64,000 nucleotides of DNA from positions 1 through 64,000 of the forward strand of contig NZ_JAVJSQ010000004.1 in the NCBI RefSeq assembly GCF_040219335.1. Reading direction: 5' to 3'. This DNA comes from Gimesia sp. (GTDB lineage: Bacteria; Planctomycetota; Planctomycetia; Planctomycetales; Planctomycetaceae). Each line of letters starts with the position of its first letter. The first letter of the stretch is position 1. The notes under the pieces are model-generated. The model was not told the DNA's origin, did not search any database, and saw only the letters and a list, made by a program, of their open reading frames with translations. Both the position numbers and the translations under genes were made by a program. Positions 1 to 64,000 of the stretch are shown in pieces.

Positions 1-1
1 G

Positions 2-292
2 GCAATTGTGATGTCGTCCGTGATGAGTAACACCGCAACTGCAAACCTGCTCTTGCCGATCGTTATGGGTTTGGCCGTCTCCAGCGTCACGCCCGTTATG
101 ATTGGTGTGGCTTTTGCCTGCTCGTTGGCAATGCCGCTGCCTATTTCGACTCCCCCGAACGCAATTGCGTTTGGAACTGGCGAGTTGAAAACAATCGACA
201 TGCTCAAACCTGGCTTGGTGATCGCGGTCGTCGGAGCGATGCTGGCATTTTCAACAGGCTATTGGTGGTGGGACATCGTTGGTTTGTTCTAA
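2..292 (+). CDS. SLC13/DASS-family anion:Na+ symporter, C-terminal part
   Basis: This is the 3' end of a gene whose start lies before the window; the frame is open from base 2. The visible 96 residues contain SNTATANLLLPI and, about 40 residues later, PISTPPNAIAFGTG. These are the two paired SNT and S-x-PPNAIA-type signatures of the divalent anion:Na+ symporter family (SLC13), which lines the substrate and sodium sites. The remainder is hydrophobic and ends in a last membrane segment (VIAVVGAMLAFSTGYWWW). Members import di/tricarboxylates, sulfate or phosphate; the substrate cannot be told from this fragment. The family assignment is solid, the substrate is unknown. Confidence 0.85.
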   Translation, partial: AIVMSSVMSNTATANLLLPIVMGLAVSSVTPVMIGVAFACSLAMPLPISTPPNAIAFGTGELKTIDMLKPGLVIAVVGAMLAFSTGYWWWDIVGLF

Positions 293-339
293 ATTATTGT
301 GTCGCATGAGTTGACCGTTCAATAAGAGAGGCTATTGCA

Positions 340-657
340 ATGGAAGTTCACATTCAGAAATGTCAGGAGTGCCAGTCCACGGATGTATGCAATATGCTCG
401 TGAGTGAACCAGGTCAGCCGCAAACCGTTTATGTAAAGTGCGCTTCCTGTGGCCAACTGGTCGCACGTTTCCTGTTGAGTGACTACTACCATCATGGCAA
501 GGGAATTGAATCGTGGCTGCGATCTCTGGGGCCAGCCGCGTTCGAGAGTGGTCGAGATTTCCACGATGAATTTAGTCGAGTCCAAACAGCCGCCCTGGCA
601 GGCTTCGAGGCAGCGTGTCGACGACTTGAGGAGCAGGAGCAAGTTGAACCGCCGTAG
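340..657 (+). CDS. Small zinc-ribbon protein of unknown function
   Basis: 105 residues starting at an ATG preceded by AGAGAGG about 8 bases upstream. Two Cys pairs, KCQECQ near residue 10 and KCASCGQ near residue 36, make a probable four-cysteine zinc ribbon. The rest (residues 45-105) is predicted helical and ends acidic and Gln-rich, with no membrane segment or export signal. It lies 47 bases after the transporter on the same strand and may be co-transcribed with it. I do not recognise a named family beyond the ribbon. The role is unknown. Confidence 0.7.
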   Translation: MEVHIQKCQECQSTDVCNMLVSEPGQPQTVYVKCASCGQLVARFLLSDYYHHGKGIESWLRSLGPAAFESGRDFHDEFSRVQTAALAGFEAACRRLEEQEQVEPP

Positions 658-988
658 AGTGGCCAGTTTCAACAATGGCGATGTCAAAAAACATCTCAGA
701 GAAACTCAAGGACTTCGATTTTCCGAGACCAAATGCTATACACCGGCTCGTTGAAATTACGTTCTGATGCCTCATATATTTGCGAGTGCATTTTCGGTTG
801 AACACTCTACTGCGTGTGATCGGTTCGCTTCCCCCAGGAATGACACCGGCCATAAGACTCAGACTGTTCCTTGACGATCCCAGTCCTTGCCCCGAGCCAG
901 GCGCTGGCTTCCTTCAAAGGCTCTTGAGGGACCGTTGTGTAGTGGATTTCGGCCACAGTTTGCGGTGCGTGATCAAGAATCAAACGCT
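658..988. other. Gap between convergent genes, no feature seen
   Basis: About 330 bases between the zinc-ribbon gene and the convergently transcribed phosphodiesterase. Open frames here look like shadows without family resemblance. I see no strong hairpin with a U-tract, no tRNA and no repeat. Confidence 0.4.
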
Positions 989-2383
989 TCAGTTGCTGGT
1001 CTGTATTGCTTGCAACAATGGTTTACCGTCGACATCAGGGTATTTGAGTCCCAGTAGTTTCGCGATCGTGGGAGCGATCACGGTATTGTCCACAGTTGGA
1101 AGCTTTATTCCTGTTCGAATGCCAGCACCAGACAGGATGCACATGGCATTCATCTTCGGAAGTTTTGCCAGAAACCCATGTGAGCCCAGAGACGTTCGCG
1201 CTTCTTCATATGTGGTGACAAGCGTATCTCCCGTCACGGAATCTGAGACTGCATATCCATCTTTCGCGATTAAAATGGCGTCGGGTACCTGGTTGTATTC
1301 ACGCGGGTGCGGGAATCCGACTTCTTCAAAGCGATCTGGCAAGAGAACATCGGCGACACCTTCCTGCCCTGAGAACATCTTCTTGAAATCAGCAGAAGTC
1401 CGAGCAGCTTCAGCTGGATTAGTGCAGTACACGAGACCAATGCCACCTTCCGGAATGACATGTACCTGTGCCTGCGTCAGCTTTCCCCCCTCGACCTTCA
1501 ATAAACCTGCCTGTCGCAGTAAAATGTTCGGCCGAATCGCTTTGGGTGTGAGGGTGAAACCGTGATCAGACACCAGGATAACCGTCGTCTTATCACGAAT
1601 TCCAGCGTCATCGATCGCGTCTATAATTCGAGAGACACACATGTCAGCATACGCATTGGCAGTGTAGCCTTCTTGTGACTGTGCTCCCCGCTTGTGATGT
1701 GTCGCATCATTGTTCAGAAGATGGACAAGCATGAGATGTGGTTTACGTTCACAAATTAAATGACACGCTGCTTCAGTCCAGACATAATCCAACCCGACAA
1801 TGCTGGCTTTACGAAAAGAGGTGTGCGTCTCGTCCTTCAAGAGGCCCTTTTCAATCAGTTCTGTTCGCAACCGTGGTGTCGTGTAATCAAGGGCCTCAGG
1901 AACATCAGGAAACTGGTCATCAAACGACTTCGAATTGCGAGTACACGGCCAGTTCACTTCAGCAGTTCTAAGCCCTGCAGCATGAGCCACATCCACTACG
2001 GTGGGAACTTTTACAAGCTCACTCTGGTCACGATGTGAATCAATCTTTACCGGTACTCCAATCCCACCACGCATGAGAACCCCATTTGCAAGTACACCAT
2101 GTCGACCGGGTTTCATGCCTGTCACCAAAGTTGTGTGGTTGGGCCAGGTTACAGAAGGGTCAGAAACTTTCATTCCGCCATCAACGATACAGCCTTCGCG
2201 CGCGAGTCGACGAATTGTTGGCAACGGAACTTTAGGATCATCAACAAGATAGGCTGCTAACCCGTCAATGCTGATGACAACCACGTGATGTTGACCATCG
2301 GCTGCTTGTGCCACGGTCAGAGTGTTTAGACAGACCAGGGCAACAACAATTAGACAGTAGAACTGACAATAACTATTACGCAT
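989..2383 (-). CDS. Secreted type I phosphodiesterase / nucleotide pyrophosphatase (alkaline-phosphatase fold)
   Basis: 464 residues if started at the ATG preceded by GGGGAGA nine bases upstream; an in-frame upstream start adding 13 residues has no such site. Residues 1-27 form a signal peptide (FYCLIVVALVCLNTLTVAQA). The catalytic layout of the PF01663 family is visible. VVISIDG supplies the first metal-binding Asp. SVTWPNHTTLVTG carries the Thr nucleophile. NNDATHH and VSDHGF supply the second metal site. These enzymes are two-zinc hydrolases of phosphodiester or phosphomonoester bonds in the periplasm. Substrate is unknown. It is transcribed divergently from the cold-shock gene. Confidence 0.85.
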   Translation of the reverse strand: MRNSYCQFYCLIVVALVCLNTLTVAQAADGQHHVVVISIDGLAAYLVDDPKVPLPTIRRLAREGCIVDGGMKVSDPSVTWPNHTTLVTGMKPGRHGVLANGVLMRGGIGVPVKIDSHRDQSELVKVPTVVDVAHAAGLRTAEVNWPCTRNSKSFDDQFPDVPEALDYTTPRLRTELIEKGLLKDETHTSFRKASIVGLDYVWTEAACHLICERKPHLMLVHLLNNDATHHKRGAQSQEGYTANAYADMCVSRIIDAIDDAGIRDKTTVILVSDHGFTLTPKAIRPNILLRQAGLLKVEGGKLTQAQVHVIPEGGIGLVYCTNPAEAARTSADFKKMFSGQEGVADVLLPDRFEEVGFPHPREYNQVPDAILIAKDGYAVSDSVTGDTLVTTYEEARTSLGSHGFLAKLPKMNAMCILSGAGIRTGIKLPTVDNTVIAPTIAKLLGLKYPDVDGKPLLQAIQTSN

Positions 2384-2657
2384 GCAAGCTTTCTCCCCAG
2401 GGATTGATCCATTAAAAATCATTTTAACAAATCAACCATCCGAGTCTAAAGTAATTCCAAAAGATCCAGCGAACCACAAAGGCGTCCTGTCACGTCTCCA
2501 GGAATGACAATATTCACAAGACTAAGAGTTCTGTCGTAACCCGGTCCGTTCGCTATGCTGAGCACACTAGGAAATTTATCTCCTGGAAGCCAGGCTCTAT
2601 GAAGACCTGCAAACTGAAGAAGTCGCAGTCTGAAGCCGCCTTAAAGATTACTCAGAA

Positions 2658-2686
2658 TTGACTTTGAACATATGATTGTGTACTAT
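2658..2686 (+). promoter_or_regulatory. Probable sigma70 promoter of the cold-shock gene
   Basis: TTGACT (2658-2663) and TACTAT (2681-2686) are separated by exactly 17 bases, a near-consensus housekeeping promoter. Transcription would start near 2693, giving an untranslated leader of about 90 bases before the ATG at 2782. Such leaders are common in cold-shock genes, though no known thermosensor fold was identified. Confidence 0.6.
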
Positions 2687-2781
2687 TACGTCTTCCTGAT
2701 CGATGACTTTTTGGGCTTTGAAGATGTATTTATGGCTGCATATGTTCAGGATAAGTTTTGAGTGAAGCGAAAGACGAAGTA

Positions 2782-2979
2782 ATGACTGAAGGTACTATTA
2801 AGAGAGTAGTTGACAAAGGGTTTGGATTCATTGATAACGGAACTGGAACAGATATGTTCTTCCACATGTCAAATCTTGAAGGAATCCAGTTCGATGATCT
2901 TCAAGAAGGTCAACGTGTTGAGTACACTGAAGGACAAGGTCCTAAGGGCCCACGTGCTGAGAACGTTCGAGCTATCTGA
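2782..2979 (+). CDS. Cold-shock domain protein (CspA family)
   Basis: 65 residues, the whole length of one cold-shock domain. It begins MTEGTIKRVVDKGFGFI and contains RNP1 (KGFGFI) and RNP2-like (DMFFHMS), the aromatic single-strand nucleic-acid-binding surface, and it ends QGPKGPRAENV. A TTG 24 bases upstream could add eight residues (SEAKDEV), but family members normally begin at the chosen Met. The protein binds RNA or ssDNA and melts secondary structure or acts as an antiterminator. It is a single-gene unit with its own promoter and terminator. Confidence 0.93.
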   Translation: MTEGTIKRVVDKGFGFIDNGTGTDMFFHMSNLEGIQFDDLQEGQRVEYTEGQGPKGPRAENVRAI

Positions 2980-2983
2980 GCTC

Positions 2984-3081
2984 CAACCCCATGATGAAGT
3001 CTGACTGGGGTTGTCGTCAATGACCTGCAATGCCTTATCAGAGTGATCACAGAAGCCGGTGAGAAATCGTCGGCTTTTTTT
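2984..3081 (+). terminator. Hairpins and terminator after the cold-shock gene
   Basis: A 7-bp perfect stem (CAACCCC/GGGGTTG, 2984-3013) follows the stop codon. A second stem AAGCCG/CGGCTT (3053-3076) is followed by a T run to 3081, the likely intrinsic terminator. Confidence 0.6.
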
Positions 3082-3166
3082 ATGCGCCTCGACTTCCTGC
3101 TGATCAACATGAGTTTTGTTATCGGGTTAACAGGCGGGCAATCTTCGTCTTCTGAAAAAGAGACTC

Positions 3167-4741
3167 ATGTTTAAACGGAACTGCCTAAACGTCTTTCTAT
3201 CCCTCACAGTGCTGCTGTTGTATGCCGCACAATCAAAATGCGAAGCCGGAAACGATGCTGGCACAGCCATCCCCGCCGCTTACGGTGTGCGATGGAAACT
3301 CATCGAAGACGAAGTGAAAGACTATCTCGCCCCCTGCGAACGGATCGGATTAGCAAAAGACCTCAAGGCGACCGACTTCGATGAAATCCCACCCTTCAGC
3401 CAAATGCGGCTGTGTAATGTCCTGCAGTGGGAAGAGGGGGAGGCCACGATGACTTATGCTGACGAACCCGGTTTCTCGCTGACGGGCAGCAATGGGAATG
3501 TCTTCGTGGAAATCCCCCGGCACTATGCAAGGCGATATGTGAAGGACGGGTATGAATACCGTTTTGTCAGTGATAAGCCACTACCCGGATTTGTTGTTGA
3601 TCCAGCCTTCGTAGAAGACGGTCGGGAACTGCCGGCGATCTATGTCAGCGCCTACGAAGCCCACGTGCGCGACGGCAAGATGCTGAGTATCTCGGGCGTC
3701 TACCCGACCGCAGATGGCACGCGACCCGAATACCGTAGCTTTGCGCGGGCCAACGGGCCAGGCTATGGAATTCTCGATCTCCGCACGTTGAATCTGCTGC
3801 AGAATCTGTTCCTGGTGGAACAGGCCACTCGCGACAGTCAGGCAGCGGTGGGCGGCGGCTGGGGAAAAATCCTGCAACCCTCGCGCGGCGCACGTCTGCG
3901 ATGTGCGCTGGCAGAGCAAAATACCAACCGGTTTATTGTCAGCAACTGGAGTTCGTATCACTCCCAAAAACTGTTCGTTGGGTCCGCAATTCAAATGGTG
4001 GACTGGAATGATCAGCATACGGTGCTGGCGAACGAACGCACCATCGTGCGTGTGGAGGCCGATACGCCGCGTGATGGAATGACTTCGATCTACTTCGATG
4101 GAACGCCGCTCGACACGACCACGAACATGATGCTTGGCGGTGCTGCTCAGAAAACCGGTTGGGCCGACAGCCTGCAGGCACCCTCGGACCACACGCCACC
4201 CAACGGCGACGGAGCAGACGCCAGTTATCGCTGTGCAGTAAGATACCGCTACATGGAGAACCTGTGGGGCAATGTCTGGCATTTTATTGACGGGCTGAAC
4301 TTCAAAAACGGCCAGGCGTACGTCTGCGACAACATGCGTGATTACGCCAGCGACGTGACCAGCGGCGCATATCGGCCGACCGGCATCACCCAGGAGATCC
4401 AGACCGACAACGGCACCGTCGGCGGCGATCGCGAGCGGAACTACATGAAGAACCTGACCTTCAATCCGGCTCATCCCCTGCTGGCACTTCCCCTGGATTA
4501 CGTTAATCAAGGCGTGGAGTCGGTGCCGCACGCACAAAAAACTCCGCGTCTCGGCAGTGACACGCTGCGGCATAATAACTTCGGTGACTACTACTATCTC
4601 AGCAAAAGCGCAACCTGTTACGTGCACGGCGGCGGATTCGACCACTACTGGCGCTGCGGATTATTCACACTCCGCGGCTGGCAGACAGACACCAGACGCT
4701 GGTATCTCTACGGTGCTCGCATGATTTATAAGCCGCTCTGA
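3167..4741 (+). CDS. Secreted protein with phage-tail/collar-like sequence
   Basis: 524 residues. Residues 1-26 are a signal peptide. From about residue 60 the sequence follows the pattern familiar from Gram-positive phage tail or collar proteins: MRLCNV, then GFSLTGSNGNVFVEIPRHY, YEYRFVSDKPLPGF, DPAFVEDG and YVSAYEA. The C-terminal 60 residues (HNNFGDYYYLSK, GGGFDHYW, RCGLFTLRGW, LYGARMIYKPL) resemble the terminal C-type-lectin-like fold of such tail proteins. No phage genes surround it, and the signal peptide says it is exported. A role in surface binding or adhesion is inference. The ATG has AAGAGA eight bases upstream. Confidence 0.6.
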   Translation: MFKRNCLNVFLSLTVLLLYAAQSKCEAGNDAGTAIPAAYGVRWKLIEDEVKDYLAPCERIGLAKDLKATDFDEIPPFSQMRLCNVLQWEEGEATMTYADEPGFSLTGSNGNVFVEIPRHYARRYVKDGYEYRFVSDKPLPGFVVDPAFVEDGRELPAIYVSAYEAHVRDGKMLSISGVYPTADGTRPEYRSFARANGPGYGILDLRTLNLLQNLFLVEQATRDSQAAVGGGWGKILQPSRGARLRCALAEQNTNRFIVSNWSSYHSQKLFVGSAIQMVDWNDQHTVLANERTIVRVEADTPRDGMTSIYFDGTPLDTTTNMMLGGAAQKTGWADSLQAPSDHTPPNGDGADASYRCAVRYRYMENLWGNVWHFIDGLNFKNGQAYVCDNMRDYASDVTSGAYRPTGITQEIQTDNGTVGGDRERNYMKNLTFNPAHPLLALPLDYVNQGVESVPHAQKTPRLGSDTLRHNNFGDYYYLSKSATCYVHGGGFDHYWRCGLFTLRGWQTDTRRWYLYGARMIYKPL

Positions 4742-4942
4742 GTATCAGTTAGACCGACCAGGATGATGTTTTCCAAAATCAAGTACGAGTCTGAATGAAT
4801 TGAGACTTGGCACCTTTGTTGAATCCTTCACACAATGTTCGCAAAGTGCTCATTGAGTTCTCGTTCATCTTTGTGCGCTCAGGTCCAATTCGGAGAGTAT
4901 AGGCAATGACTTAAACCAGGCGCCCACAATTTCTGGGGAACT

Positions 4943-5425
4943 TTACCCGGCGTTCAATCTCCAGATCGTGAAGTTTAACACGCTGGCGAAGCTGACCCAG
5001 GCCAGATACGGCACCATCAGCCAGCCGGCTGCTCTTGAACATCGAAAGAATGTAACAGTCGTTGCAATAATAGCAAGCCAGAGGATTACGATCTCCGCGA
5101 ACGCCCAGCTAGGTTCATGCATGCCGAAGAAGATCCATGACCAGGCGACGTTCAAGCTGAGTTGCCCTGCGAACAGCGTGAGAGGCATCCTCGCAGCCTT
5201 TAACCCTTCCGGTTTCCAGACTATCCAGGCTGCGATCGCCATCATCACGAAAAGCGTAGTCCATACTGGGCCAAAAACAGAGTCCGGTGGATTCCACATC
5301 GGCTTCTCGATGGTCTTGTACCAGCCCTCGATCTCGGGCGTGGTTGCGATGGCTCCCAGACCGCCCGCTCCCAGACAGATAACGATAAAGACCACAAGGC
5401 CGGTCCAGCGAGCGCGTTCGGTCAT
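4943..5425 (-). CDS. tspO: TspO/MBR-family tryptophan-rich sensory membrane protein
   Basis: 160 residues with five predicted membrane helices, the normal family length. It contains the family hallmarks [36 protein letters not shown], and a final helix ending LNFTIWRLN. The start was chosen because AGGGAGGAAACAG sits just upstream; a longer frame adds 17 residues without such a site. TspO binds tetrapyrroles and is linked to porphyrin or light/oxygen stress responses. It lies 53 bases downstream of the coiled-coil gene on the same strand, so the two are probably co-transcribed. Confidence 0.92.
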
Positions 5426-5478
5426 ACTGTTTCCTCCCTTTTGGGATCGAGGTATTGCGATTGATTCACGTGGCAATC

Positions 5479-5763
5479 CTATTGAAAATGAGAGGATGCT
5501 CGCTCAAAGCCGGCCTGCAAGTCGGAGAACGCCTTCTCTGCGCTGCTTTTGAGATCTTCCCAAGCTTGTTCCCCCGCGGATTGCAGCTCGTCCAGCTTAC
5601 TCTGGGCTTCGTTCCGCTGTTGACGTAACTCGTTCAGGCGTCTCTCGTAGCTGATTTTCGTGTCGGCCTCTGCCTCTCGGGCTTTGGCCTCCCACTGATC
5701 CAGCTTAGCGTTCCATTCGTCTATTTGGGCTTTGAGTTTCTCCACATAGGCGTCACGGGACAT
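5479..5763 (-). CDS. Short cytosolic coiled-coil protein
   Basis: 94 residues, almost entirely charged and helical with heptad periodicity ([40 protein letters not shown]). There is no membrane segment or signal peptide. GGAGGAGAAAG directly precedes the ATG, one of the strongest ribosome sites in the window. Proteins of this type occur in many environmental bacteria, often near stress genes. It is the first gene of a probable two-gene unit with tspO. The function is unknown. Confidence 0.8.
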
Positions 5764-5861
5764 CTTTCTCCTCCAGTCGATTTATGTAAATTAACGATAC
5801 CTCTGCTCATTCTAGTCATTTACCGAGATTAATCGAGTCAACCGCGGGGGCGCTGGTGTGA

Positions 5862-6245
5862 GCACCATGCCAGCGAATCAACAGAGCAATTGCCTGGTTA
5901 TTACAACAAAGCGACCTGAATCCCGTCCTGAAGTGGAATACAGCAGACTGGGATGAAATCCCGGCTGATTTTGGACGGAAGTTATACTTGCTGGCGTGCT
6001 GGAATAAACCGGTGTCGAACCACAAGCTGAACGAACCAGCAGAGGAAAAGCTCACAAGCATTACGATTTGGCCAGATGATTTCGGTGACCTCGTCAAACT
6101 CGCTGGAAATTCTCTTCCTGCCGAATCTGCTCTACTTCATTTTGCCGGTTTCAGGGAGATTGGCGGCGTAAGTGAGGTCTGCTCGTCCCGCAAAGCTTTG
6201 ACGTCAATCGGATCGTCGGTCGTCCACTGGCTGACTTCCGGTTGA
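5862..6245 (+). pseudogene. Possible remnant reading frame without start codon
   Basis: An open frame on the plus strand reads like real protein (KWNTADWDEIPADFG, LLACWNKPV, EEKLTSITIWPDDFGDLV) but follows a stop at 5859 and has no ATG or ribosome site. It runs about 109 bases into the antisense of the PQQ gene before stopping. It fills most of the gap 5764-6136. It may be the tail of a lost gene, or chance. I do not recognise a family. Confidence 0.2.
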
Positions 6246-9200
6246 TGTACCATCGCGAACGAGGTCTGCAGCGGGTAATTGCAGATGCAGCCGGTCGAGA
6301 AACAGGGCACGCTCAACAGGCCGTCAGCGGCGACCAGGCTGTTGCTGCAGCCCGATCTGAGGTTCCGCAGACTGAACTCTTTGTTTTGATCCATGTCCAC
6401 ATACGTGGCACAGTTATTCCGCAGAAAGAGCAGGTTCTGATTGCCCACGGTGTAGTTACAGCCGCTCCGCTTGAACAGGGGGGAGGTGGAGAGTTGCTCG
6501 CCGGTCAGGAGGTCATACTTGATCCCTGCCTGGTTGATAAACGAATCATCATAGAGCATCAGTGGCTGCATTCCGATCGGCTTCTCCCAGACAATCTCGC
6601 CCGTCGCCGCGTTGATCGCCTGCATCTCTTTCAGCTTGCCCGTATACAGGAACTTGGACTGATACGAGTAGGCAGACCAGTCGTCGTAGGGACGAATCGC
6701 CAGTGGGCCGCGACCGGTCATCACCCGATGCCCGTATTGCCGGTCATACTTCCATTTGACTGTACCGTCAGCTGCATCCAGTGCCAGCACGGTCGAAGTA
6801 AAGGTCTCGGGAGCCGTGCCACGACGCATCAGGTGGTCAGCCTTGAGCGGCGCGATCGAATCAGTGCAGTAGACCAGTCCTTCACCAATAACGATCGAAT
6901 GAATGTTGAAGCGTTCGATCGCGGATGTTGACCAGAGCTGTTTGCCAGTTTTCCTGTCAAACGCCACAATCGTTTTCGCATCCCATAAACCCGACTCAAT
7001 CGCCGGGTGACTGCTGCCTTTAGGCAGGTCATAGCCGACCGCGATCAGAATCAGCGGATCAGAGACTCGCACATCGACCACGCCCGGCTCTCCTTGCAAT
7101 GCAGGATCGAGCTGGCATGAGAGCGTCTGGACGATCGAGCCGTCCGCCGGGTTCAGAATCACGCATTCGGAGTTCCGGCCGACAATCACTGCATCGGGTA
7201 AGGTCGCAAAACGGACAATCGAGGTTCCGGTATCGAAGTTCCACAACAGACGCCCGGTGTATGCGTCGAGGGCCGTCAGCCGTTTCGCCCGGTCATCGAA
7301 GGCCACCAGTCGCCCACCGGCCACCTGCGGCTTCACGCCCCGTCCGTAATCCTTGAACTTGTGAAACCCGTGGCCGGGACCGTCGCCATACCAGAGAATC
7401 CCCAGCGGCGCCTTGACCAGTTTGTCACGTGAAAAGTAAGACCGGGCTCCATCCGAACATTCGTGCGTCCAGTCGGACGAGCCGGGCAGGGCACCGACCC
7501 GCATCAGGAAGACCTTGTCCTGTCGCTGTTTCACGTCCCAATGTTGAGTATCCAGGCCGTCAATCACCTGTTGAATCACCGTCCGATTTTCTTCATTCAC
7601 CGTCAGGCAGGCCACGCCCCCATAAGGCCTCACCACGTTCAGTCGCTCCTTCGCAGCAATCGCACTCTGCGCGGCGGGACTCTGATCGATGATCAGATCC
7701 GCCAGATAATGCGGCAACTGAAAGGTATCAGGATCAGCCTGAATCACCTGAATGTTCCTGCCATACCCGTCGACATTTTGAAATTTATTCCGCAATCGGC
7801 TGACCATCGCGGCATCGTCTTCAACGACGATCAGGCGAACATTGGCAACCTGCAGAATCGCCTCGGGCAACGACTCGTGGCCCAGGCCCAGCAGCACTAC
7901 GTAACCGGGCTTCACGGAATTTGCCACACCCGCTTTAATAGAACTCGCATCCAGATACTCAAAGGCAGCATGAGTCACTTCCTCGGGGATTTTCGGCAGC
8001 GGAACATGCGCCAGCTGGTGCCATTTGTGTTTCTGCGATTTTGCCTGAAAACAGTGCAGCTCGCCGTTCAAACAGGAAACAATCAGACGCTGATTGGCGG
8101 CGATCAGCGAGCCAACCGTGTCATTCAGTTTTTCCTTCCAGACCAGTTTCGCTGATTTTCCGTCCGCCGCGATCTCCGCAGCAAACAGTGTCGCCCCCAC
8201 ATGCCCATACAGGGTTTTGCCGGCCTTGATGACGGAATGCGTCACCCCTTTGCCCAGCTTCGTATCCAGTTTCCAGAGCAGGGGGGCTTCCCACTTGCCG
8301 GGATTGAGCGTCTGCGCCCCCAGCTTTTTCTCGTACTGTCCTTTCTTCGCCTTTGAAAGATCATAGGCGTAGATCACCCCTTTCTCGACGCCGTAACTGA
8401 TTCCCTCATCATAGGTCGCCCGATAACTGCAACCGGGCATCATCTTGTAGGCATTGAACGGCCCTTCAAAGAGATCCCGCTTGGGTGTGCTCCAGGACTC
8501 GGGCGCATTCTTCCCCGCTTCCACCCAGCGGTTGCCGACTTCGCGTCCGTCTGACAGATTCACCACGCCGGAATGCCCGACCAGCAAAACCTCACCCGCT
8601 GCGGTCACGCGGGAATCCCCGTTACGATAGCCCTGTACGTAGTAGTACATTTTGCCCGTTTCGGGATCAATGCGGGCCGGCATTGAACGGCCGTTGGGCA
8701 CGACCAGCATCCCGTCTGCGATCAGGCAATACCCTTGTGGTGAAAGCCCCGCTTCCTGCAGGTAATTATGATCGATGCGGACATTCTTCAGGAACTGAAT
8801 TCGCTGATTGATCCACTTTCGTTTGCCTGTTTCTATATCGACAGCACTCAGATAGGTTCCCATCGAAGGCCAGATCCCCGCGCCAAAGAAGGCGACACCG
8901 TCCTTCACGACCGGTGCACCGCGGACAGGCCAGTAGGAAATCAGACGATCATTGCCCAGATGCCACCTGCGGGGATGCGTCTCGGGGGCCCCGGTGATTT
9001 TCCAGCGGAGTTTCCCGTCTGGCAGATTGAGACAGTAGAGGTAGCCGTCGTCCGAACCGAACAGCACGTTGTCTTCCACGACCACCGGTGCGAACCGGAT
9101 CGGCCCATTAGTCTCATAGCGCCAGAGCACATCCCCTGTGTTTGCATCGAAAGCACTCAAATTGCCATCCAGCGGAGAGCCGAGGAGAATGCGATCGCCG

Positions 9201-9448
9201 ACCGCCACCGGTTCCTGCACCAGGTCATACTGCAGGCGCTCCTCGTTCGGCCAGGCGACCTGGTGCCGTGGCAACTGACGTGTCCAGCTCCGCTTGAGGT
9301 CCACGGGCAGGGTTTCAGTGGTGACGGCGGTCCGTTCCGGATTCCCCCGCCACATCGGCCAGTCGGCTGCGGACAGAGTTGAAATACAGAGCATAAACAA
9401 TACGGCACAGAATGTGCCACGGACAACGGTTTGATATCGAGCGAGCAT
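6137..9448 (-). CDS. Exported PQQ-like beta-propeller protein with inserted Rossmann (methyltransferase-like) domain
   Basis: 1,103 residues. Residues 1-27 are a signal peptide ending TLSAA, followed by DWPMWRGNPERT, the usual opening of planctomycete PQQ-propeller proteins. Propeller repeats (for example AFDANTGDVLWRYET, CLNLPDGKLRWKI) cover about 30-500. Residues ~510-655 are different: PGYVVLLGLGHESL, NVRLIVVEDDAA and VIQADPDTFQLP match the glycine loop, acidic strand-2 end and strand-4 region of a SAM-methyltransferase-type Rossmann fold. Propeller repeats resume at ~690 (ALDAYTGRLLWNF) and continue to ~1,050. No haem c motif is seen. Probably periplasmic; whether it binds PQQ or SAM is unproven. 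Confidence 0.8.
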   Translation of the reverse strand: MLARYQTVVRGTFCAVLFMLCISTLSAADWPMWRGNPERTAVTTETLPVDLKRSWTRQLPRHQVAWPNEERLQYDLVQEPVAVGDRILLGSPLDGNLSAFDANTGDVLWRYETNGPIRFAPVVVEDNVLFGSDDGYLYCLNLPDGKLRWKITGAPETHPRRWHLGNDRLISYWPVRGAPVVKDGVAFFGAGIWPSMGTYLSAVDIETGKRKWINQRIQFLKNVRIDHNYLQEAGLSPQGYCLIADGMLVVPNGRSMPARIDPETGKMYYYVQGYRNGDSRVTAAGEVLLVGHSGVVNLSDGREVGNRWVEAGKNAPESWSTPKRDLFEGPFNAYKMMPGCSYRATYDEGISYGVEKGVIYAYDLSKAKKGQYEKKLGAQTLNPGKWEAPLLWKLDTKLGKGVTHSVIKAGKTLYGHVGATLFAAEIAADGKSAKLVWKEKLNDTVGSLIAANQRLIVSCLNGELHCFQAKSQKHKWHQLAHVPLPKIPEEVTHAAFEYLDASSIKAGVANSVKPGYVVLLGLGHESLPEAILQVANVRLIVVEDDAAMVSRLRNKFQNVDGYGRNIQVIQADPDTFQLPHYLADLIIDQSPAAQSAIAAKERLNVVRPYGGVACLTVNEENRTVIQQVIDGLDTQHWDVKQRQDKVFLMRVGALPGSSDWTHECSDGARSYFSRDKLVKAPLGILWYGDGPGHGFHKFKDYGRGVKPQVAGGRLVAFDDRAKRLTALDAYTGRLLWNFDTGTSIVRFATLPDAVIVGRNSECVILNPADGSIVQTLSCQLDPALQGEPGVVDVRVSDPLILIAVGYDLPKGSSHPAIESGLWDAKTIVAFDRKTGKQLWSTSAIERFNIHSIVIGEGLVYCTDSIAPLKADHLMRRGTAPETFTSTVLALDAADGTVKWKYDRQYGHRVMTGRGPLAIRPYDDWSAYSYQSKFLYTGKLKEMQAINAATGEIVWEKPIGMQPLMLYDDSFINQAGIKYDLLTGEQLSTSPLFKRSGCNYTVGNQNLLFLRNNCATYVDMDQNKEFSLRNLRSGCSNSLVAADGLLSVPCFSTGCICNYPLQTSFAMVHQPEVSQWTTDDPIDVKALRDEQTSLTPPISLKPAK

Positions 9449-9658
9449 AAGTTCTTTTCACTGGCAGGAAGTTGGTGGGAGGAATGATTTCAGAGTGCTA
9501 CATGCGTTTCTAACACCAGTATGTCCAGGATTCCCCGGATAGCGTTACCTGGAACTGCTTCCGACACAAATCAAAGTCATTGTAACCGCAGCCCTCCCCA
9601 CTATGTCCAACGCGGGGCGATTTTTTGAGAATTTTCCCTGTAAGCTACAGCCGAGAAG
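9449..9658. other. Upstream region of the PQQ gene, no other feature seen
   Basis: About 210 bases between the PQQ gene start and the hairpin at 9659. It should hold the PQQ-gene promoter, but I could not pick convincing -35/-10 boxes. The region 9449-10153 is gene-poor overall. Confidence 0.3.
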
Positions 9659-9690
9659 GGCTTCACAGACCGCGTTTGGACTGTGAAGCC
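9659..9690. repeat. 10-bp perfect inverted repeat
   Basis: GGCTTCACAG (9659-9668) and CTGTGAAGCC (9681-9690) are exact inverted copies around a 12-base centre. There is no U-tract on either side, so it is not an obvious terminator. It lies at the 3' end of the integrase-like remnant and may be part of an old element or a protein-binding site. Confidence 0.45.
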
Positions 9691-9880
9691 GTCCCTCAGG
9701 TGGGGTTTGGCTTCTTCGGCTTCAAGGTCGAGCTGGGCTTTAGTTGCCCGCCAAGCGGCTTCAGCCTACTTCCTGGCCTCGCGATCGCTCTTCCCGCTAC
9801 CGCCGTCGAAGCGGTACTTCTTGCCGAGATAGACGACCCGCCACTTGTTGCGGGCGGCATCCCATATCAAACGGTAAGTC
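9690..9880 (-). pseudogene. Remnant of the N-terminal region of a site-specific integrase
   Basis: On the minus strand one frame reads [20 protein letters not shown], then [16 protein letters not shown], an in-frame TAG, and AEAAWRATKAQLDLEAEEAK followed by PHLRDGF. This pattern (basic patch, short beta hairpin with [12 protein letters not shown] turn, then an acidic helix ending in KPH) is what I know from the arm-binding N-terminus of planctomycete phage-type integrases. The start codon is missing, a stop interrupts it, and no catalytic R-HxxR-Y domain follows. It sits about 310 bases from tRNA-Arg, a classic integration target. The assignment rests on pattern memory only. Confidence 0.45.
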
Positions 9881-10153
9881 AACTAAATAGCTGCGACCAT
9901 CATTTCTCATGCTACACAACGCGGCCACAAGCACACTTACCCATCAAGCTGCCTCAGGGGCCCTCTGGCTGTATATTAGCTTTGCAGACATACAACTCTC
10001 GTCAGGAGTTTCGAGGCTGAATAAGGCGATTCTGAGCAGCCTGGAGCACAGAAAGCGTTACGTTCTATAACAGCCATTGGGAGGCAATTAAAAAGATCAA
10101 ATTAGGTACACTTTTAAAATGGACTATTCAGGTACAATTCAGGCAAAAACAAA

Positions 10154-10184
10154 AAGGCCATAAGTGACTGACACTTATGGCCTT
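10154..10184 (-). terminator. Terminator of the tRNA-Arg gene
   Basis: A perfect 13-bp stem (AAGGCCATAAGTG with its inverse) and a 5-base loop, followed on the minus strand by TTTTTGTTTTTG. It begins six bases beyond the tRNA 3' end, so it terminates the tRNA transcript. Confidence 0.85.
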
Positions 10185-10189
10185 ATATG

Positions 10190-10263
<74 letters not shown>

Positions 10264-10278
10264 CTGTGTTTCTCTATG

Positions 10279-10314
10279 GACCCCATTTCGGGCGAATGAG
10301 TTCGCACCGGGGTC
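10279..10314 (-). terminator. Candidate hairpin after the ceramidase-like gene
   Basis: GACCCC/GGGGTC outer arms and GCGAA/TTCGC inner arms form a compact interrupted hairpin between the end of the ceramidase-like gene and the tRNA. No clear U-tract follows, so termination is only a possibility. Confidence 0.3.
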
Positions 10315-10471
10315 GCGGAAGCGGTGCTGGATTCTAACGGGAAAGTGCTTTTCGGCTCAATACTTACAACACACAATGCAGGCCCCGAATTCAAAAAAAT
10401 CCGGGTTTCCGGCTGCGGATAATCCATTTTGAGCCTCCGGCCAGCAGCACGATCCCTGTTTTCGCCGCGAT

Positions 10472-11857
10472 TCACTCTGCCTGCTGCACCAGTTCGTGAA
10501 TGCGCTTGATCAGAATATCTTCGGTTCCTTTCGCCCAGCGGCCCGGCTGATTGTAGTAGATCATCGAGAAATCAACCTCGTAACCGCCTTCATCCCGCAT
10601 CCGCTCTGACGCGACGTAGCCAAACACGTCGTTGGCGTAAGCAGTCACCCAGACGGCATCACTTTTGAGTTCCCGCTTGAGCCGCAACGCGTAGTCCACC
10701 ACCACTTCGCCTCCCAGGAAGACCATCGTGAACTGCCGACCGAACTTCCAGACCTGCACGGGAGCAGGGTAGCTCGTCGGCAGTTTCCCCTCTTTCTCGA
10801 AGTGCTTGAGCATGTTAGCCCCGTGCTGTCTGACCTGCGGCCGCTGATGATCGAGGGCCGTTTCCAGTTCCTGTTTTGAAGGGGGCTCGAAAGGCAGATC
10901 CGCCTTGCCATAAGCGGTTTCCAGCGGGGCCGTAATGGGTTGCGTCTCTTGTTTCAGCAGTCGGGCAACTTCCACCGCGATCGCCCGGCCATGACCGATA
11001 GCCAGATCTTTCGCTACATCCTTCTTGCCCCGGATCGGGTTCTGATCGGCTCCACAACCGATCGTGCAGACAGCGACAATCTCCCCCTGTTGTTCTTCAA
11101 TATAACGGGCGGCATAGCCGGCCCAGTCGCCGTTGAGACAATTGTAATCGCTGCCGAACGTGGTGCAGTGACAGGCATAGTTAAATACCAGTCCCCGAAG
11201 TCGTCCGTTGCCATCAGTCACCTTCAATACCGGCAGACTGTGGTCGACGGGCCCCTCCGGATTGACACCGAACCCGGTCCACTTGCCGTTCTTCAGCACC
11301 CGCCGGTTCTGGGCAAAGCCAACTTCACCAGTGACCAGAGCCATCGTTCCTGGCTTGAGATCTTCAATCGCAGTGCCGACGGTCTTTACAATCCGCGCTT
11401 CGACCTGGGTCCAGTACTTCTGTGATGCATTCCGCTGCGCCTCGGTCAGCGGAGTAGAGAAGATATTTGACAAGCCCTCCACCGGATGCGGAGCGGTATG
11501 GGAATGCGTGCTGCAGATCACCAGTTGATCGCGGTCCAGTCCGTACTTCTCTTTGACCGTCTTCGCAATCCGGTCGGTAAACGTACCGGCGAAGCCGATG
11601 GAATCGAGTGAGACCAGCGCACAGACTTTTTTCTCAGGCGATCGAATCGCGATGGCCCGCACATACAGGGGCTCATCCACGTTCTCGTAAACCGTATCCC
11701 GATTGCCGTACCCGGAGAGCCGTAACGGGACCTCGGGGGTGATTTCGGTCTTCGCGAAACCATAAGCATAACCAGCGTCCGCAGCACGGAGTGTGCCACC
11801 ACTCAGGCAGCAGACACACAACACAACAGACAGAAATTTCAAACCACAGGCAACCAT
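10472..11857 (-). CDS. Secreted neutral/alkaline ceramidase-like hydrolase (copy 1)
   Basis: 461 residues from the ATG preceded by GGGAGA; an upstream in-frame extension of 45 residues lacks export character and was rejected. Residues 1-25 are a signal peptide (LKFLSVVLCVCCLSGGTLRAA). The N-terminal neutral-ceramidase domain (PF04734) shows ITPEVPLRLSGYGNRD, the zinc motif STHSHTAPHP and FNYACHCTTFG. At the position where true ceramidases have the Ser nucleophile (GDMSPN type) this protein has GCGADQNPI, so the zinc site seems kept but the serine is not. It is shorter than true ceramidases (about 650 residues). The substrate is unknown. A paralogue lies at 28024-29454. Confidence 0.8.
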   Translation of the reverse strand: MVACGLKFLSVVLCVCCLSGGTLRAADAGYAYGFAKTEITPEVPLRLSGYGNRDTVYENVDEPLYVRAIAIRSPEKKVCALVSLDSIGFAGTFTDRIAKTVKEKYGLDRDQLVICSTHSHTAPHPVEGLSNIFSTPLTEAQRNASQKYWTQVEARIVKTVGTAIEDLKPGTMALVTGEVGFAQNRRVLKNGKWTGFGVNPEGPVDHSLPVLKVTDGNGRLRGLVFNYACHCTTFGSDYNCLNGDWAGYAARYIEEQQGEIVAVCTIGCGADQNPIRGKKDVAKDLAIGHGRAIAVEVARLLKQETQPITAPLETAYGKADLPFEPPSKQELETALDHQRPQVRQHGANMLKHFEKEGKLPTSYPAPVQVWKFGRQFTMVFLGGEVVVDYALRLKRELKSDAVWVTAYANDVFGYVASERMRDEGGYEVDFSMIYYNQPGRWAKGTEDILIKRIHELVQQAE

Positions 11858-11988
11858 CGCATTCTCCCAAAAGCAGAGACAGGCGGAAATTAAACATAAT
11901 CCATTCTCCTGATTATGCCATATCTCGCCAGCGATGGAAACCAGCAACCCGCGGTCAGGGAAAGCAGCCTCTTCTGAATTGAAAAAAC

Positions 11989-12048
11989 ACAAAGCCCATT
12001 GATCGACTGCTGTCGCGCCAGTAACACAATCGGATCAACGGGCTTTGT
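11989..12048 (-). terminator. Long hairpin with T-run in a divergent promoter region
   Basis: ACAAAGCCCATTGATC (11989-12004) pairs with GATCAACGGGCTTTGT (12033-12048) with one G-U pair around a 28-base loop. On the minus strand it is followed by GTTTTTTC, as in an intrinsic terminator. It lies upstream of the ceramidase-like gene on that gene's strand, so it may insulate it or act as a leader structure. The rest of the 11858-12292 gap shows nothing further. Confidence 0.45.
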
Positions 12049-12292
12049 TACTGTTTAAGAGCTGAATTACTCCGATTTTTGTCTCTCACTTTTGAAAAAA
12101 CAAAACCTCGTTAAATGAATTCTCCGTGAGTTTTCCAGGATCGGCTTGCACATCACCCTGTTTCTGTTTATCACAACGATTCACAAATATCGTAGTGGAT
12201 AAATTTGAAGCGATTGAATAGGCTGGCCTGCACATATAGCAGTTCCTGCCCGGGACAAGCGCCCTTTCATATCCTTCCGGGAGAGATCATAA

Positions 12293-13239
12293 ATGCCAGA
12301 AATCGTCGTCACCTGTCCGCACTGTCAGGCTAAAGCTAAACTCAAAAGCACCAAAATGCTGGGGAAGAAAGTCAACTGCCGCAGTTGCGAAACCCCCTAT
12401 GTGCTCAAAGCCGATGGCCAGCAGAAAAAGGCCAGAGCCGCGTCCGCAGATGAGTTCGATGATTTCGACGAAGAATTTGACAGTGCCGCCGTAGCCCGCG
12501 CCCGCCGCGCACGCAAAAGAAAGGGAAGTCCAGCAGCAGCGCCGGCACAACGAAGGCCAAATCCAAGAGTAAAAAATCGGAACAGGAAAAGTCACAACCT
12601 CCCGTCCTGCTGTTAGTCGGCGGCAGTATCCTGGGGCTCGCCCTGACCGGCGGTGTGATCTATTTCATGGTGACCGCTGGAAGTTCGCTGAGTGCTCAGA
12701 ATGCGGCACAGAATCAGCAGGCAGGTCCCGTCAAGTATGCGACCTTCCATCCGGAAGTCGGCGACTTCGGCTGCGAATATCCCGATAACTGGAATGTCAA
12801 AAGCGGAGGCGGGCAGGGGGGCGTCCAGAGCTGGGCCAGGTTCAGTTCCCCCGATGAAAGCGCCACGATTTCGGTACGCGGCAACATGACCGGCGGCGCC
12901 CTCGGTGGTGCCGGCCTGGCGATGATACAAGGCGCAGATTCCGACGAAATCGAACCGCCGGTCGTCGGCATTCATCGCCTGATGAAGATCAAACTGGCGG
13001 ACGACTATCCCAATTACGAAGAAATCGGCGACTACCAGTTACTGGAGACCAAAATGGGCGATGCTTGTCAGTCCGTCTTCACCACCAAATCACTGCTGGG
13101 AGGCACACAGCGCGGCTACCGGGTGACCCTGCTCACCGGACGGGTGCAGTTCAATATGATCTGCCTCTGTCCCGACGGTCAGTTCGATCAGTTAACGCCA
13201 ATCTTCACCCAGGTGATCAATACGATTCACGAAAAGTAA
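12293..13239 (+). pseudogene. Zinc-ribbon single-pass membrane protein, interrupted by a -1 frameshift
   Basis: The first frame (12293-12616) gives a zinc ribbon (VTCPHCQ, NCRSC), an acidic stretch DDFDEEFD and a basic run RARRARKRK. It then degenerates to a stop. The -1 frame from about 12523 continues sensibly: KSSSSAGTTKAKSKSKK, a membrane helix (LLLVGGSILGLALTGGVIYF) and a 180-residue extracytoplasmic domain to 13239. The switch point is AGAAAGGGAAG at 12519-12529. One missing G would explain it, or the ribosome could slip back on A-AAG. The ribosome site GGGAGAG precedes the ATG. Intact relatives would be a ribbon-linker-TM-domain protein. The neighbour 13263-14294 also starts with such a ribbon. 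Confidence 0.7.
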
Positions 13240-13262
13240 CCACATCGAAAGAATCTGTCAGT

Positions 13263-14294
13263 TTAACCCCACGACCAGGCGAACTGGTTCTTGAAGTGGT
13301 GGTAATACAGGCCGATCATTCGTAACGCCACCAGCTCGACGTAGATCATCACGCCTCGCATCAGAAACAGGCCCATGATTCCCCATTCGATGTTCGCGAA
13401 GGTCAAGCCCAGCTGCAACCCCGCCACGAAGAACATCCCGGTAGCGGTAAAGAAGTAAGCGGGCATCGATTTGAAAATCGTCAGGACCATCAGGTCAAGA
13501 CGGAAGACCGATTCCACACCACCAACGGCCACACACAGCGCCAGAATCGGCCAGAAGAACACGCCCATACAATACAGAAACATGAACATGCTCAGGTGAA
13601 ACGCGGGCAGGTTGTCACCAATGGTCTCCATTCCGAACAGATACAGTCCTGCATCCGCAATGATCTCAGGATTGAGGAAGAAGATCACTCCTACATAGGC
13701 ATAAGCCGGAAAATGCACCAGGAACCAGGTGAAAATCCACTTGATCATCGGGATAAAAAAGCCCTCTTCGGGGCTTAACTCCGGCAGATGTTTCTCGCCG
13801 GCAGCCGCTTCATAAATCACGCAGAAGCGATAATGGCTGTACCAGCCCCGGATGATGATCAGCCCGATAAATCCCAGCGTGCCGGCGAAAGGTAATAATG
13901 AGAAACAGAGCCCCATCCCCAGCCAGAGCAGCATAAAGATAAACAGGTTGGAGGGATCGAGCAGCATCAGGAACGTCGCCTGCAGATCCTCGACGTAGTT
14001 ATTCTCTTTCTTCCGCGTGACGGGACCGTCTTCATCACCGTCATACTTCTCGGCCTTAACCATCGGCTTGCGTCGCACCGGTCGGCGAATCGTTTTGGAC
14101 TTCGCTTCCAGTTCCACCGCATCGTCCAGCAGGCTGGAAAAGTCATTCTCGGCGTAGTCTTCGTCCTGTATTGATTCCAGCGTGGGAATCGCCACGGTTT
14201 CGCCACACTCCTTACAGCGCAGCTTTTTACCGGCGGCTTCCTCTTTGACTTTATAATTCTTCGCACAGACAGGGCAGCTGACTTGAATTGACAT
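13263..14294 (-). CDS. Zinc-ribbon multi-pass membrane protein of unknown function
   Basis: 343 residues. The N-terminus is a compact zinc ribbon (SCPVCAKNYKV and LRCKECGETVAIP, residues 6-35) of the kind found at the start of many planctomycete membrane proteins. A charged linker follows to residue ~110. Five or six hydrophobic helices come next (FIFMLLWLGMGLCFSLLPF, FTWFLVHFPAYAYVGVIFFL, FFWPILALCVAVGG and others). No enzyme motif is visible. The start ATG has AGGATGAG upstream. It converges with the frameshifted ribbon protein; the two stop codons are about 25 bases apart. The function is unknown. Confidence 0.75.
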   Translation of the reverse strand: MSIQVSCPVCAKNYKVKEEAAGKKLRCKECGETVAIPTLESIQDEDYAENDFSSLLDDAVELEAKSKTIRRPVRRKPMVKAEKYDGDEDGPVTRKKENNYVEDLQATFLMLLDPSNLFIFMLLWLGMGLCFSLLPFAGTLGFIGLIIIRGWYSHYRFCVIYEAAAGEKHLPELSPEEGFFIPMIKWIFTWFLVHFPAYAYVGVIFFLNPEIIADAGLYLFGMETIGDNLPAFHLSMFMFLYCMGVFFWPILALCVAVGGVESVFRLDLMVLTIFKSMPAYFFTATGMFFVAGLQLGLTFANIEWGIMGLFLMRGVMIYVELVALRMIGLYYHHFKNQFAWSWG

Positions 14295-14702
14295 GGAACG
14301 GACTCATCCTGAAGAACAAACGGCGCTGGGAAAACAGTCTTGTCTTGAGTCTGACAACGCGAACGATCCGACCCAGGATCAAATGAAACTGTTTTTTTTT
14401 GTTCACTCTCAGCATAACGCCTTTCACCTGATTTCGCGAGCGTTTTCTGTGGAATGTTCAGCCCGCCCCAAATCGCTTCTCCAACTATTCACACTTCGGC
14501 CATCGAATATTTAAACAACGCTGTTAAAAACCTGGCCAGACCTGCTTCGAGCACAGCGAACAAATAAACTCGCGGCCTGCTTAGAGAAGCTTTTTCCAGC
14601 CAGACGCTGCGCCCACATAGTAAAACGCCCACCGTTTTACCCACCACGACAACCCGCTACCTGTTACGTACCCTCTCAATTCAAACCCCAGGAGACCCGA
14701 TC
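14295..14702. other. Divergent upstream region, no gene
   Basis: About 400 bases between the divergent ribbon protein and pseudopilin genes. It contains a T8 run (near 14394) and low-complexity AT stretches and should hold both promoters. No gene, tRNA or convincing hairpin is seen. Confidence 0.4.
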
Positions 14703-15587
<885 letters not shown>

Positions 15588-15688
15588 GCATCTGACCACG
15601 ATTCCCATTCGCTCCGGTGTGTTGTCCCGACAGGCGACACACCGGAGACATTCCACATTCTCCCCACTTTAAGAGACAGACTACGTCC

Positions 15689-15979
15689 ATGAAATTAATC
15701 GCCCTCTGTTTACTGACACTCACCCTAATCGGCTGTAGTGGCGGAGCCTCGACGACTCCAGAAGTCAGCCCCGGTCTCACACAGGATCAGCTGGTCCCCA
15801 CGCTTCAGAAAATCGCCGAAACCGGCCAGTACGACGCCGTCCTGCAGGACCTGACCGTCGGCCTGGAAAACGCCGGCCACATGGAACAGGCCGTCACCGT
15901 CCAGCGGTTTAACGAACTCTCCAACCCGGAAGACATCAAAAAACTGGCCGCACAGGTCGTGGAGACGATCAAAAAGTAA
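15689..15979 (+). CDS. Small lipoprotein paired with the pseudopilin
   Basis: 96 residues from the ATG at 15689 (AAGAGA upstream); an upstream extension would destroy the signal and was rejected. MKLIALCLLTLTLIGCSGG is a lipoprotein signal with lipobox LIGC, so the mature protein starts at Cys16. The remainder is short, helical and polar (VPTLQKIAETGQYDAVLQ) and ends VVETIKK. There is no recognisable enzyme motif. Its position directly after a DUF1559 gene suggests a shared function at the cell surface. Confidence 0.8.
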   Translation: MKLIALCLLTLTLIGCSGGASTTPEVSPGLTQDQLVPTLQKIAETGQYDAVLQDLTVGLENAGHMEQAVTVQRFNELSNPEDIKKLAAQVVETIKK

Positions 15980-16091
15980 AGCTGCAGGGAAGCAGGCTGG
16001 AAATTCTAGTCTGCTTCCGCCTATCTTCTTGAATCGTGTCTGCGCACCATTCAATACTCCACTCCAGCTATCAATTCATGAGGATTGTGAA

Positions 16092-16136
16092 ATTGAAACA
16101 AAAGGTTTCATATTGAAACTCTGTACGGTATAAACA
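16092..16136 (+). promoter_or_regulatory. Repeat-rich promoter region of the SUKH/ankyrin gene
   Basis: ATTGAAAC occurs at 16092-16099 and again at 16112-16119, exactly 20 bases (two helical turns) apart. An inverted copy (GTTTCAT) lies between them, which looks like an operator. GGTATAAACA follows at 16127-16136, probably holding the -10 box. The same decamer starts 62 bases before the next gene too. Confidence 0.4.
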
Positions 16137-16188
16137 AGAGCACTATTCATTTCCCCGGTTACCTGCAGCCAACTCCGGAACCAGTGCC

Positions 16189-18846
16189 ATGATCGACTCG
16201 CAAGACTACACAGACTGGTGTCTTTACGCCGGCCTCTATCTGAAAAACCACTCGCACGCTGACCGCTATCGGACTTACGAACAGAAAATTTCCGAAGCCG
16301 GGCTCGTCACCCGCATCGTGCACGACTTCATTCATGATATGGATGACGTTGTCGACCTGACCAACTGGCGATCGTATTCCGTATACGAAACCGGAAAGTA
16401 CCTGAAATATCGCATCGAGAAAACCGTGTTTGCACTGCAGACCATCGGTGCCACACGGGTCGCAGAGAAAATACCCACCGCTAAAAATCGCTCCCCCATG
16501 AGCCAGCTCATGCAGGCCAGGGGAAATCTTGAAGATGCGATGCAAGAGATTGATCCCGCGCAGGCCATGCAGGACTTTCGGAATAATCTCGCAAAGCAGT
16601 TTCCCGAAATCGCGGCTCAGGCGGGCTACACGCCCACTCCTTCGCCTCCCACCCCCATCGATCCTAATATCGAAACGCTGACGGAAATCAATGCGTTACT
16701 GGAGGCCTATGTCACCAGCCACCAGGAAGAGCTTCAGGCCGATCTGGATCGACTTGGCGACCCGCGACAGGATCCCGACTTTGATCCCCAGCGCCGCCTG
16801 CAGGAACTTGAAGAACAGCGTCTGCGGGAAGCACAACGGGAATCCCAGCTGGAAGCAATCCAGGCGCTGAAACGCCAGATGAAAGAGTTCGTACGGCTCT
16901 ATGAAAAAGTGAAGGGTAACGCCGCTAAGCTCGCATCCCACCGCAGGAAACTGATCGACCTGTATGATAAATATGCAGAGGACCAGTCCGATCTGCTCCC
17001 GAAACTGAAAGACTGTCTGGCGGAATGCAAAGAATTCCAGCAGACATACCGCGACATTTTCCACCCGCAGATCACAGAGGATCACGCACTTCAGAAACGA
17101 CTGGACAACTACGGCCCCTACAGCATTGATGAAGACTTCGAATTTGGCACGATTCGAGTCAGCTGGTCGAAACCACCCGCATTCCGGAGCAACTGGACCG
17201 ACTTCAATGTCGATATTGAATTTCAACCGGGAGAAGACCAGCAAATCAGTCTGCTCCTGGACGCCACGAGCCGCCTGCAGTCCCGCTTCCCGTCCCTGTC
17301 GGACGAACTGCAACAGGAGATCGTCGGCAACTTCTCCGAATACTGGGACTGGATGGAGGAAGATGAAAAGGAAGAGTATGACATCGAGTTCGACGACGCG
17401 GGAGTCCCCGTCTTCGACTCACTCAAGCCCTGTATCGGCATCCCCGGAATCAATCTCACGATCCCCGAGTGGCCAGACGGCGACGCAATTGCCATTGATG
17501 GCTATCTGGCCGTGGACTGGGATTGCGAACACGGTCTCATGTTCGAATGGGAAGACGTCCCGGAAACAGTAGAAACGCCCGCTGCAAAGATTCCCGAACA
17601 TGTTCAATTCACCGATGCAGGTCCACAACTCACTCCGGCTGATATCATCCAGTTTGAAACAGAACACAAGATTGAGTTACCGCAACTCTATCGCGAGTTC
17701 CTGCTGCAGACAAACGGCGGAAAACCTGTCCCCAACCACCTGCAACTGAAATCGAGAGGTACTACCACTCCGATCGATTTTGACAGTTTTTCAGGAATCA
17801 ATGCCGAGAATCCAGAAATGGATCTGGGGACTGTCCTGTCCACATACCACACATATCCCTATCTTCCCATTGCCAGAATCAAGGCACCAGATCAAACGAA
17901 TGACTCTGGTCAAATGCAATACCGGAGTAACTTTCTCCTGTTCCTGAATCTCACAGAACCACACCAAAACCAGATAGCCTTCACGACAAATCCACTGGAC
18001 AAACTTTGCCAGAAACCTTCGAATGCTTCAAACCGGAGCAAGCAAAAAAAATCTCGCTTCGCAAACTTCTTCTATGGCCCTTATATCGAAGTTTTAGCGC
18101 CTGATATTTTCAGTTTACTGATTCAATTAACCGAGCGTCCGGTTCAAAAACTCCCCGTCTGGCTCGAAGCGCTACGAAATCAGGACCAACAACAGTTTCT
18201 TGAGTGGATAGGAGAAAGGAAAACACTCAGAGACCAGTATGTCGAATATGGCTACCATCGTAACTGGTCCGTCCTGGATTATGTGGCAGAGGAAGCACCT
18301 CCTGAGTTTATCCTGGATCTGATCAAGAAGAACTATCTGGTTCCTGAAAAACTGCTGGCAAGCTGGGGACAGAACGACAGGAGCATCGAACGCTTTCAGG
18401 AACTGATGACGGTCCTCTCTCCCCAGTACTGGCGATACGTCTTCCTCAGTCCTGAAGTCTGGGACCATCCGGACATCCTGAATACCATCTCAAACCTGAA
18501 GATTGATCTCAACACAGGAATTGCCCCCGATGGCGGTACTCCGCTACAACAGGCTGTACGAACCGGTTCGCCAGACAATGTACGCTGGCTCATGGAGCAG
18601 GGAGCATCCTTGTCAAAGCCGGACAATCATGGCAAAACCGCATTAGACTACGCAGAATCATTGCAACACCTTGATTGTCTGATTGCGCTGCTCGAAGCAG
18701 GCGCCCCGCTGGAAACTCTCTTTCCCAGATTACCCGACATGAATGATAAACTGACTTTCCTCAAAACAAATTGGGGCAAGCAATTTCCCAAACTGCTTGC
18801 CTGTCTGAAACAAATCGGTATCGATACCAGCAGCGTCGAAGAATAA
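16189..18846 (+). CDS. Large multi-domain protein with SUKH (SMI1/KNR4) and ankyrin domains
   Basis: 885 residues, cytosolic, without signal or membrane helices. Residues ~15-120 (VVDLTNWRSYSVYETGKY, ALQTIGATRVAEKI) resemble a DMP19/DUF4375-like helical domain, less surely. A coiled coil (RLQELEEQRLREAQRESQL) spans ~195-300. An acidic region follows to ~460. Residues ~470-640 are a SUKH domain: TPADIIQFETEHKIELPQLY and FLLQTNGGKP, then a late FLLFLN strand. Residues ~775-850 carry two ankyrin-like repeats (GGTPLQQAVRTGSPDNVRWL, GKTALDYAESLQHLDCLIAL). SUKH and ankyrin domains are frequent in immunity proteins of polymorphic toxin systems, but no toxin gene is adjacent. Confidence 0.7.
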   Translation: MIDSQDYTDWCLYAGLYLKNHSHADRYRTYEQKISEAGLVTRIVHDFIHDMDDVVDLTNWRSYSVYETGKYLKYRIEKTVFALQTIGATRVAEKIPTAKNRSPMSQLMQARGNLEDAMQEIDPAQAMQDFRNNLAKQFPEIAAQAGYTPTPSPPTPIDPNIETLTEINALLEAYVTSHQEELQADLDRLGDPRQDPDFDPQRRLQELEEQRLREAQRESQLEAIQALKRQMKEFVRLYEKVKGNAAKLASHRRKLIDLYDKYAEDQSDLLPKLKDCLAECKEFQQTYRDIFHPQITEDHALQKRLDNYGPYSIDEDFEFGTIRVSWSKPPAFRSNWTDFNVDIEFQPGEDQQISLLLDATSRLQSRFPSLSDELQQEIVGNFSEYWDWMEEDEKEEYDIEFDDAGVPVFDSLKPCIGIPGINLTIPEWPDGDAIAIDGYLAVDWDCEHGLMFEWEDVPETVETPAAKIPEHVQFTDAGPQLTPADIIQFETEHKIELPQLYREFLLQTNGGKPVPNHLQLKSRGTTTPIDFDSFSGINAENPEMDLGTVLSTYHTYPYLPIARIKAPDQTNDSGQMQYRSNFLLFLNLTEPHQNQIAFTTNPLDKLCQKPSNASNRSKQKKSRFANFFYGPYIEVLAPDIFSLLIQLTERPVQKLPVWLEALRNQDQQQFLEWIGERKTLRDQYVEYGYHRNWSVLDYVAEEAPPEFILDLIKKNYLVPEKLLASWGQNDRSIERFQELMTVLSPQYWRYVFLSPEVWDHPDILNTISNLKIDLNTGIAPDGGTPLQQAVRTGSPDNVRWLMEQGASLSKPDNHGKTALDYAESLQHLDCLIALLEAGAPLETLFPRLPDMNDKLTFLKTNWGKQFPKLLACLKQIGIDTSSVEE

Positions 18847-18906
18847 TCCGCCCCGGCAGAGCAGCCGATCTTTTCACATAAATACTTCCTTCATGGTATT
18901 ACTCAG

Positions 18907-18916
18907 GGTATAAACA
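18907..18916 (+). promoter_or_regulatory. Probable -10 region of the esterase gene
   Basis: GGTATAAACA lies 62 bases before the start codon, the same decamer and distance as for the preceding gene at 16127. The -35 box is not clear. Confidence 0.35.
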
Positions 18917-18968
18917 GAGATAATTCGATTTCGCAATCTGTTTCAGTTTTCCTCCCGGAGCCTACCTC

Positions 18969-19904
18969 ATGCCCCCCGCCGAATTTAAACAAAAACTGTT
19001 AGCAGGCCTCGGCGGTGACTGGCCCGCGCCGCCGGAGCTGAATGTCAAACAGCGTGATACCATTCAACGGGACGGCTATCGCATTGAGTCACTGACCTAC
19101 GAAGCCGAGCCCGGCGATCCGATTCCCGCCATGCTGTTGATTCCCGATATGGTCTCGCCCGCACATCCCGCTCCCGCCGTCGCAGTCTGGCACCAGCACG
19201 CCGGTCAGTACCATCTCGGCAAAAGCGAACCGGCGGGACTGGCCGGAAACCCGATGCACCACACCGGTGCCGCCCTCGCGAAAGAAGGTTACGTGGTCCT
19301 CTGTCCGGATGCCCTCTGCTTCGAAGAACGCCAGGACCCGACCGGCAAACTCAAAGCAGGGAACTATGAACGCTTTGAATTCCTGCGTTACGTCGTCGAC
19401 GGCAAATGCATGGCCTGGAAAAATATTCTCGACATGCAACGCGCCGTCGACTTTCTGCAGAGTCGCCCCGAAGTCATCGATGAAAAAATCGGCTGCTACG
19501 GACATTCGATGGGTTCCACGCACACCTGGCTCATCGGTCCCTGGGAACCCCGTATCAAATGCCTGGTGGGCAACTGCTGCCTGCCCACCTACAAAGGCAT
19601 TCACCGCGAACACATGCTGCACTGTTTCCCTAATTTCATCCCGGGTATCTACGAATTTGGCGACACCCCCGACATCGCCGCCCTCATCGCCCCGCGTCCA
19701 TTGCACATGAATTTCGGCGAACTGGATGGGGGCAGCCCCATCGATGAAGTCCGCCGCGGTGTCAAAATAATTGCAAACAACTACGCTGCCATGAATGCAG
19801 AAACAAACTTTAGTTATTATATTGAAGAGGGAGCTGGCCACGTGCTGTCCCCCGTGATGTGGGATAAAACGAAGTCCCACTTCGAGCGCCACCTGAAGTC
19901 TTAA
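18969..19904 (+). CDS. Alpha/beta hydrolase, dienelactone hydrolase / acetylesterase type
   Basis: 311 residues, no signal peptide. GCYGHSMGSTHTWLIG is the nucleophile elbow (Ser in GHSMGS). Further on, FGELDGGSPI supplies a likely acid and GAGHVLSPVMWD the catalytic His. The region AVWHQHAGQYHLGKSEP and the KEGYVVLCPDALCFEER segment match the family of large dienelactone-hydrolase-like esterases common in planctomycetes, where it probably works on sugar or natural-product esters. CTACCTC-type leader, no strong ribosome site. The following M20 peptidase gene begins 27 bases later, so the two are likely co-transcribed. Confidence 0.8.
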   Translation: MPPAEFKQKLLAGLGGDWPAPPELNVKQRDTIQRDGYRIESLTYEAEPGDPIPAMLLIPDMVSPAHPAPAVAVWHQHAGQYHLGKSEPAGLAGNPMHHTGAALAKEGYVVLCPDALCFEERQDPTGKLKAGNYERFEFLRYVVDGKCMAWKNILDMQRAVDFLQSRPEVIDEKIGCYGHSMGSTHTWLIGPWEPRIKCLVGNCCLPTYKGIHREHMLHCFPNFIPGIYEFGDTPDIAALIAPRPLHMNFGELDGGSPIDEVRRGVKIIANNYAAMNAETNFSYYIEEGAGHVLSPVMWDKTKSHFERHLKS

Positions 19905-19931
19905 CCCAGAGAGAATACCCGGAACCCATTC

Positions 19932-21059
19932 ATGGATGCCCTGAAATACACGCAGGAACTGGTCGGCTTTGAATCCACCAGCTGCTACTCAAACGTCGAA
20001 GTCACCGATTACGTCGAAGCCGAACTTAAAAAACTGGGCTTCGAAATCGAACGCCTCGAATACACGGATGCCAAAGGCGTACGTAAAGCCAACGTCATCG
20101 GTCGTCGCGGTTCCGGCCCCGGAGGTATGGCCTACTTCGCCCACACCGATGTGGTTCCCGCAGATCCCTGGTTCACCGACGAGTTCGGTCCGTTCACTCC
20201 CACCATTCAGGGAGACAAACTCTATGGCCGCGGTTCCTGCGACATGAAAGGTTCTATCGCCTGTATGCTGGCGGCCGCCAAACGCTATGTCGACCAGGAC
20301 CTGAAACACCCGCTCTACATCACCTGTACCGCAGACGAAGAAGTCGGCTATCACGGTGCTAAGAACGTAGCGGAACACTCCCAAATCTATCGAGAGATGG
20401 CAGCAGGCGAAGCCCACGGCATCATCGGCGAACCGACCATGCTTGAAGTCGTTTACGCGCATAAGGGAACCTATGGTTTCCAGGCTATCTCCCACGGCCG
20501 GGCCGCACACTCCAGCCTCGATACCGGCATCAACGCGAACCTCGCTATGATCCCGTTCCTCGTCGAAATGAAAAAACTGTACGAGGAATGCATGACCGAT
20601 TCCCGCTGGCAGAATGATGAATTCAATCCGCCTACTAATGGCTGGAACATCGGCATCAACGACAAAACGGCAGCCGTCAACATCACACCCCCGCAGAGTA
20701 TCTGCACCGTTTACTTCCGCCCCATGCCGGGACAGGAGCCGGACGAACTGGTCGCCCGCGCCCGCGAAGCAGCTGAAAAGTGTGGTATCGAATTCCAGTT
20801 CAAATGCGGAGGCAGCCCGGTTTACACCGATCCGAATTCGACCATCGTCAAAGAAGTCCTGCAGATTGCCGGTAAAGATCAGGCGAAAACGGTCTCGTAC
20901 GGCACCGACGGCAGCCAGTTTCCCGAGATGAAAAACCTGGTCGTCTTCGGCCCCGGAGACATCGGCCAGGCACATACACACGATGAATTCATCGCCCTCG
21001 AACAACTGGAGCAGGGGACCGAGAAATTCGCGGCCCTCATTGAGAACTGGTGCTGCTGA
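19932..21059 (+). CDS. M20-family metallopeptidase / deacylase (ArgE-DapE-CPG2 type)
   Basis: 375 residues with the full two-zinc active site. AYFAHTDVVPAD gives the first His and base-positioning Asp. YGRGSCDMKGSIACML gives the bridging Asp. TADEEVGYHG gives the catalytic Glu and metal Glu. GIIGEPT and a late FGPGDIGQAHTHDEF supply the remaining ligands. A dimerisation domain lies between ~180 and 290 (GRAAHSS marks its edge). Family members hydrolyse N-acyl amino acids, dipeptides or N-succinyl intermediates in the cytosol; the substrate here is not evident. There is no signal peptide. It is likely in one transcription unit with the esterase. Confidence 0.88.
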   Translation: MDALKYTQELVGFESTSCYSNVEVTDYVEAELKKLGFEIERLEYTDAKGVRKANVIGRRGSGPGGMAYFAHTDVVPADPWFTDEFGPFTPTIQGDKLYGRGSCDMKGSIACMLAAAKRYVDQDLKHPLYITCTADEEVGYHGAKNVAEHSQIYREMAAGEAHGIIGEPTMLEVVYAHKGTYGFQAISHGRAAHSSLDTGINANLAMIPFLVEMKKLYEECMTDSRWQNDEFNPPTNGWNIGINDKTAAVNITPPQSICTVYFRPMPGQEPDELVARAREAAEKCGIEFQFKCGGSPVYTDPNSTIVKEVLQIAGKDQAKTVSYGTDGSQFPEMKNLVVFGPGDIGQAHTHDEFIALEQLEQGTEKFAALIENWCC

Positions 21060-21073
21060 AAGCCACCCCCTGA

Positions 21074-22315
21074 TCAGGGACTGGCAGGCACACCACTGTT
21101 GAATTCCGCGGGATCAAAGGGATCCGCGGGCTTGGGTTTTACCAGTTTGTTGATTTCCTGGTCGGACATTTTCTTCGGAATAAAATCGGCAATCAGCGAG
21201 AGGTCTCCCTTCAGAGGCGTGGCTTCGCTGGTTCCGCCGGTCTGCTGAATCACCGGCTGTCCTGCTGCCGCCCGATCCTGGATATCCTCTTCCATGAGTG
21301 CCTGTTCGAGGCCGGAATTATAACCACCGCTTGTCGGGCGAATCTCCGCGGCCTGCTTCAATAGATTCTCACGGGCAAAGCCCACCCGGCGTTCTGCTCG
21401 TTTGGCCAGCCGGTCGGCCCGCAGATTGTCATTCGCCAAACGGTCTGCGACTGCATCGCCGACCCACTTCTGAACAATCTCTTTCTGCTTCCGTCCTGCA
21501 TAGCCCTGGTAGACGACCATGCCCTGTTGCGGATGTTCCTGCTCCGGCTTCACGATCAACGCGCTTTTGGTGGGGTAGTCGAAATCCAGCCACTTCATGA
21601 CCTCTGCCAGGTTCTTCTCAGCGTAGATCCGATGATTTCCATACCGCCGCGTGACCTGAGTCAATTTGAATTCGGAAGTCGTCGCACTCCCATGACAGTT
21701 CGCATTTCCACATTTATTGAGCAGGATCGGCTGAATCTTCCGCACAAAAATCGCGGACTGTTCCCGGGAGATCCCTGTCAGTGAAGTCGCTTCGTCTGCA
21801 TTTTCCAGTTTCTGCGTGACGAGTTTCTCTTCGATTTTCTGCTGAATCGTCATCCGGTCTTTCGTGGGAGAGACGTTCATCAGACGACGTAACATCAACT
21901 GGGGCTCAGAGCGTTTGGGTTCCAGGCGAATCGCATCCCGCAATTCACTCTTCGCTTCTTCAATCAGATCATTCGTCACACACCAGCGGGCCAGATCCAT
22001 ATGCGAATTGGCCGTGGGAAATTTCATCGACGCCCGCTGCTTCTTATAAATTCCATGCAGGTCGGGAGCCTCAAACACCACATCCGCAAAGGGGACCAGC
22101 ATACTCCCCGTCGGATTCGTGACGAGGTAGCCTCCCGCACTTTCGCTGATTTCGCCCGAGACCATCCGGCCGGTCCGCATCAGCAGAATCGAGTTCTTTT
22201 TCAGCGGCGTCTCTACCTGTGCCTCCACAGTCGTTCCACCAATCCAGCCGAACACAGCCAGGCAAAACAGAAGGGCAGGCACACACGAACGAATTGGCGC
22301 TGATAATAAAGTCAT
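21074..22315 (-). CDS. Exported protein with single cytochrome-c-like haem motif
   Basis: 413 residues from the ATG at 22315; a TTG 54 bases upstream is possible but weaker. Residues 1-33 are a signal peptide ending TTVEAQ. Residues ~45-90 look like a small beta domain (ILLMRTGRMVSGEISESAGG). Around residue 215 is IQPILLNKCGNANCHG, a haem-binding motif with four residues between the cysteines (C-x4-C-H) rather than two, in the setting usual for planctomycete cytochromes (KIQPIL before it). The C-terminal half is charged and helical. It ends 15 bases from the convergent peptidase gene. Likely a periplasmic electron carrier or regulator; the partner is unknown. Confidence 0.7.
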   Translation of the reverse strand: MTLLSAPIRSCVPALLFCLAVFGWIGGTTVEAQVETPLKKNSILLMRTGRMVSGEISESAGGYLVTNPTGSMLVPFADVVFEAPDLHGIYKKQRASMKFPTANSHMDLARWCVTNDLIEEAKSELRDAIRLEPKRSEPQLMLRRLMNVSPTKDRMTIQQKIEEKLVTQKLENADEATSLTGISREQSAIFVRKIQPILLNKCGNANCHGSATTSEFKLTQVTRRYGNHRIYAEKNLAEVMKWLDFDYPTKSALIVKPEQEHPQQGMVVYQGYAGRKQKEIVQKWVGDAVADRLANDNLRADRLAKRAERRVGFARENLLKQAAEIRPTSGGYNSGLEQALMEEDIQDRAAAGQPVIQQTGGTSEATPLKGDLSLIADFIPKKMSDQEINKLVKPKPADPFDPAEFNSGVPASP

Positions 22316-22604
22316 AAGACATCGACACTGAAACAGGGATTCAGATTTTGACGCCTGCCAACCAGACAAATGAGGACACTAAACCATTTCACCAATGAGA
22401 CTTATGGCAAAACAGAGACATGATTGTCACAGGAGAGGCAGGGGAGAGGATTTGTGAACCACTCTCATATGGGATTTATCGTTTTGGGTCAACCCGGGAT
22501 TTCCTCACACGCCCCAAGCGCAGGGGGCGACGCCAGTTGATTTCGCCGTCAAACCGGTCACAATAGGCGGCTGGAATCTGTGTCTCTAACCTGATGGATG
22601 CGAA

Positions 22605-22883
22605 ATGAGTGAAGACTCTCAGTTTTTTGATCAAATGGTGGGCAAAACGGTCGTGATCGACCTCACCAGCCTTTACGTGATTGCAGGAACCCTGATCGGA
22701 CAGGACCAGCACTACCTGTTTCTGGAACAGGCCGACGTCCACGATCTCCGCGATACGACCACCACCCGCGAACTGTACGTCCACGAAATGGGCAAACACG
22801 GCGTCGCCGTCAACCGCGAGCGGGTTCTCGTCTCCCGCCGGGAAGTCGTCTCCGTCTCGGCCCTGGATGATATCGTCCGCTGA
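22605..22883 (+). CDS. Small Sm-like-fold protein of unknown function
   Basis: 92 residues. VGKTVVIDLTSLYVIAGTLI, YLFLEQADVHDLRD and a final VLVSRREVVSVSALDDIV follow the five-strand layout of Sm/LSm-like barrels: a function-or-modification strand pair, then an acidic hydrophobic strand, then a terminal strand. There is no signal peptide. I believe similar small proteins are conserved in planctomycetes, but none is characterised to my knowledge. RNA binding is a guess from the fold. It is a single gene, converging on the oxidoreductase with a shared terminator. Confidence 0.65.
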   Translation: MSEDSQFFDQMVGKTVVIDLTSLYVIAGTLIGQDQHYLFLEQADVHDLRDTTTTRELYVHEMGKHGVAVNRERVLVSRREVVSVSALDDIVR

Positions 22884-22908
22884 TTTCTATTCGGGACAAT
22901 AAAACGAT

Positions 22909-22943
22909 AAAACCCCGCAGAACCGATCGTCCTGCGGGGTTTT
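22909..22943. terminator. Bidirectional terminator
   Basis: AAAACCCCGCAG and CTGCGGGGTTTT form a 12-bp perfect stem with an 11-base loop. A and T runs on both sides let it terminate the Sm-like gene and the convergent oxidoreductase gene. Confidence 0.85.
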
Positions 22944-22972
22944 CATATCTCAGTGAATTGGGCTCTCAGCGA

Positions 22973-24301
22973 TTAGAGAGACCAGCCATCACGGTAATCG
23001 CGGCTCAGGAACTTGTTGGCTTCCGGCGCATTGGTGAATTCCATCTTCTTGGCATCCCAATCCAGTTTCTTACCAGCGCGGATGGCACAGTTCCCCAGCA
23101 GGGTCGTTTCCGTCAGGCGGCTGGCATAATTGAAGTTGGACATCGCAGGCTCACCACCTTTGATGGCAACAACGAATTCTTCGAAGTGGCCGGGCGAACG
23201 AGGCAGGCTCTGCTCGGGCTTCTTGAAGTCGCTGAATTTGTCGCGGGGCAGCAGCACGTATTCTGCACCGTAGTCGTCCGGCGTATACAGGTTGCCTTCA
23301 TCGCCAATCAGAACCACACCGCTGGGCTTCATTTTTTCACCCATCAGCAGTTCTTCCGGAGGCAGGTTACCGCCATCGTACCAGGTCAGCTTCAGCGGGC
23401 AGAGTGTTTTATCGCCTTGAGTCCGCTCGGGGAACTGGTAGGTGATTTTGGTCGACTTGGGATAAGTCTCGTTTTCAATCATTCCTTCCGATTCGGCGAC
23501 GATGGAAGTCGGATCGTACAGATCGAGGGCCATCACGTGCATGTTCATCGTGTGACAGGCCATGTCACCCAAGGCACCGGTACCGAAGTCCAGCCAGCCA
23601 CGCCATTCAAACGGATGATACAGCGTGCTGAATTCCCGGTAAGGAGCAGGGCCGAGGAACAGATCCCAGTGAATGTGCTTGGGAGCCGGTTCCCCTTCCG
23701 GTGGACGCTCGACGCCTTTACCCCAGACCGGACGGTTCGTCCAGACATGAGCTTCACGCACATTACCCAGCACGCCAGACCGAATGACTTCAACGGCTTC
23801 GCGGAATCCGTCCTTGGCAGTCCCCTGGTTACCCATCTGGGTCTGTACATTATGCTTGTTAGCTGTTTCACGCATCACGCGGGCTTCGTGGACCGACCAG
23901 GTCAGCGGCTTCTGGGTGAAGCAGTGCTTCCCTTTTTTCATCGCCATCACGGAGGCAGGAGCATGCGAATGGTCAGGGGTACTGACGGTCACCGCGTCAA
24001 TTTTATCGCCCATCTCTTCCAGCATTTCGCGATAATCATTGAACTTTTGCGCTTTGCGATAGCGAGCCGCTGATTTCAACAGTCGCTTATCGTCGATATC
24101 ACAGATAGCAACCAGGTTACCGCTGCTTGCTGCACTCGCTGTATCGCTGGAGCCTTTACCACCCACACCGATGGAGGCGAAATTGATTTTTTCCATGGGA
24201 GATTTTTCAGCAGCCAGCAGGCTCTGACCACCGACCCAGAAGGCGGCCCCCAGTGCCGAGCTCTGTTTGATAAACTCGCGGCGTGTTGTACGTTGACTCA
24301 T
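22973..24301 (-). CDS. Tat-exported Gfo/Idh/MocA-family oxidoreductase
   Basis: 442 residues. The N-terminus [20 protein letters not shown] is a twin-arginine signal. The NAD(P)-binding fold follows with [15 protein letters not shown] (glycine loop), LVAICDID and [21 protein letters not shown] holds the catalytic Lys in the position of the usual EKP motif, here QKP. The C-terminal sheet domain includes [18 protein letters not shown]. Such secreted oxidoreductases are highly expanded in planctomycetes and often act on sugars or inositols, but the substrate is unknown. The gene stands alone between two gaps. Confidence 0.9.
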
Positions 24302-24624
24302 GAAGTGCTCCTGTTTGAATGTCTAAAGTAATCGTCTGACGCCATGTTACTTTAGTCGGTTAAAACGTGATTTAACTTTTAAGAATCTCAAATCAGTAAA
24401 GATCCATTTATTGTAGTGGACGCCCCAGCGAAAGAAAACAGAATTAACCCCGAAATGGCCATCTCCCCCAGACTCCGATAACCCGTGCACACTTGAGCCA
24501 TTCTCATTTTTTTGAAATATTTTCCACAGAGACTTTTCTCCCTCTCGGGAACATGTCAAAGTAAATAAAACATCACAGCGTTCACCCACCCACACCGTCC
24601 CGCAACACGAAACTGACAACCCCC
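24302..24624. promoter_or_regulatory. Divergent promoter region with a conserved AT-rich element
   Basis: About 320 bases between divergent genes. Near 24502-24528 is TTCTCATTTTTTTGAAATA followed by TTTTCCA. A closely similar stretch occurs near 60987, upstream of another gene. It may be a promoter or upstream element for the plus-strand deacylase. No small gene was credible here. Confidence 0.35.
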
Positions 24625-26229
24625 ATGAGCAGCAGTGATTCTTCTTCCACGACCTCTGAATTTGATGTTCTGATTAAAGGCGGCACCGTCATCGACGGAA
24701 CCCGCGCCCCGCGCGTGACTGCCGACGTCGGCATCAAGGGGGACCAGATCGTCGCCCTGGGAGACCTTTCCTCTGCGAAGGGGGCCTTTGAGATCGACGC
24801 GACAGGAAAAATCGTCGCCCCCGGCTTCGTGGATGTCCACAATCACTCCGACAGCTGGCTCCTGAATACGCCGAACTTCCTCTCCAAAACATCGCAGGGA
24901 TTCACAACGGAAGTCATCATGGCCGATGGCATCTCGTATGCCCCCGTCGACCGCTGCACTGCCGCCGACTGGATCTACTATCTGCAGTCACTCGACGGAC
25001 TCTACCCCGAAGAATACACGGGCTGGGAATCGCTCGAAGAGTACATGAATCTGCTCGACGGCAGAAACGTGCAGAATGTGATGACCCACATCCCGTATGC
25101 CAATCTGCGTTCCATGCACTGCGGATTCGGACGCCAGCGGGTTGATGACTTCCAGATGAAACTGATCTGCAGCGAAGTCCGCAAGGGCATGGAAGCGGGC
25201 GCGGTGGGAATCTCAACCGGCCTCGATTACGTCGCCCAGTGCTTCTCGCCCACCGACGAACTGGTCGAAGCCTGCCAGGCGATGGCCGAATATGACGGCC
25301 TGTATGTCTCGCACATCCGCTACAAGAAATCGCTGATGCCCGCGATCGAGGAACTCGTCGAAATCGGCAAGCGGGCCGGCGTCAAGGTACACATCTCTCA
25401 CATGAAGGGACAGCATCCGGGGCAGGCCGAAGAGGCACTCGAATACATTGACAAAGTCGCCCGCCACGAGGTTGATATTTCGTTCGACGTCTATCCCTAT
25501 CAGCCCGGCTCCACCATGCTGCACTTCCTGCTTCCCTATGAAGTCTTCGAAGAGGGCCCCCGCAAGGCAGTCGAGAAACTGAAGCAGCCCGAAATGCAGC
25601 AGCGGTTCAAATACGGACTGGAGAACTACCTGCTCGACATCTCGGCCATTCAGATCGCCTGGGTCTTGACCGAAAAGAACAAGCAGCACCAGGGCAAAAT
25701 GCTCAGCCAGTACGTGGAAGAAACAGGGCTTCCCAAAGAGGAAGCCCTGATCAAACTGCTGATCGAAGAAGAGATGGCCGTCCTGCTGGTGTTCAACATG
25801 GGCGATGACCGCCTGGTCGATCCCGTTCTGCAGCACGACCTGTATATGATGGGCACCGACGGCATCTACATGGACGGGGGCGTCATTCATCCCCGCCAGT
25901 TCGGTTCCGCCGCGCGAATCCTCGGCCCCTGTGTCAGGGACCACAAACTCTTCTCACTGGAAGATGCGGTTTATAAGCTCTCCGGTTGTGCCGCCCAGCG
26001 GTTCGGCATGGAAAAACGCAGCATCCTCAAACAGGGCAACTACGCGGACATCGTCGTCTTCGATCCCGAAACCATTCAGGATAACGCGACCTACACAGAT
26101 CCGCAGCAGTATTCCACCGGTATGGAATATGTTCTCACCAACGGCGTGCCCATCGTACACAATAACCAGCCGCTGGATGTTAAATCCGAAACACTCCCCG
26201 GACGCTACGTCCGCTATCAGCCCAGGTAA
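24625..26229 (+). CDS. N-acyl-D-amino-acid deacylase family amidohydrolase
   Basis: 534 residues, the usual length of the family. A beta-sandwich start (VLIKGGTVIDGTRAPRVTAD) leads to the metal motif GFVDVHNHSD in the TIM barrel. Further motifs are GAVGISTGLDYV, YVSHIRYK, VHISHMKGQHPGQ and a late MMGTDGIYMDGG with the catalytic Asp. The C-terminus rebuilds the sandwich (GNYADIVVFDPETI). Enzymes of this group release D-amino acids from N-acyl forms or act on related cyclic amides. There is no signal peptide. Its last 13 bases overlap the convergent pseudo-receiver gene. Confidence 0.88.
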   Translation: MSSSDSSSTTSEFDVLIKGGTVIDGTRAPRVTADVGIKGDQIVALGDLSSAKGAFEIDATGKIVAPGFVDVHNHSDSWLLNTPNFLSKTSQGFTTEVIMADGISYAPVDRCTAADWIYYLQSLDGLYPEEYTGWESLEEYMNLLDGRNVQNVMTHIPYANLRSMHCGFGRQRVDDFQMKLICSEVRKGMEAGAVGISTGLDYVAQCFSPTDELVEACQAMAEYDGLYVSHIRYKKSLMPAIEELVEIGKRAGVKVHISHMKGQHPGQAEEALEYIDKVARHEVDISFDVYPYQPGSTMLHFLLPYEVFEEGPRKAVEKLKQPEMQQRFKYGLENYLLDISAIQIAWVLTEKNKQHQGKMLSQYVEETGLPKEEALIKLLIEEEMAVLLVFNMGDDRLVDPVLQHDLYMMGTDGIYMDGGVIHPRQFGSAARILGPCVRDHKLFSLEDAVYKLSGCAAQRFGMEKRSILKQGNYADIVVFDPETIQDNATYTDPQQYSTGMEYVLTNGVPIVHNNQPLDVKSETLPGRYVRYQPR

Positions 26230-26588
26230 GGCTGCAGGCGGGCCACGGTTTCCGGGCTGCGGTATTCGTTTTTACCGATCCCGTACGCGGCACCAACTCC
26301 AACCGCCTGTTCCTGGTACTCCGGAAAGTTGGAGACCAGCATCAGCGTGCAGGGCTTCACATCGGGCGTATTTTTGATGGTCTGCATCAGTTCGATACCG
26401 TCGCTGTAGTCCGCATCCAGTTTGCGATTGATCATCACCAGGTCGTAAGCGGTGGCTTTCAGCTTCTCAAGCGTATCCTGTTCCACGTCCGACTCATCGA
26501 TCTGGACTTCGAAATGGGTATTCAGAAAACGGCTTAACGCACTGGCATCCGGCATACATTGCCCGACACTGAGTACTCGTTTCGTCAT
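26217..26588 (-). CDS. Degenerate response-regulator receiver domain
   Basis: 123 residues with the length and strand-helix rhythm of a stand-alone receiver domain. The phosphorylation strand reads YDLVMINRKLDADYSDGIEL, placing Asn where the phospho-accepting Asp should be. The N-terminal acidic pair is also absent (VLSVGQCMPDAS). TLMLVSNFPEY matches the Thr/Ser strand, and a Lys is near the end (GIGKNEY). It therefore probably cannot be phosphorylated in the usual way and may work as a protein-interaction module. It lies 72 bases downstream of the HD-domain gene on the same strand. Confidence 0.7.
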   Translation of the reverse strand: MTKRVLSVGQCMPDASALSRFLNTHFEVQIDESDVEQDTLEKLKATAYDLVMINRKLDADYSDGIELMQTIKNTPDVKPCTLMLVSNFPEYQEQAVGVGAAYGIGKNEYRSPETVARLQPYLG

Positions 26589-26660
26589 CGAAAGTTCCTC
26601 TCTCTCTTTATTTCTATTGTGATCTGATTTCTGGGATAGCGATTCTGATTGTGCTGCAAT

Positions 26661-27764
26661 TTAACTGCACAAGCGGGATAGTTCGCGGATGGATTCCAGC
26701 GCGTCATCCACGTCCGGCACCTGCACTCCCGGCTCGCGACCGCTGTGGTCACATTCTTCCAGCAGCAGCAGGTCTTCATAATTTTCATTGGCCATCAGCC
26801 GTCGACGGGCCCGGGCGCCGATCGTCCCCGACCGGATCAGGTGGGCCTCCATGTGATGTTCGATCAACCAGGCAGTTCGATCTGTAATAAATCCTTCCAG
26901 GGCCTGCAAGCCTGCCTCGACATGATTCTTCGAATCGATGGCTTTGCCCACATCGTGCAGCAGTGCCGCGAGCTGAAATTCTTCGTCGTAAGGCAGTTCG
27001 TCACAGGCCAGATCATAAACCTGCAGACTGTGGTATAACGCGTCCCCCTCGGGGTGATATTTCTTTGACTGCTTCACCGCGGCCAGCGGCAGAAGCAGCA
27101 TACGGTAAATCTGGAACCGGTCCACACTCTCCTCGACTTCTGCCAGCCTTTGATCCAGATCGATACCGGGATAATCCTGCTCCAGCAGTTGTTCGAACTC
27201 GGGCAGGGTGGCACGTTCAATCCGTTTCCCGGTAATCGAACATTTAAAGCCATAACTCGATTTCTCTGTGGGATAGAGCGTCAGCTCGACCGGATAGGTG
27301 TCCTGCACATGAATGTGTGTAAACACGCGTTCTTCCCCATGTTTCTTCACCGTCTTGTGCTCGACATGGTAAGGCGTCCCGTCTTCATCCAGCTGTGTCG
27401 TCACTGCTTCACAACTGTGCGAAAAGACATGGATATCAATATCCGATCCCTGCCGGATATGCCCGGTGAGAGTACTACCAATAATTTTGGGATGAAACGC
27501 CTTGAAGAGTCGCAGATAACGCAGGGCCTGCAGCCGCATCGCCAGCAGGTTTTCGGTTCGCGACTCCCCCTCGAATGTGCAGGCGAAACGCTGAATTTCG
27601 TCCCGGATTTCCCGGTTACTGGGGAGGTCGGATGGCTTGACCCAGCCCTGGCAGACCTTGCGGGCTGCTTTCATTTTGGCGCGATAGTACTCGGTTTCCT
27701 GACGGGAATACATCAGTCGGGCCGCCTCAAAGACGATCTGGCGGCGCATTTTGCTGGAATTCAT
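26661..27764 (-). CDS. Nucleotidyltransferase-fold plus HD-domain protein
   Basis: 367 residues. After a helical lead, IIGSTLTGHIRQGSDIDIHV (about residues 94-113) is the GS...DxD signature of a polymerase-beta-type nucleotidyltransferase. ThrHis-rich strands and VELTLYP may give the third acid. Residues ~220-330 form an HD domain: YHSLQVYDLACDELPYDEEF, then AALLHDVGKAID with the HD pair. This resembles tRNA nucleotidyltransferase or (p)ppGpp-like two-domain proteins without the RNA-binding tail. It could add or remove nucleotides from an unknown substrate. Nothing in the neighbourhood decides the substrate. Confidence 0.75.
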   Translation of the reverse strand: MNSSKMRRQIVFEAARLMYSRQETEYYRAKMKAARKVCQGWVKPSDLPSNREIRDEIQRFACTFEGESRTENLLAMRLQALRYLRLFKAFHPKIIGSTLTGHIRQGSDIDIHVFSHSCEAVTTQLDEDGTPYHVEHKTVKKHGEERVFTHIHVQDTYPVELTLYPTEKSSYGFKCSITGKRIERATLPEFEQLLEQDYPGIDLDQRLAEVEESVDRFQIYRMLLLPLAAVKQSKKYHPEGDALYHSLQVYDLACDELPYDEEFQLAALLHDVGKAIDSKNHVEAGLQALEGFITDRTAWLIEHHMEAHLIRSGTIGARARRRLMANENYEDLLLLEECDHSGREPGVQVPDVDDALESIRELSRLCS

Positions 27765-27968
27765 TCAAAAATCGGTGAACTTTCTCACCGTCGAATCGAA
27801 GACACGCTGATTGGAAGATGTTACGGAATGACCTGACAGGCAGGTTCTTAGGAATTTTAGCCATCCTGCGACAAAAATCAATTTCGATTTAGGAGAAACT
27901 GCCCATAACGGCAATTCGCAGCTCTCATCAGGAAATTTTTCAGACCAGAGAACACCCCTGTAACGCCA

Positions 27969-28004
27969 GAAACCGGGGACCGCTGCTGCGCTGCCCCCGG
28001 TTTC
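27969..28004 (-). terminator. GC-rich hairpin after the second ceramidase-like gene
   Basis: GAAACCGGGG and CCCCGGTTTC form a 10-bp perfect stem about 20 bases beyond the stop codon. The U-tract is weak (minus strand continues TGGCG). Confidence 0.5.
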
Positions 28005-28023
28005 CGTTGTTCGTTCAACGTGA

Positions 28024-29454
28024 CTAATCGCCTAGTGCCTCCCGGCGGGCCTGTTCGGTCAGCTGATGCACTTTCGCAGCCACACGCTCTTCGACCGACT
28101 TCGCAAATGGACCGGGATAGGAAGAGTAAATCATCGCCCGGGCGCCTTCATAGCCTCCCTCTTTCAGGACCCGCAGGCTGGGCAGGTAACCGAAGACATG
28201 GTTCGAATAGCCGGCAACCCAGACAATCGGATCTGTCTCGCCCGCACCATGTCCCGACTTCAGCTCTTTCTGGAAGCGATGCGAATAATCGACCACGGTC
28301 TCACCGCAGACCGCCACCAGGGTCAGGTCTTTTCCCAACTGAACCACCTGCAGCGGAAAAGCATATTCGGTCTGAATGCCACCCCGTTCCTCCAGCTGGT
28401 CCAGCAATCGTGTCGCGTGACTGACCTCATACTTGTTGCCATTCTCTTTCTGCTTGAGCAGTTCTGCTTTCGAAGGGGGAGTCGCAAACTCCAGTTCCAC
28501 ATCGCCCATCGCCACGCCCAGAGGACCGTGAATCAGGCGAGGCTGTTTCACAGAGATAGCCGTCTCAACCGCATTGGCCAGCGCCCGTCCGTGCTGCTTC
28601 GCCAGGTCGAGCGTCCGTCGCGGGTAAGGGTTCTGATCCCCGCCACACCCCATCATGAACATCGCCACGGTTCCCGGGTGGTCAGCTTGTAGATATTCCT
28701 GGGCATAACCCGCGTAGTCACCACAGAACTGGTAGAAACTGAGCGTCGTATTGTGACAGGCATAACCAAACAGCACCGCCATCAGAGAACTGTCGGGCCG
28801 TTCGACCATCAGCACGGGCACCCGTTGATCGACGGGACCTTCGGGATGCGGGCTGTTGATCACGCCGTTCTCCGTAGGCAGGCGGCGGTTCATCGAAAAA
28901 CCGGCGCGTCCATACGAATACTTGAGCACGGCTGGCTCCAGTTGGGGAAGGGCCTCCCCAATCGCAGCCACCAGTTTTCTCACCAGCTCCTGCGTATAAA
29001 CCCGCGCCTGGGCACCACGATCGCCGCCCAGACCCCGGCGGGAAGCCTTCGATTCTCTCAGCTCCGGTCCGCAGTGCGTATGCGAGGCATTCATCAACAG
29101 TGCCGCCGCGGGAATCTGAAAATCTTCTTCCAGGCGGGCCGCAATCGGATCACGCAGAGCAGGGGTGATGCCGATCAGGTCGGTTGTGATCATCACCAGT
29201 TTCCTGCCACGGCTGTCTTCCAGAATCAGCAGCTTGGCGTAGAGATCATGTACTTTCCCCTTGGAAGGTTCTGTGCGGGCTGCATAACCGGCCATCCACA
29301 TCGGTTTCTCGGGAGTAATCACCACCGACGCTGCTACGGCTTTCCATTCGGTCTGCTGTTTCGCTTCGGCTGCTGACAGGAGACAATTCTCCCCGACCGT
29401 CACGGTTCCCATCAGAATCAGGACCAACAGATAGCGGTGTATGTTATTCTTCAT
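28024..29454 (-). CDS. Secreted neutral/alkaline ceramidase-like hydrolase (copy 2)
   Basis: 476 residues, signal peptide 1-31 (YLLVLILMGTVTVGENCLLSAAE). It shares with the copy at 10472-11857 the order VITPEKPMWMAGYAART, MNASHTHCGPELR (zinc His pair), FGYACHNTTL, GCGGDQNPYPR, TPPSKAELL and VVDYSHRFQKELK. The usual ceramidase Ser region again reads D-Q-N-P. The two copies differ throughout and probably diverged long ago. A zinc-dependent periplasmic hydrolase is likely; ceramide as substrate is not supported. It sits just downstream of the metal-uptake operon on the same strand (42-base gap), so read-through is possible. Confidence 0.8.
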   Translation of the reverse strand: MKNNIHRYLLVLILMGTVTVGENCLLSAAEAKQQTEWKAVAASVVITPEKPMWMAGYAARTEPSKGKVHDLYAKLLILEDSRGRKLVMITTDLIGITPALRDPIAARLEEDFQIPAAALLMNASHTHCGPELRESKASRRGLGGDRGAQARVYTQELVRKLVAAIGEALPQLEPAVLKYSYGRAGFSMNRRLPTENGVINSPHPEGPVDQRVPVLMVERPDSSLMAVLFGYACHNTTLSFYQFCGDYAGYAQEYLQADHPGTVAMFMMGCGGDQNPYPRRTLDLAKQHGRALANAVETAISVKQPRLIHGPLGVAMGDVELEFATPPSKAELLKQKENGNKYEVSHATRLLDQLEERGGIQTEYAFPLQVVQLGKDLTLVAVCGETVVDYSHRFQKELKSGHGAGETDPIVWVAGYSNHVFGYLPSLRVLKEGGYEGARAMIYSSYPGPFAKSVEERVAAKVHQLTEQARREALGD

Positions 29455-29496
29455 CGGATCTCCCTGCAGTATTTATCAAATGTATTGGATGTGGAG

Positions 29497-30246
29497 TCAG
29501 GCTCCACAGACCGGACAGTCGGAACGGCGCTGAATCCGGTTGCGGTGAAATGTCATGTCGCGCAGATCAAACATCAGCAGTTGATTGGCCAGCGTCTCGC
29601 CAAACCCGGCGAGCACTTTGATGGCCTCCATCGCCGCCATGCAGCCCACCGTTCCCGAAACCGCACCAAACACGGGAAACTCCCGTTTCCACGCGGGGGG
29701 ATTATCGGGATACAGACAGGCCAGGCACCCGGTCTGACCGGGTAGAAAGGTCGTGATTTGTGCTTCGAGATCGTACATCGCGCACTCGATCAGTGGTTTC
29801 TGCTGCAGAACGGACTGGCGATTCATGGCATAACGCTCGGGGAAGAGCGGTGCACAGTCGACGATCAGATCTACCTGATCCACAATCCCTGCTGCATTCT
29901 CTTCTGAAATATTTTCCTGGATCGCCACGATCTCCAACCTTGGATTCAGTTCCTTCAATCGCCGCTCGGCGGATTCGACGCGTGGCTTTCCCAGCCAGTC
30001 ATGCGTCATCAACAGCTGTCGGTTCAGATCGCTCGGTTTCACATTCCCGGCGTGAGCCAGGACCAGCTTGCCGACTCCCGCAGCCGCCAGTTCGTAAGCC
30101 ACAACACTCCCCAAACCGCCACAACGTGAAACCAGCACCGACGCATTCTTCAGCTTCTCCTGCCCGGCTTCGCCGAACTCGGGCACCCAGATCTGCCACT
30201 CGTAAACGGCTCGTTCTTCATCTGTCAGGGGAGCGAAACCAGACAT
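29497..30246 (-). CDS. ThiF/MoeB-family adenylyltransferase (E1-like)
   Basis: 249 residues from the second of two adjacent ATGs, which sits at better distance from AAGGAGAC. The ATP loop is SRCGGLGSVVAYELAAAGVG. ADHAGN/KPSDLNRQLL is the nucleotide-contact motif, and the acidic strand is DLIVDCAP. Two Cys pairs, TGCLACLY and CPVCGA at the end, form the structural zinc site. The canonical Asp-rich segment after the first strand (usually D-x-D) reads LAHAGN, a variant. E1 enzymes of this family adenylate the C-terminal Gly-Gly of MoaD/ThiS carriers; a MoaD-like carrier gene lies just upstream (52 bases), supporting that role here. Confidence 0.85.
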   Translation of the reverse strand: MSGFAPLTDEERAVYEWQIWVPEFGEAGQEKLKNASVLVSRCGGLGSVVAYELAAAGVGKLVLAHAGNVKPSDLNRQLLMTHDWLGKPRVESAERRLKELNPRLEIVAIQENISEENAAGIVDQVDLIVDCAPLFPERYAMNRQSVLQQKPLIECAMYDLEAQITTFLPGQTGCLACLYPDNPPAWKREFPVFGAVSGTVGCMAAMEAIKVLAGFGETLANQLLMFDLRDMTFHRNRIQRRSDCPVCGA

Positions 30247-30297
30247 CATGTCTCCTTCAGGCTGAATTGCGTGAGGTCAGTTAAAAAGACGAGGATA

Positions 30298-30576
30298 TCA
30301 TCCTCCGGAGATCGGGGAAAGGATCGTGACGCTGTGATGCGGTTCCAAGGTCAGCGGTTCGTCCCACAGCACCTGTTCATTGGAAACAAACAAGAGCATG
30401 GAAGGATGCAGGGCCTCGCCGGCAGGGAACAGCAGTGGCTTTAATGAATCGGCCCGCGACTCAGCCACGGTCTTGACCAGTTCCTGCAGCGTCGTGCCCG
30501 CGGGGACTTCAAATTCTTCTCTTCCGACACCAGCCGCTTTTTTGACCTGGGCTGTATATTCGACCGCAATTTTCAT
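30298..30576 (-). CDS. MoaD/ThiS-like sulfur carrier
   Basis: 92 residues ending SPISGG, the C-terminal Gly-Gly needed for adenylation and thiocarboxylate formation. The ubiquitin-like fold is visible in KIAVEYTAQVKKAAGV, VPAGTTLQELVKTV and HHSVTILSPISGG. It follows the ModC-type gene by a single base and precedes the E1-like gene, so it is part of the metal-uptake operon. It would donate sulfur to molybdopterin or another cofactor. Whether the pathway is molybdopterin or thiamine cannot be settled from this sequence alone; the molybdate-type transporter favours the former. Confidence 0.85.
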   Translation of the reverse strand: MKIAVEYTAQVKKAAGVGREEFEVPAGTTLQELVKTVAESRADSLKPLLFPAGEALHPSMLLFVSNEQVLWDEPLTLEPHHSVTILSPISGG

Positions 30577-30577
30577 G

Positions 30578-31294
30578 TTAGTGAGCTCTCGTGTCAGCTG
30601 GAGTTTCAGAAGTTTCCGTGGTCGGGCTGGCGACGGTTTTCTTCGGATTTCCGCCGGGCAGCATATTCAGCTTACCATTGTTGATCGTCAATTTCACATC
30701 TCCCAGACGTTCCGATTCGGAGATATTATGAGTGATGTGCAGCGCTGTCACACCGGTCACGTGCTGTACATTGATCAACAGATCACAGATTTCCCCGCGC
30801 GTATCTTCATCCAGCGCACTTAATGGTTCATCCAGGCATAAAATCGCGGGTCGGGCTGCCAGCGCGCGTCCCAGAGACACCCGTTGTGTCTCTCCACCGC
30901 TTAAGCCGTGTGGGGTCCGGTTCAACAATCCGGTGATACCCAGCAGGTTCGCGAGTTCATCGACGCGTTCGTCAATCTCGCGTTGCTTCCACTTACGGAT
31001 TTCCAAAGCGAATGCCAGATTATCTTTGACCGTCATCGTATGGAACAGCACGCCTTCCTGAGGCACATATCCGATCTCACGCTCAGCCGGTTTGGCGTGC
31101 GTCATGTCTTTACCATTCAGAAAGACCTCGCCGGACTGCACTTTTTTCAGACCGCAGATCGTCTCCAGAATGGTGGTCTTCCCGCTCCCCGTTTTCCCCA
31201 TCAGTACGGCGTAATGCCCCTGAGGAATTTCAAAGCTGACGTCGTTCAGCCGGAAGTCACCCACTTGTACACAAAGATGTTTTACCGAAATCAT
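30578..31294 (-). CDS. modC: ModC-type ABC transporter ATPase (molybdate/tungstate/sulfate class)
   Basis: 238 residues, one ATPase domain. Walker A is GKTGSGKTT, Q-loop GYVPQEGVLF, signature LSGGETQRVSLGRA, Walker B AILCLDEP with D-loop SALDED, and the switch His in ALHITHN. It lacks the C-terminal TOBE/MOP domain of full-length ModC, ending in a Thr/Pro-rich tail (VASPTTETSETPADTR). It pairs with the upstream permease gene (80-base gap). It powers oxyanion import in the proposed unit. Confidence 0.85.
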   Translation of the reverse strand: MISVKHLCVQVGDFRLNDVSFEIPQGHYAVLMGKTGSGKTTILETICGLKKVQSGEVFLNGKDMTHAKPAEREIGYVPQEGVLFHTMTVKDNLAFALEIRKWKQREIDERVDELANLLGITGLLNRTPHGLSGGETQRVSLGRALAARPAILCLDEPLSALDEDTRGEICDLLINVQHVTGVTALHITHNISESERLGDVKLTINNGKLNMLPGGNPKKTVASPTTETSETPADTRAH

Positions 31295-31375
31295 ATTTCA
31301 ACTTATCAGGCGAGCAGTGCCGCCGGTTCTCAAATCGTTTTCCAGTCGCGGTGCAGTGTACCGCCAAATTTTCTT

Positions 31376-32329
31376 TTATATCGCCGCCGAGCGTGTCAGA
31401 CCAAACATGCGGGCAATCACCAGCACGATCAGGGCGGAAACGACCATAATCAGTGAAGCGGCTACGGCCCCCTCGATATTTCCCACGGTCAGTTCCAGAA
31501 ACACGGTTGTCGGCAGCACCTCGGTTTTCATCCGGGTCGCCCCCGAAAAAATCAGAATCGGGCCAAATTCTCCCAGCGAGCGGGCCCACGCCAGGGTCGC
31601 TGCAGCCAGCAGACCCCGATAGGCCTGGGGAAAGACAACCCGCCAGAAAGCCTGTCCCCGGTTGCATCCCAGGGTTAACGCCACCTGTTCATAGCGGGGA
31701 CCGATCTGGTCAAAAGTGACCCGCATCGTCCGCACGGCAAAGGCACAGGCCACCATGAACTGTGCAAGAATGATACTCGGAATTTCGTACGTCACCCCGA
31801 TGGCGCGCCCAAACAGCACTTTCGTGATCTTGCGAATCAACTCATCCAGTGACTGTGTCTGGTCCGCGCCGGCCGCAGCAGCCGCCTTGTCATACACAAT
31901 GCCAGACTTCGCCGCCACCATTTCATTCAGCCATTCAAACTGGGGTAACTGGATCTGAAACAGAATCAACAGACAAAGTCCGATGACCAGGGGAGGGAGC
32001 ACGATTGGAATATCCAGAATCGCGTCGATCAGTGTCTTTCCCGGAAACTGATGCCGCGACATCAGGTAGCCAATAGGTACCGAGACCCAAAGCGAAAGCA
32101 CAGTCGTAATCGCACAGGAAACCAGGCTCAACCAGATCGCATAGCGGATTTCCGGCTTCTGAAACGACCGCATGATATGACCGGGAGTCGTATACGTCGT
32201 CTCCGCAGCCAGCATGGCCACGATCAACAGAATGTAAACGGCACTGACGGCCACGAACACGGCATAAAAGGGGAGATCAGAACGCGACTTCCATGTGCGA
32301 GGAGGTTCTTCAGAATTCGACGCACTCAT
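31376..32329 (-). CDS. modB: ModB-type ABC transporter permease
   Basis: 317 residues. A first membrane helix (YAVFVAVSAVYILLIVAML) is followed by the permease core with IPIVLPPLVIGLCLL and the coupling (EAA) loop ALTLGCNRGQAFWRVVFPQA, then WARSLGEFGPILIFSG, the typical ModB/CysT-type signature. An Ala-rich insertion (YDKAAAAAGADQTQ) of about 45 residues lies between two helices and is unusual. Its ATG overlaps the stop of the binding-protein gene by four bases, so translation is coupled. It imports molybdate, tungstate or a similar oxyanion. Confidence 0.85.
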   Translation of the reverse strand: MSASNSEEPPRTWKSRSDLPFYAVFVAVSAVYILLIVAMLAAETTYTTPGHIMRSFQKPEIRYAIWLSLVSCAITTVLSLWVSVPIGYLMSRHQFPGKTLIDAILDIPIVLPPLVIGLCLLILFQIQLPQFEWLNEMVAAKSGIVYDKAAAAAGADQTQSLDELIRKITKVLFGRAIGVTYEIPSIILAQFMVACAFAVRTMRVTFDQIGPRYEQVALTLGCNRGQAFWRVVFPQAYRGLLAAATLAWARSLGEFGPILIFSGATRMKTEVLPTTVFLELTVGNIEGAVAASLIMVVSALIVLVIARMFGLTRSAAI

Positions 32330-33975
32330 AGTGACTCCGGTGTAATCCGCCAGCGGAAGCCGATGGATTCGAAAATGCCACGCGAAGGCGTAGCGGTCAG
32401 TTTATCCACCAGTCGCTGCATCAGATTCGGATAATCGGTCGTTTTCAGAATTGCAATCGGCTGTTCAGCCAGGGGATCTCCCTCTTTGATCTCAATGATC
32501 TCGACTTTGTCTTTGACGTAAGGCAGATTCGCCCGGTAAACTATCGCAGCATCAAGCGAGCCGGTACGCAACTGATTGACCAGCAGATCTGCAGTCGGCG
32601 TATTGGTTTTGACATTGGGCTGTACCAGGTCATACAAATTTTGATCATCTTTTTTCAGGGAAGTCAGCAGCTTTTTCGTCAATGCGCCCAGGGCACTCTG
32701 CTCGTGATGCGCCAGGCCAACCCGCACATCCTTGCCGGCCAGATCATAGACGGACTTGATCTGCTTCGGGTTTCCTTTCTCGACGATCACCACCATATCG
32801 GTTTCCGCCACGGTGAGGGGAATGCTGAACTTGGGCTGCACCTGCACCATGTAAGAAGTATCACAGGCGAAGTACGCATCGGGACGTTGACCACTGTTGA
32901 TCTGGCCCACCAGAATGCCACAGCCGTTAAACACCGTATTGATCGTCACCCCTTCGCGCTCCTCGAACTCTTTGAGCGTATCCTGAATCGCCAGCCGGTT
33001 CACACCGCCGCTGAACAGCAGGATGGTCGGATGTGGGTCCCACTTGTCACCTTTAACAGTCTCATATCCCAGTTCCGCAAACGCTTTCTGCCCCTTTTCG
33101 GGCGCCTGCAGATAACGGGCAAACATCAACGCTTCCCGGGGCTTTTCCGTAGAGGTCAACACGCCTACGGTTACATTCTTGATCGCTTCGGTGAACTCGG
33201 GCACATCCACCATATCTGCTTTTTCCGGATGCTGATTCACAGTCGCATCCCAGACAATCGCGGCATCAACGGCCCCCAGCATCACGTCGGTTGCAATTTC
33301 CGATACCGTCGGCTTAAACACCCGGGCTGACTTGGAAAGGGATTCCCATCTACCTTGTTTCGTCAGAACTTTTTTGGTCAATTTGCCAATCGAGGCGGCA
33401 TCGGGATTCGCCAGAGCCACGGTGACATTCTCTTTGAGCAGATCATCGATCGACTTGATACCCTTCGGATTCCCTTTCTGCACCATGATCACCGGATGCA
33501 TTCGGGCCACGCTCACAGCTTCATCGACCAACCCCTTTTCACGGGCAATCTCGATGTAGCTGGTATCGGCTGCCAGGTAGAGGTCTCCTTTTTTCGCCAC
33601 CTGCAAATTGCTCAGCAGGGTTCCGGATCCGCCGTACTGCAGGTGAACCGGCATGCCAAATTCTTCTTCGGCAAATTGCGCTGCCATCGCGGCAACCGGC
33701 GGTTTGATCCCCGCGGCACAGTACATCAACAGGGCATTCTCTTCCGGATCAGCAGCAGAGTCACCACTTTTGGATTCGTCTGTCTGTGAACTGGCTGAGT
33801 CTGACTTTGTCGTAGACGACGAAGGAGTATCTTTAGGCGGCGTATAAACCAGCAGGACCAGCATGATCACCAGAAAGACGACCGAGCCGCCGGCGATCAC
33901 CAGGCCTGACACTTTTCCGCTGCGGCCTGATTGAGAGCAGACCTGAATTCGGGGCTGAGGAGCGGGATGTTTCAT
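32326..33975 (-). CDS. Membrane-anchored protein with two tandem ModA-type binding domains
   Basis: 549 residues. Residues ~22-44 are a single membrane helix (VSGLVIAGGSVVFLVIMLVL), followed by a Ser/Asp-rich linker to ~78. Two homologous substrate-binding domains follow. The first, ~80-310, begins LLMYCAAGIKPPVAAMA, with YGGSGTLLSNL, DLYLAADTSYIE, VQKGNPKGIKSIDDL and AAIVWDAT. The second, ~320-535, repeats the order as LLFSGGVNRLA, FNGCGILVGQI, AYFACDTSYM, VEKGNPKQIKSVYDL and AAIVYRANL. Binding proteins of this class normally have one such domain. Each repeat may bind one oxyanion. It is the first gene of the transporter set and overlaps the permease gene. Confidence 0.85.
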   Translation of the reverse strand: MKHPAPQPRIQVCSQSGRSGKVSGLVIAGGSVVFLVIMLVLLVYTPPKDTPSSSTTKSDSASSQTDESKSGDSAADPEENALLMYCAAGIKPPVAAMAAQFAEEEFGMPVHLQYGGSGTLLSNLQVAKKGDLYLAADTSYIEIAREKGLVDEAVSVARMHPVIMVQKGNPKGIKSIDDLLKENVTVALANPDAASIGKLTKKVLTKQGRWESLSKSARVFKPTVSEIATDVMLGAVDAAIVWDATVNQHPEKADMVDVPEFTEAIKNVTVGVLTSTEKPREALMFARYLQAPEKGQKAFAELGYETVKGDKWDPHPTILLFSGGVNRLAIQDTLKEFEEREGVTINTVFNGCGILVGQINSGQRPDAYFACDTSYMVQVQPKFSIPLTVAETDMVVIVEKGNPKQIKSVYDLAGKDVRVGLAHHEQSALGALTKKLLTSLKKDDQNLYDLVQPNVKTNTPTADLLVNQLRTGSLDAAIVYRANLPYVKDKVEIIEIKEGDPLAEQPIAILKTTDYPNLMQRLVDKLTATPSRGIFESIGFRWRITPESL

Positions 33976-34012
33976 TCTCTTGTCCTGTATACTGACTGAG
34001 CAAAATTGATTC

Positions 34013-34702
34013 TCAGGAGTTGACTAACGATTCACATTCTTGAGGAGTCACGAGGCGACCATCCCTGATCCCCAACACGCGTTGCGCCGACTGTACTGCC
34101 TGGTCATCGTGCGAGACCATCAAAACACAACCACCATCGGCGGCAAACTGACTGAGTGCGTTCAAGACAATAGTGGAGTTCTCGCTGTCCAGGTTACCTG
34201 TCGGCTCATCCGCGAGCAGAATTTTGGGCTGATGAAACAGGGCGCGGGCCAGTGCGACCCGCTGCTTTTCCCCGGTACTCAACTGGGCCGGGGTATGATG
34301 CAGACGCTGTTCCAGGCCAAATTGTTCAATCAATGCACGGGCCCGCTCCCGGGCCTGACTCCGAATTAATGCCAAGGCCGGCGTTAAGACGTTGTCCAGC
34401 ACATTCAGGTAAGGCACGAGGTGGAACTGCTGAAACACAAAGCCCAGATGTTGTGAACGGAAACGGGCCCGTTGATCACTCGAAAGACGATACGGATTGG
34501 TCCCTTCAATCAGCACCTGGCCGGAATCGGGGCTGAGCAGTCCCCCCGCCATCAGCAACAGTGTCGACTTTCCACAGCCGCTGGGTCCCTGAATTGCTAC
34601 GAACTCAGTCGCAGCGACAGTCAGGCTTACGCCGTCTACTGCCTGGACACGGCCCGGACCGGACTTGAATGATTTCGACAGTTGTTCCAGTTCAAGTAAC
34701 AT
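34013..34702 (-). CDS. MacB/LolD-type ABC ATPase
   Basis: 229 residues, the size of a stand-alone ATPase. Walker A is GPSGCGKSTLL, signature QLSTGEKQRVALARAL, Walker B ILLADEPTGNLDS, and the switch His is in VLMVSHD. It pairs with the FtsX-like permease ten bases upstream. Members extract lipoproteins or drive mechanotransmission rather than uptake. In this operon it may act on the anchored binding protein or the CSVP protein; that is speculation. Confidence 0.88.
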   Translation of the reverse strand: MLLELEQLSKSFKSGPGRVQAVDGVSLTVAATEFVAIQGPSGCGKSTLLLMAGGLLSPDSGQVLIEGTNPYRLSSDQRARFRSQHLGFVFQQFHLVPYLNVLDNVLTPALALIRSQARERARALIEQFGLEQRLHHTPAQLSTGEKQRVALARALFHQPKILLADEPTGNLDSENSTIVLNALSQFAADGGCVLMVSHDDQAVQSAQRVLGIRDGRLVTPQECESLVNS

Positions 34703-34712
34703 CGTGATGTAA

Positions 34713-35993
34713 TCATCCTTCCTGGAGAATGGTGGCAGGATCCTGGCGGGACGCCAGCAGGGCAGGGATCCAACTGGAGAGACTCGACAGCAGGGGGGCG
34801 AACACCAGGCTCAACAATAACCAGCGTCCCGAAAAGAGGACCTGCGCCGGATCTGCAGCGGCAGGCAGGTCACCCCAGGTAACGCCGATCCAATAGCCCA
34901 GAAAATAGCCAATCAACGCCCCCACGAGGCCGATCAGCAGTGCTTTGATGATAAAGATTCCGAAGACCTGGGAGGAACGTACGCCAATCGCCCGCAGAAT
35001 TCCGATCTCGGTCGCTCGACGGCGGACGTTTTCCAGTGAAAGGAAACCAATCCAGGCGCCACACCCCAGCACCACCAGAGGCACCAGGATCGCGGCGAAG
35101 CTCGCATGCCGTTCGATCAGTTTAATCCGATTGGCTTTTTCCTGCTCCAATGAAGCGACCGCAGTCGCAGCCGCCGTGTTGCGTGCTTCGGCGCGGGCCA
35201 GGGCTGGTGGGCCACGTTCGATGATCTGGGTGCCGGGCAGAATCTCAGCCACATCTTTGCGGATTTCTGCGACTCGATCTTCGGTAGCACAGTTACATTC
35301 CAGAGCCAGAATGGCATTCAGCAGATTTTCCATACCCAGCAGTTGCTGTGCTTCTTTGAGATTGATCCAGACGGTACTGTCGTCGGCGTTCCCCCGTTCG
35401 GGGAAGACTTTGGCGACCTTGAACCCTTTGCCCATCAGCTGGACTTCGTCGCCCGCTTTGAGACCAGTTTTCTTCTGTACCTGATATCCCAGCACCATTG
35501 CCCCTGCAGGCACGGGTTGCTGTAGTGGTTTCTTCAGAGCCCGGTGCAACTGGGGCACTTCACCGCGGGTGCCGGTGAGAATGATATCCAGTTCCTTTTC
35601 GGGCCAGGTCACCTTCTTCGCCACCATCGGCAGCATGTGGTTGATGGTGACGATTTTCGATTCGGACAGCTTCCGCATATTGTCCTCGGGCATCGTTCCC
35701 GAGACAACGCCGGTCAGGTGAAATTCTTCAAGGTCCTGGTCGGCAGGGAGGATCAGAATATTAAACCCGAGCCCCTTGGTAATCTTCCGCATCGCGTCTT
35801 TCAGTTCGGCTCCTGCCTGTTTGACCTCGTCTTCCTTCTGCTGCAGAATCAGGGCGGTTTGAATTTCCTCCGCCTGCAGCAGAGTCAGGGCGGCAATCAG
35901 ACAGCCGACCGCAACGATCACCGACAGCAGCCCCAGTAGAAAATTCATTTTCCGGTGCTGCATTTCCTGAAGAATCAGATGAAAAATTGACAT
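34713..35993 (-). CDS. FtsX-like (MacB-core) ABC permease
   Basis: 426 residues with an N-terminal membrane helix (FLLGLLSVIVAVGCLIAALT). A large extracytoplasmic domain (~45-295) contains a coiled-coil start and a MacB-core-like part (VVSGTMPEDNM, GYQVQKKTGLKAGDEV). Three C-terminal helices form the FtsX domain (FAAILVPLVVLGCGAWIG, IIKALLIGLVGALIGYFL, LLLSLVFAPLLSSL). The ENVRRRATEIGILRAIGVRS loop, typical of the family, contacts the ATPase. It is encoded directly upstream of its ATPase. Confidence 0.88.
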   Translation of the reverse strand: MSIFHLILQEMQHRKMNFLLGLLSVIVAVGCLIAALTLLQAEEIQTALILQQKEDEVKQAGAELKDAMRKITKGLGFNILILPADQDLEEFHLTGVVSGTMPEDNMRKLSESKIVTINHMLPMVAKKVTWPEKELDIILTGTRGEVPQLHRALKKPLQQPVPAGAMVLGYQVQKKTGLKAGDEVQLMGKGFKVAKVFPERGNADDSTVWINLKEAQQLLGMENLLNAILALECNCATEDRVAEIRKDVAEILPGTQIIERGPPALARAEARNTAAATAVASLEQEKANRIKLIERHASFAAILVPLVVLGCGAWIGFLSLENVRRRATEIGILRAIGVRSSQVFGIFIIKALLIGLVGALIGYFLGYWIGVTWGDLPAAADPAQVLFSGRWLLLSLVFAPLLSSLSSWIPALLASRQDPATILQEG

Positions 35994-36049
35994 AATGCCC
36001 GCTCTTGATTTCCTGATGGAGTGAAGGATTCAGATACAGATCTGAAATT

Positions 36050-37324
36050 TCAACTCTCTGATTTACGTCCCATAACGATGTAGCTCGCAGCCAGCACGAT
36101 CACGATTGCCAGCACAGCCAGGATCGAAAGATTCCGTAACAGCGAGCTACTCTGAGCCGCTTCTGTGGTTCCCGCAGCAGGGAGCTCGGTTGTACCTGCA
36201 TCAGCGGAATCACTCTCCTGCGTCTGGACTTTCGTTTCGGCCTTAGCCGGTTCCGCCTGAGCGGTCTGTTCTGCAGAAACGCTCTCTGTTTTCGGTGTCG
36301 CCTGATCCGATTTCTGTTCTTTTTCTTTCGACATCGACAGCCCCTGTGCTGCATCAGCTCCCTGTTTTGAGAAGCTGGTCAGTCCGGTCAGGTCGGGAAT
36401 CTCTTTTTCTTCCTGGGGAGTAGGTGTCACCAGTTTCTCCCAGTTGACCGCCATCAGCAGGTCGGTCCCCGGATTCTGGTCTTTCACCTGGCAGGTGCAG
36501 GGCCCCGTCAGATCCCGACAGGCCTGCTCGATGGTCCCGGGATTGATGCCTTTGCCGATCAGAGCATACAGCACGCGCCCACGACCAAACACCGGCAGTG
36601 CCATCGGTTCGTCGCTGAACTCATGCAGGTCGTTTTCGGTGGCGATCAGCATCCGGGTGAAATAGTCTTCTGCCGCCTCTTTGCGAGACAAGGTTTCCAC
36701 GCTGAATTTAAGCTTGAGGCTCTCCGGTGCGACGCTGACCAGTCCCTGTTCAATATCAGCCTGTTCGATTTCTGGGAGTTTGAGTGTCTTTTCCATCCGC
36801 TTCAGTTCGGCTTTGAGCTGCTCCAGTGCGGCCTTGTCCTGTTCCGCGTCACCAGATTCCAGAAAGACCCAGACCGCGGTCTGACCGTTAATCAGCTGTT
36901 TGGCAATCTTTTGACGCAAGGGAGAATCGATGAGCCGCGAGACGTTTTCTTCGGTCAGTTCTCCCGACCAGAAGCCCACCGGTACCGGAGCGGGCAGGGG
37001 AGTCCGCATGACCAGCAGAGGCAATGTCTGGGAATCCTGTCGCTTCCAGAGTTCCAGATCCTGTGGTGCCGGGTCGGCATCCAGGTCGACCAGTTTCAGT
37101 TCAACATTCGCTGACTGCCGGGCGACAGCCCCCTCCCTGGCAAACAGATCGACGACACGCTGTTGTTCCGGTTGAAGCGGACCGCGGTGAAACACGACGG
37201 CGCTGTATTGATCTGCGGGCCAGCGTTCGAGCGCGTACCGAAATACGGGAACGGAACAGGCCCAGATGACAGAAGTCGTTAACAGGGCGCTTAGCAGAGT
37301 CAATGGTGTTAATAACCGTCTCAT
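36050..37324 (-). CDS. Exported CSVP-motif protein with C-terminal anchor, unknown function
   Basis: 424 residues. The signal segment SALLTTSVIWACSVPVF carries a lipobox-like Cys followed at once by SVPVFRYALERWPADQY, a conserved opening I have seen in uncharacterised planctomycete proteins near ABC permeases. Residues ~40-290 look like tandem thioredoxin-like folds without the CxxC (VVFHRGPL, LPLLVMRTP). A Glu/Thr/Ala-rich spacer of about 90 residues follows, then a membrane helix near the end (NLSILAVLAIVIVLAASYIV) and a short basic tail. It is the first gene of the operon. Probably a partner of the FtsX-like transporter. Confidence 0.65.
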   Translation of the reverse strand: MRRLLTPLTLLSALLTTSVIWACSVPVFRYALERWPADQYSAVVFHRGPLQPEQQRVVDLFAREGAVARQSANVELKLVDLDADPAPQDLELWKRQDSQTLPLLVMRTPLPAPVPVGFWSGELTEENVSRLIDSPLRQKIAKQLINGQTAVWVFLESGDAEQDKAALEQLKAELKRMEKTLKLPEIEQADIEQGLVSVAPESLKLKFSVETLSRKEAAEDYFTRMLIATENDLHEFSDEPMALPVFGRGRVLYALIGKGINPGTIEQACRDLTGPCTCQVKDQNPGTDLLMAVNWEKLVTPTPQEEKEIPDLTGLTSFSKQGADAAQGLSMSKEKEQKSDQATPKTESVSAEQTAQAEPAKAETKVQTQESDSADAGTTELPAAGTTEAAQSSSLLRNLSILAVLAIVIVLAASYIVMGRKSES

Positions 37325-37658
37325 GCAATCACCTTTCGAGGAGGGGGTCAGGTCGGGCGGGTTGCTATCGGGAAATCATTCACCGTATTCAGCTTAAGTG
37401 CTGACCACGTAAATTCAATCCAGCACATAATATGATGACAAATTGTGTGGTAAATGTGAAGAAAAGATGATTTCATTAGGAAACTTTTCTGAGAACAGGT
37501 TTTCCGCCTGAAAACGGGAGAAATTATGTGCATCTCAACTTCCTCCGTTTCTCTCCAAAGCGCATAAACAAAGACAGGCATCCCGCTCATCTTCAGAATA
37601 CCTGTCTTTTTCTGTTTCTCATTCCCGGTCCAGTCCACTGAACGGGACCGGTAACGGC
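37325..37658. other. Upstream region of the metal-uptake operon
   Basis: About 330 bases that must contain the operon promoter plus the terminator of the lipoprotein gene (37570-37609). No gene is supported; small open frames here lack family character. Confidence 0.5.
37570..37609 (-). terminator. Terminator of the lipoprotein gene
   Basis: AAAGACAGGCAT pairs with ATACCTGTCTTT (11 pairs plus one G-U) around a 16-base loop. The minus strand then runs into GTTTATG. It lies about 50 bases after the lipoprotein stop. Confidence 0.65.
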
Positions 37659-38123
37659 TCACTTCTTCTTGCCAGTCAGTTTCAGTTCGATCGGCTGCCC
37701 CGGTTCGACTTTCACCTGCAGTTCTGAATTGTCTTTGCTCGAGTATTTCGCGGGCAACGACTCCGTGGCCGGGGATTCAATCGGAGGGGTATCGTCTCCT
37801 TCCGGTACGGGTGTACCATCGGGCATCAGACGGTAACTGACGGCCACACGATAGGTGCCCGCCGGTAAACCTTCGCCGCCCCGAAAATAAACCACTTCAA
37901 ATTTGCCTCCCTCTTTGGATCGCCCCTGCCCCCCCACGCCGGGGGTGCTTTCAATGGGCATAAAGAAAAGGTCTGCATTTTCCAGTGGTTCTTCATTGAG
38001 CAGAACCACCCCGGTGACGGGACCAAGTTCCGGCCCCTCAGGTTTGCCACCGCAGCCAACACAGAAACTGCACATCAGCAACATGGCTCCCAGAGCCGTA
38101 CGCTTCCCTGGAATAAGTCTCAT
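37659..38123 (-). CDS. Lipoprotein with transthyretin/CarboxypepD-reg-like domain
   Basis: 154 residues from the ATG with GTGAGG nine bases upstream; a GTG four codons earlier is an alternative. The lipobox is SFCVGC, and GGKPEGPE follows. The mature part starts VTGVVLLNEEPLENADLFFM, the usual opening of the small beta-sandwich domain found in many planctomycete surface lipoproteins. Later come FRGGEGLPAGTYRVAVSYR and a terminal VKVEPGQPIELKLTGK. It sits beside a DUF1559 gene as is usual for this gene type; the two are likely co-transcribed (45-base gap). Confidence 0.82.
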   Translation of the reverse strand: MRLIPGKRTALGAMLLMCSFCVGCGGKPEGPELGPVTGVVLLNEEPLENADLFFMPIESTPGVGGQGRSKEGGKFEVVYFRGGEGLPAGTYRVAVSYRLMPDGTPVPEGDDTPPIESPATESLPAKYSSKDNSELQVKVEPGQPIELKLTGKKK

Positions 38124-38168
38124 GAAGTACCTCACGCTAGAATTTTAAACTCAGGTTGTAACTTAGAA

Positions 38169-39149
38169 CTAGGGAATTTCGACGACGAAACCGTCTGAAA
38201 TGGTTCCCAGTCGTCTCAACAGAGTGAGGTCTGTATTTTCCGAAATGAAGCGGACCGATCCGTCACCGAGACCAAAGTGCGCCCCGCCGGTATGCAGACT
38301 TCCCACCTGGCCCCAGCTGTTGAGGTTTCCGGTATCGGGTCGCGTCCAGCCGGTCGGGATATCCCAGACGTTAATCCCGGGATCGATATCCCCGCCTGTA
38401 GTCACCCAGCCACGCATCCCCCAGGCCGGAGGTTCGCCATTGGCAACGGTACGCGTCGTCTCGCAGACCATCAGCGTGTTTGAGGTTCCATCTTTGACAT
38501 CGCGAATCCGGCACCGGCTGTTCTCGCCGAACATCTTGCGGGCATTCGGAGCCTGTCTCGACCAGAGGTTGCAGTCGATTGTCTGGTCGGCACTCAGTTC
38601 ATAATTGGTTTTGGCCGGACCGGGCGCGACAGAGGTTCCATAAGGAGCTCCGGTTCCGAGATGTGTCGACCCGGAATCCGAAGGGCAGAGGAAAACGTCC
38701 AGCAGGACAGCCATCTCATCGGCATTGTCCGCCGGGTTACCTGCCAGGGGACTTGATGCCCCGCCGTAGCTGCAACAGTACCCGGTATTCTGCGCACTGT
38801 TGGCGGTATCCAGGTTGAGTCGGTTATACAAAGGTGCCTGATCCAGATAAGGCAGCAACAGACAGAGTCCGTTTTTGTTGTGGGTCGTACGCCCGGGATC
38901 AGGAGTTGCCAGGGTACACCAGCCATAGGTGATTCCGCCGGGGGGAAAGACACTGTGAGCATCGTGGTAGTTGTGCAGGGCTAACGCGACTTGTCTGAGC
39001 TTGTTTTTACAGCTGGCACGACGGGCTGCTTCGCGGGCCTGCTGGACCGCAGGCAGGAGCAGGGCGATCAGAATCGCGATGATGGCGATCACGACCAGTA
39101 GTTCAATTAATGTAAATCCGCGTCTCCGCTGAAGAGGACTGAAAGACAT
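38169..39149 (-). CDS. DUF1559-type pseudopilin (copy 2)
   Basis: 326 residues. [20 protein letters not shown] is the prepilin cleavage site and helix, then [56 protein letters not shown] and LCPSD. Near the end [20 protein letters not shown] completes the family set. Same family as 14703-15587 but clearly distinct in the body. The gene runs into the lipoprotein gene. Probably one component of surface fibres or a secretion pseudopilus. Confidence 0.93.
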
Positions 39150-39512
39150 GACGCACTCCTAATAAAAAAACGATAAGAAATCATGAATTATTAAGGTCCG
39201 GTCTGAGCCATCCAGTCCGATATTCCGGGGAGATAGGATGAATGGATTTCCGGAAAGCTTTATCGAATAGAAGTGAAAGATCTTAAGAGAGAAATCCGAG
39301 CGACTTAATCTGCTTACATAATCGAGTATACATACGACAGGCAGGTGCTCAAGAAGATTTAAGATTTGTTTAGGAGTTTTATAAAAAAAGAAATTAACCT
39401 CTTGTTAATCTCTGCCAGGGGGAGCAAATTCGCCTGACAGGCAGACGCGGTTACCAGGATTTAAAGAGAGCGATGCCGGGGAACTGAGCGTATCACACAA
39501 TCCCCGACCAGG
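39150..39512. other. AT-rich upstream region of the pseudopilin, no gene
   Basis: About 360 bases with A/T runs and a small inverted repeat (GCCGGGGA 39475-39482 with TCCCCGAC 39501-39508) that may end the small L7/L12-like gene. No gene is supported. The promoter of the pseudopilin should be here. Confidence 0.4.
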
Positions 39513-39785
39513 TTACCAGCAGACAAAAACCAGCAGCAGCGTCGAGGAAAGCCCGATCAACAGGAGGGAGGCACAGCCCGACTTCATCGGGATCTCATAT
39601 TTCTGAATCAAAGCTTCAATGGCTTCTTTCGATTCTTTCAGCCCGGAACCGGTCAGTTCCCGGTACTCTTTGATGGCCTCGATTTTATTCCCCTGGCGGA
39701 GCGATTCGACAATCTGTTCCATGGCTTTGGTCTGGTCAGAGTCACCGGCATTGGGTTGAGAATTTTCTGCGGAAGTGTCGTCCAT
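39513..39785 (-). CDS. Small membrane protein with L7/L12-C-terminal-like module
   Basis: 90 residues from the inner ATG (GAAAGG seven bases upstream); five residues longer if the first ATG is used. Residues ~25-60, VESLRQGNKIEAIKEYRELT then GSGLKESKEAIEALIQKY, closely follow the C-terminal domain of ribosomal protein L7/L12 (K-x-x-VIKxVRExTGLGLKEAKxxV). A C-terminal membrane helix follows (SLLLIGLSSTLLLVFVCW). So it is an anchored module of that fold, not ribosomal L7/L12. The function is unknown; a similar module occurs at 61176-61499. Confidence 0.65.
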   Translation of the reverse strand: MDDTSAENSQPNAGDSDQTKAMEQIVESLRQGNKIEAIKEYRELTGSGLKESKEAIEALIQKYEIPMKSGCASLLLIGLSSTLLLVFVCW

Positions 39786-39805
39786 TGAGGTGCCTTTCAT
39801 TAAAA

Positions 39806-39848
39806 AAGCGAGCCTGTTGTCGTCACATGGAAAACAACAGGCTCGCTT
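39806..39848 (-). terminator. Terminator of the small gene at 39954-40172
   Basis: AAGCGAGCCTGTTGT pairs perfectly with ACAACAGGCTCGCTT (15 bp, 13-base loop), followed on the minus strand by TTTTTTA. A strong intrinsic terminator. Confidence 0.88.
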
Positions 39849-39953
39849 AAGCTGTTCCCACGCATTTCCGTTTTAGCATTGGAAATGCAACTGGTTCAAG
39901 TAATTTCTGCTGGAATCATCAACCGGATCGCGCCCCTCTCCCACAACCCCGGT

Positions 39954-40172
39954 CTAGGAAACGAGGCAATCGGACAGACGGGGATTCCGCATCTGTCGCT
40001 CCGCCTGATGGGTGCAGGCTTTCGCCAGCAGGTTTTTCATCTCGGCCAGTGAAACGTCCTGCAGATCGATATTCAGCTCCTGCAGACGATCGATGACTGC
40101 ATTCGCCAGTTCCATACTGTTGGTTGCGGGGGATAAACCGTTCCACAACTCTTCCATGACCTGTTCTGACAT
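39954..40172 (-). CDS. Small helical protein of unknown function
   Basis: 72 residues from the ATG preceded by CAGGAGAAG; the frame is open 25 residues further upstream, but that part is basic, low-complexity and lacks a start with a ribosome site. The sequence SEQVMEELWNGLSPATNSME followed by LANAVIDRLQELNIDLQDVS is amphipathic and mostly helical; it ends RNPRLSDCLVS. No signal peptide or membrane helix. It has its own strong terminator, so it is a deliberate single-gene unit. I do not recognise a family. Confidence 0.6.
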   Translation of the reverse strand: MSEQVMEELWNGLSPATNSMELANAVIDRLQELNIDLQDVSLAEMKNLLAKACTHQAERQMRNPRLSDCLVS

Positions 40173-40624
40173 GACCTTCTTCTCCTGTTTCATTTTTATA
40201 TCACTTTTTGGTTGTCTCGTTTGCTTTCTCAGCGATGACTGGCTCATCAGTCATTGCCGGGCTGATCTCCTGCGGATAAGCCTGATAATTGGAAGAATCG
40301 CAAGGACTGTACCAAACCTGCCAAAAAACAGATTTGCGTCTGGATGCGAACGTAAATGCCTGTAAAGCCAGACTCTTGAGTTCACCAGTGGACTGGTAAG
40401 AATGACAACGCCCCTCGGGCCGCTCTCACGAGTGTCCTCGTTTTTGCGACATTCTTACATCAAGATGATAAGTCTTACGAAATAGCGGAATTCACTCAGA
40501 TTTCGCTCAAGTCCCAGCACCTCTCTGACGCTGGTGACTGACGCACTGTTAAGACAACACGAACGCCGTACAAGTTCGCTGGTTTGTCTGACTGTGACAG
40601 CAGGTCGACACTTTGAACTGAAAA
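40173..40624. other. Gap with no supported gene
   Basis: About 450 bases between the small gene and the nucleotidyltransferase gene, both on the minus strand. I see short imperfect inverted repeats only, and no tRNA or small gene that I can support. Confidence 0.35.
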
Positions 40625-41938
40625 TCAGTGTTCTGCAGGCAGGGAAGGCTGGGGACCACGGGAAGCCAGCTTCTGATCCCACCACTGAATCGCGGTTTCG
40701 CGTTCGTCGGCACTCTCATCCAGCAGCTGTTTCAGCAGTTTCTGCTGGGCAGTGGTCAGGCTCATTCCCCGCCGCTGCATCGAAGTCTCTGCCAGTTGCA
40801 GCATGCCGTCCAGATCAATCTGACCGTCGATCCGGCCCAGCCAGAACCGGGAAAATGAGGGAATGTGCTTCGGCAGTAGTTCTCCCGTGGGGAGGACCAT
40901 CGACATCACGCCTACCGAGGTGCCGGTATTGAATAGGCTGTTGAGCCCGGTTTTAGTATGGTCGCCGATGAAACATCCCACCTTCACGGCCCCGGTATCA
41001 ACGGGATAACCCGAGATGGGAACCTTGACGTTGGAGTAATCGTTTTTGAGATCGCTGTTGCTGGTCTGCGCTCCGAGGTTTACCCAGGGACAGATATAAG
41101 AGTGTCCCAGAAACCCGTCATGGTATTTGTTCGCATAGCCGTGAATGATCGACTCTTCAATCTCGCCTCCCAGTCGGCAGAACGGGCCGGCACTGGTTCC
41201 CGCTTTGAAATTCGCGCGGAACAGACGGGTTCCTCGACCGATGTAGGCGGGTCCCTCGATCCGGGTGAATGCCTGAATCTGGGCCTCAGCTTCTACCACA
41301 ACCGGTCCCTGGCGCGTATCAAAGACGACAAAGGGATCGATCTCAGCCGACTCAGCAATCCGGACCAGATCCGGAGAACCGACGAGCGTCAGGTTGCGGG
41401 CATCGCCGCCCGAGGCAAAGCTATCTGACGTGAGTGCGAAATCCTCCAGCAACTGCTGACGGTTCTGATTCACCAGGTCCCAGGGATAGCGGAGCTCCGG
41501 TCCCTGCACAGCCACTGGTTTACGGGTAGCAGCGATCTGGTCAATCGCGTCATCCCAGGCTTCGGTCGTCAGCAGCACTGACTCTTCCGGATCCAGCAGC
41601 AGGTAGGCTACACAGTTCCCCTGCATCCCGACTGTTTCATACGAAGCACTGGCAAGCTGTTTCAGATCCTCGTTGGAGGGCAGCCAGCGGCCATTCACCA
41701 GCAGGGTGGGGGCTTCACTTAACCAGAGTGCATCATTGATGCGGGCCTCCGCATGCGCTTCTGCATAGACTTCTGTCAGCACCGGACGGATCAGAACGCC
41801 CCATTCCGAAACGGGCAGGGTACGTAGTAGTCGCTCGCGGAGCGAACAGGTACCACACAGCAGTTCAAACACCGGTCGCATGAGCGAGACCGGCGAGAAT
41901 TGCAGAGCAGAATGATCTTCAAAAATGGCAAGCCGCAT
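40625..41938 (-). CDS. GlmU-like putative sugar nucleotidyltransferase
   Basis: 437 residues. The N-terminus RLAIFEDHSALQFSPVSLMR then PVFELLCGTCSLRERL is typical of the NTP_transf_4 family (putative sugar nucleotidyl transferase), which keeps the fold but not the classic GxGTR loop of GlmU. From about residue 200 a left-handed beta-helix of hexapeptide repeats runs to ~390 (IEGPAYIGRGTRLFRANFKA, VKVGCFIGDHTKTGLNSLF). Such proteins are thought to activate sugar phosphates for cell-envelope polysaccharides. No SD of note; start chosen as the first Met matching the family opening. Confidence 0.82.
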   Translation of the reverse strand: MRLAIFEDHSALQFSPVSLMRPVFELLCGTCSLRERLLRTLPVSEWGVLIRPVLTEVYAEAHAEARINDALWLSEAPTLLVNGRWLPSNEDLKQLASASYETVGMQGNCVAYLLLDPEESVLLTTEAWDDAIDQIAATRKPVAVQGPELRYPWDLVNQNRQQLLEDFALTSDSFASGGDARNLTLVGSPDLVRIAESAEIDPFVVFDTRQGPVVVEAEAQIQAFTRIEGPAYIGRGTRLFRANFKAGTSAGPFCRLGGEIEESIIHGYANKYHDGFLGHSYICPWVNLGAQTSNSDLKNDYSNVKVPISGYPVDTGAVKVGCFIGDHTKTGLNSLFNTGTSVGVMSMVLPTGELLPKHIPSFSRFWLGRIDGQIDLDGMLQLAETSMQRRGMSLTTAQQKLLKQLLDESADERETAIQWWDQKLASRGPQPSLPAEH

Positions 41939-42014
41939 TATCGGGCACTTCCCTGTGCGAAATCAGCTGAAAAGCAGGTGTGAAACATCAATTATTGACT
42001 CCTGATTGACCTTC

Positions 42015-42047
42015 CACCCGTGCATTAATAACAGATATGCACGGGTG
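42015..42047 (-). terminator. Hairpin at the end of the CheY-CheB-CheR unit
   Basis: CACCCGTGCAT and ATGCACGGGTG form an 11-bp perfect stem, about 115 bases beyond the cheR stop. No U-tract follows on the minus strand, so termination is likely but not certain. Confidence 0.45.
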
Positions 42048-42162
42048 AGAAAAGGCTATTTAATAAGAGAGAATTGATCTTCACGGACAGGGATGGATCC
42101 GAAAAGAATATTAATTTTCTTAATATTTCTATCTTCCCGGAAAGGCTTCCTGCCTGGCGGAT

Positions 42163-43032
42163 TCAGCGAATTCCAGCTGAAAGCGGGCTCGAGTTTGCCA
42201 GTCGATAAATGGCCGACTGACATTCGGGCAGCTTGGTATAGTTATCTGAAATCCCCAGTACTGTTTCCGCTGCTCCCAGCAGTAACACACCGGCAGACGA
42301 CATCTGTCGGCTGATGCGGTCGAGAATGTCTTTCTTGGTCTCAGGCTTGAAGTAAATCAGGACGTTACGGCAGAAGACGATGTCGAACATGCCCAGGTGC
42401 TGAAAATCTTCCAGCAGGTTCAGGTGTTTCCACTGAATTCCGGCTCCCATTTCCGGTTTGATCTGCCAGCCCTGTTCGCACTGATCAAAGTGCTTCATCA
42501 GCAATTGTACAGGCAAACCACGCTGAACTTCAAACTGGGAATAGATCCCACCCCGGGCACGATTCAGTGCTTTGGTGCAGAGATCGGTCGAGACGATCTG
42601 AATATTCCAGTTGGCCAGTTCCGGGAAATGTTCGCGGATCAGCATGACGATGCTGTAAGGCTCCTGCCCGTGAGAGCAGGCGGAACACCAGATCCGCAGC
42701 CGCTGGGTTGTTTTCCGTTCGGCGATCAGATTCGGTAAGATCGAATTTTTAAGTTCATCGAAAGGACGTCTGTCACGGAAGAACGAAGACTCATTCGTCG
42801 TCATCGCTTCCATCACGTCTTTTTTCAAACTGGGATCGATACTCGATTTGAGTGCCAGCACGAGATCTTCGACCCCGTTCATACCATGTGACTGGGCCAG
42901 CGGAACCAGGCGGGCTTCCAGCAAGTACTCTTTATTCTCGCCGAGAGACAGACCTGTTGTATCCAGCAAAAAGCTGGTTATGAAATTATAATCTTCTGGA
43001 GACACGGGAACACCACTTTCTATAAAGAACAA
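42163..43032 (-). CDS. cheR: Chemotaxis protein methyltransferase CheR
   Basis: 289 residues from a TTG that overlaps the cheB stop by 13 bases; a GTG nine codons later is an equally plausible start. VSPEDYNFITSFLLDTTGLS begins the N-terminal all-helical domain, and MTTNESSFFRD the catalytic core. LRIWCSACSHGQEPYSIVML is the SAM-binding loop. IVSTDLCTKALNRARGGIYS and FDIVFCRNVLIYF follow, as in typical CheR. It methylates glutamates of chemoreceptors using SAM. Encoded after cheY and cheB in one unit. Confidence 0.93.
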   Translation of the reverse strand: MFFIESGVPVSPEDYNFITSFLLDTTGLSLGENKEYLLEARLVPLAQSHGMNGVEDLVLALKSSIDPSLKKDVMEAMTTNESSFFRDRRPFDELKNSILPNLIAERKTTQRLRIWCSACSHGQEPYSIVMLIREHFPELANWNIQIVSTDLCTKALNRARGGIYSQFEVQRGLPVQLLMKHFDQCEQGWQIKPEMGAGIQWKHLNLLEDFQHLGMFDIVFCRNVLIYFKPETKKDILDRISRQMSSAGVLLLGAAETVLGISDNYTKLPECQSAIYRLANSSPLSAGIR

Positions 43033-44066
43033 AGTCGCGCCAGTTCAGAGGCAATATTTCTGAGTGGCAGCACCTGGTTGGCCAGTCCTGCCTTGGCGAT
43101 AGCGCCAGGCATTCCCCAGACAACACTGCTTCGTTCATCTTGTGCGATAATATAACCTTGACGTTCACTGATCGTTCGGGCTCCCTCGATACCGTCATCT
43201 CCCATCCCGGTCAACATCACCGCCAGCACCGAACTGCCATACCAGTTCGCTGCGGAGTTGTATAACGGATTGACTGAGGGACGGCAGAAATGCTCGGGCG
43301 CTTCCTGATTCAGTCGAATTACCATACGGTCATTCTGCTTGTCGACCACCATGTGATAATCACCTGGAGCGATGTAGATATGACCTCTTTCAATCAAAGC
43401 ACCATCAACCGCTTCTGAAGTCGGTCGACAGGTATCCCGCTGGATATGTTCCGCCAGTGTTCGTGTAAACAAGGGTGGCATATGCTGGGCAATCAGAATC
43501 GGCAGCGAAAACTTCTCGGGCAGGGCGGACAATACTGTTTTCAGAGCATTGGGCCCTCCCGTGCTGGATCCGATGACCAGTACCATGGGAGTTTTTACAG
43601 GAGACGCGGTCGTACGCACCTGCAGTTGGGTCAGACTCTGAGAGTCGGTCTGCCTGCCTCGAACCAGTGCCTTGATTAAAGGCAACAGATCCTGAGCCAT
43701 CTGGGCGATTGCCTCAGCCGCGTTTGAAGCGACCGGTTTGGCAACACATCCGGCGGCTCCCAGATCCAGCGCCTGCAGAGTAATTTCTGCACCGGCACGG
43801 GTCAGAGAACTGGCCATGATTACCGGCAGGTCAGGATGGCTTTGTCTCAACTGCTTCAGACAGCTGATCCCATCCATCACCGGCATTTCCACATCGAGCA
43901 CAACGACATCCGCCTGGTGTGTATTCAACCAGGTCAACGCAGCCTGACCGTGCATTGCGGAACCGACAACACTGATCTGATCATCGAGATTAATTGCCTG
44001 CGTCATTAATCCACGAATCACAGCCGAGTCATCAACCAGAAGTACTTTGATTACCGAACGGCTCAC
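43020..44066 (-). CDS. cheB: Chemotaxis response regulator methylesterase CheB
   Basis: 348 residues with two domains. The receiver (5-125) has LLVDDSAVIR and VVLDVEMPVMDG with the phospho-Asp. The methylesterase (~160-345) has VIGSSTGGPNALKTVL (catalytic Ser), AQHMPPLFTRTLA (His) and VMLTGMGDDGIEGAR (Asp). It removes methyl groups from, and deamidates, receptor glutamines. The ATG overlaps the cheY stop by four bases, so the two are translationally coupled. Confidence 0.95.
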   Translation of the reverse strand: MSRSVIKVLLVDDSAVIRGLMTQAINLDDQISVVGSAMHGQAALTWLNTHQADVVVLDVEMPVMDGISCLKQLRQSHPDLPVIMASSLTRAGAEITLQALDLGAAGCVAKPVASNAAEAIAQMAQDLLPLIKALVRGRQTDSQSLTQLQVRTTASPVKTPMVLVIGSSTGGPNALKTVLSALPEKFSLPILIAQHMPPLFTRTLAEHIQRDTCRPTSEAVDGALIERGHIYIAPGDYHMVVDKQNDRMVIRLNQEAPEHFCRPSVNPLYNSAANWYGSSVLAVMLTGMGDDGIEGARTISERQGYIIAQDERSSVVWGMPGAIAKAGLANQVLPLRNIASELARLCSL

Positions 44067-44431
44067 AAAACACCTGTCTCTTCAAACTTGTCGCGGATGA
44101 TGTCTTCAGTGAACGGCTTCATGATGTACTCGTTGGCACCTGCCTGCATCGCCTGCACGATGCGGGGCATATCATTTTCCGTAGTGCACATCACCACGAT
44201 GGGCTGCTTTTGACGATCTTCTGCACGCAGTGCTGTCAGAAACTCCATCCCATCCATGATCGGCATGTTCCAGTCCAGTAAAATTGCATCCAGTTCCGGA
44301 TTCGCACGTGCGACTTCCAGAGCCTGTTTACCATCTTCCGCTTCCAGAACTTCCAGGCCAAACGCCCCCATCATGCGGCGACCAACCAGTCGCACTGCAC
44401 GGGAATCGTCTACAAGTAATACCGTTTTCAT
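44063..44431 (-). CDS. cheY: Chemotaxis response regulator CheY
   Basis: 122 residues, one receiver domain. VLLVDDSRAV gives the acidic pair, DAILLDWNMPIMDGMEFL the phospho-Asp, VVMCTTEND the Thr strand and YIMKPFT the Lys. A GTG two codons earlier sits near GGGAG and is also possible; the ATG fits homologues. Phosphorylated by CheA, it would set motor behaviour. First gene of the CheY-CheB-CheR unit, which probably has its own promoter in the 44438-44653 gap, since a terminator closes the receptor gene before it. Confidence 0.93.
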   Translation of the reverse strand: MKTVLLVDDSRAVRLVGRRMMGAFGLEVLEAEDGKQALEVARANPELDAILLDWNMPIMDGMEFLTALRAEDRQKQPIVVMCTTENDMPRIVQAMQAGANEYIMKPFTEDIIRDKFEETGVL

Positions 44432-44653
44432 TATCACCGGTCTCCCAGTATGTAAGTTATCGTTTAATCAAATGCCGACCCGCAGAACTGGTGAATCTCT
44501 TACAATCGCACCCCGCGGACAGGCGGTCGTTTCTTTTCTCATTCGAAGTCTAGGACACGTTTTTGTGCCGGAGTCTGGCAAAGTCCAAAATCCTTAATTT
44601 TCAGCAGGTTTGAGTGTTTTGCCTGAACCTCAGTCTCGTTGTTAAAACAAAAA

Positions 44654-44703
44654 AACCGTCAGACCTGGCATTTGTAAATATACATGAGCTCAGACTGACG
44701 GTT
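44654..44703 (-). terminator. Terminator of the CheA-CheW-receptor unit
   Basis: AACCGTCAG and CTGACGGTT form a 9-bp perfect stem with a long 32-base loop, followed on the minus strand by TTTTTTTGTTTT. It begins about 45 bases beyond the receptor stop codon. The rest of the gap to 44437 should hold the cheY promoter; no other feature is seen. Confidence 0.7.
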
Positions 44704-44746
44704 GATTTGATTGACCAGCAGTGTCTGCCCGCCAGGGCCGACCTGC

Positions 44747-47296
44747 TTAGATGGAACGCATCCGCTTCAGGAAGTTGGCAGCAGCTTCGTCCAGCTTGAC
44801 CGATTCCTGAGTCAGCCCCTGAGCAGCGGCCAGCATGTCGTTTGCTGCCGTTCCACTCTCGCTGGCTGCCTGGGAAACACCCGAAATGTTGTTGGTCACT
44901 TCGGCAGTTCCGCGAGCCGCTTCCGCGACATTACGGGAAATCTCGTTCGTCGCTGCGGTCTGTTCCTCAACCGCACTCGCGATTGTTGTGGAAATTTCGT
45001 TGATCTTACGAATACTTTCTCCAATCGAACCGATGGCTGAAACCGCGATGTTCGTCGATCCCTGGATTGCAGAGATCTTCTCGCTGATTTCTTCCGTAGC
45101 ACGTGCAGTCTGGCGCGCCAGTTCTTTGACTTCGTTCGCTACCACAGCAAACCCTTTACCAGCTTCACCGGCCCGGGCTGCTTCAATGGTCGCGTTCAGA
45201 GCCAGCAGGTTAGTCTGCTGAGCAATCGAAGTAATCACTTTCACGACCTGACCAATTTCACTGCTGGCATCACCCAGTTCTTTGATGGTCTCATTCGTAC
45301 GATCTGCTTCACCCACAGCCTGTGAGGTCATGTGCGACTGTTCCTGTACGTGACGGGCAATCTCGCTGATTGAAGCACTCAACTCTTCCGCAGCCGAGGA
45401 GACGGTCTCCACGTTGCGGGTTGCTTCTTCACTGGCTGCAGCCACAACCTGAGACTGGCGAGCCGTTTCATCAGCCATGTCAGACAGGCTCTTCGAGCTG
45501 GCCTGCATTTCTGTAGCAGAAGAGGTAACGACACTTACGATGCCCTGAATTTCGCTTTCGAAATCATCAGCCAGCTTGACCTGATCGGTAATCAGAGACC
45601 AGCTGACCATCGGGCCGATGTAATTGCCTTCCTTGTCGGTGATCGCTGTTGCCAGCAGGTCCAGAGTTTCGTCGCCCACCTTGATTTTTGCCCGGTGAGG
45701 CAAGTTGGACGGATCAGCCAGCATCCGCCGCTGCATCTCTGGATTCTTATGGAAAATATCGATGCTCTGACCAACCAGCTGATCAACGGGCTTGGGCAGC
45801 AGATGCTCGATGGCTTTCAGCTGCTTGTAAGATGCAGGGTTCATGTAAACCATTTCGAAATCGCGATTGGCCAGCAGCACATTGATAGGAATGTTGTCCA
45901 TCATGTTCTGCACACGCACCATCTCGGCTTCAGCCAGCTTCTTCTCGGTGATGTCTGTCGCATATTTGACGACCTTCACCAGTTTCCCACTCTTGTTCTT
46001 GATGGGATTATAAGAGGCGGAAATCCAGATCTCTTTTCCGCCTTTACCGATGCGTTTGTACTCAGCAACCTGGTTAATCCCGGCATTCAGTTTTTCCCAG
46101 AATTCCTGATATTCAGGACTGTTCTGAAACTCGCTGTCTACGAACATCCGGTGATGTTTACCCTGAATTTCTTCAAGAGAGTAACCGACCGTTTTACAGA
46201 AATTGTCGTTGGCCTTGATGATCGTACCATCCATCTTGAATTCAATCACAGCCTGGGCATCGCTGATTGCACCCAATTGACCGGACAGGTCGCAGTTCTC
46301 TTCTTCCTGCTGGATGGTCTCGGTGATGTCTTTCCAGGTCATGACAGTTCCGACACTCTCACCAGACTCACCGCTGGCAGCAGACAGACTGATTTCCAGA
46401 TAACGTTGTCCCACAGGAGCGGTGATCGTTTTTTCTCCCACCAGACCGGTAATCGCGGTCTGCAGTTCAGGAATGCGGGCAGCCAGCTGATTGATGCTGC
46501 CACCGACAACCTGTTGTGGTGTCAGCCCCAGTTCGCCGCTGAGTTGATTCAGCAGTTCCTGTCCCTTGCGGTTGATGTAGGTCAACTCGCCTTGAGCACT
46601 GACAAACAAGGTGGCCTGTGGACTGAATTCCACAATGCCGTAAAACTGATCAAGATTCTGCGACCGTTCAGTAGCCGCGCTCTGTCCCGTATTCTGTACT
46701 GAATCAATCGACATTTCACTCTTCTCCTTAGGATGGTTGATCTGCTCTTCAGATCGAATAGACTGTTCGGTTTCTGTTTCGTTTAAAGCCTCTGAAGTCA
46801 GAGCAGGGTCCACGTCAGACGCTTCCGCTTCAAAGTCGGCTCCTGTTGAGCCCCCGGCAGCCGCTGATTGAAGTTGCTTAGCGCGACTTGAGTCTTTGGC
46901 TCCTTCAATCATCAGGTTTGCTACCGCTGTCAGTGCCTGATCCCAGGCGTCTTCCAGTTCATCACTCCAGTGTTCGCCGGCAAACTCAGCCAGCACACTC
47001 AACAGCGTTTGTGTGACAGGTGGGTAATCGTCCTCCTGGACACCCATTTCGTCATGTTCTTTTCCCAGTTGATGCAGGACCCGGGTCAGGGCAGTGGGAT
47101 TTTCCAGTGACTTCATCACCAGCACCAGTGCCTGAATCAGTTTTCCCCGCTGCTCGGAAAAGTCGGTATGCGTAAAATAGCGCAGAAGATCGGGATAATC
47201 TTCGAATAACTTCTCATAGAACCGCTCTGCCAGCTGGTCGGCCCGGGGCGCCACCAGCTCGAACGATTCTCGAAGTGCAGTCACATTTAAATCCAC
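44747..47296 (-). CDS. Soluble chemoreceptor with N-terminal globin, PAS domains and MCP signalling domain
   Basis: 849 residues, no membrane helix. Residues 1-135 form a bacterial globin. [17 protein letters not shown] holds the B10 Tyr at residue 27, and [11 protein letters not shown] the proximal His at 81; [12 protein letters not shown] continues the fold. A charged linker follows. Three PAS modules lie at ~205-320, ~335-450 ([19 protein letters not shown]) and ~455-570 ([19 protein letters not shown]). The MCP domain is ~580-845 with tip [17 protein letters not shown]. The heme-binding residues being intact suggests oxygen or NO sensing relayed to CheA. Third gene of the cheA-cheW unit. 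Confidence 0.92.
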
Positions 47297-47336
47297 GATT
47301 TGGCCCTTTTAAAATGCGCCGGAAAGAGAACGAAAC

Positions 47337-47807
47337 TCAGTCAAAATTCAGGATTGTTTCGACATCCAGGATGACGAACAGCCCCTCGTCCAGCTGAAAC
47401 ACTCCTATCGTGACCGAGCGCCAGTGTGGATCCAAAGTCCGGGGTACCGGTTCCATCGAACGTCCGGAAACGTTGATCACGTCTCCCACTTCGTCGACCA
47501 GCAGACTGAAAGACTCGCCTCCCAGCCGCGTTACGACATTCATTGATTCTTCGTTGTCCAGGTCAGGCAGTCCCAGTCGTTTCCGCAGGCTGACCGCCGT
47601 CACAATCTGTCCCCGCAGGTTCAGCAACCCTTTAATTTCAGGGCGGGCCAGGGGAGTCGGTGAAATCACCTGCTCAGTCAGGACTTCCTGCACCATATTC
47701 ACAGGAATTCCCAGAAGCTGACCATCCACGCGGAACGAGACATACTGACTCGAATAATCTAACTGCGACTCCATGCCGCTGGTTGAATCAGTCGCTGTAA
47801 GGCTCAT
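47337..47807 (-). CDS. cheW: Chemotaxis coupling protein CheW
   Basis: 156 residues, SH3-like CheW fold throughout. [20 protein letters not shown] followed by [24 protein letters not shown] and [15 protein letters not shown] are the standard CheW segments. It bridges the receptor to CheA. Its start overlaps the cheA stop by four bases and the receptor gene begins about 40 bases after its end, giving a three-gene unit. Confidence 0.94.
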
Positions 47808-50482
47808 GCATTGACTCCTGCATTATGTTTCGTCCGGGCAAAATGCTCATCCAGACAGGAAATGAGTTCGTGAGAATTGAATTTGACCAGGTACTGGTCA
47901 AAGCCGGCCTCGGTGGCCCGCGTCTGATCTGCACTGCTGTTGGAAGAGGTCATTGCCAGCACGCAGGTCTCCTGCATGTTCGACTGTTCTTTCACCCATT
48001 CACAGAATTCGAAGCCATCCATCATTGGCAGGTCGAGATCGGTAACAATCGCCTGGAAATTCGCATTGCGCTCCAGAATCTCTACCGCTGCCACGCAGCT
48101 GTCGCAGGTTGCCACAGAGTAACCTGCCGTCTCCAAAGCGGTCGCGACCAGCTGACGGAAGAACATTGAATCATCAACCACCAGCACCCGGAATGATTTC
48201 TTGTCTTCCACCTTGGCAAACCAGTTGGGGGTGGAACGCATCACGTAATATTGAGTATCAATCACATCGATGGCATTCTTACCGATGATTGCCGTCCCCA
48301 GTACGCCCGGTCGATCGGACTGCATGCGGATCACAAGCTGCTCGTCAATGATGTCTTTTATCTCGCTGACCATCAGGCCCATCGATCGGCTGTTCTCCGA
48401 GAATACCACCACAGGCTGCGGATCAATGGTTTCTCCACCACCATAACCGGCACCTTCCACCGAAAGTAACGGCAGCAGGTTGTCTCGATATTGCACAACT
48501 TTCCGGCCGCCATTCAGTTCAATGCTGTCCAGCGGGAACTCTTCCAGTCGGGCCACCAGCGAAAGCGGAACAGCCATGGTTTCATTGTCGCCGACATCGA
48601 ACAGCAGCATGCTGATCGTTTCCCGTCCGGCTCCAGAGTTATTTTCTTCAGTCACTGCCTGCGAGTGCGAGGAACTGCCACCGCACTGGTTGAAGATTCC
48701 CCCGACATCGAGGATCATCACAACCCGCCCGTCACCAAGAATTGTTGTTCCCTGATACAGGCCAATGTTTTTCAGCAGGCGTCCCACCGGTTTGACTACG
48801 ATCTCTTCCGTGTCGAAGATCCGCGAAACGATCAGCCCGAACTGGTCTTCGCCAACCTGGACTACCACGATGTTTGTATCGTGTAGATCGTCATCATCTT
48901 CAAGTGACACTTCTTCCAGTTGCAGGACTTCATTCAGATGCACCAGCGGCAGCAGGCGATCCCGCAGACGGAAGACTTTCTTGTCATGAATTGTTTCAAT
49001 TTTCGTACGGTCTTCGGCGGAGAGACGTACCAGTTCGACGACACCCAACTGAGGAATCGCGAATGGCTGACCACCACTCTCAAGTACCAGGGCTGAGACA
49101 ATCGCCAGCGTCAACGGAATCTTGATCCGGACAGTTGTTCCTTTCCCCATCTTCGAATTCAGGTCGACAGTCCCGCCGATTTTTTCAATCTGGGTCCGTA
49201 CGACGTCCATTCCCACGCCTCGGCCGGAAATGGAACTCACCTGTTCCGCCGTCGAAAAACCAGGCTGGAAAATCATGGAAAAGACGTAGCTGTCCGTCAT
49301 CGAGTCGGCATCGGCTTCGTTGATCAACCCCTGTGAAATTGCCTTTTTCAGAATCCGTTCGCGGCTGATGCCGGCCCCGTCGTCCTGAATTTCAATTATC
49401 ACATGACCGCCTTCATGATAGGCATTCAGATGAATGGTTCCCGATTCCGGCTTGCCGTTGGTCTTACGGATCTCGGGAGCTTCAATCCCATGGTCAGCCG
49501 AGTTGCGAACCATATGGGTCAATGGGTCTTTGATGGCATCCAGCACGGTGCGGTCGAGTTCGGTTTCCGCACCGGTCATCACCAGTTCGATATGTTTATG
49601 TGTCACCTGAGACAGGTCACGCACCAGGCGGGGCAGTTTATTCCAGGCATTTCCGATTGGCTGCATACGGGTCTTCATCACCCCTTCCTGCAAATCGGTT
49701 GTCACCCGGTTCAAATGGGTGATCGGTGCTGCATACTTTGATTCCTCATCTCCCCGCGCCAGCTGCAGCAGCTGATTTCGTGTCAGTACCAGTTCCCCGA
49801 CCAGATTCATCAGGCTGTCGACAACATTCACATTCACGCGAATCGAAAGATCGGCGACGCTGACCTTCGCAGCCTTAGCCCCGTCGTCTGTCGCATCCGC
49901 CACGACTTCGGGAGTAGCTGGCGTCGGTTCTGGTGTTCTGGCCTCTGGCGAGGGAGCTTCAGCCACTGGTTGAGCAACCGGTTCAGATTCGATGGGTGCT
50001 GATTCTGCAGGGGAGGGTGCCGCAACTGCAGGAGCACCGATCTCTGCCGGTTCTGTAGTGGCCACCGTTTCCGAAGCAGCGGCAGGTTCTGCCACCGGGG
50101 CCGTAGCCAGATTTGCCAGGTCATCCAGCATGCCGGTCAGAGTTGAATGATCGGTCTTGGGTTCTTCCCCGGTCGCTTCCAGCCCCTGCAACAGTTCTTT
50201 AATACTGTCGACGGCTTCCAGCACCAGAGAAATCGCTCCGGGAGAAACTTCCATCATCCGCTCGCGCATCTTACCCAGCACATTTTCAGCCGAATGCGCG
50301 ACCGCTCCCAGATTCGTAAGTCCCAGAAAACCGCAGGTTCCCTTAATCGTATGAATCGTCCGAAAGATGCTGGCAATCAGCTCAGCATTCTGAGGATCCT
50401 TTTCCAACTCAACGATTTCAGAGTCGAGTTGACCTAAGTTTTCCCAGCTTTCTGCCAAAAACTCCTGCAGAATATCGTCCAT
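47804..50482 (-). CDS. cheA: Hybrid chemotaxis histidine kinase CheA with receiver
   Basis: 892 residues. HPt domain 1-110 with [17 protein letters not shown] (phospho-His near 45). An Ala/Pro/Glu-rich linker of ~85 residues follows in place of an obvious P2. Dimerisation is at ~210-270 ([18 protein letters not shown]). The kinase core has [25 protein letters not shown] and [11 protein letters not shown] CheW-like domain is at ~440-575, a second, degenerate CheW-like stretch at ~620-750, and a C-terminal receiver ([34 protein letters not shown]) at ~765-885. The extra receiver may act as phosphate sink. It heads the unit and shares its upstream gap with the divergent gap gene. Confidence 0.93.
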
Positions 50483-50879
50483 CAGCCCGTCCTGGTGATT
50501 AGGGAACGTAATATAGAGTAAATTTGAGACCTGGCGGGAGGAGCTAAGTTACTTACAGACAGAGTCTTATCAACGTTCCCCGATGCATGATCTGTCGATA
50601 TATTCCCTCTAGATGTAAGTATTCTCCTCTCAAGCACTATCGTCATTTTTGCTGGAGCCCCTTTAGGTCGTGTGATTCAGACTTCGCGCAGGGAGGGGAA
50701 TACTTGTCGAAATTTGTCACATGCCAGCGCCCGAGAATAGTATCTGTCCAGTAAATTCGCACACAATCTCCCGGAACATTCGCCAGTCACCCAGCACACG
50801 CACAAATACTTAACAATGTTGAATTATTAAGAACTCAAACGAGTTGCTGCGTTCGGTTGTGTGGCCGTGCATAGACTAT
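50483..50879. other. Divergent intergenic region cheA / gap
   Basis: About 500 bases between divergent cheA and gap start codons. It carries the gap promoter (50857-50885) and presumably the cheA promoter, which I could not place. No gene is seen. Confidence 0.4.
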
Positions 50880-50885
50880 TACAAT
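50857..50885 (+). promoter_or_regulatory. Probable sigma70 promoter of gap
   Basis: TTGTGT (50857-50862) and TACAAT (50880-50885) are 17 bases apart. Transcription would start near 50892, leaving a leader of about 110 bases before the GTG. Confidence 0.5.
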
Positions 50886-51002
50886 CAGCCCCGAAAACGA
50901 GTTACAAAGTACGCGCATCGAGATCCCCGAGGAATTGTCTTCCAGCGGATCTGCCGTCAACAGATAGATATAAATTTCATTCAGATGTAAGGAGTGAGTC
51001 CT

Positions 51003-52025
51003 GTGGCTGCTGTAAAGGTAGGTATTAACGGTTTTGGACGCATTGGTCGTATCACATTCAGAGCACTGGCTGCCCGTCCCGACGAATTCGAAGTGGTTGC
51101 CATCAACGACCTGGGTGATCCTCAGAAACTGGCGTGGCTGTTGAAGTACGACAGTGTTCAGGGTCGTTTCCCCGGAACTGTCGAAGCGGAAGGCAGCAAC
51201 CTGATCGTCAACGGTAAAACCGTACGCGTCTGTGCAGAACGCGATCCTCGCAATCTGCCCTGGAAAGAACTCGGAGTCGAAGTGGCTCTGGAATCCACCG
51301 GTTTCTTCACCAAACGTGAAGCAGACGGCAACCCCGGTTACGACAGCCACATCACCGCTGGTGCTCGTAAAGTAGTGATTTCCGCTCCTGCTAAAGACAC
51401 TCCGGACATGACCGTTGTCTTCGGCGTTAACGATGATCAGCTGACTTCAGAGCACAACTGTGTTTCCAACGCCAGCTGTACCACCAATTGCCTGGCTCCC
51501 ATGGCCAAAGTCATTCACGAAAACTTCGGTATTGAGCACGGTCTGATGACCACAGTGCACGCTTACACCAACGACCAACGTGTTTCTGACCAGCTGCACT
51601 CCGACCCGCTGCGGGCCCGTGCTGCCGCTGTTAACATCATTCCGACCACCACCGGTGCTGCCAAAGCCGTTGGTCTGGTTCTGCCCGACCTGAACGGCAA
51701 ACTGACCGGCCTCAGCCTGCGTGTTCCGGTGCCCGCTGGTTCAATTACTGACCTGGTAGTAACCCTCAGCAAAGACGTCTCAGCTGACGATGTCAACGCT
51801 GCCATGAAAGCAGCCGCTGAAGGCCCACTGAAAGGCATCCTGGAGTACAACACCGATCCGATCGTCTCCAGTGACATCATCGGCAACACTCACAGCTCCA
51901 TCTTTGACGCCAGCTGGACCACCCAGATCGGCGGCAACATGATCAAAGTCCTGAGCTGGTACGACAACGAATACGGTTACTCAAACCGGACGGCCGACAT
52001 GATCGCTCGTCTGGCGCAACTCTAA
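51003..52025 (+). CDS. gap: Type I glyceraldehyde-3-phosphate dehydrogenase
   Basis: 340 residues from the second GTG (AAGGAG eight bases upstream); the first GTG nine bases earlier is too close to that site. [18 protein letters not shown] is the NAD-binding start. [13 protein letters not shown] holds the catalytic Cys and HAYTNDQ the neighbouring region. [17 protein letters not shown] and [12 protein letters not shown] complete the set. Catalyses oxidative phosphorylation of glyceraldehyde-3-phosphate in glycolysis. The codon use looks more biased than in neighbours, as for highly expressed genes. Confidence 0.97.
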
Positions 52026-52072
52026 TCATCGTCTAACCTTAAAGAATATGATTTAGAGACGGAACTACGAAA

Positions 52073-52105
52073 ACAGCCGAGATGGTTTTCATCTCGGCTG
52101 TTTTT
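52073..52105 (+). terminator. Terminator of gap
   Basis: ACAGCCGAGATG and CATCTCGGCTGT form a 12-bp perfect stem with a five-base loop and a T5 run. About 48 bases after the stop codon. Confidence 0.9.
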
Positions 52106-52302
52106 CCAGAGTAATTCATCTACACACAAGGACAGGTGTTTCTACTTTCCACTAGACTATGATCCCTGAGATCGTCAAAATAGTCCGCTTATAAATAAAA
52201 GCAGTACCCCCATTCATAAAACTCGCAAGAAATCAAACTCTTGATGCGAACGATTCAGAGCTCTTGCTTTTGGCTTTGAGTTGTATATTATTCCTGAATT
52301 CT

Positions 52303-53007
52303 ATGATTGACTCGAATACCAAACACAAACTGTTATCAGCTGCACCGGTAATTGCTCCCTCGATGCTGAAGTGTGACTTCGGCAACCTCCATCGTGAGGT
52401 CGAGCTGCTGGATGCCGCTCAGGCGCCCGTACTCCACTGGGATGTCATGGATGGGCATTTTGTCCCTAACCTCTCCTACGGAGCCATGCTCATTGAGCGG
52501 GTCAGACCATTGACCAAGTCGTTTTTCGACGCCCACCTGATGATCAGCAATCCCGAAAAGTATGTAGATGACTACATTAAGGCTGGCTGCGATTCGATTA
52601 CCGTCCATATCGAAGCACTGCCGGAACCACAGGGGCTGCTGGATCGTCTCAAGGAGGCAGGGGTCTTACCCGGTCTGGCGATCAGCCCCCAGACACCACT
52701 GGAACGGATTGAACCGTATCTGGATGCCTGCGGACTGGTGCTGGTGATGAGCGTGGAACCTGGCTTTGGGGGGCAGTCCTTCATCGAAACCAGCCCCGAA
52801 CGAATCAGACAATTGAAATCAATGATCTCTCCGGAAACGATTCTCTCTGTGGATGGAGGCATTGATCCAGATACCATCGGCGCAGCAGCTCAGGCCGGTG
52901 CCAATTACTTCGTGGTCGGAAGCGCCATTTTTAATGAGCCCGATTACGCAACTGCTGTCAGCGATCTGGCCCGGATAGCCAGAAGCCGGACAGCTTCCTT
53001 AACATAA
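52303..53007 (+). CDS. rpe: Ribulose-phosphate 3-epimerase
   Basis: 234 residues from the ATG at 52303; an upstream alternative start adds 13 hydrophobic residues without family support. IAPSMLKCDFGNL starts the TIM barrel. HWDVMDGHFVPNLSYG carries the catalytic Asp and metal His, DAHLMI the phosphate and metal residues, and MSVEPGFGGQSF and VDGGI the remainder. Interconverts ribulose-5-phosphate and xylulose-5-phosphate. It is followed after 15 bases by the phosphatase homologue; rpe, this and accD read as one transcription unit. Confidence 0.95.
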   Translation: MIDSNTKHKLLSAAPVIAPSMLKCDFGNLHREVELLDAAQAPVLHWDVMDGHFVPNLSYGAMLIERVRPLTKSFFDAHLMISNPEKYVDDYIKAGCDSITVHIEALPEPQGLLDRLKEAGVLPGLAISPQTPLERIEPYLDACGLVLVMSVEPGFGGQSFIETSPERIRQLKSMISPETILSVDGGIDPDTIGAAAQAGANYFVVGSAIFNEPDYATAVSDLARIARSRTASLT

Positions 53008-53022
53008 AAGAGATTCAAAAAC

Positions 53023-53697
53023 ATGCCAACTGTGGTACTCATACGTCCTGGTTGTACTGACTTTGATAAAGATGAGCGAATTCAAGGTACCCTGGATCTT
53101 CCACTGAACGCAAAAGGGGAAGAACAGGTTCGAAATCTGATTCCCCAGCTGGAACAGGCGGGGATCGAAACCATCATCACTTCTTCATCAGAGCCCGCAC
53201 TGTCAACAGCCGAACAGCTGGGCGAAAACCTGGGCGTCCCGGTCAAGGAAAAGGAAGGCCTGAAAAACCTGAACCAGGGACTCTGGCAAGGCCTGGAATA
53301 CGAAGAAGTCCGTCGGAAGTACCCCAAATTACTCAAACAATGGGCCGAATCTCCCGAAACGGTCTGCCCGCCTGAAGGGGAACTCGCCTCGGAAGCGGTC
53401 AACAGGGTCCAGAAAACATTACAGAAATACCTGAAGAAGAAACAGAACTTCGCCATCGTGGCTTCAGAACCGCTGGCGACGATCATTTCCAGCCTCCTGC
53501 GGAACGAACAGAAAGAAAAAATTTGTTTTGAGCACGCCGGACGCTTCTGTCACAATGAAATGTTGGAAATTCTTGAGTCACCCCCTAAAAAAAGTGATTC
53601 AAAACAGGTAAATTTTGACGATCAATCAGAAAAGAGGGATTCCCAACAGGGTCAAAGCTGCCATACAGAAAAATGGCGCTACGAGGAGGCTAAGTAA
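53023..53697 (+). CDS. Histidine-phosphatase (phosphoglycerate-mutase) homologue lacking both catalytic His
   Basis: 224 residues. The fold is clear: [20 protein letters not shown], then [43 protein letters not shown] and a late [17 protein letters not shown]. The hallmark RHG at the start is RPG, and the second catalytic His (normally V-x-H-G near the end) is replaced by the Ser in VASEP. The Arg and the Glu-equivalent region are present. So it should be unable to form the phosphohistidine and is likely a binding or regulatory protein. The C-terminal ~40 residues are polar and lack family similarity. Between rpe and accD. Confidence 0.75.
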
Positions 53698-53698
53698 T

Positions 53699-54553
53699 AT
53701 GAGTTCTGCTCCCAAGTCAAACGTCGATTCAAAGCTCAGCCACACCACCCGCCCCAAGCGAGGGGTGCCGGAAGGACTCTGGCAACGCTGTCCTGCCTGT
53801 AACGCAACCGTGTTCTGCAAACAGGTCGATCAGGGGCTCGGCCTCTGCCCGGAATGCGATCACCACTTTTCGATCTCGGCTCACACCCGGATCCAGCAGC
53901 TGCTCGACCCGGACAGCTTTGAAGAATGGTATCCCGACATCACCGCAGGCGATCCGCTCGAGTTTGCGGACAAAAGCAAAACCTACAAAGAACGCCTGGT
54001 CGCGGAGCAGAAAAAAACCGGACTCAAAGATGCCTGCATCGTTGGCAAAGGCTACATGCGTGGTCGCCCGCTGGTCATCGGCATTACCGACTCATCCTTC
54101 ATCATGGGCAGCATGGGTTCCGTGGTCGGAGAAAAACTGACCCGCGCCATCGAACAGGCAACGGAACTCAAACTCCCGCTGATCATCATCAGTGGCTCCG
54201 GCGGGGGCGCCCGCATGCACGAAGGGATCTTCTCCCTGATGCAGATGGGAAAAGTTTCAGCAGCCCTGGGACGCTACCACGAAAAGGGGGGGCTGTTCAT
54301 TTCAGTTCTGACCAACCCCACCATGGGGGGAGTCGCCGCCAGTTTCGCCTCACTGGGTGACATTGTCGTCGCGGAACCCAAAGCCCTGGTCGGTTTCGCG
54401 GGACCGCGGGTAGTGGAAGCCACGATTAAAAGTTCGCTGCCCGAAGGCTTCCAGACCAGTGAATTTCTCCTGGAGCATGGCTTTGTCGATCGCATCATTC
54501 CCCGTCCCCGACTCCGCTCGGAACTGGCACGACTGATTGACTATTGCGTCTGA
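53699..54553 (+). CDS. accD: Acetyl-CoA carboxylase carboxyltransferase subunit beta
   Basis: 284 residues from the ATG with GAGGAGG nine bases upstream, inside the end of the preceding gene; the start overlaps that stop region. The N-terminal zinc ribbon is [11 protein letters not shown] and LCPECDHHF. The carboxyltransferase core includes [37 protein letters not shown] and [12 protein letters not shown]. Forms the transferase half with AccA, which is not in this window, giving malonyl-CoA for fatty-acid synthesis. Confidence 0.96.
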
Positions 54554-54758
54554 CTCCCCCAAAGCCTCAAAACGAATCCCTGAGACCATCCCGACCATCG
54601 TTCGCATCAGTCAACGCTGATTGGAAACAGTCGATTTCAGGGGACCGCTTTGCGTCTCGTCAGGCTGGCAATTATACTGGAAGTGTTGGGCCGGTTAACT
54701 TCTTCTGAGCCCGGGATGAAACCTGGTCCTGAATTCACTCTCTGCCCCTGGTGAATGC

Positions 54759-55922
54759 ATGAACTTTTTAAAGCGACTCTTTTCCAAAGAAGCACGTGTT
54801 CCCCGTGTGAACATCAAGCAACGTTTTGAGCTCATCGGGCGCGTGGGCCAGGGCAGCATGTCAAAGGTCTGGCGGGCCCGCGATTACAATTCCGGCAAAA
54901 CCGTTTCGCTTAAAATTCTGGACAAAGTCAAAACGCAGGAACTGGAAGCCCGCTTTGTCGGACTGGATAAACCCAAAGAGGGGGAGATCGCAGTCCAGTT
55001 CAATCACCCGCACATCGTCAAGACTTACGAACATGGCCTGACCACCGATCAGGAACAGTTCCTCGTCATGGAATTCATCGAAGGCTACAGTCTCAGCTTT
55101 CTGGTGGAAGCCCAGAACGAGGACATGAAAACCAACTGCCTCAAATACATGATCCAGCTGGGCGAAGCGATCCAGTATTTTCATGATGAAGGCTGGATTC
55201 ACCGCGACATCTGCCCGCGCAATATCATGGTCAGCAACGATCACGAACTCAAGCTGATCGATTTCGGACTGGTCGTCCCCAATACGCCTCCGTTTCTGCA
55301 GCCCGGCAACCGCACCGGTACCGCCGCTTACATGGCCCCCGAGCTCATCAAACGCCAGAAGACCAGCCAGAAAATAGATATCTTCTCTTACGCTGTGACC
55401 TGCTACGAGATGCTGACCAAACGGCTTCCCTGGAAAGCAGCCGAAACAATGGAAGCGGTCCTGCAACATATCAATTCACCACCGGAGCACATTCAAAACC
55501 TGCTCCCAGATCTCGATCCCCGTATTGCCGATGCGATCATGAAGGGGCTGGAGCTCTACCCGCAAGACCGCTGGCAGACGATCAACGAGATGCTTGAACC
55601 GTTCAAACAGGCGTATAAAGAACAGCAGCGTTCCGCTCCCGCGAAAACTCCGGTGCCTCACCAGGAGACAGTAGAATCGGCCCGTCGAAAACAGCAACCA
55701 GATCCCGCTCAGCCCCGGCGCAGCGAACAGGCGCGCCCCAAGTTGAGAAAAAAGAAACAGCCCGGTTCCAGCAGACGCTCCACGGAATCGAAATCAGAGT
55801 CTAATGAAGCAGGGCAGGCACCTGCGAAAAAATCACCCAGTGCCTCACGGAAACCGGAACGCCCGACTCAGAAAAAACCGGCACCCCGATCAAAACCCGA
55901 TAAAAAAGATGAAAGTCACTGA
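54759..55922 (+). CDS. Soluble Ser/Thr protein kinase with basic C-terminal tail
   Basis: 387 residues. The kinase domain covers ~20-285: GRVGQGSMSKVWRA (glycine loop), SLKILDK (ATP-binding Lys), GWIHRDICPRNIMV (catalytic loop), LIDFGLV (DFG), GTAAYMAPEL (APE) and RWQTINEM near the end. A Lys/Arg/Pro/Ser-rich tail of ~100 residues follows with no membrane helix or receptor domain. The short N-terminus lacks an export signal, so it is cytosolic. The tail may bind nucleic acid or an acidic partner. The helicase gene begins 78 bases downstream on the same strand. Confidence 0.9.
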   Translation: MNFLKRLFSKEARVPRVNIKQRFELIGRVGQGSMSKVWRARDYNSGKTVSLKILDKVKTQELEARFVGLDKPKEGEIAVQFNHPHIVKTYEHGLTTDQEQFLVMEFIEGYSLSFLVEAQNEDMKTNCLKYMIQLGEAIQYFHDEGWIHRDICPRNIMVSNDHELKLIDFGLVVPNTPPFLQPGNRTGTAAYMAPELIKRQKTSQKIDIFSYAVTCYEMLTKRLPWKAAETMEAVLQHINSPPEHIQNLLPDLDPRIADAIMKGLELYPQDRWQTINEMLEPFKQAYKEQQRSAPAKTPVPHQETVESARRKQQPDPAQPRRSEQARPKLRKKKQPGSSRRSTESKSESNEAGQAPAKKSPSASRKPERPTQKKPAPRSKPDKKDESH

Positions 55923-56000
55923 GCGGAAATCGTCGCCGCCGGTTACCGCTTCAGCTCAGCTGCCCATACCCGTTTTACGCCAGATAATTGATCCCGATAT

Positions 56001-57980
56001 ATGTCCTTGTCTTCCTCTCCCAGTTCTTCCAGTCATCTCTCCGCACTCAATCCGGCACAGCGTGAAGCAGCCTCGACAATCTCTGGTCCACTCCTGGTTC
56101 TGGCTGGCGCCGGTACCGGCAAAACACGTGTGATTACTTATCGCATGGTGGAACTGATCCGGCAGGGGGTGACTCCCAACAAGATCCTCTCGGTGACCTT
56201 CACCAACAAAGCAGCCAAGGAAATGCAGGAACGCATGAACGGTCTGATGGGCAAACGCCTGCCGTCCAAGCCCTTCATTTCCACGTTCCATTCACTCTGC
56301 GTCCGCATCCTGCGCGAAGAGATCACCGCACTGGGCTATCCCCAGAAATTCGTGATCTATGACCGGGGCGACCAGGAATCCGCAGCCCGGGCGGCACTTC
56401 GAGAAATCCGCGTCAATGACAAAAGTCTCCGTCCCGGCGACCTGCTGAACCGAATCAGCTCCTGGAAAATGGCAAACGTCTCTCCGGAGATGGCCACCAA
56501 CTACACCGAAAACGATTTCGACTTCCTCGCCGCCATGGCGTATCGCAAGTACCAGACCAAACTCCGCTCCAGCGGTGCCGTCGACTTCGATGACCTGCTC
56601 ATGCTGACCAATGATCTGTTCTCGCAGTTCCCGGATGTCCTCGCGAAGGTCCAGGAGAAGTTTGACTTCGTGCAGATTGACGAATACCAGGACACCAACC
56701 TCTCCCAGTTCAATCTGATCCGCGCTTTAGTCAAACCGCATCAGAACCTCTGTGTGGTGGGGGACGACGACCAATCGATTTACGGCTGGCGCGGTGCAGA
56801 AGTCCGTCACATTCTCGGGTTCCAGCAACAGTTCCCCGGTGCCAAAGTCGTTCGCCTCGAGAGCAATTACCGCTGCACCGACAAGATCATCGACCTGGCC
56901 AACCGGCTCGTGAAACACAACCGCGACCGACATAAGAAACAGCTTGTCGCGCACAAGAAAATGGGAGCCCCGGTCCGCTTCCTCGAACTGGCCGACGAAT
57001 TGACCGAAGCCGAGAAGATCATCGGCGAGATTCGCTACCTGCACGAAGCCCAGGAGATTCCGCTCCGCGACTTCGCCATCCTGTTCCGCACCAACGAACA
57101 GCCCCGCGTCTTCGAAACAGAACTCCGTCGGACCAACGTCCGCTACCAGTTAATTGGCAGCCAGTCTTTCTTCGATCGTCGTGAAATCCGCGACCTGCTG
57201 GCTTACATGAAAACACTGGCCTTTCCGCACGACGAACTCTCCATGCTGCGGATCATCAACACCCCCACGCGTGGCATCGGCAGCGGGACGGTCGAAAAAC
57301 TGGTCAACCAGGCCGTCAAGGCAGGACACCAGTTCTGGGACACGGTCGATTCCGCCCGCGAAGCCAACGAACTGACTCCGCGGGCCAGCTCTGCGCTGAG
57401 CGCCTTCCACCAGTTGATTCGCCGCTATCGTGCCCGACTCGAACGGTCCCCCCGGGAACTGGCTCAAATCATGCAGGAACTGATCCAGGAAATTGACTAC
57501 GCCTCGGAAATCAGAAAACAGTACAAGACTTCCGAGCAGCAGCAGGCCCGGCTCGTCGTGCTGGAACAGTTCATTGAATCGATCAAAGAATACTGCACGC
57601 GAACCAGCGCCCCCAGCCCCTCCGGCTTCCTGGAAGAAACAGCTCTTGGAGATCGCGACGACCTCAACGACAAGGAAGACAAACTGTCACAAGATGCGGT
57701 GAAACTGATGACGCTGCACAGTGCCAAGGGGCTCGAATTCCCGCGTGTCTACCTGGTCGGGATGGAAGAAGGACTCCTCCCGCACAAACGGTCCGTCGAA
57801 GGGACCGATGCGGAAATTGCAGAAGAACGGCGGATCGCCTATGTAGGCATTACCCGGGCTCAGGACTACCTGACGCTCAGTCGCGCCGCTACCCGAACCA
57901 AGTGGGGCAAGAAACAGCCGACGTTACCCTCCCGCTTCCTGTTCGAAATGCGGAATACAGACGGTGAAGAGGAAGACTAA
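56001..57980 (+). CDS. UvrD/PcrA-type superfamily 1 DNA helicase
   Basis: 659 residues. Motifs in order: LNPAQREAA (Q), LAGAGTGKTRVITYRM (Walker A), VTFTNKAAKEM (Ia), STFHSLCVRILR, FVQIDEYQDTN (Walker B), VVGDDDQSIYGWRGAEV (III), LESNYRCT (IV), MTLHSAKGLEFPRVYLVG (V) and ERRIAYVGITRAQDYL (VI). About 60 residues shorter than PcrA and lacking its C-terminal tail. Acts in 3'-5' DNA unwinding during repair. The stop is only one base before the convergent ClC gene's stop. Confidence 0.93.
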   Translation: MSLSSSPSSSSHLSALNPAQREAASTISGPLLVLAGAGTGKTRVITYRMVELIRQGVTPNKILSVTFTNKAAKEMQERMNGLMGKRLPSKPFISTFHSLCVRILREEITALGYPQKFVIYDRGDQESAARAALREIRVNDKSLRPGDLLNRISSWKMANVSPEMATNYTENDFDFLAAMAYRKYQTKLRSSGAVDFDDLLMLTNDLFSQFPDVLAKVQEKFDFVQIDEYQDTNLSQFNLIRALVKPHQNLCVVGDDDQSIYGWRGAEVRHILGFQQQFPGAKVVRLESNYRCTDKIIDLANRLVKHNRDRHKKQLVAHKKMGAPVRFLELADELTEAEKIIGEIRYLHEAQEIPLRDFAILFRTNEQPRVFETELRRTNVRYQLIGSQSFFDRREIRDLLAYMKTLAFPHDELSMLRIINTPTRGIGSGTVEKLVNQAVKAGHQFWDTVDSAREANELTPRASSALSAFHQLIRRYRARLERSPRELAQIMQELIQEIDYASEIRKQYKTSEQQQARLVVLEQFIESIKEYCTRTSAPSPSGFLEETALGDRDDLNDKEDKLSQDAVKLMTLHSAKGLEFPRVYLVGMEEGLLPHKRSVEGTDAEIAEERRIAYVGITRAQDYLTLSRAATRTKWGKKQPTLPSRFLFEMRNTDGEEED

Positions 57981-57981
57981 A

Positions 57982-59850
57982 TCAGGATTCCTGTTCGTCA
58001 CTGGCCCGCTTATGCTTGAGTAACTGCTGATTGTAATACCCGATCGTTTCCTTACGATGCAGCATCCCCAGCAGCACTCCCGCATCCTGGGCATCAACCA
58101 CCGGCAACGCTTCCACATTGATGGCCGTAAACCGCTGCATAACGGTATTCAGGTCGTCATCGGGGGTCACCCGCATGAAATCAGGCTGCATGATGTCTCG
58201 CGCCAGGGCCAGCTTCCAGATCGTTTCATCGTAGAGGTAAGCCCGCACGTCATCCTCGGAGAACACGCCGATGATCCGTCCCGCGTCGTCCACCACAGGG
58301 AAGTAATGCTGTTGTGTCCCCGCCAGTGAATGCACGATTTCATCCAGGGTTTTTGATTCATGAATCAGCTGGATTTTACGATTGGGATCATACACATCGC
58401 TTACCCGACTCCCTTCCAGCACATCGATCAGGAAGTCCCCCCGGTGCGCCGGTGAATCCAGGCGGCTGGGATACTGTTTCTGGTAGAGGTGCACCCGCTG
58501 ACAGAGCACGAAGCAGAGCGTCGAAGCGAGCATCGTCGGCAGGAGCAGGGAATAGTTCCCGGTGATTTCAGAAACCATGATGATCGTCGAAATCGGCGCA
58601 TGGGCCGCCCCGGCGAAAAAACCGGCCATGCCCACCAGTCCGTAAGCTTCAGGCTGCGTGACCAGATTGGGCCATAGCTTCTGCAGAAACTGCCCGGTGG
58701 CAGCCCCCACACAGCCTCCAATCACCATCGATGGTCCGAATACCCCGCCGGATCCCCCCGAGCCAATCGTCAGCGAGGTCGTGAAGACCTTCACAAACGC
58801 CACCGTCAGCAGCAGTGGAATCCCCACCTTGGATGCCGATGTCAGCGCTTCCTGCAGAACGCCGTACCCGGTCGAGAGCACCGACAGGGCACGCATATCT
58901 TGATCATATAGATAGAAGAGCCCCAGCCCGACAACACCGGTCAGAAAAGCACCAACAGCAGGGCGGAACATCGGTTTGATTGGTAACCGTTTGAAGAGCC
59001 GGTTCGTGCCATAAAACGTTTTCACATAGAAAGCCGCAGACACGCTGAGCACGATCGACAGGATCGTGTAAGGAACCAATTCGAAATGGGAATCGACCGT
59101 ATGATGCAGTTCATTCCCGAACAGGGGCATGAAACGCAGTGCCTGTGGCAGCGACATGCAATAGAGAGAATACGCGATGATCGACGACATCGCAGCCGGC
59201 ACGATCACGTCCGATTCGAAATCCGCATTGCTGTACATGATCTCGGCGGCAAACAGCGCCCCGGCCAGAGGAGCACGGAAAATCGCACCAATACCGGCCC
59301 CCATTCCCGCCGCCAGCATGATCCGGCGATCGCGGGCTGAGAGCTTCAATTTGGTCGCCACCCACGAACCAAAGCCGGCTCCAATCTGGGCAATCGGTCC
59401 TTCCCGCCCGGCTGAACCGCCGGTCCCCAATGTCAGGGCAGAGGCAATCGTCTTGACGATCGGAATCCGGGGCTGGATTTCACCCCGTTTATTATGAAAA
59501 GCATCGATGGCAGCATCGGTCCCATGGCCTTCCGCCTCCGGAGCAATGTTGTACACAATGACTCCCGAAGCCAGACCGCCTAAAGTAATCACCGCCAGCA
59601 AGAGCCATGGTGCGAAGTTCACCTCCGTCACCTGGTCTTTGTAGAAGGAATATTCGCCGACTGTCTGCGGGTGTTCAAATCCGGCGATCGCGACCAGAGA
59701 GTGATGCTGCACAATCTGAGTTAACGCGTCAAATACGATGGCGCCAAACCCCGCCACCACCCCGATCAGGCAGGACAGCACAAACCATTTGCCACTCGTT
59801 TTTAAATCAAAGGAGGTCAGCAGGTCGTTGAGTTTTTTAAAGTAAACCAT
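57982..59850 (-). CDS. ClC-type chloride channel/transporter with CBS pair
   Basis: 622 residues, about eleven membrane helices to ~460. GGSAGREGPIAQIGAGFGSW is the conserved gating motif with the external Glu. GSGGSGGVFGPSMVIGG is the second anion-pore motif. EGHGTDAAIDAFHN replaces the usual GSGIP loop. After ~470 a CBS pair follows (LAGTQQHYFPVVDDAGRIIG and INVEALPVVDAQDAG), a likely nucleotide or ionic-strength sensor. Channel or proton-coupled exchange cannot be told from these residues alone. Confidence 0.9.
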   Translation of the reverse strand: MVYFKKLNDLLTSFDLKTSGKWFVLSCLIGVVAGFGAIVFDALTQIVQHHSLVAIAGFEHPQTVGEYSFYKDQVTEVNFAPWLLLAVITLGGLASGVIVYNIAPEAEGHGTDAAIDAFHNKRGEIQPRIPIVKTIASALTLGTGGSAGREGPIAQIGAGFGSWVATKLKLSARDRRIMLAAGMGAGIGAIFRAPLAGALFAAEIMYSNADFESDVIVPAAMSSIIAYSLYCMSLPQALRFMPLFGNELHHTVDSHFELVPYTILSIVLSVSAAFYVKTFYGTNRLFKRLPIKPMFRPAVGAFLTGVVGLGLFYLYDQDMRALSVLSTGYGVLQEALTSASKVGIPLLLTVAFVKVFTTSLTIGSGGSGGVFGPSMVIGGCVGAATGQFLQKLWPNLVTQPEAYGLVGMAGFFAGAAHAPISTIIMVSEITGNYSLLLPTMLASTLCFVLCQRVHLYQKQYPSRLDSPAHRGDFLIDVLEGSRVSDVYDPNRKIQLIHESKTLDEIVHSLAGTQQHYFPVVDDAGRIIGVFSEDDVRAYLYDETIWKLALARDIMQPDFMRVTPDDDLNTVMQRFTAINVEALPVVDAQDAGVLLGMLHRKETIGYYNQQLLKHKRASDEQES

Positions 59851-60173
59851 TTTGTCTTAACTAGGATGAACAACAATCTGTGTATTGCTGTATTGAATTA
59901 TGCCGGCAAGCGGGACACTTCGAACACCGGGAATGCAGACCGGGCGGGTGGACATCGATCTATTTTCGGTCCTGACGGCGTTCGAAATACAATAATCTAT
60001 TCTATTTTGGACTTAAAGCGTCTGCTCCAGGGAAGTGAATGGTCAGCTGTCAGCCTCTGCAGACTCGTTGTTACACATCCGCGTGGGAGATTTTACGGTA
60101 GATGACTTGGAAGCCCAGGGGGAGTTTGTCATACTCCTTACTGCATTTTTAACGCATTTGCCCTCCTTTTTCG
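59851..60173. other. Divergent gap ClC / tsaB
   Basis: About 320 bases with AT-rich stretches (near 59990) that could hold promoters for both genes. No convincing -35/-10 pair, hairpin or gene was found. Confidence 0.35.
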
Positions 60174-60899
60174 ATGTACTTGATTTCAGTCAGTGTGGAA
60201 AATTCCGAGTTTTATCTAGGTATCGAGACTTCCGGACGCAGCGGCTCGATCGCGATTTACCGTCCCGGGCAGGAAATTGCGCCCGTCTCACTGCAGCAAC
60301 AGGGGAGAAAGCACGCCCAGACCCTGGTCAGCGAAGTCAAAAAACTGCTGGATCAGCTGGAAATGGCCCCTCATCAGATCGCCGGAATCGGCGTCAGCCG
60401 TGGCCCGGGTAGCTTTACCGGCCTGAGAATCGGCATCACCTTCGCCAAAACCTTTGGCTACGTGACAGGTGCTCCCGTACATGGCATCGATACCTTTGCA
60501 GCCATCGCACTCAGCTGTCCGACTGAAATTTCAGAGACCTATGTGATCTCCAACGCCCAGCGGGGCGATTTATTCGTCGGCAGATATGTCCGCAGTTCCA
60601 CAGGAGAATGGCAACAGACAGTCCCCATCCATCTGCAGGACATCAACGCATTCAGCAGTGCACTTCAGCCCGGTGAAACCGTCTGTGGGCCCGGAATCGA
60701 TCTGCTTGACCAGGGTAGCTTACCGGAAATCCGGATCGAAGATTTTCCCCGCCAGACACTCGCCTCCCAGGTCGCAGAACTGACGGCCGCTCTCCTGCAA
60801 CAGGAGACCCCACCGGCCAGTGAAGTCTGGAACCTGACTCCCTTCTACCTTCGCAAAAGTGCAGCAGAAGAGAAGTGGGATACACAACATAATCAGTAA
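60174..60899 (+). CDS. tsaB: tRNA threonylcarbamoyladenosine biosynthesis protein TsaB
   Basis: 241 residues. YLGIETSGRSGSIAIY opens the actin-like ATPase fold; QQGRKHAQTL and GIGVSRGPGSFTGLRIGITF then AKT are the family's most conserved parts. GICH- and PLY-type segments follow; the C-terminal third is more variable, as usual. With TsaD, TsaE and TsaC it makes the t6A modification next to the anticodon of ANN-decoding tRNAs. A start a few codons in (GTG) is possible; no clear ribosome site precedes either. Confidence 0.9.
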   Translation: MYLISVSVENSEFYLGIETSGRSGSIAIYRPGQEIAPVSLQQQGRKHAQTLVSEVKKLLDQLEMAPHQIAGIGVSRGPGSFTGLRIGITFAKTFGYVTGAPVHGIDTFAAIALSCPTEISETYVISNAQRGDLFVGRYVRSSTGEWQQTVPIHLQDINAFSSALQPGETVCGPGIDLLDQGSLPEIRIEDFPRQTLASQVAELTAALLQQETPPASEVWNLTPFYLRKSAAEEKWDTQHNQ

Positions 60900-60986
60900 C
60901 ACGGCCGCTCTCGGAAACCTTCAATTCAATAATCCAGAATCACTGCAAGTTCTGATGACGCATAAGCAAGCGTAAAATCGTCATTT

Positions 60987-61013
60987 CTCATTTTCTTGAA
61001 ACATTTTCCAGAA
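60987..61013 (+). promoter_or_regulatory. AT-rich element shared with 24502
   Basis: TTCTCATTTTCTTGAAACAT followed by TTTCCA matches about 24 of 27 positions of the stretch at 24502-24528. GGCTATAAT (around 61038-61046) downstream could be a -10 box for the small gene at 61176. Confidence 0.35.
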
Positions 61014-61175
61014 GACACTCTCGCCGCGATTCGGGCTTGGCTATAATACGGGCAGGGAATTGTTCGATTTCAGACTCCTGAGTATTATGTCTGCTGCGAC
61101 GAATTCGAAAGAGTCCTGTTATTCGTTGTCGTTCACAGGCTTTCACATTTCCATTCTTCAGACTGGAGTTGAATT

Positions 61176-61499
61176 ATGGCTCTTTACGAGATTGAAACAA
61201 ACGCACATATCATGGTGGGCTGGGCTAATACTCAAGAAGAAGCGGAACACGCTGCCCAGGAGAATTACCCCGAAGATGAGATCTTGCGAGTCACTCGCCG
61301 CCCACGCGACATGTGGGTCATCTCCAAACGTCTACTGGGGATTGAAGGGCACACCGAACCCTGCGACATGGCACGCGAATGCCTCTTCCGCGCTTCGGGC
61401 GACAAAGTTCACGCCATCCGACTCTACATGCGTGACACCGGAGCCGACCTGCACGAAGCCCAGCTGGCAATTGAAACCAACATGTCTGTCGGCTGGTAA
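61176..61499 (+). CDS. Small cytosolic protein with an L7/L12-C-terminal-like module
   Basis: 107 residues. The first half (LYEIETNAHIMVGWANTQEE followed by AEHAAQENYPEDEILRV) is unfamiliar and may bind a substrate. CDMARECLFRASGDKVHAIR followed by LYMRDTGADLHEAQLAIETN at ~65-100 resembles the C-terminal domain of ribosomal L7/L12 (K-x-x-AI+-Y+-xTG-xGL-x-EA). No membrane helix. It has ATTATGG with GGAG eight bases upstream and its own upstream element. The function is unknown; I expect it is conserved in planctomycetes. Confidence 0.6.
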   Translation: MALYEIETNAHIMVGWANTQEEAEHAAQENYPEDEILRVTRRPRDMWVISKRLLGIEGHTEPCDMARECLFRASGDKVHAIRLYMRDTGADLHEAQLAIETNMSVGW

Positions 61500-61560
61500 T
61501 CACACCATCCCTCGTTGACTGCAGACTACACTTCTTTCATAACGGAATGACTTCAGTTCG

Positions 61561-62787
61561 ATGATCATACAAGGAACTCTCGTCAGTTCTACAGGGACTT
61601 CTCACAGCCAGATTCGTATCGAGGGAAATCAGATCGTCGAAGTCGGCGCTCAACTGGGAGAACCGGATTTCACTTTCTCCGATGACTGCCTGATTTTTGC
61701 CGGCATGGGCGATATCCACATTCACGCCCGCGATGATATCGGGGAATCACAAACATACAAAGAAGATTTCTGCACCGCAGGTGCCGCCGCTCTGAATGGC
61801 GGGGTCGTCCATGTGGCTGATATGCCCAACAACCCCGTACCTCCAATTACCGACGAGAGCTACCACGTCAAACAGGAGCACCTTAAGCAGCGTAACCCGC
61901 CAATCCACTTTACGCTCTACGCGGGCATCGGACCGGGCACCAGTCCGCTCACATTCCCAGTACCTTACAAAGCCTACATGGGCCCCAGTGTCGGCGACCT
62001 GTTCTTCAAAACACTGGAACAGCTGGATGAAACACTCTCGCAGTACCGGGGCTGCAACGTCAGCTTCCACTGTGAAGACCCCATTCTGCTGGATGAACAC
62101 GCCAACGCCGCCACTCACGAAGAGCGGCGACCCGCGGAATGCGAAATTTCCGCCACCCGCTTTGCGTTGCAGATGATCGAGAAATACGACCTCCGCGGCA
62201 AGCTCTGTCACTACTCGGTCGGAGAAGGGCTCCCCCTGATTCGCGAAGCCCGCAGCCGCGGCCTCAAAGTCACCTGTGAAGTCACACCGCATCACCTCTA
62301 TTTTGATCAGTCCGATCTGACCGATGAGAACCGGGGAAAGATGCAGATGAACCCTCCGCTGCGGACAATAGAAGACCGCAAGGCCATGCTGGCTGCCCTG
62401 CGCGAAGGCACCCTCGATTATCTGGCAACCGACCATGCCCCGCATACCCTGGAAGAAAACGAGCAGGGCATCTCCGGACAACCGCACCTGGACACCTATG
62501 GTGCGTTCGTCACCTGGCTGATTCTGGACCAGCAATTCACTCCGGAACAGGCAGCCCGTTTCTGTTCGGAAAACCCCGGGGAATTCGTCAACCCGTATAT
62601 TGCACCACTGAAATTCGGCAAAATTGAACCGGGCTACACCGCCAGCCTCACCGTGCTCAATCTCAAACGACCGGTGACCATCCAGCGCGAAGACCTCAAA
62701 ACCAAATGTGGCTGGTCTCCCTTCGAAGGAATCACCTTCCCGGGCTCAATCGAAGCCGTCTTCGTCGAAGGACAGAAGACGCGTTAA
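61561..62787 (+). CDS. pyrC: Dihydroorotase-type amidohydrolase
   Basis: 408 residues. The metal motif is GMGDIHIHARDD (D-x-H-x-H-x-R). YKAYMGPSVGDLFF has the Lys that is normally carboxylated, followed by CNVSFHCEDP, LCHYSVGEG, CEVTPHHLYFD and ATDHAPHTLEE with the catalytic Asp. The Asn in QMNPPLR positions the substrate. Interconverts carbamoyl-aspartate and dihydroorotate in pyrimidine synthesis. The start ATG is directly after ACTTCAGTTCG; the previous gene ends about 60 bases earlier on the same strand, so co-transcription is likely. Confidence 0.85.
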   Translation: MIIQGTLVSSTGTSHSQIRIEGNQIVEVGAQLGEPDFTFSDDCLIFAGMGDIHIHARDDIGESQTYKEDFCTAGAAALNGGVVHVADMPNNPVPPITDESYHVKQEHLKQRNPPIHFTLYAGIGPGTSPLTFPVPYKAYMGPSVGDLFFKTLEQLDETLSQYRGCNVSFHCEDPILLDEHANAATHEERRPAECEISATRFALQMIEKYDLRGKLCHYSVGEGLPLIREARSRGLKVTCEVTPHHLYFDQSDLTDENRGKMQMNPPLRTIEDRKAMLAALREGTLDYLATDHAPHTLEENEQGISGQPHLDTYGAFVTWLILDQQFTPEQAARFCSENPGEFVNPYIAPLKFGKIEPGYTASLTVLNLKRPVTIQREDLKTKCGWSPFEGITFPGSIEAVFVEGQKTR

Positions 62788-62871
62788 TAGCTCAGGCAGC
62801 TCACCACAGTTGAGGGTTACTGGTATTCACTAAGCTTGAGAAACCTCGCTCTACCAGACACGACAGATACA

Positions 62872-62905
62872 AAAAAGGGGCTGACTTCAAAGTCAGCCCC
62901 TTTTT
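62872..62905. terminator. Bidirectional terminator
   Basis: AAAAAGGGGCTGACT and AGTCAGCCCCTTTTT form a 15-bp perfect stem with a 4-base loop. A and T runs on both strands let it stop the dihydroorotase gene and the convergent SecF gene. Confidence 0.92.
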
Positions 62906-62935
62906 ATTTCAGAGCAGTTTAGAGCATCTTGCAGC

Positions 62936-64000
62936 TTAGCTGTTGCTGACGCTGGCCTGCTTTTCGCTTTCCTGAGTTGCCCGGGCAGTTGCACTTCCCG
63001 GACGGTTCATCAACCAGACCAGAACCGGGCTGGCGATAAAGATCGAGCTGTAGGTACCGACAAACACACCCAGTACCAGACAGTAAGCGAAGCCGTGAAT
63101 ACCTTCACCGCCGATCGCGTACAGAATCAGCACTACGATCAATGTCGTCAATGAGGTCAGCAAGGTACGAGACAGCGTCTGGTTCAGACTCTCATTAACC
63201 ATACTGGTTGTCAGAGCAGGGTTCTTGCCACGAACTTCACGAATCCGGTCGAAGACCACGATCGTATCGTTCAGCGAGTAACCGACGATCGTCAGGAACG
63301 CTGCAATCATAGGCAGGTTGATCTTGAAGTCGGTCAGCCCCATTAGCGGCCCCAAAGCGGTGTTGCTCAGGTAAGCTCCCAAGGCAACCAGCCCCAGTAC
63401 AACCAGCACGTCATGCACCAGAGCCACGACAGCCGCCAGACCGAAGGTGATTCGCTGGAAGCGGAACCAGATGTAAGCCACGATCGCCACCAGACTGATC
63501 AGCATCGCCATCAAAGCCGATTCCTGCATCTCGCTGGCCACAGAGCTGTCGAAGCTGTTAACTTCATCCAGTACCGCTGTGGTTGCCATGACTGTTTTCA
63601 TCTCAGCTAACGCAGTTTCAAGGTCGGCAGCTGACAGGTCAGGACCAAACTGGGCAACCATCTTCTTATGACGGGCTGCTTCCGCAGAAGCATCTGCCGT
63701 TTCGTCCTCTTTCTCACCAGCGTTTGCGCCTTGAACCTGGAACTCGGGGATCCGCTCATATTTATCGGAACCATCTTCGTTCTTGATCTTGGCAATCTCT
63801 TCTTTGAGGTAAGTCTCAACCGTCGAGGGCTTCAGATCACCACTGAAGGTCAGTTCAACTTCGGTGCCAGCCGGTGAATCAGCACTCCCGGTCAGTTTTT
63901 TCACCTCGCCAAAGTCCATCGTCACTTTCCGCAGCTTATGATCGGTTCCGTCGAAGGCTTCGTTCAGCTTTTCACGAATACCGTCAGCCGCTTTCTGACC
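62936..64000 (-). CDS. secF: Protein translocase subunit SecF (or SecF half of SecDF), 5' end outside the window
   Basis: The visible part is 354 codons and the frame remains open to the window edge, so the start is not seen. The extracytoplasmic domain is encoded first (VKKLTGSADSPAGTEVELTF, with a Gly/Asp/Glu-rich insertion around ANAGEKEDETADASAEA). It is followed by the SecF core of about five membrane helices, including AAFLTIVGYSLNDTIVVFDR, the hallmark SecF segment, and SRTLLTSLTTLIVVLILYAI. It uses proton motive force to support SecYEG export. Convergent with the dihydroorotase gene. Confidence 0.93.
   Translation of the reverse strand, partial: GQKAADGIREKLNEAFDGTDHKLRKVTMDFGEVKKLTGSADSPAGTEVELTFSGDLKPSTVETYLKEEIAKIKNEDGSDKYERIPEFQVQGANAGEKEDETADASAEAARHKKMVAQFGPDLSAADLETALAEMKTVMATTAVLDEVNSFDSSVASEMQESALMAMLISLVAIVAYIWFRFQRITFGLAAVVALVHDVLVVLGLVALGAYLSNTALGPLMGLTDFKINLPMIAAFLTIVGYSLNDTIVVFDRIREVRGKNPALTTSMVNESLNQTLSRTLLTSLTTLIVVLILYAIGGEGIHGFAYCLVLGVFVGTYSSIFIASPVLVWLMNRPGSATARATQESEKQASVSNS

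Follow-up and report, generated by a model that had tools for sequence, protein, structure and literature searches.

The catalytic residues of the histidine phosphatase superfamily are the His and Arg of the RHG motif, the Arg of SSxxxRA, the acid of LxE, and the late His of V-x-H. To our knowledge, pseudoenzymes have been studied mostly among eukaryotic kinases and phosphatases. One of these is PTPRU, a eukaryotic pseudophosphatase whose phosphatase domain is reported to be inactive (PMC7320164). PTPRU is an animal receptor and belongs to a different phosphatase superfamily from the protein described here, which we named HPX. With regard to acetyl-CoA carboxylase (ACC), two proteins are relevant: YqhY, whose gene adjoins acc genes, and PII, which differs from HPX both in its fold and in the ACC subunit concerned. 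YqhY, a small conserved Bacillus subtilis protein of the Asp23 family, has been proposed to limit or control ACC (PMC5437119), and the signalling protein PII (GlnB) is reported to bind the BCCP subunit of ACC (PMC5080355). YqhY and HPX belong to unrelated families, as HPX has no Asp23 match, and their likeness is confined to the proposed mode of action. No description of HPX was found in the accessible text of the open-access literature on histidine phosphatase pseudoenzymes or on planctomycete accD, ACC, or Rpe. The terms accD, phosphoglycerate, acetyl-CoA carboxylase, and fatty acid were absent from the main text of a paper on the essential genes of Planctopirus limnophila (PMC10632474).

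The window analysed here is a 64,000-nucleotide stretch of Gimesia sp. DNA. In this window, HPX lies between rpe and accD, a location given in the initial annotation and borne out by domain matches to both neighbours (Table 1). Kinship with the phosphoglycerate-mutase/histidine phosphatase family, which that annotation had also claimed, was upheld by the match to PF00300 (histidine phosphatase superfamily branch 1), which covered residues 4–169 and exceeded the gathering score (cut-off 21.7 bits). PF00300 was the sole domain matched in a search at E values up to 1, in which the Asp23 domain was not found. The best NCBIfam model was that of alpha-ribazole phosphatase CobC (TIGR03162, 99.7 bits), whose equivalog cut-off of 162.9 was not reached; the phosphoserine phosphatase PspA model (NF045917) gave 82.8 bits, and HPX scored under the cut-off of every NCBIfam model listed. 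The closest solved structures were 4ij6 and 4ij5 (phosphoserine phosphatase 1; E about 2e-15), and an hhalign profile alignment to 11 planctomycete histidine phosphatases gave a probability of 99.95 and an E value of 4e-38 over 166 columns, stopping at residue 165. HPX thus belongs by sequence to the same family as PF00300, CobC, and PspA (4ij5, 4ij6), but it differs from the PF00300 enzymes in lacking the RHG His, the second pocket Arg, the catalytic acid, and the late His. Five Gimesia-like sequences yielded a structure model of poor quality (mean pLDDT of 50.7), and Foldseek with this model placed 4ij6 first (E 2.4e-5, probability 1.00, TM 0.40–0.44, the last a low value). Because of the poor model, we relied on sequence alone. 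The genome holds a third stretch matching PF00300 (L003, G000:C4:319229-319435), which covered profile positions 1–68 only, in a frame of 158 residues.

Table 1. Features of the rpe–HPX–accD locus (positions within the window)
Feature	Position	Strand	Basis
rpe, ribulose-phosphate 3-epimerase, upstream of HPX	52303..53007	+	PF00834 E 2.2e-66
HPX, pseudo-histidine-phosphatase gene	53023..53697	+	ORF ATG to TAA, 224 aa; PF00300 110.8 bits
RPG (residues 8-10) where RHG expected	53044..53052	+	sequence; aligned to RHG
Pro58 where pocket Arg (SSxxxRA) expected	53194..53196	+	Arg 0/151 orthologue rows, 12/12 comparison set
Asn82 where catalytic acid (LxE) expected	53266..53268	+	Asn 142/143 in class; outside-class HPX-like rows have Glu in 7/8
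Ser148-Glu149-Pro150 where late His and flank expected	53464..53472	+	His 0/151 at 148; Pro150 143/143 in class
HPX codons 181-210, depressed synonymous divergence	53563..53652	+	pooled pS 0.33 vs 0.71 in codons 1-165, ten Gimesia loci
accD, acetyl-CoA carboxylase carboxyltransferase beta, downstream of HPX	53699..54553	+	PF01039 E 2.6e-16; TIGR00515 371.1 bits
Ser/Thr protein kinase gene after accD	54759..55922	+	PF00069 E 1.5e-46

The orthologue rows (n = 151; 149 distinct) comprised 103 from the family to which Gimesia belongs, 40 from other families of the class, and 8 from outside the class. The 103 family rows, 101 of them distinct, were those of the window and 102 further loci, one of which (L005) encodes a protein identical to that of the window, while L007 and L036 represent one contig. 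Two copies of the window locus (L002 and L004) were excluded before counting, and two orthologue fragments from the family (G106:C838 and G099:C451) were left out of the rows. HPX was matched in 111 of 120 family genomes at E values up to 0.001, paralogues included, and in 101 of 120 with 66 bits or more, two of these being fragments. The remainder of the class, 147 genomes, was searched with a profile (A1) built from 38 family rows. HPX was detected at orthologue scores in 91 of these genomes, spanning 13 families; all 91 reached at least 167 bits, and the group below them scored no higher than 104. Of these 91 orthologues, 40 were read, drawn from all 13 families. The rows from outside the class were eight HPX-like genes beside accD, from six families. 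There, the scores of ordinary RH-motif histidine phosphatases (85–119 bits) and of HPX-like genes (109–143 bits) overlapped among L217–L233 and do not separate HPX-like genes from live paralogues, so the 20 loci outside the class (L214–L233) were grouped by their neighbours instead: the 8 loci where rpe or accD was matched in the vicinity were taken as HPX-like, and the 12 without such a match as the comparison set. This split coincided with that by the RH motif in all 20 loci, with 8 lacking and 12 having His9; one of the 12 comparison proteins reads RHC instead of RHG.

Four catalytic positions are replaced in the window protein: the first His by Pro9, the pocket Arg by Pro58, the acid by Asn82, and the second His by Ser148. 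Of the RHG motif, the Arg is retained as Arg8. Replacement of the two histidines (RPG for RHG, and VASEP for the late His) had been described in the initial annotation and was confirmed by hhalign, which set Pro9 and Ser148 at these positions; the same alignment set Pro58 opposite the SSxxxRA Arg and Asn82 opposite the LxE acid, two further losses that the annotation had missed. VASEP corresponds to residues 146–150 and stands in place of VxH, where Ser148, not Glu149, faces the late His. A late His displaced by one column was ruled out, as columns 147–149 were devoid of His in 151 of 151 rows. Local mutation and sequencing error were also ruled out by the presence of the replacements in all 151 orthologue rows.

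None of the HPX rows from the family (0/103), the class (0/40), or outside the class (0/8) had His9, Arg58, or His148, each of which was present in the entire comparison set (12/12). The initial annotation had named RHG in relatives as the sign of a merely local change; His9 occurred in 0 of 151 orthologue rows versus 12 of 12 comparison proteins. The acid followed another pattern: Glu82 was absent from the family (0/103) and class (0/40) and present in 7 of 8 rows outside the class and in 9 of 12 comparison proteins, the remaining three having Asp. Asn82 was found in 102 of 103 family and 40 of 40 class rows, and in neither the outside-class rows (0/8) nor the comparison set (0/12). Pro150 (103/103, 40/40, 5/8, and 0/12 in the family, class, outside-class, and comparison rows, respectively) and Glu or Asp at 149 (103/103, 35/40, 0/8, and 3/12, respectively) were likewise typical of the class. 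Arg8 was present in 128 of 151 HPX rows (89/103, 33/40, and 6/8, respectively) and in 12 of 12 comparison proteins, and Glu120 in 151 of 151 HPX rows. Arg19 was steadier in HPX (103/103, 40/40, and 8/8, respectively; 151/151 in total) than in the comparison set (6/12), which, together with its near-fixed neighbours, places the surroundings of the old site among the most constant parts of the protein. The near-fixed motifs at or near the old site were Pro9, Asn82, Glu/Asp149-Pro150, Arg19, GLWQG, and CPPxGE; within the class, GLW, Pro117, Gly119-Glu120, and Pro150 were near-fixed.

In the tree, the HPX rows and the comparison set were separated by a branch with support of 100/99, and the rows from outside the class formed long branches rather than one group. 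Since His9, Arg58, and His148 are missing in all HPX rows, and rows outside the class still carry the acid where those inside it have Asn, we infer that both histidines and the second Arg were lost early and that the acid was lost in a later, second step within the class. The long, ungrouped outer branches and a tree that does not root the process mean that separate decays outside the class may have occurred instead of one shared loss.

The retained gene is under purifying selection. For the two Gimesia pairs with moderate dS (L006 and L034), dN/dS (NG86) in codons 1–165 was 0.030 and 0.048, respectively, which ruled out a decaying pseudogene; in the other four Gimesia pairs dS was saturated or nearly so. 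Constraint was much weaker in codons 166–224 (0.16–0.23). Amino-acid identity followed the order rpe < HPX < accD in all six Gimesia comparisons (for L006, 93.8% in HPX versus 88.8% in rpe). Over 43 wider taxa, HPX had the longest tree (20.5, versus 13.2 for rpe, 8.8 for accD, and 6.3 for GAPDH), indicating fast evolution outside its fixed motifs. The partial branch-rate correlations of HPX were 0.415 with AccD, 0.332 with Rpe, and -0.042 with GAPDH, and in the set including the kinase they were 0.429 with the kinase, the highest, 0.339 with AccD, and 0.281 with Rpe. Pairs without HPX reached the same level (0.376 for Rpe-AccD and 0.392 for Rpe-GAPDH), and covariation of branch rates was thus uninformative as a means of identifying a partner. 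At synonymous sites, divergence was low in codons 166–224 pooled (permutation p of 5e-5). The sequence GACGATCA within HPX was unchanged in all 17 sequences aligned, although these include near-identical ones, and codons 181–210 (Table 1) are a possible cis control element of accD residing in the upstream gene. Lowered synonymous divergence was also observed at 52933-53112, that is, at the end of rpe and in the first 30 codons of HPX (pS of 0.50 and 0.44, respectively).

The position of HPX is conserved. The rpe gene was directly upstream in 97 of 101 testable family loci, 35 of 40 class loci, and 6 of 8 loci outside the class, and accD was directly downstream in 98 of 99, 33 of 40, and 8 of 8, respectively; for the loci outside the class, adjacency follows in part from the selection itself, as those eight rows were chosen for having such a neighbour. 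All 142 family and class loci tested had rpe or accD, or both, beside HPX. In the window, the accD start codon lies one base past the HPX stop codon, with GAGGAG inside the 3' end of HPX, and accA is encoded at another place in the genome (G000:C4:492427). No promoter-like or terminator-like site was seen on the + strand from the end of rpe up to accD; a scan of 52040-54800 gave counts near those of shuffled sequence (2 versus 1.6 promoter-like and 4 versus 3.0 terminator-like sites), and an Rfam search gave no match. The pairing of accD with the downstream kinase gene might mean phosphorylation control of ACC.

HPX is dispensable in some lineages, in which accD is kept and HPX is gone. We sought accD in 30 genomes without a full HPX orthologue and found it in 24, reading the six others as assembly gaps. 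None of these 24 genomes showed HPX or another histidine phosphatase within the 1.5 kb flanking accD on each side. At three of these loci (L268, L271, and L273, from two genomes of genus g26 and from G075), rpe adjoins accD with no HPX, which looks like clean loss of the gene. In three class families (f3, f6, and f8), no match fell within the orthologue score range. Among the best 30 accD loci of the phylum search, 5 had an HPX-like gene beside accD, and 12 had a nearby rpe match but no HPX-like gene. Closeness of rpe and accD therefore exists without HPX, which weakens the claim that HPX causes it.

The loss of catalytic residues is shared by relatives under purifying selection, which is the mark of a pseudoenzyme. 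We regard HPX as probably an old, selected pseudoenzyme of the histidine phosphatase superfamily with a remodelled pocket, acting by binding, likeliest on ACC. Of the parts of this reading, classical histidine-phosphatase catalysis is very likely absent, and action by binding is likely; the identification of AccD/ACC as the target is tentative, and Rpe is a rather doubtful one. Binding or regulation is suggested because the catalytic residues were lost, yet the gene was kept between the same two metabolic genes in relatives. The old pocket would now bind a metabolite or a peptide of a partner protein. The likeliest target would be the carboxyltransferase of ACC (AccD with AccA), so that HPX would tune how much carbon enters fatty-acid synthesis, as reported for YqhY in Bacillus subtilis. 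ACC is favoured by the analogy with YqhY and by the presence of accD after HPX in nearly every family locus. From the linkage, the initial annotation had suggested a regulator or scaffold for carbon flow. The dead site and the linkage to rpe and accD proved to be conserved, which makes regulation or scaffolding plausible; the role itself does not follow from them, since the linkage may reflect mere co-transcription, as genes of one operon can stay linked although their products never touch, rpe lies near accD in loci without HPX, and accD is kept where HPX is gone.

Loci retaining a single neighbour bear on the choice of target. If HPX regulated or scaffolded Rpe, on the pentose phosphate side, accD would be an operon passenger downstream. 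The seven of 40 class loci with rpe but not accD beside HPX, and the short gap between the rpe match and HPX (median of 38 bases in the family), speak for such an arrangement, which we nevertheless consider unlikely, given that five of the 40 class loci kept accD without rpe and that all four of the 101 family loci without rpe upstream had accD. The occurrence of HPX with either gene alone singles out neither as the partner, and AccD and Rpe are not told apart by family linkage (98/99 versus 97/101) or by the branch-rate correlations. The kinase gene raises another option, in which HPX would be a phosphoprotein reader or a partner of the kinase, the two forming a kinase and pseudophosphatase pair on ACC. 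Among loci with HPX, the kinase gene comes after accD in 46 of 64 testable cases in the family and 9 of 33 in the class, and HPX-kinase was the top branch-rate correlation; but it also comes after accD in 21 of 24 loci lacking HPX, and in none of the 7 testable HPX-like loci from beyond the class, and thus belongs with accD rather than with HPX. As the phosphate pocket has moreover lost two His and one Arg, we give this option a slim chance.

The remodelled site itself could also be read as that of a new enzyme, in which Arg8, Arg19, Asn82, Glu120, and Glu149 run another, non-phosphohistidine reaction. The old site and its vicinity do contain near-fixed polar residues, including Glu120 and Arg19 in all HPX rows, Asn82, and Glu/Asp149 (138/143 in the class). 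Prolines at 9, 58 (in the family), and 150 suggest packing over catalysis, however, and with Arg8 absent from 23 of 151 rows, Asn82 and Glu/Asp149 both missing outside the class, and no candidate reaction suggesting itself, a new activity seems improbable. A duller alternative is that the old site is kept for fold stability only. Least probable of all, in our estimation, is that the HPX protein itself does little and that the frame persists mainly for cis signals and translational coupling to accD. The one-base spacing, the internal GAGGAG, and the constrained synonymous sites in codons 181–210 are compatible with this, but amino-acid constraint peaks in the fold core, far from accD, the gap between HPX and the accD match varies in the family from overlap to 537 bases, and seven of 40 class loci have HPX with no adjacent accD.

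Under the favoured reading of HPX as a binding pseudoenzyme, a more specific and rather speculative version is that HPX is a planctomycete regulator of ACC, possibly also of Rpe, whose RHG site became a sensor pocket for a pentose, a triose, or an acyl-CoA before the class diversified, coupling pentose-phosphate flux to malonyl-CoA synthesis. The label "histidine phosphatase family protein" would mislead for genes at the rpe–accD position. HPX would represent a bacterial pseudoenzyme in which the loss of catalytic residues is deep, the residues replacing them are near-fixed, and the place of the gene is conserved; this combination, with loss of the acid confined to the class, makes the change from enzyme to binder testable step by step. 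If HPX acts on ACC, it would constitute a planctomycete control point of fatty-acid synthesis, of which no description was found in the literature searched.
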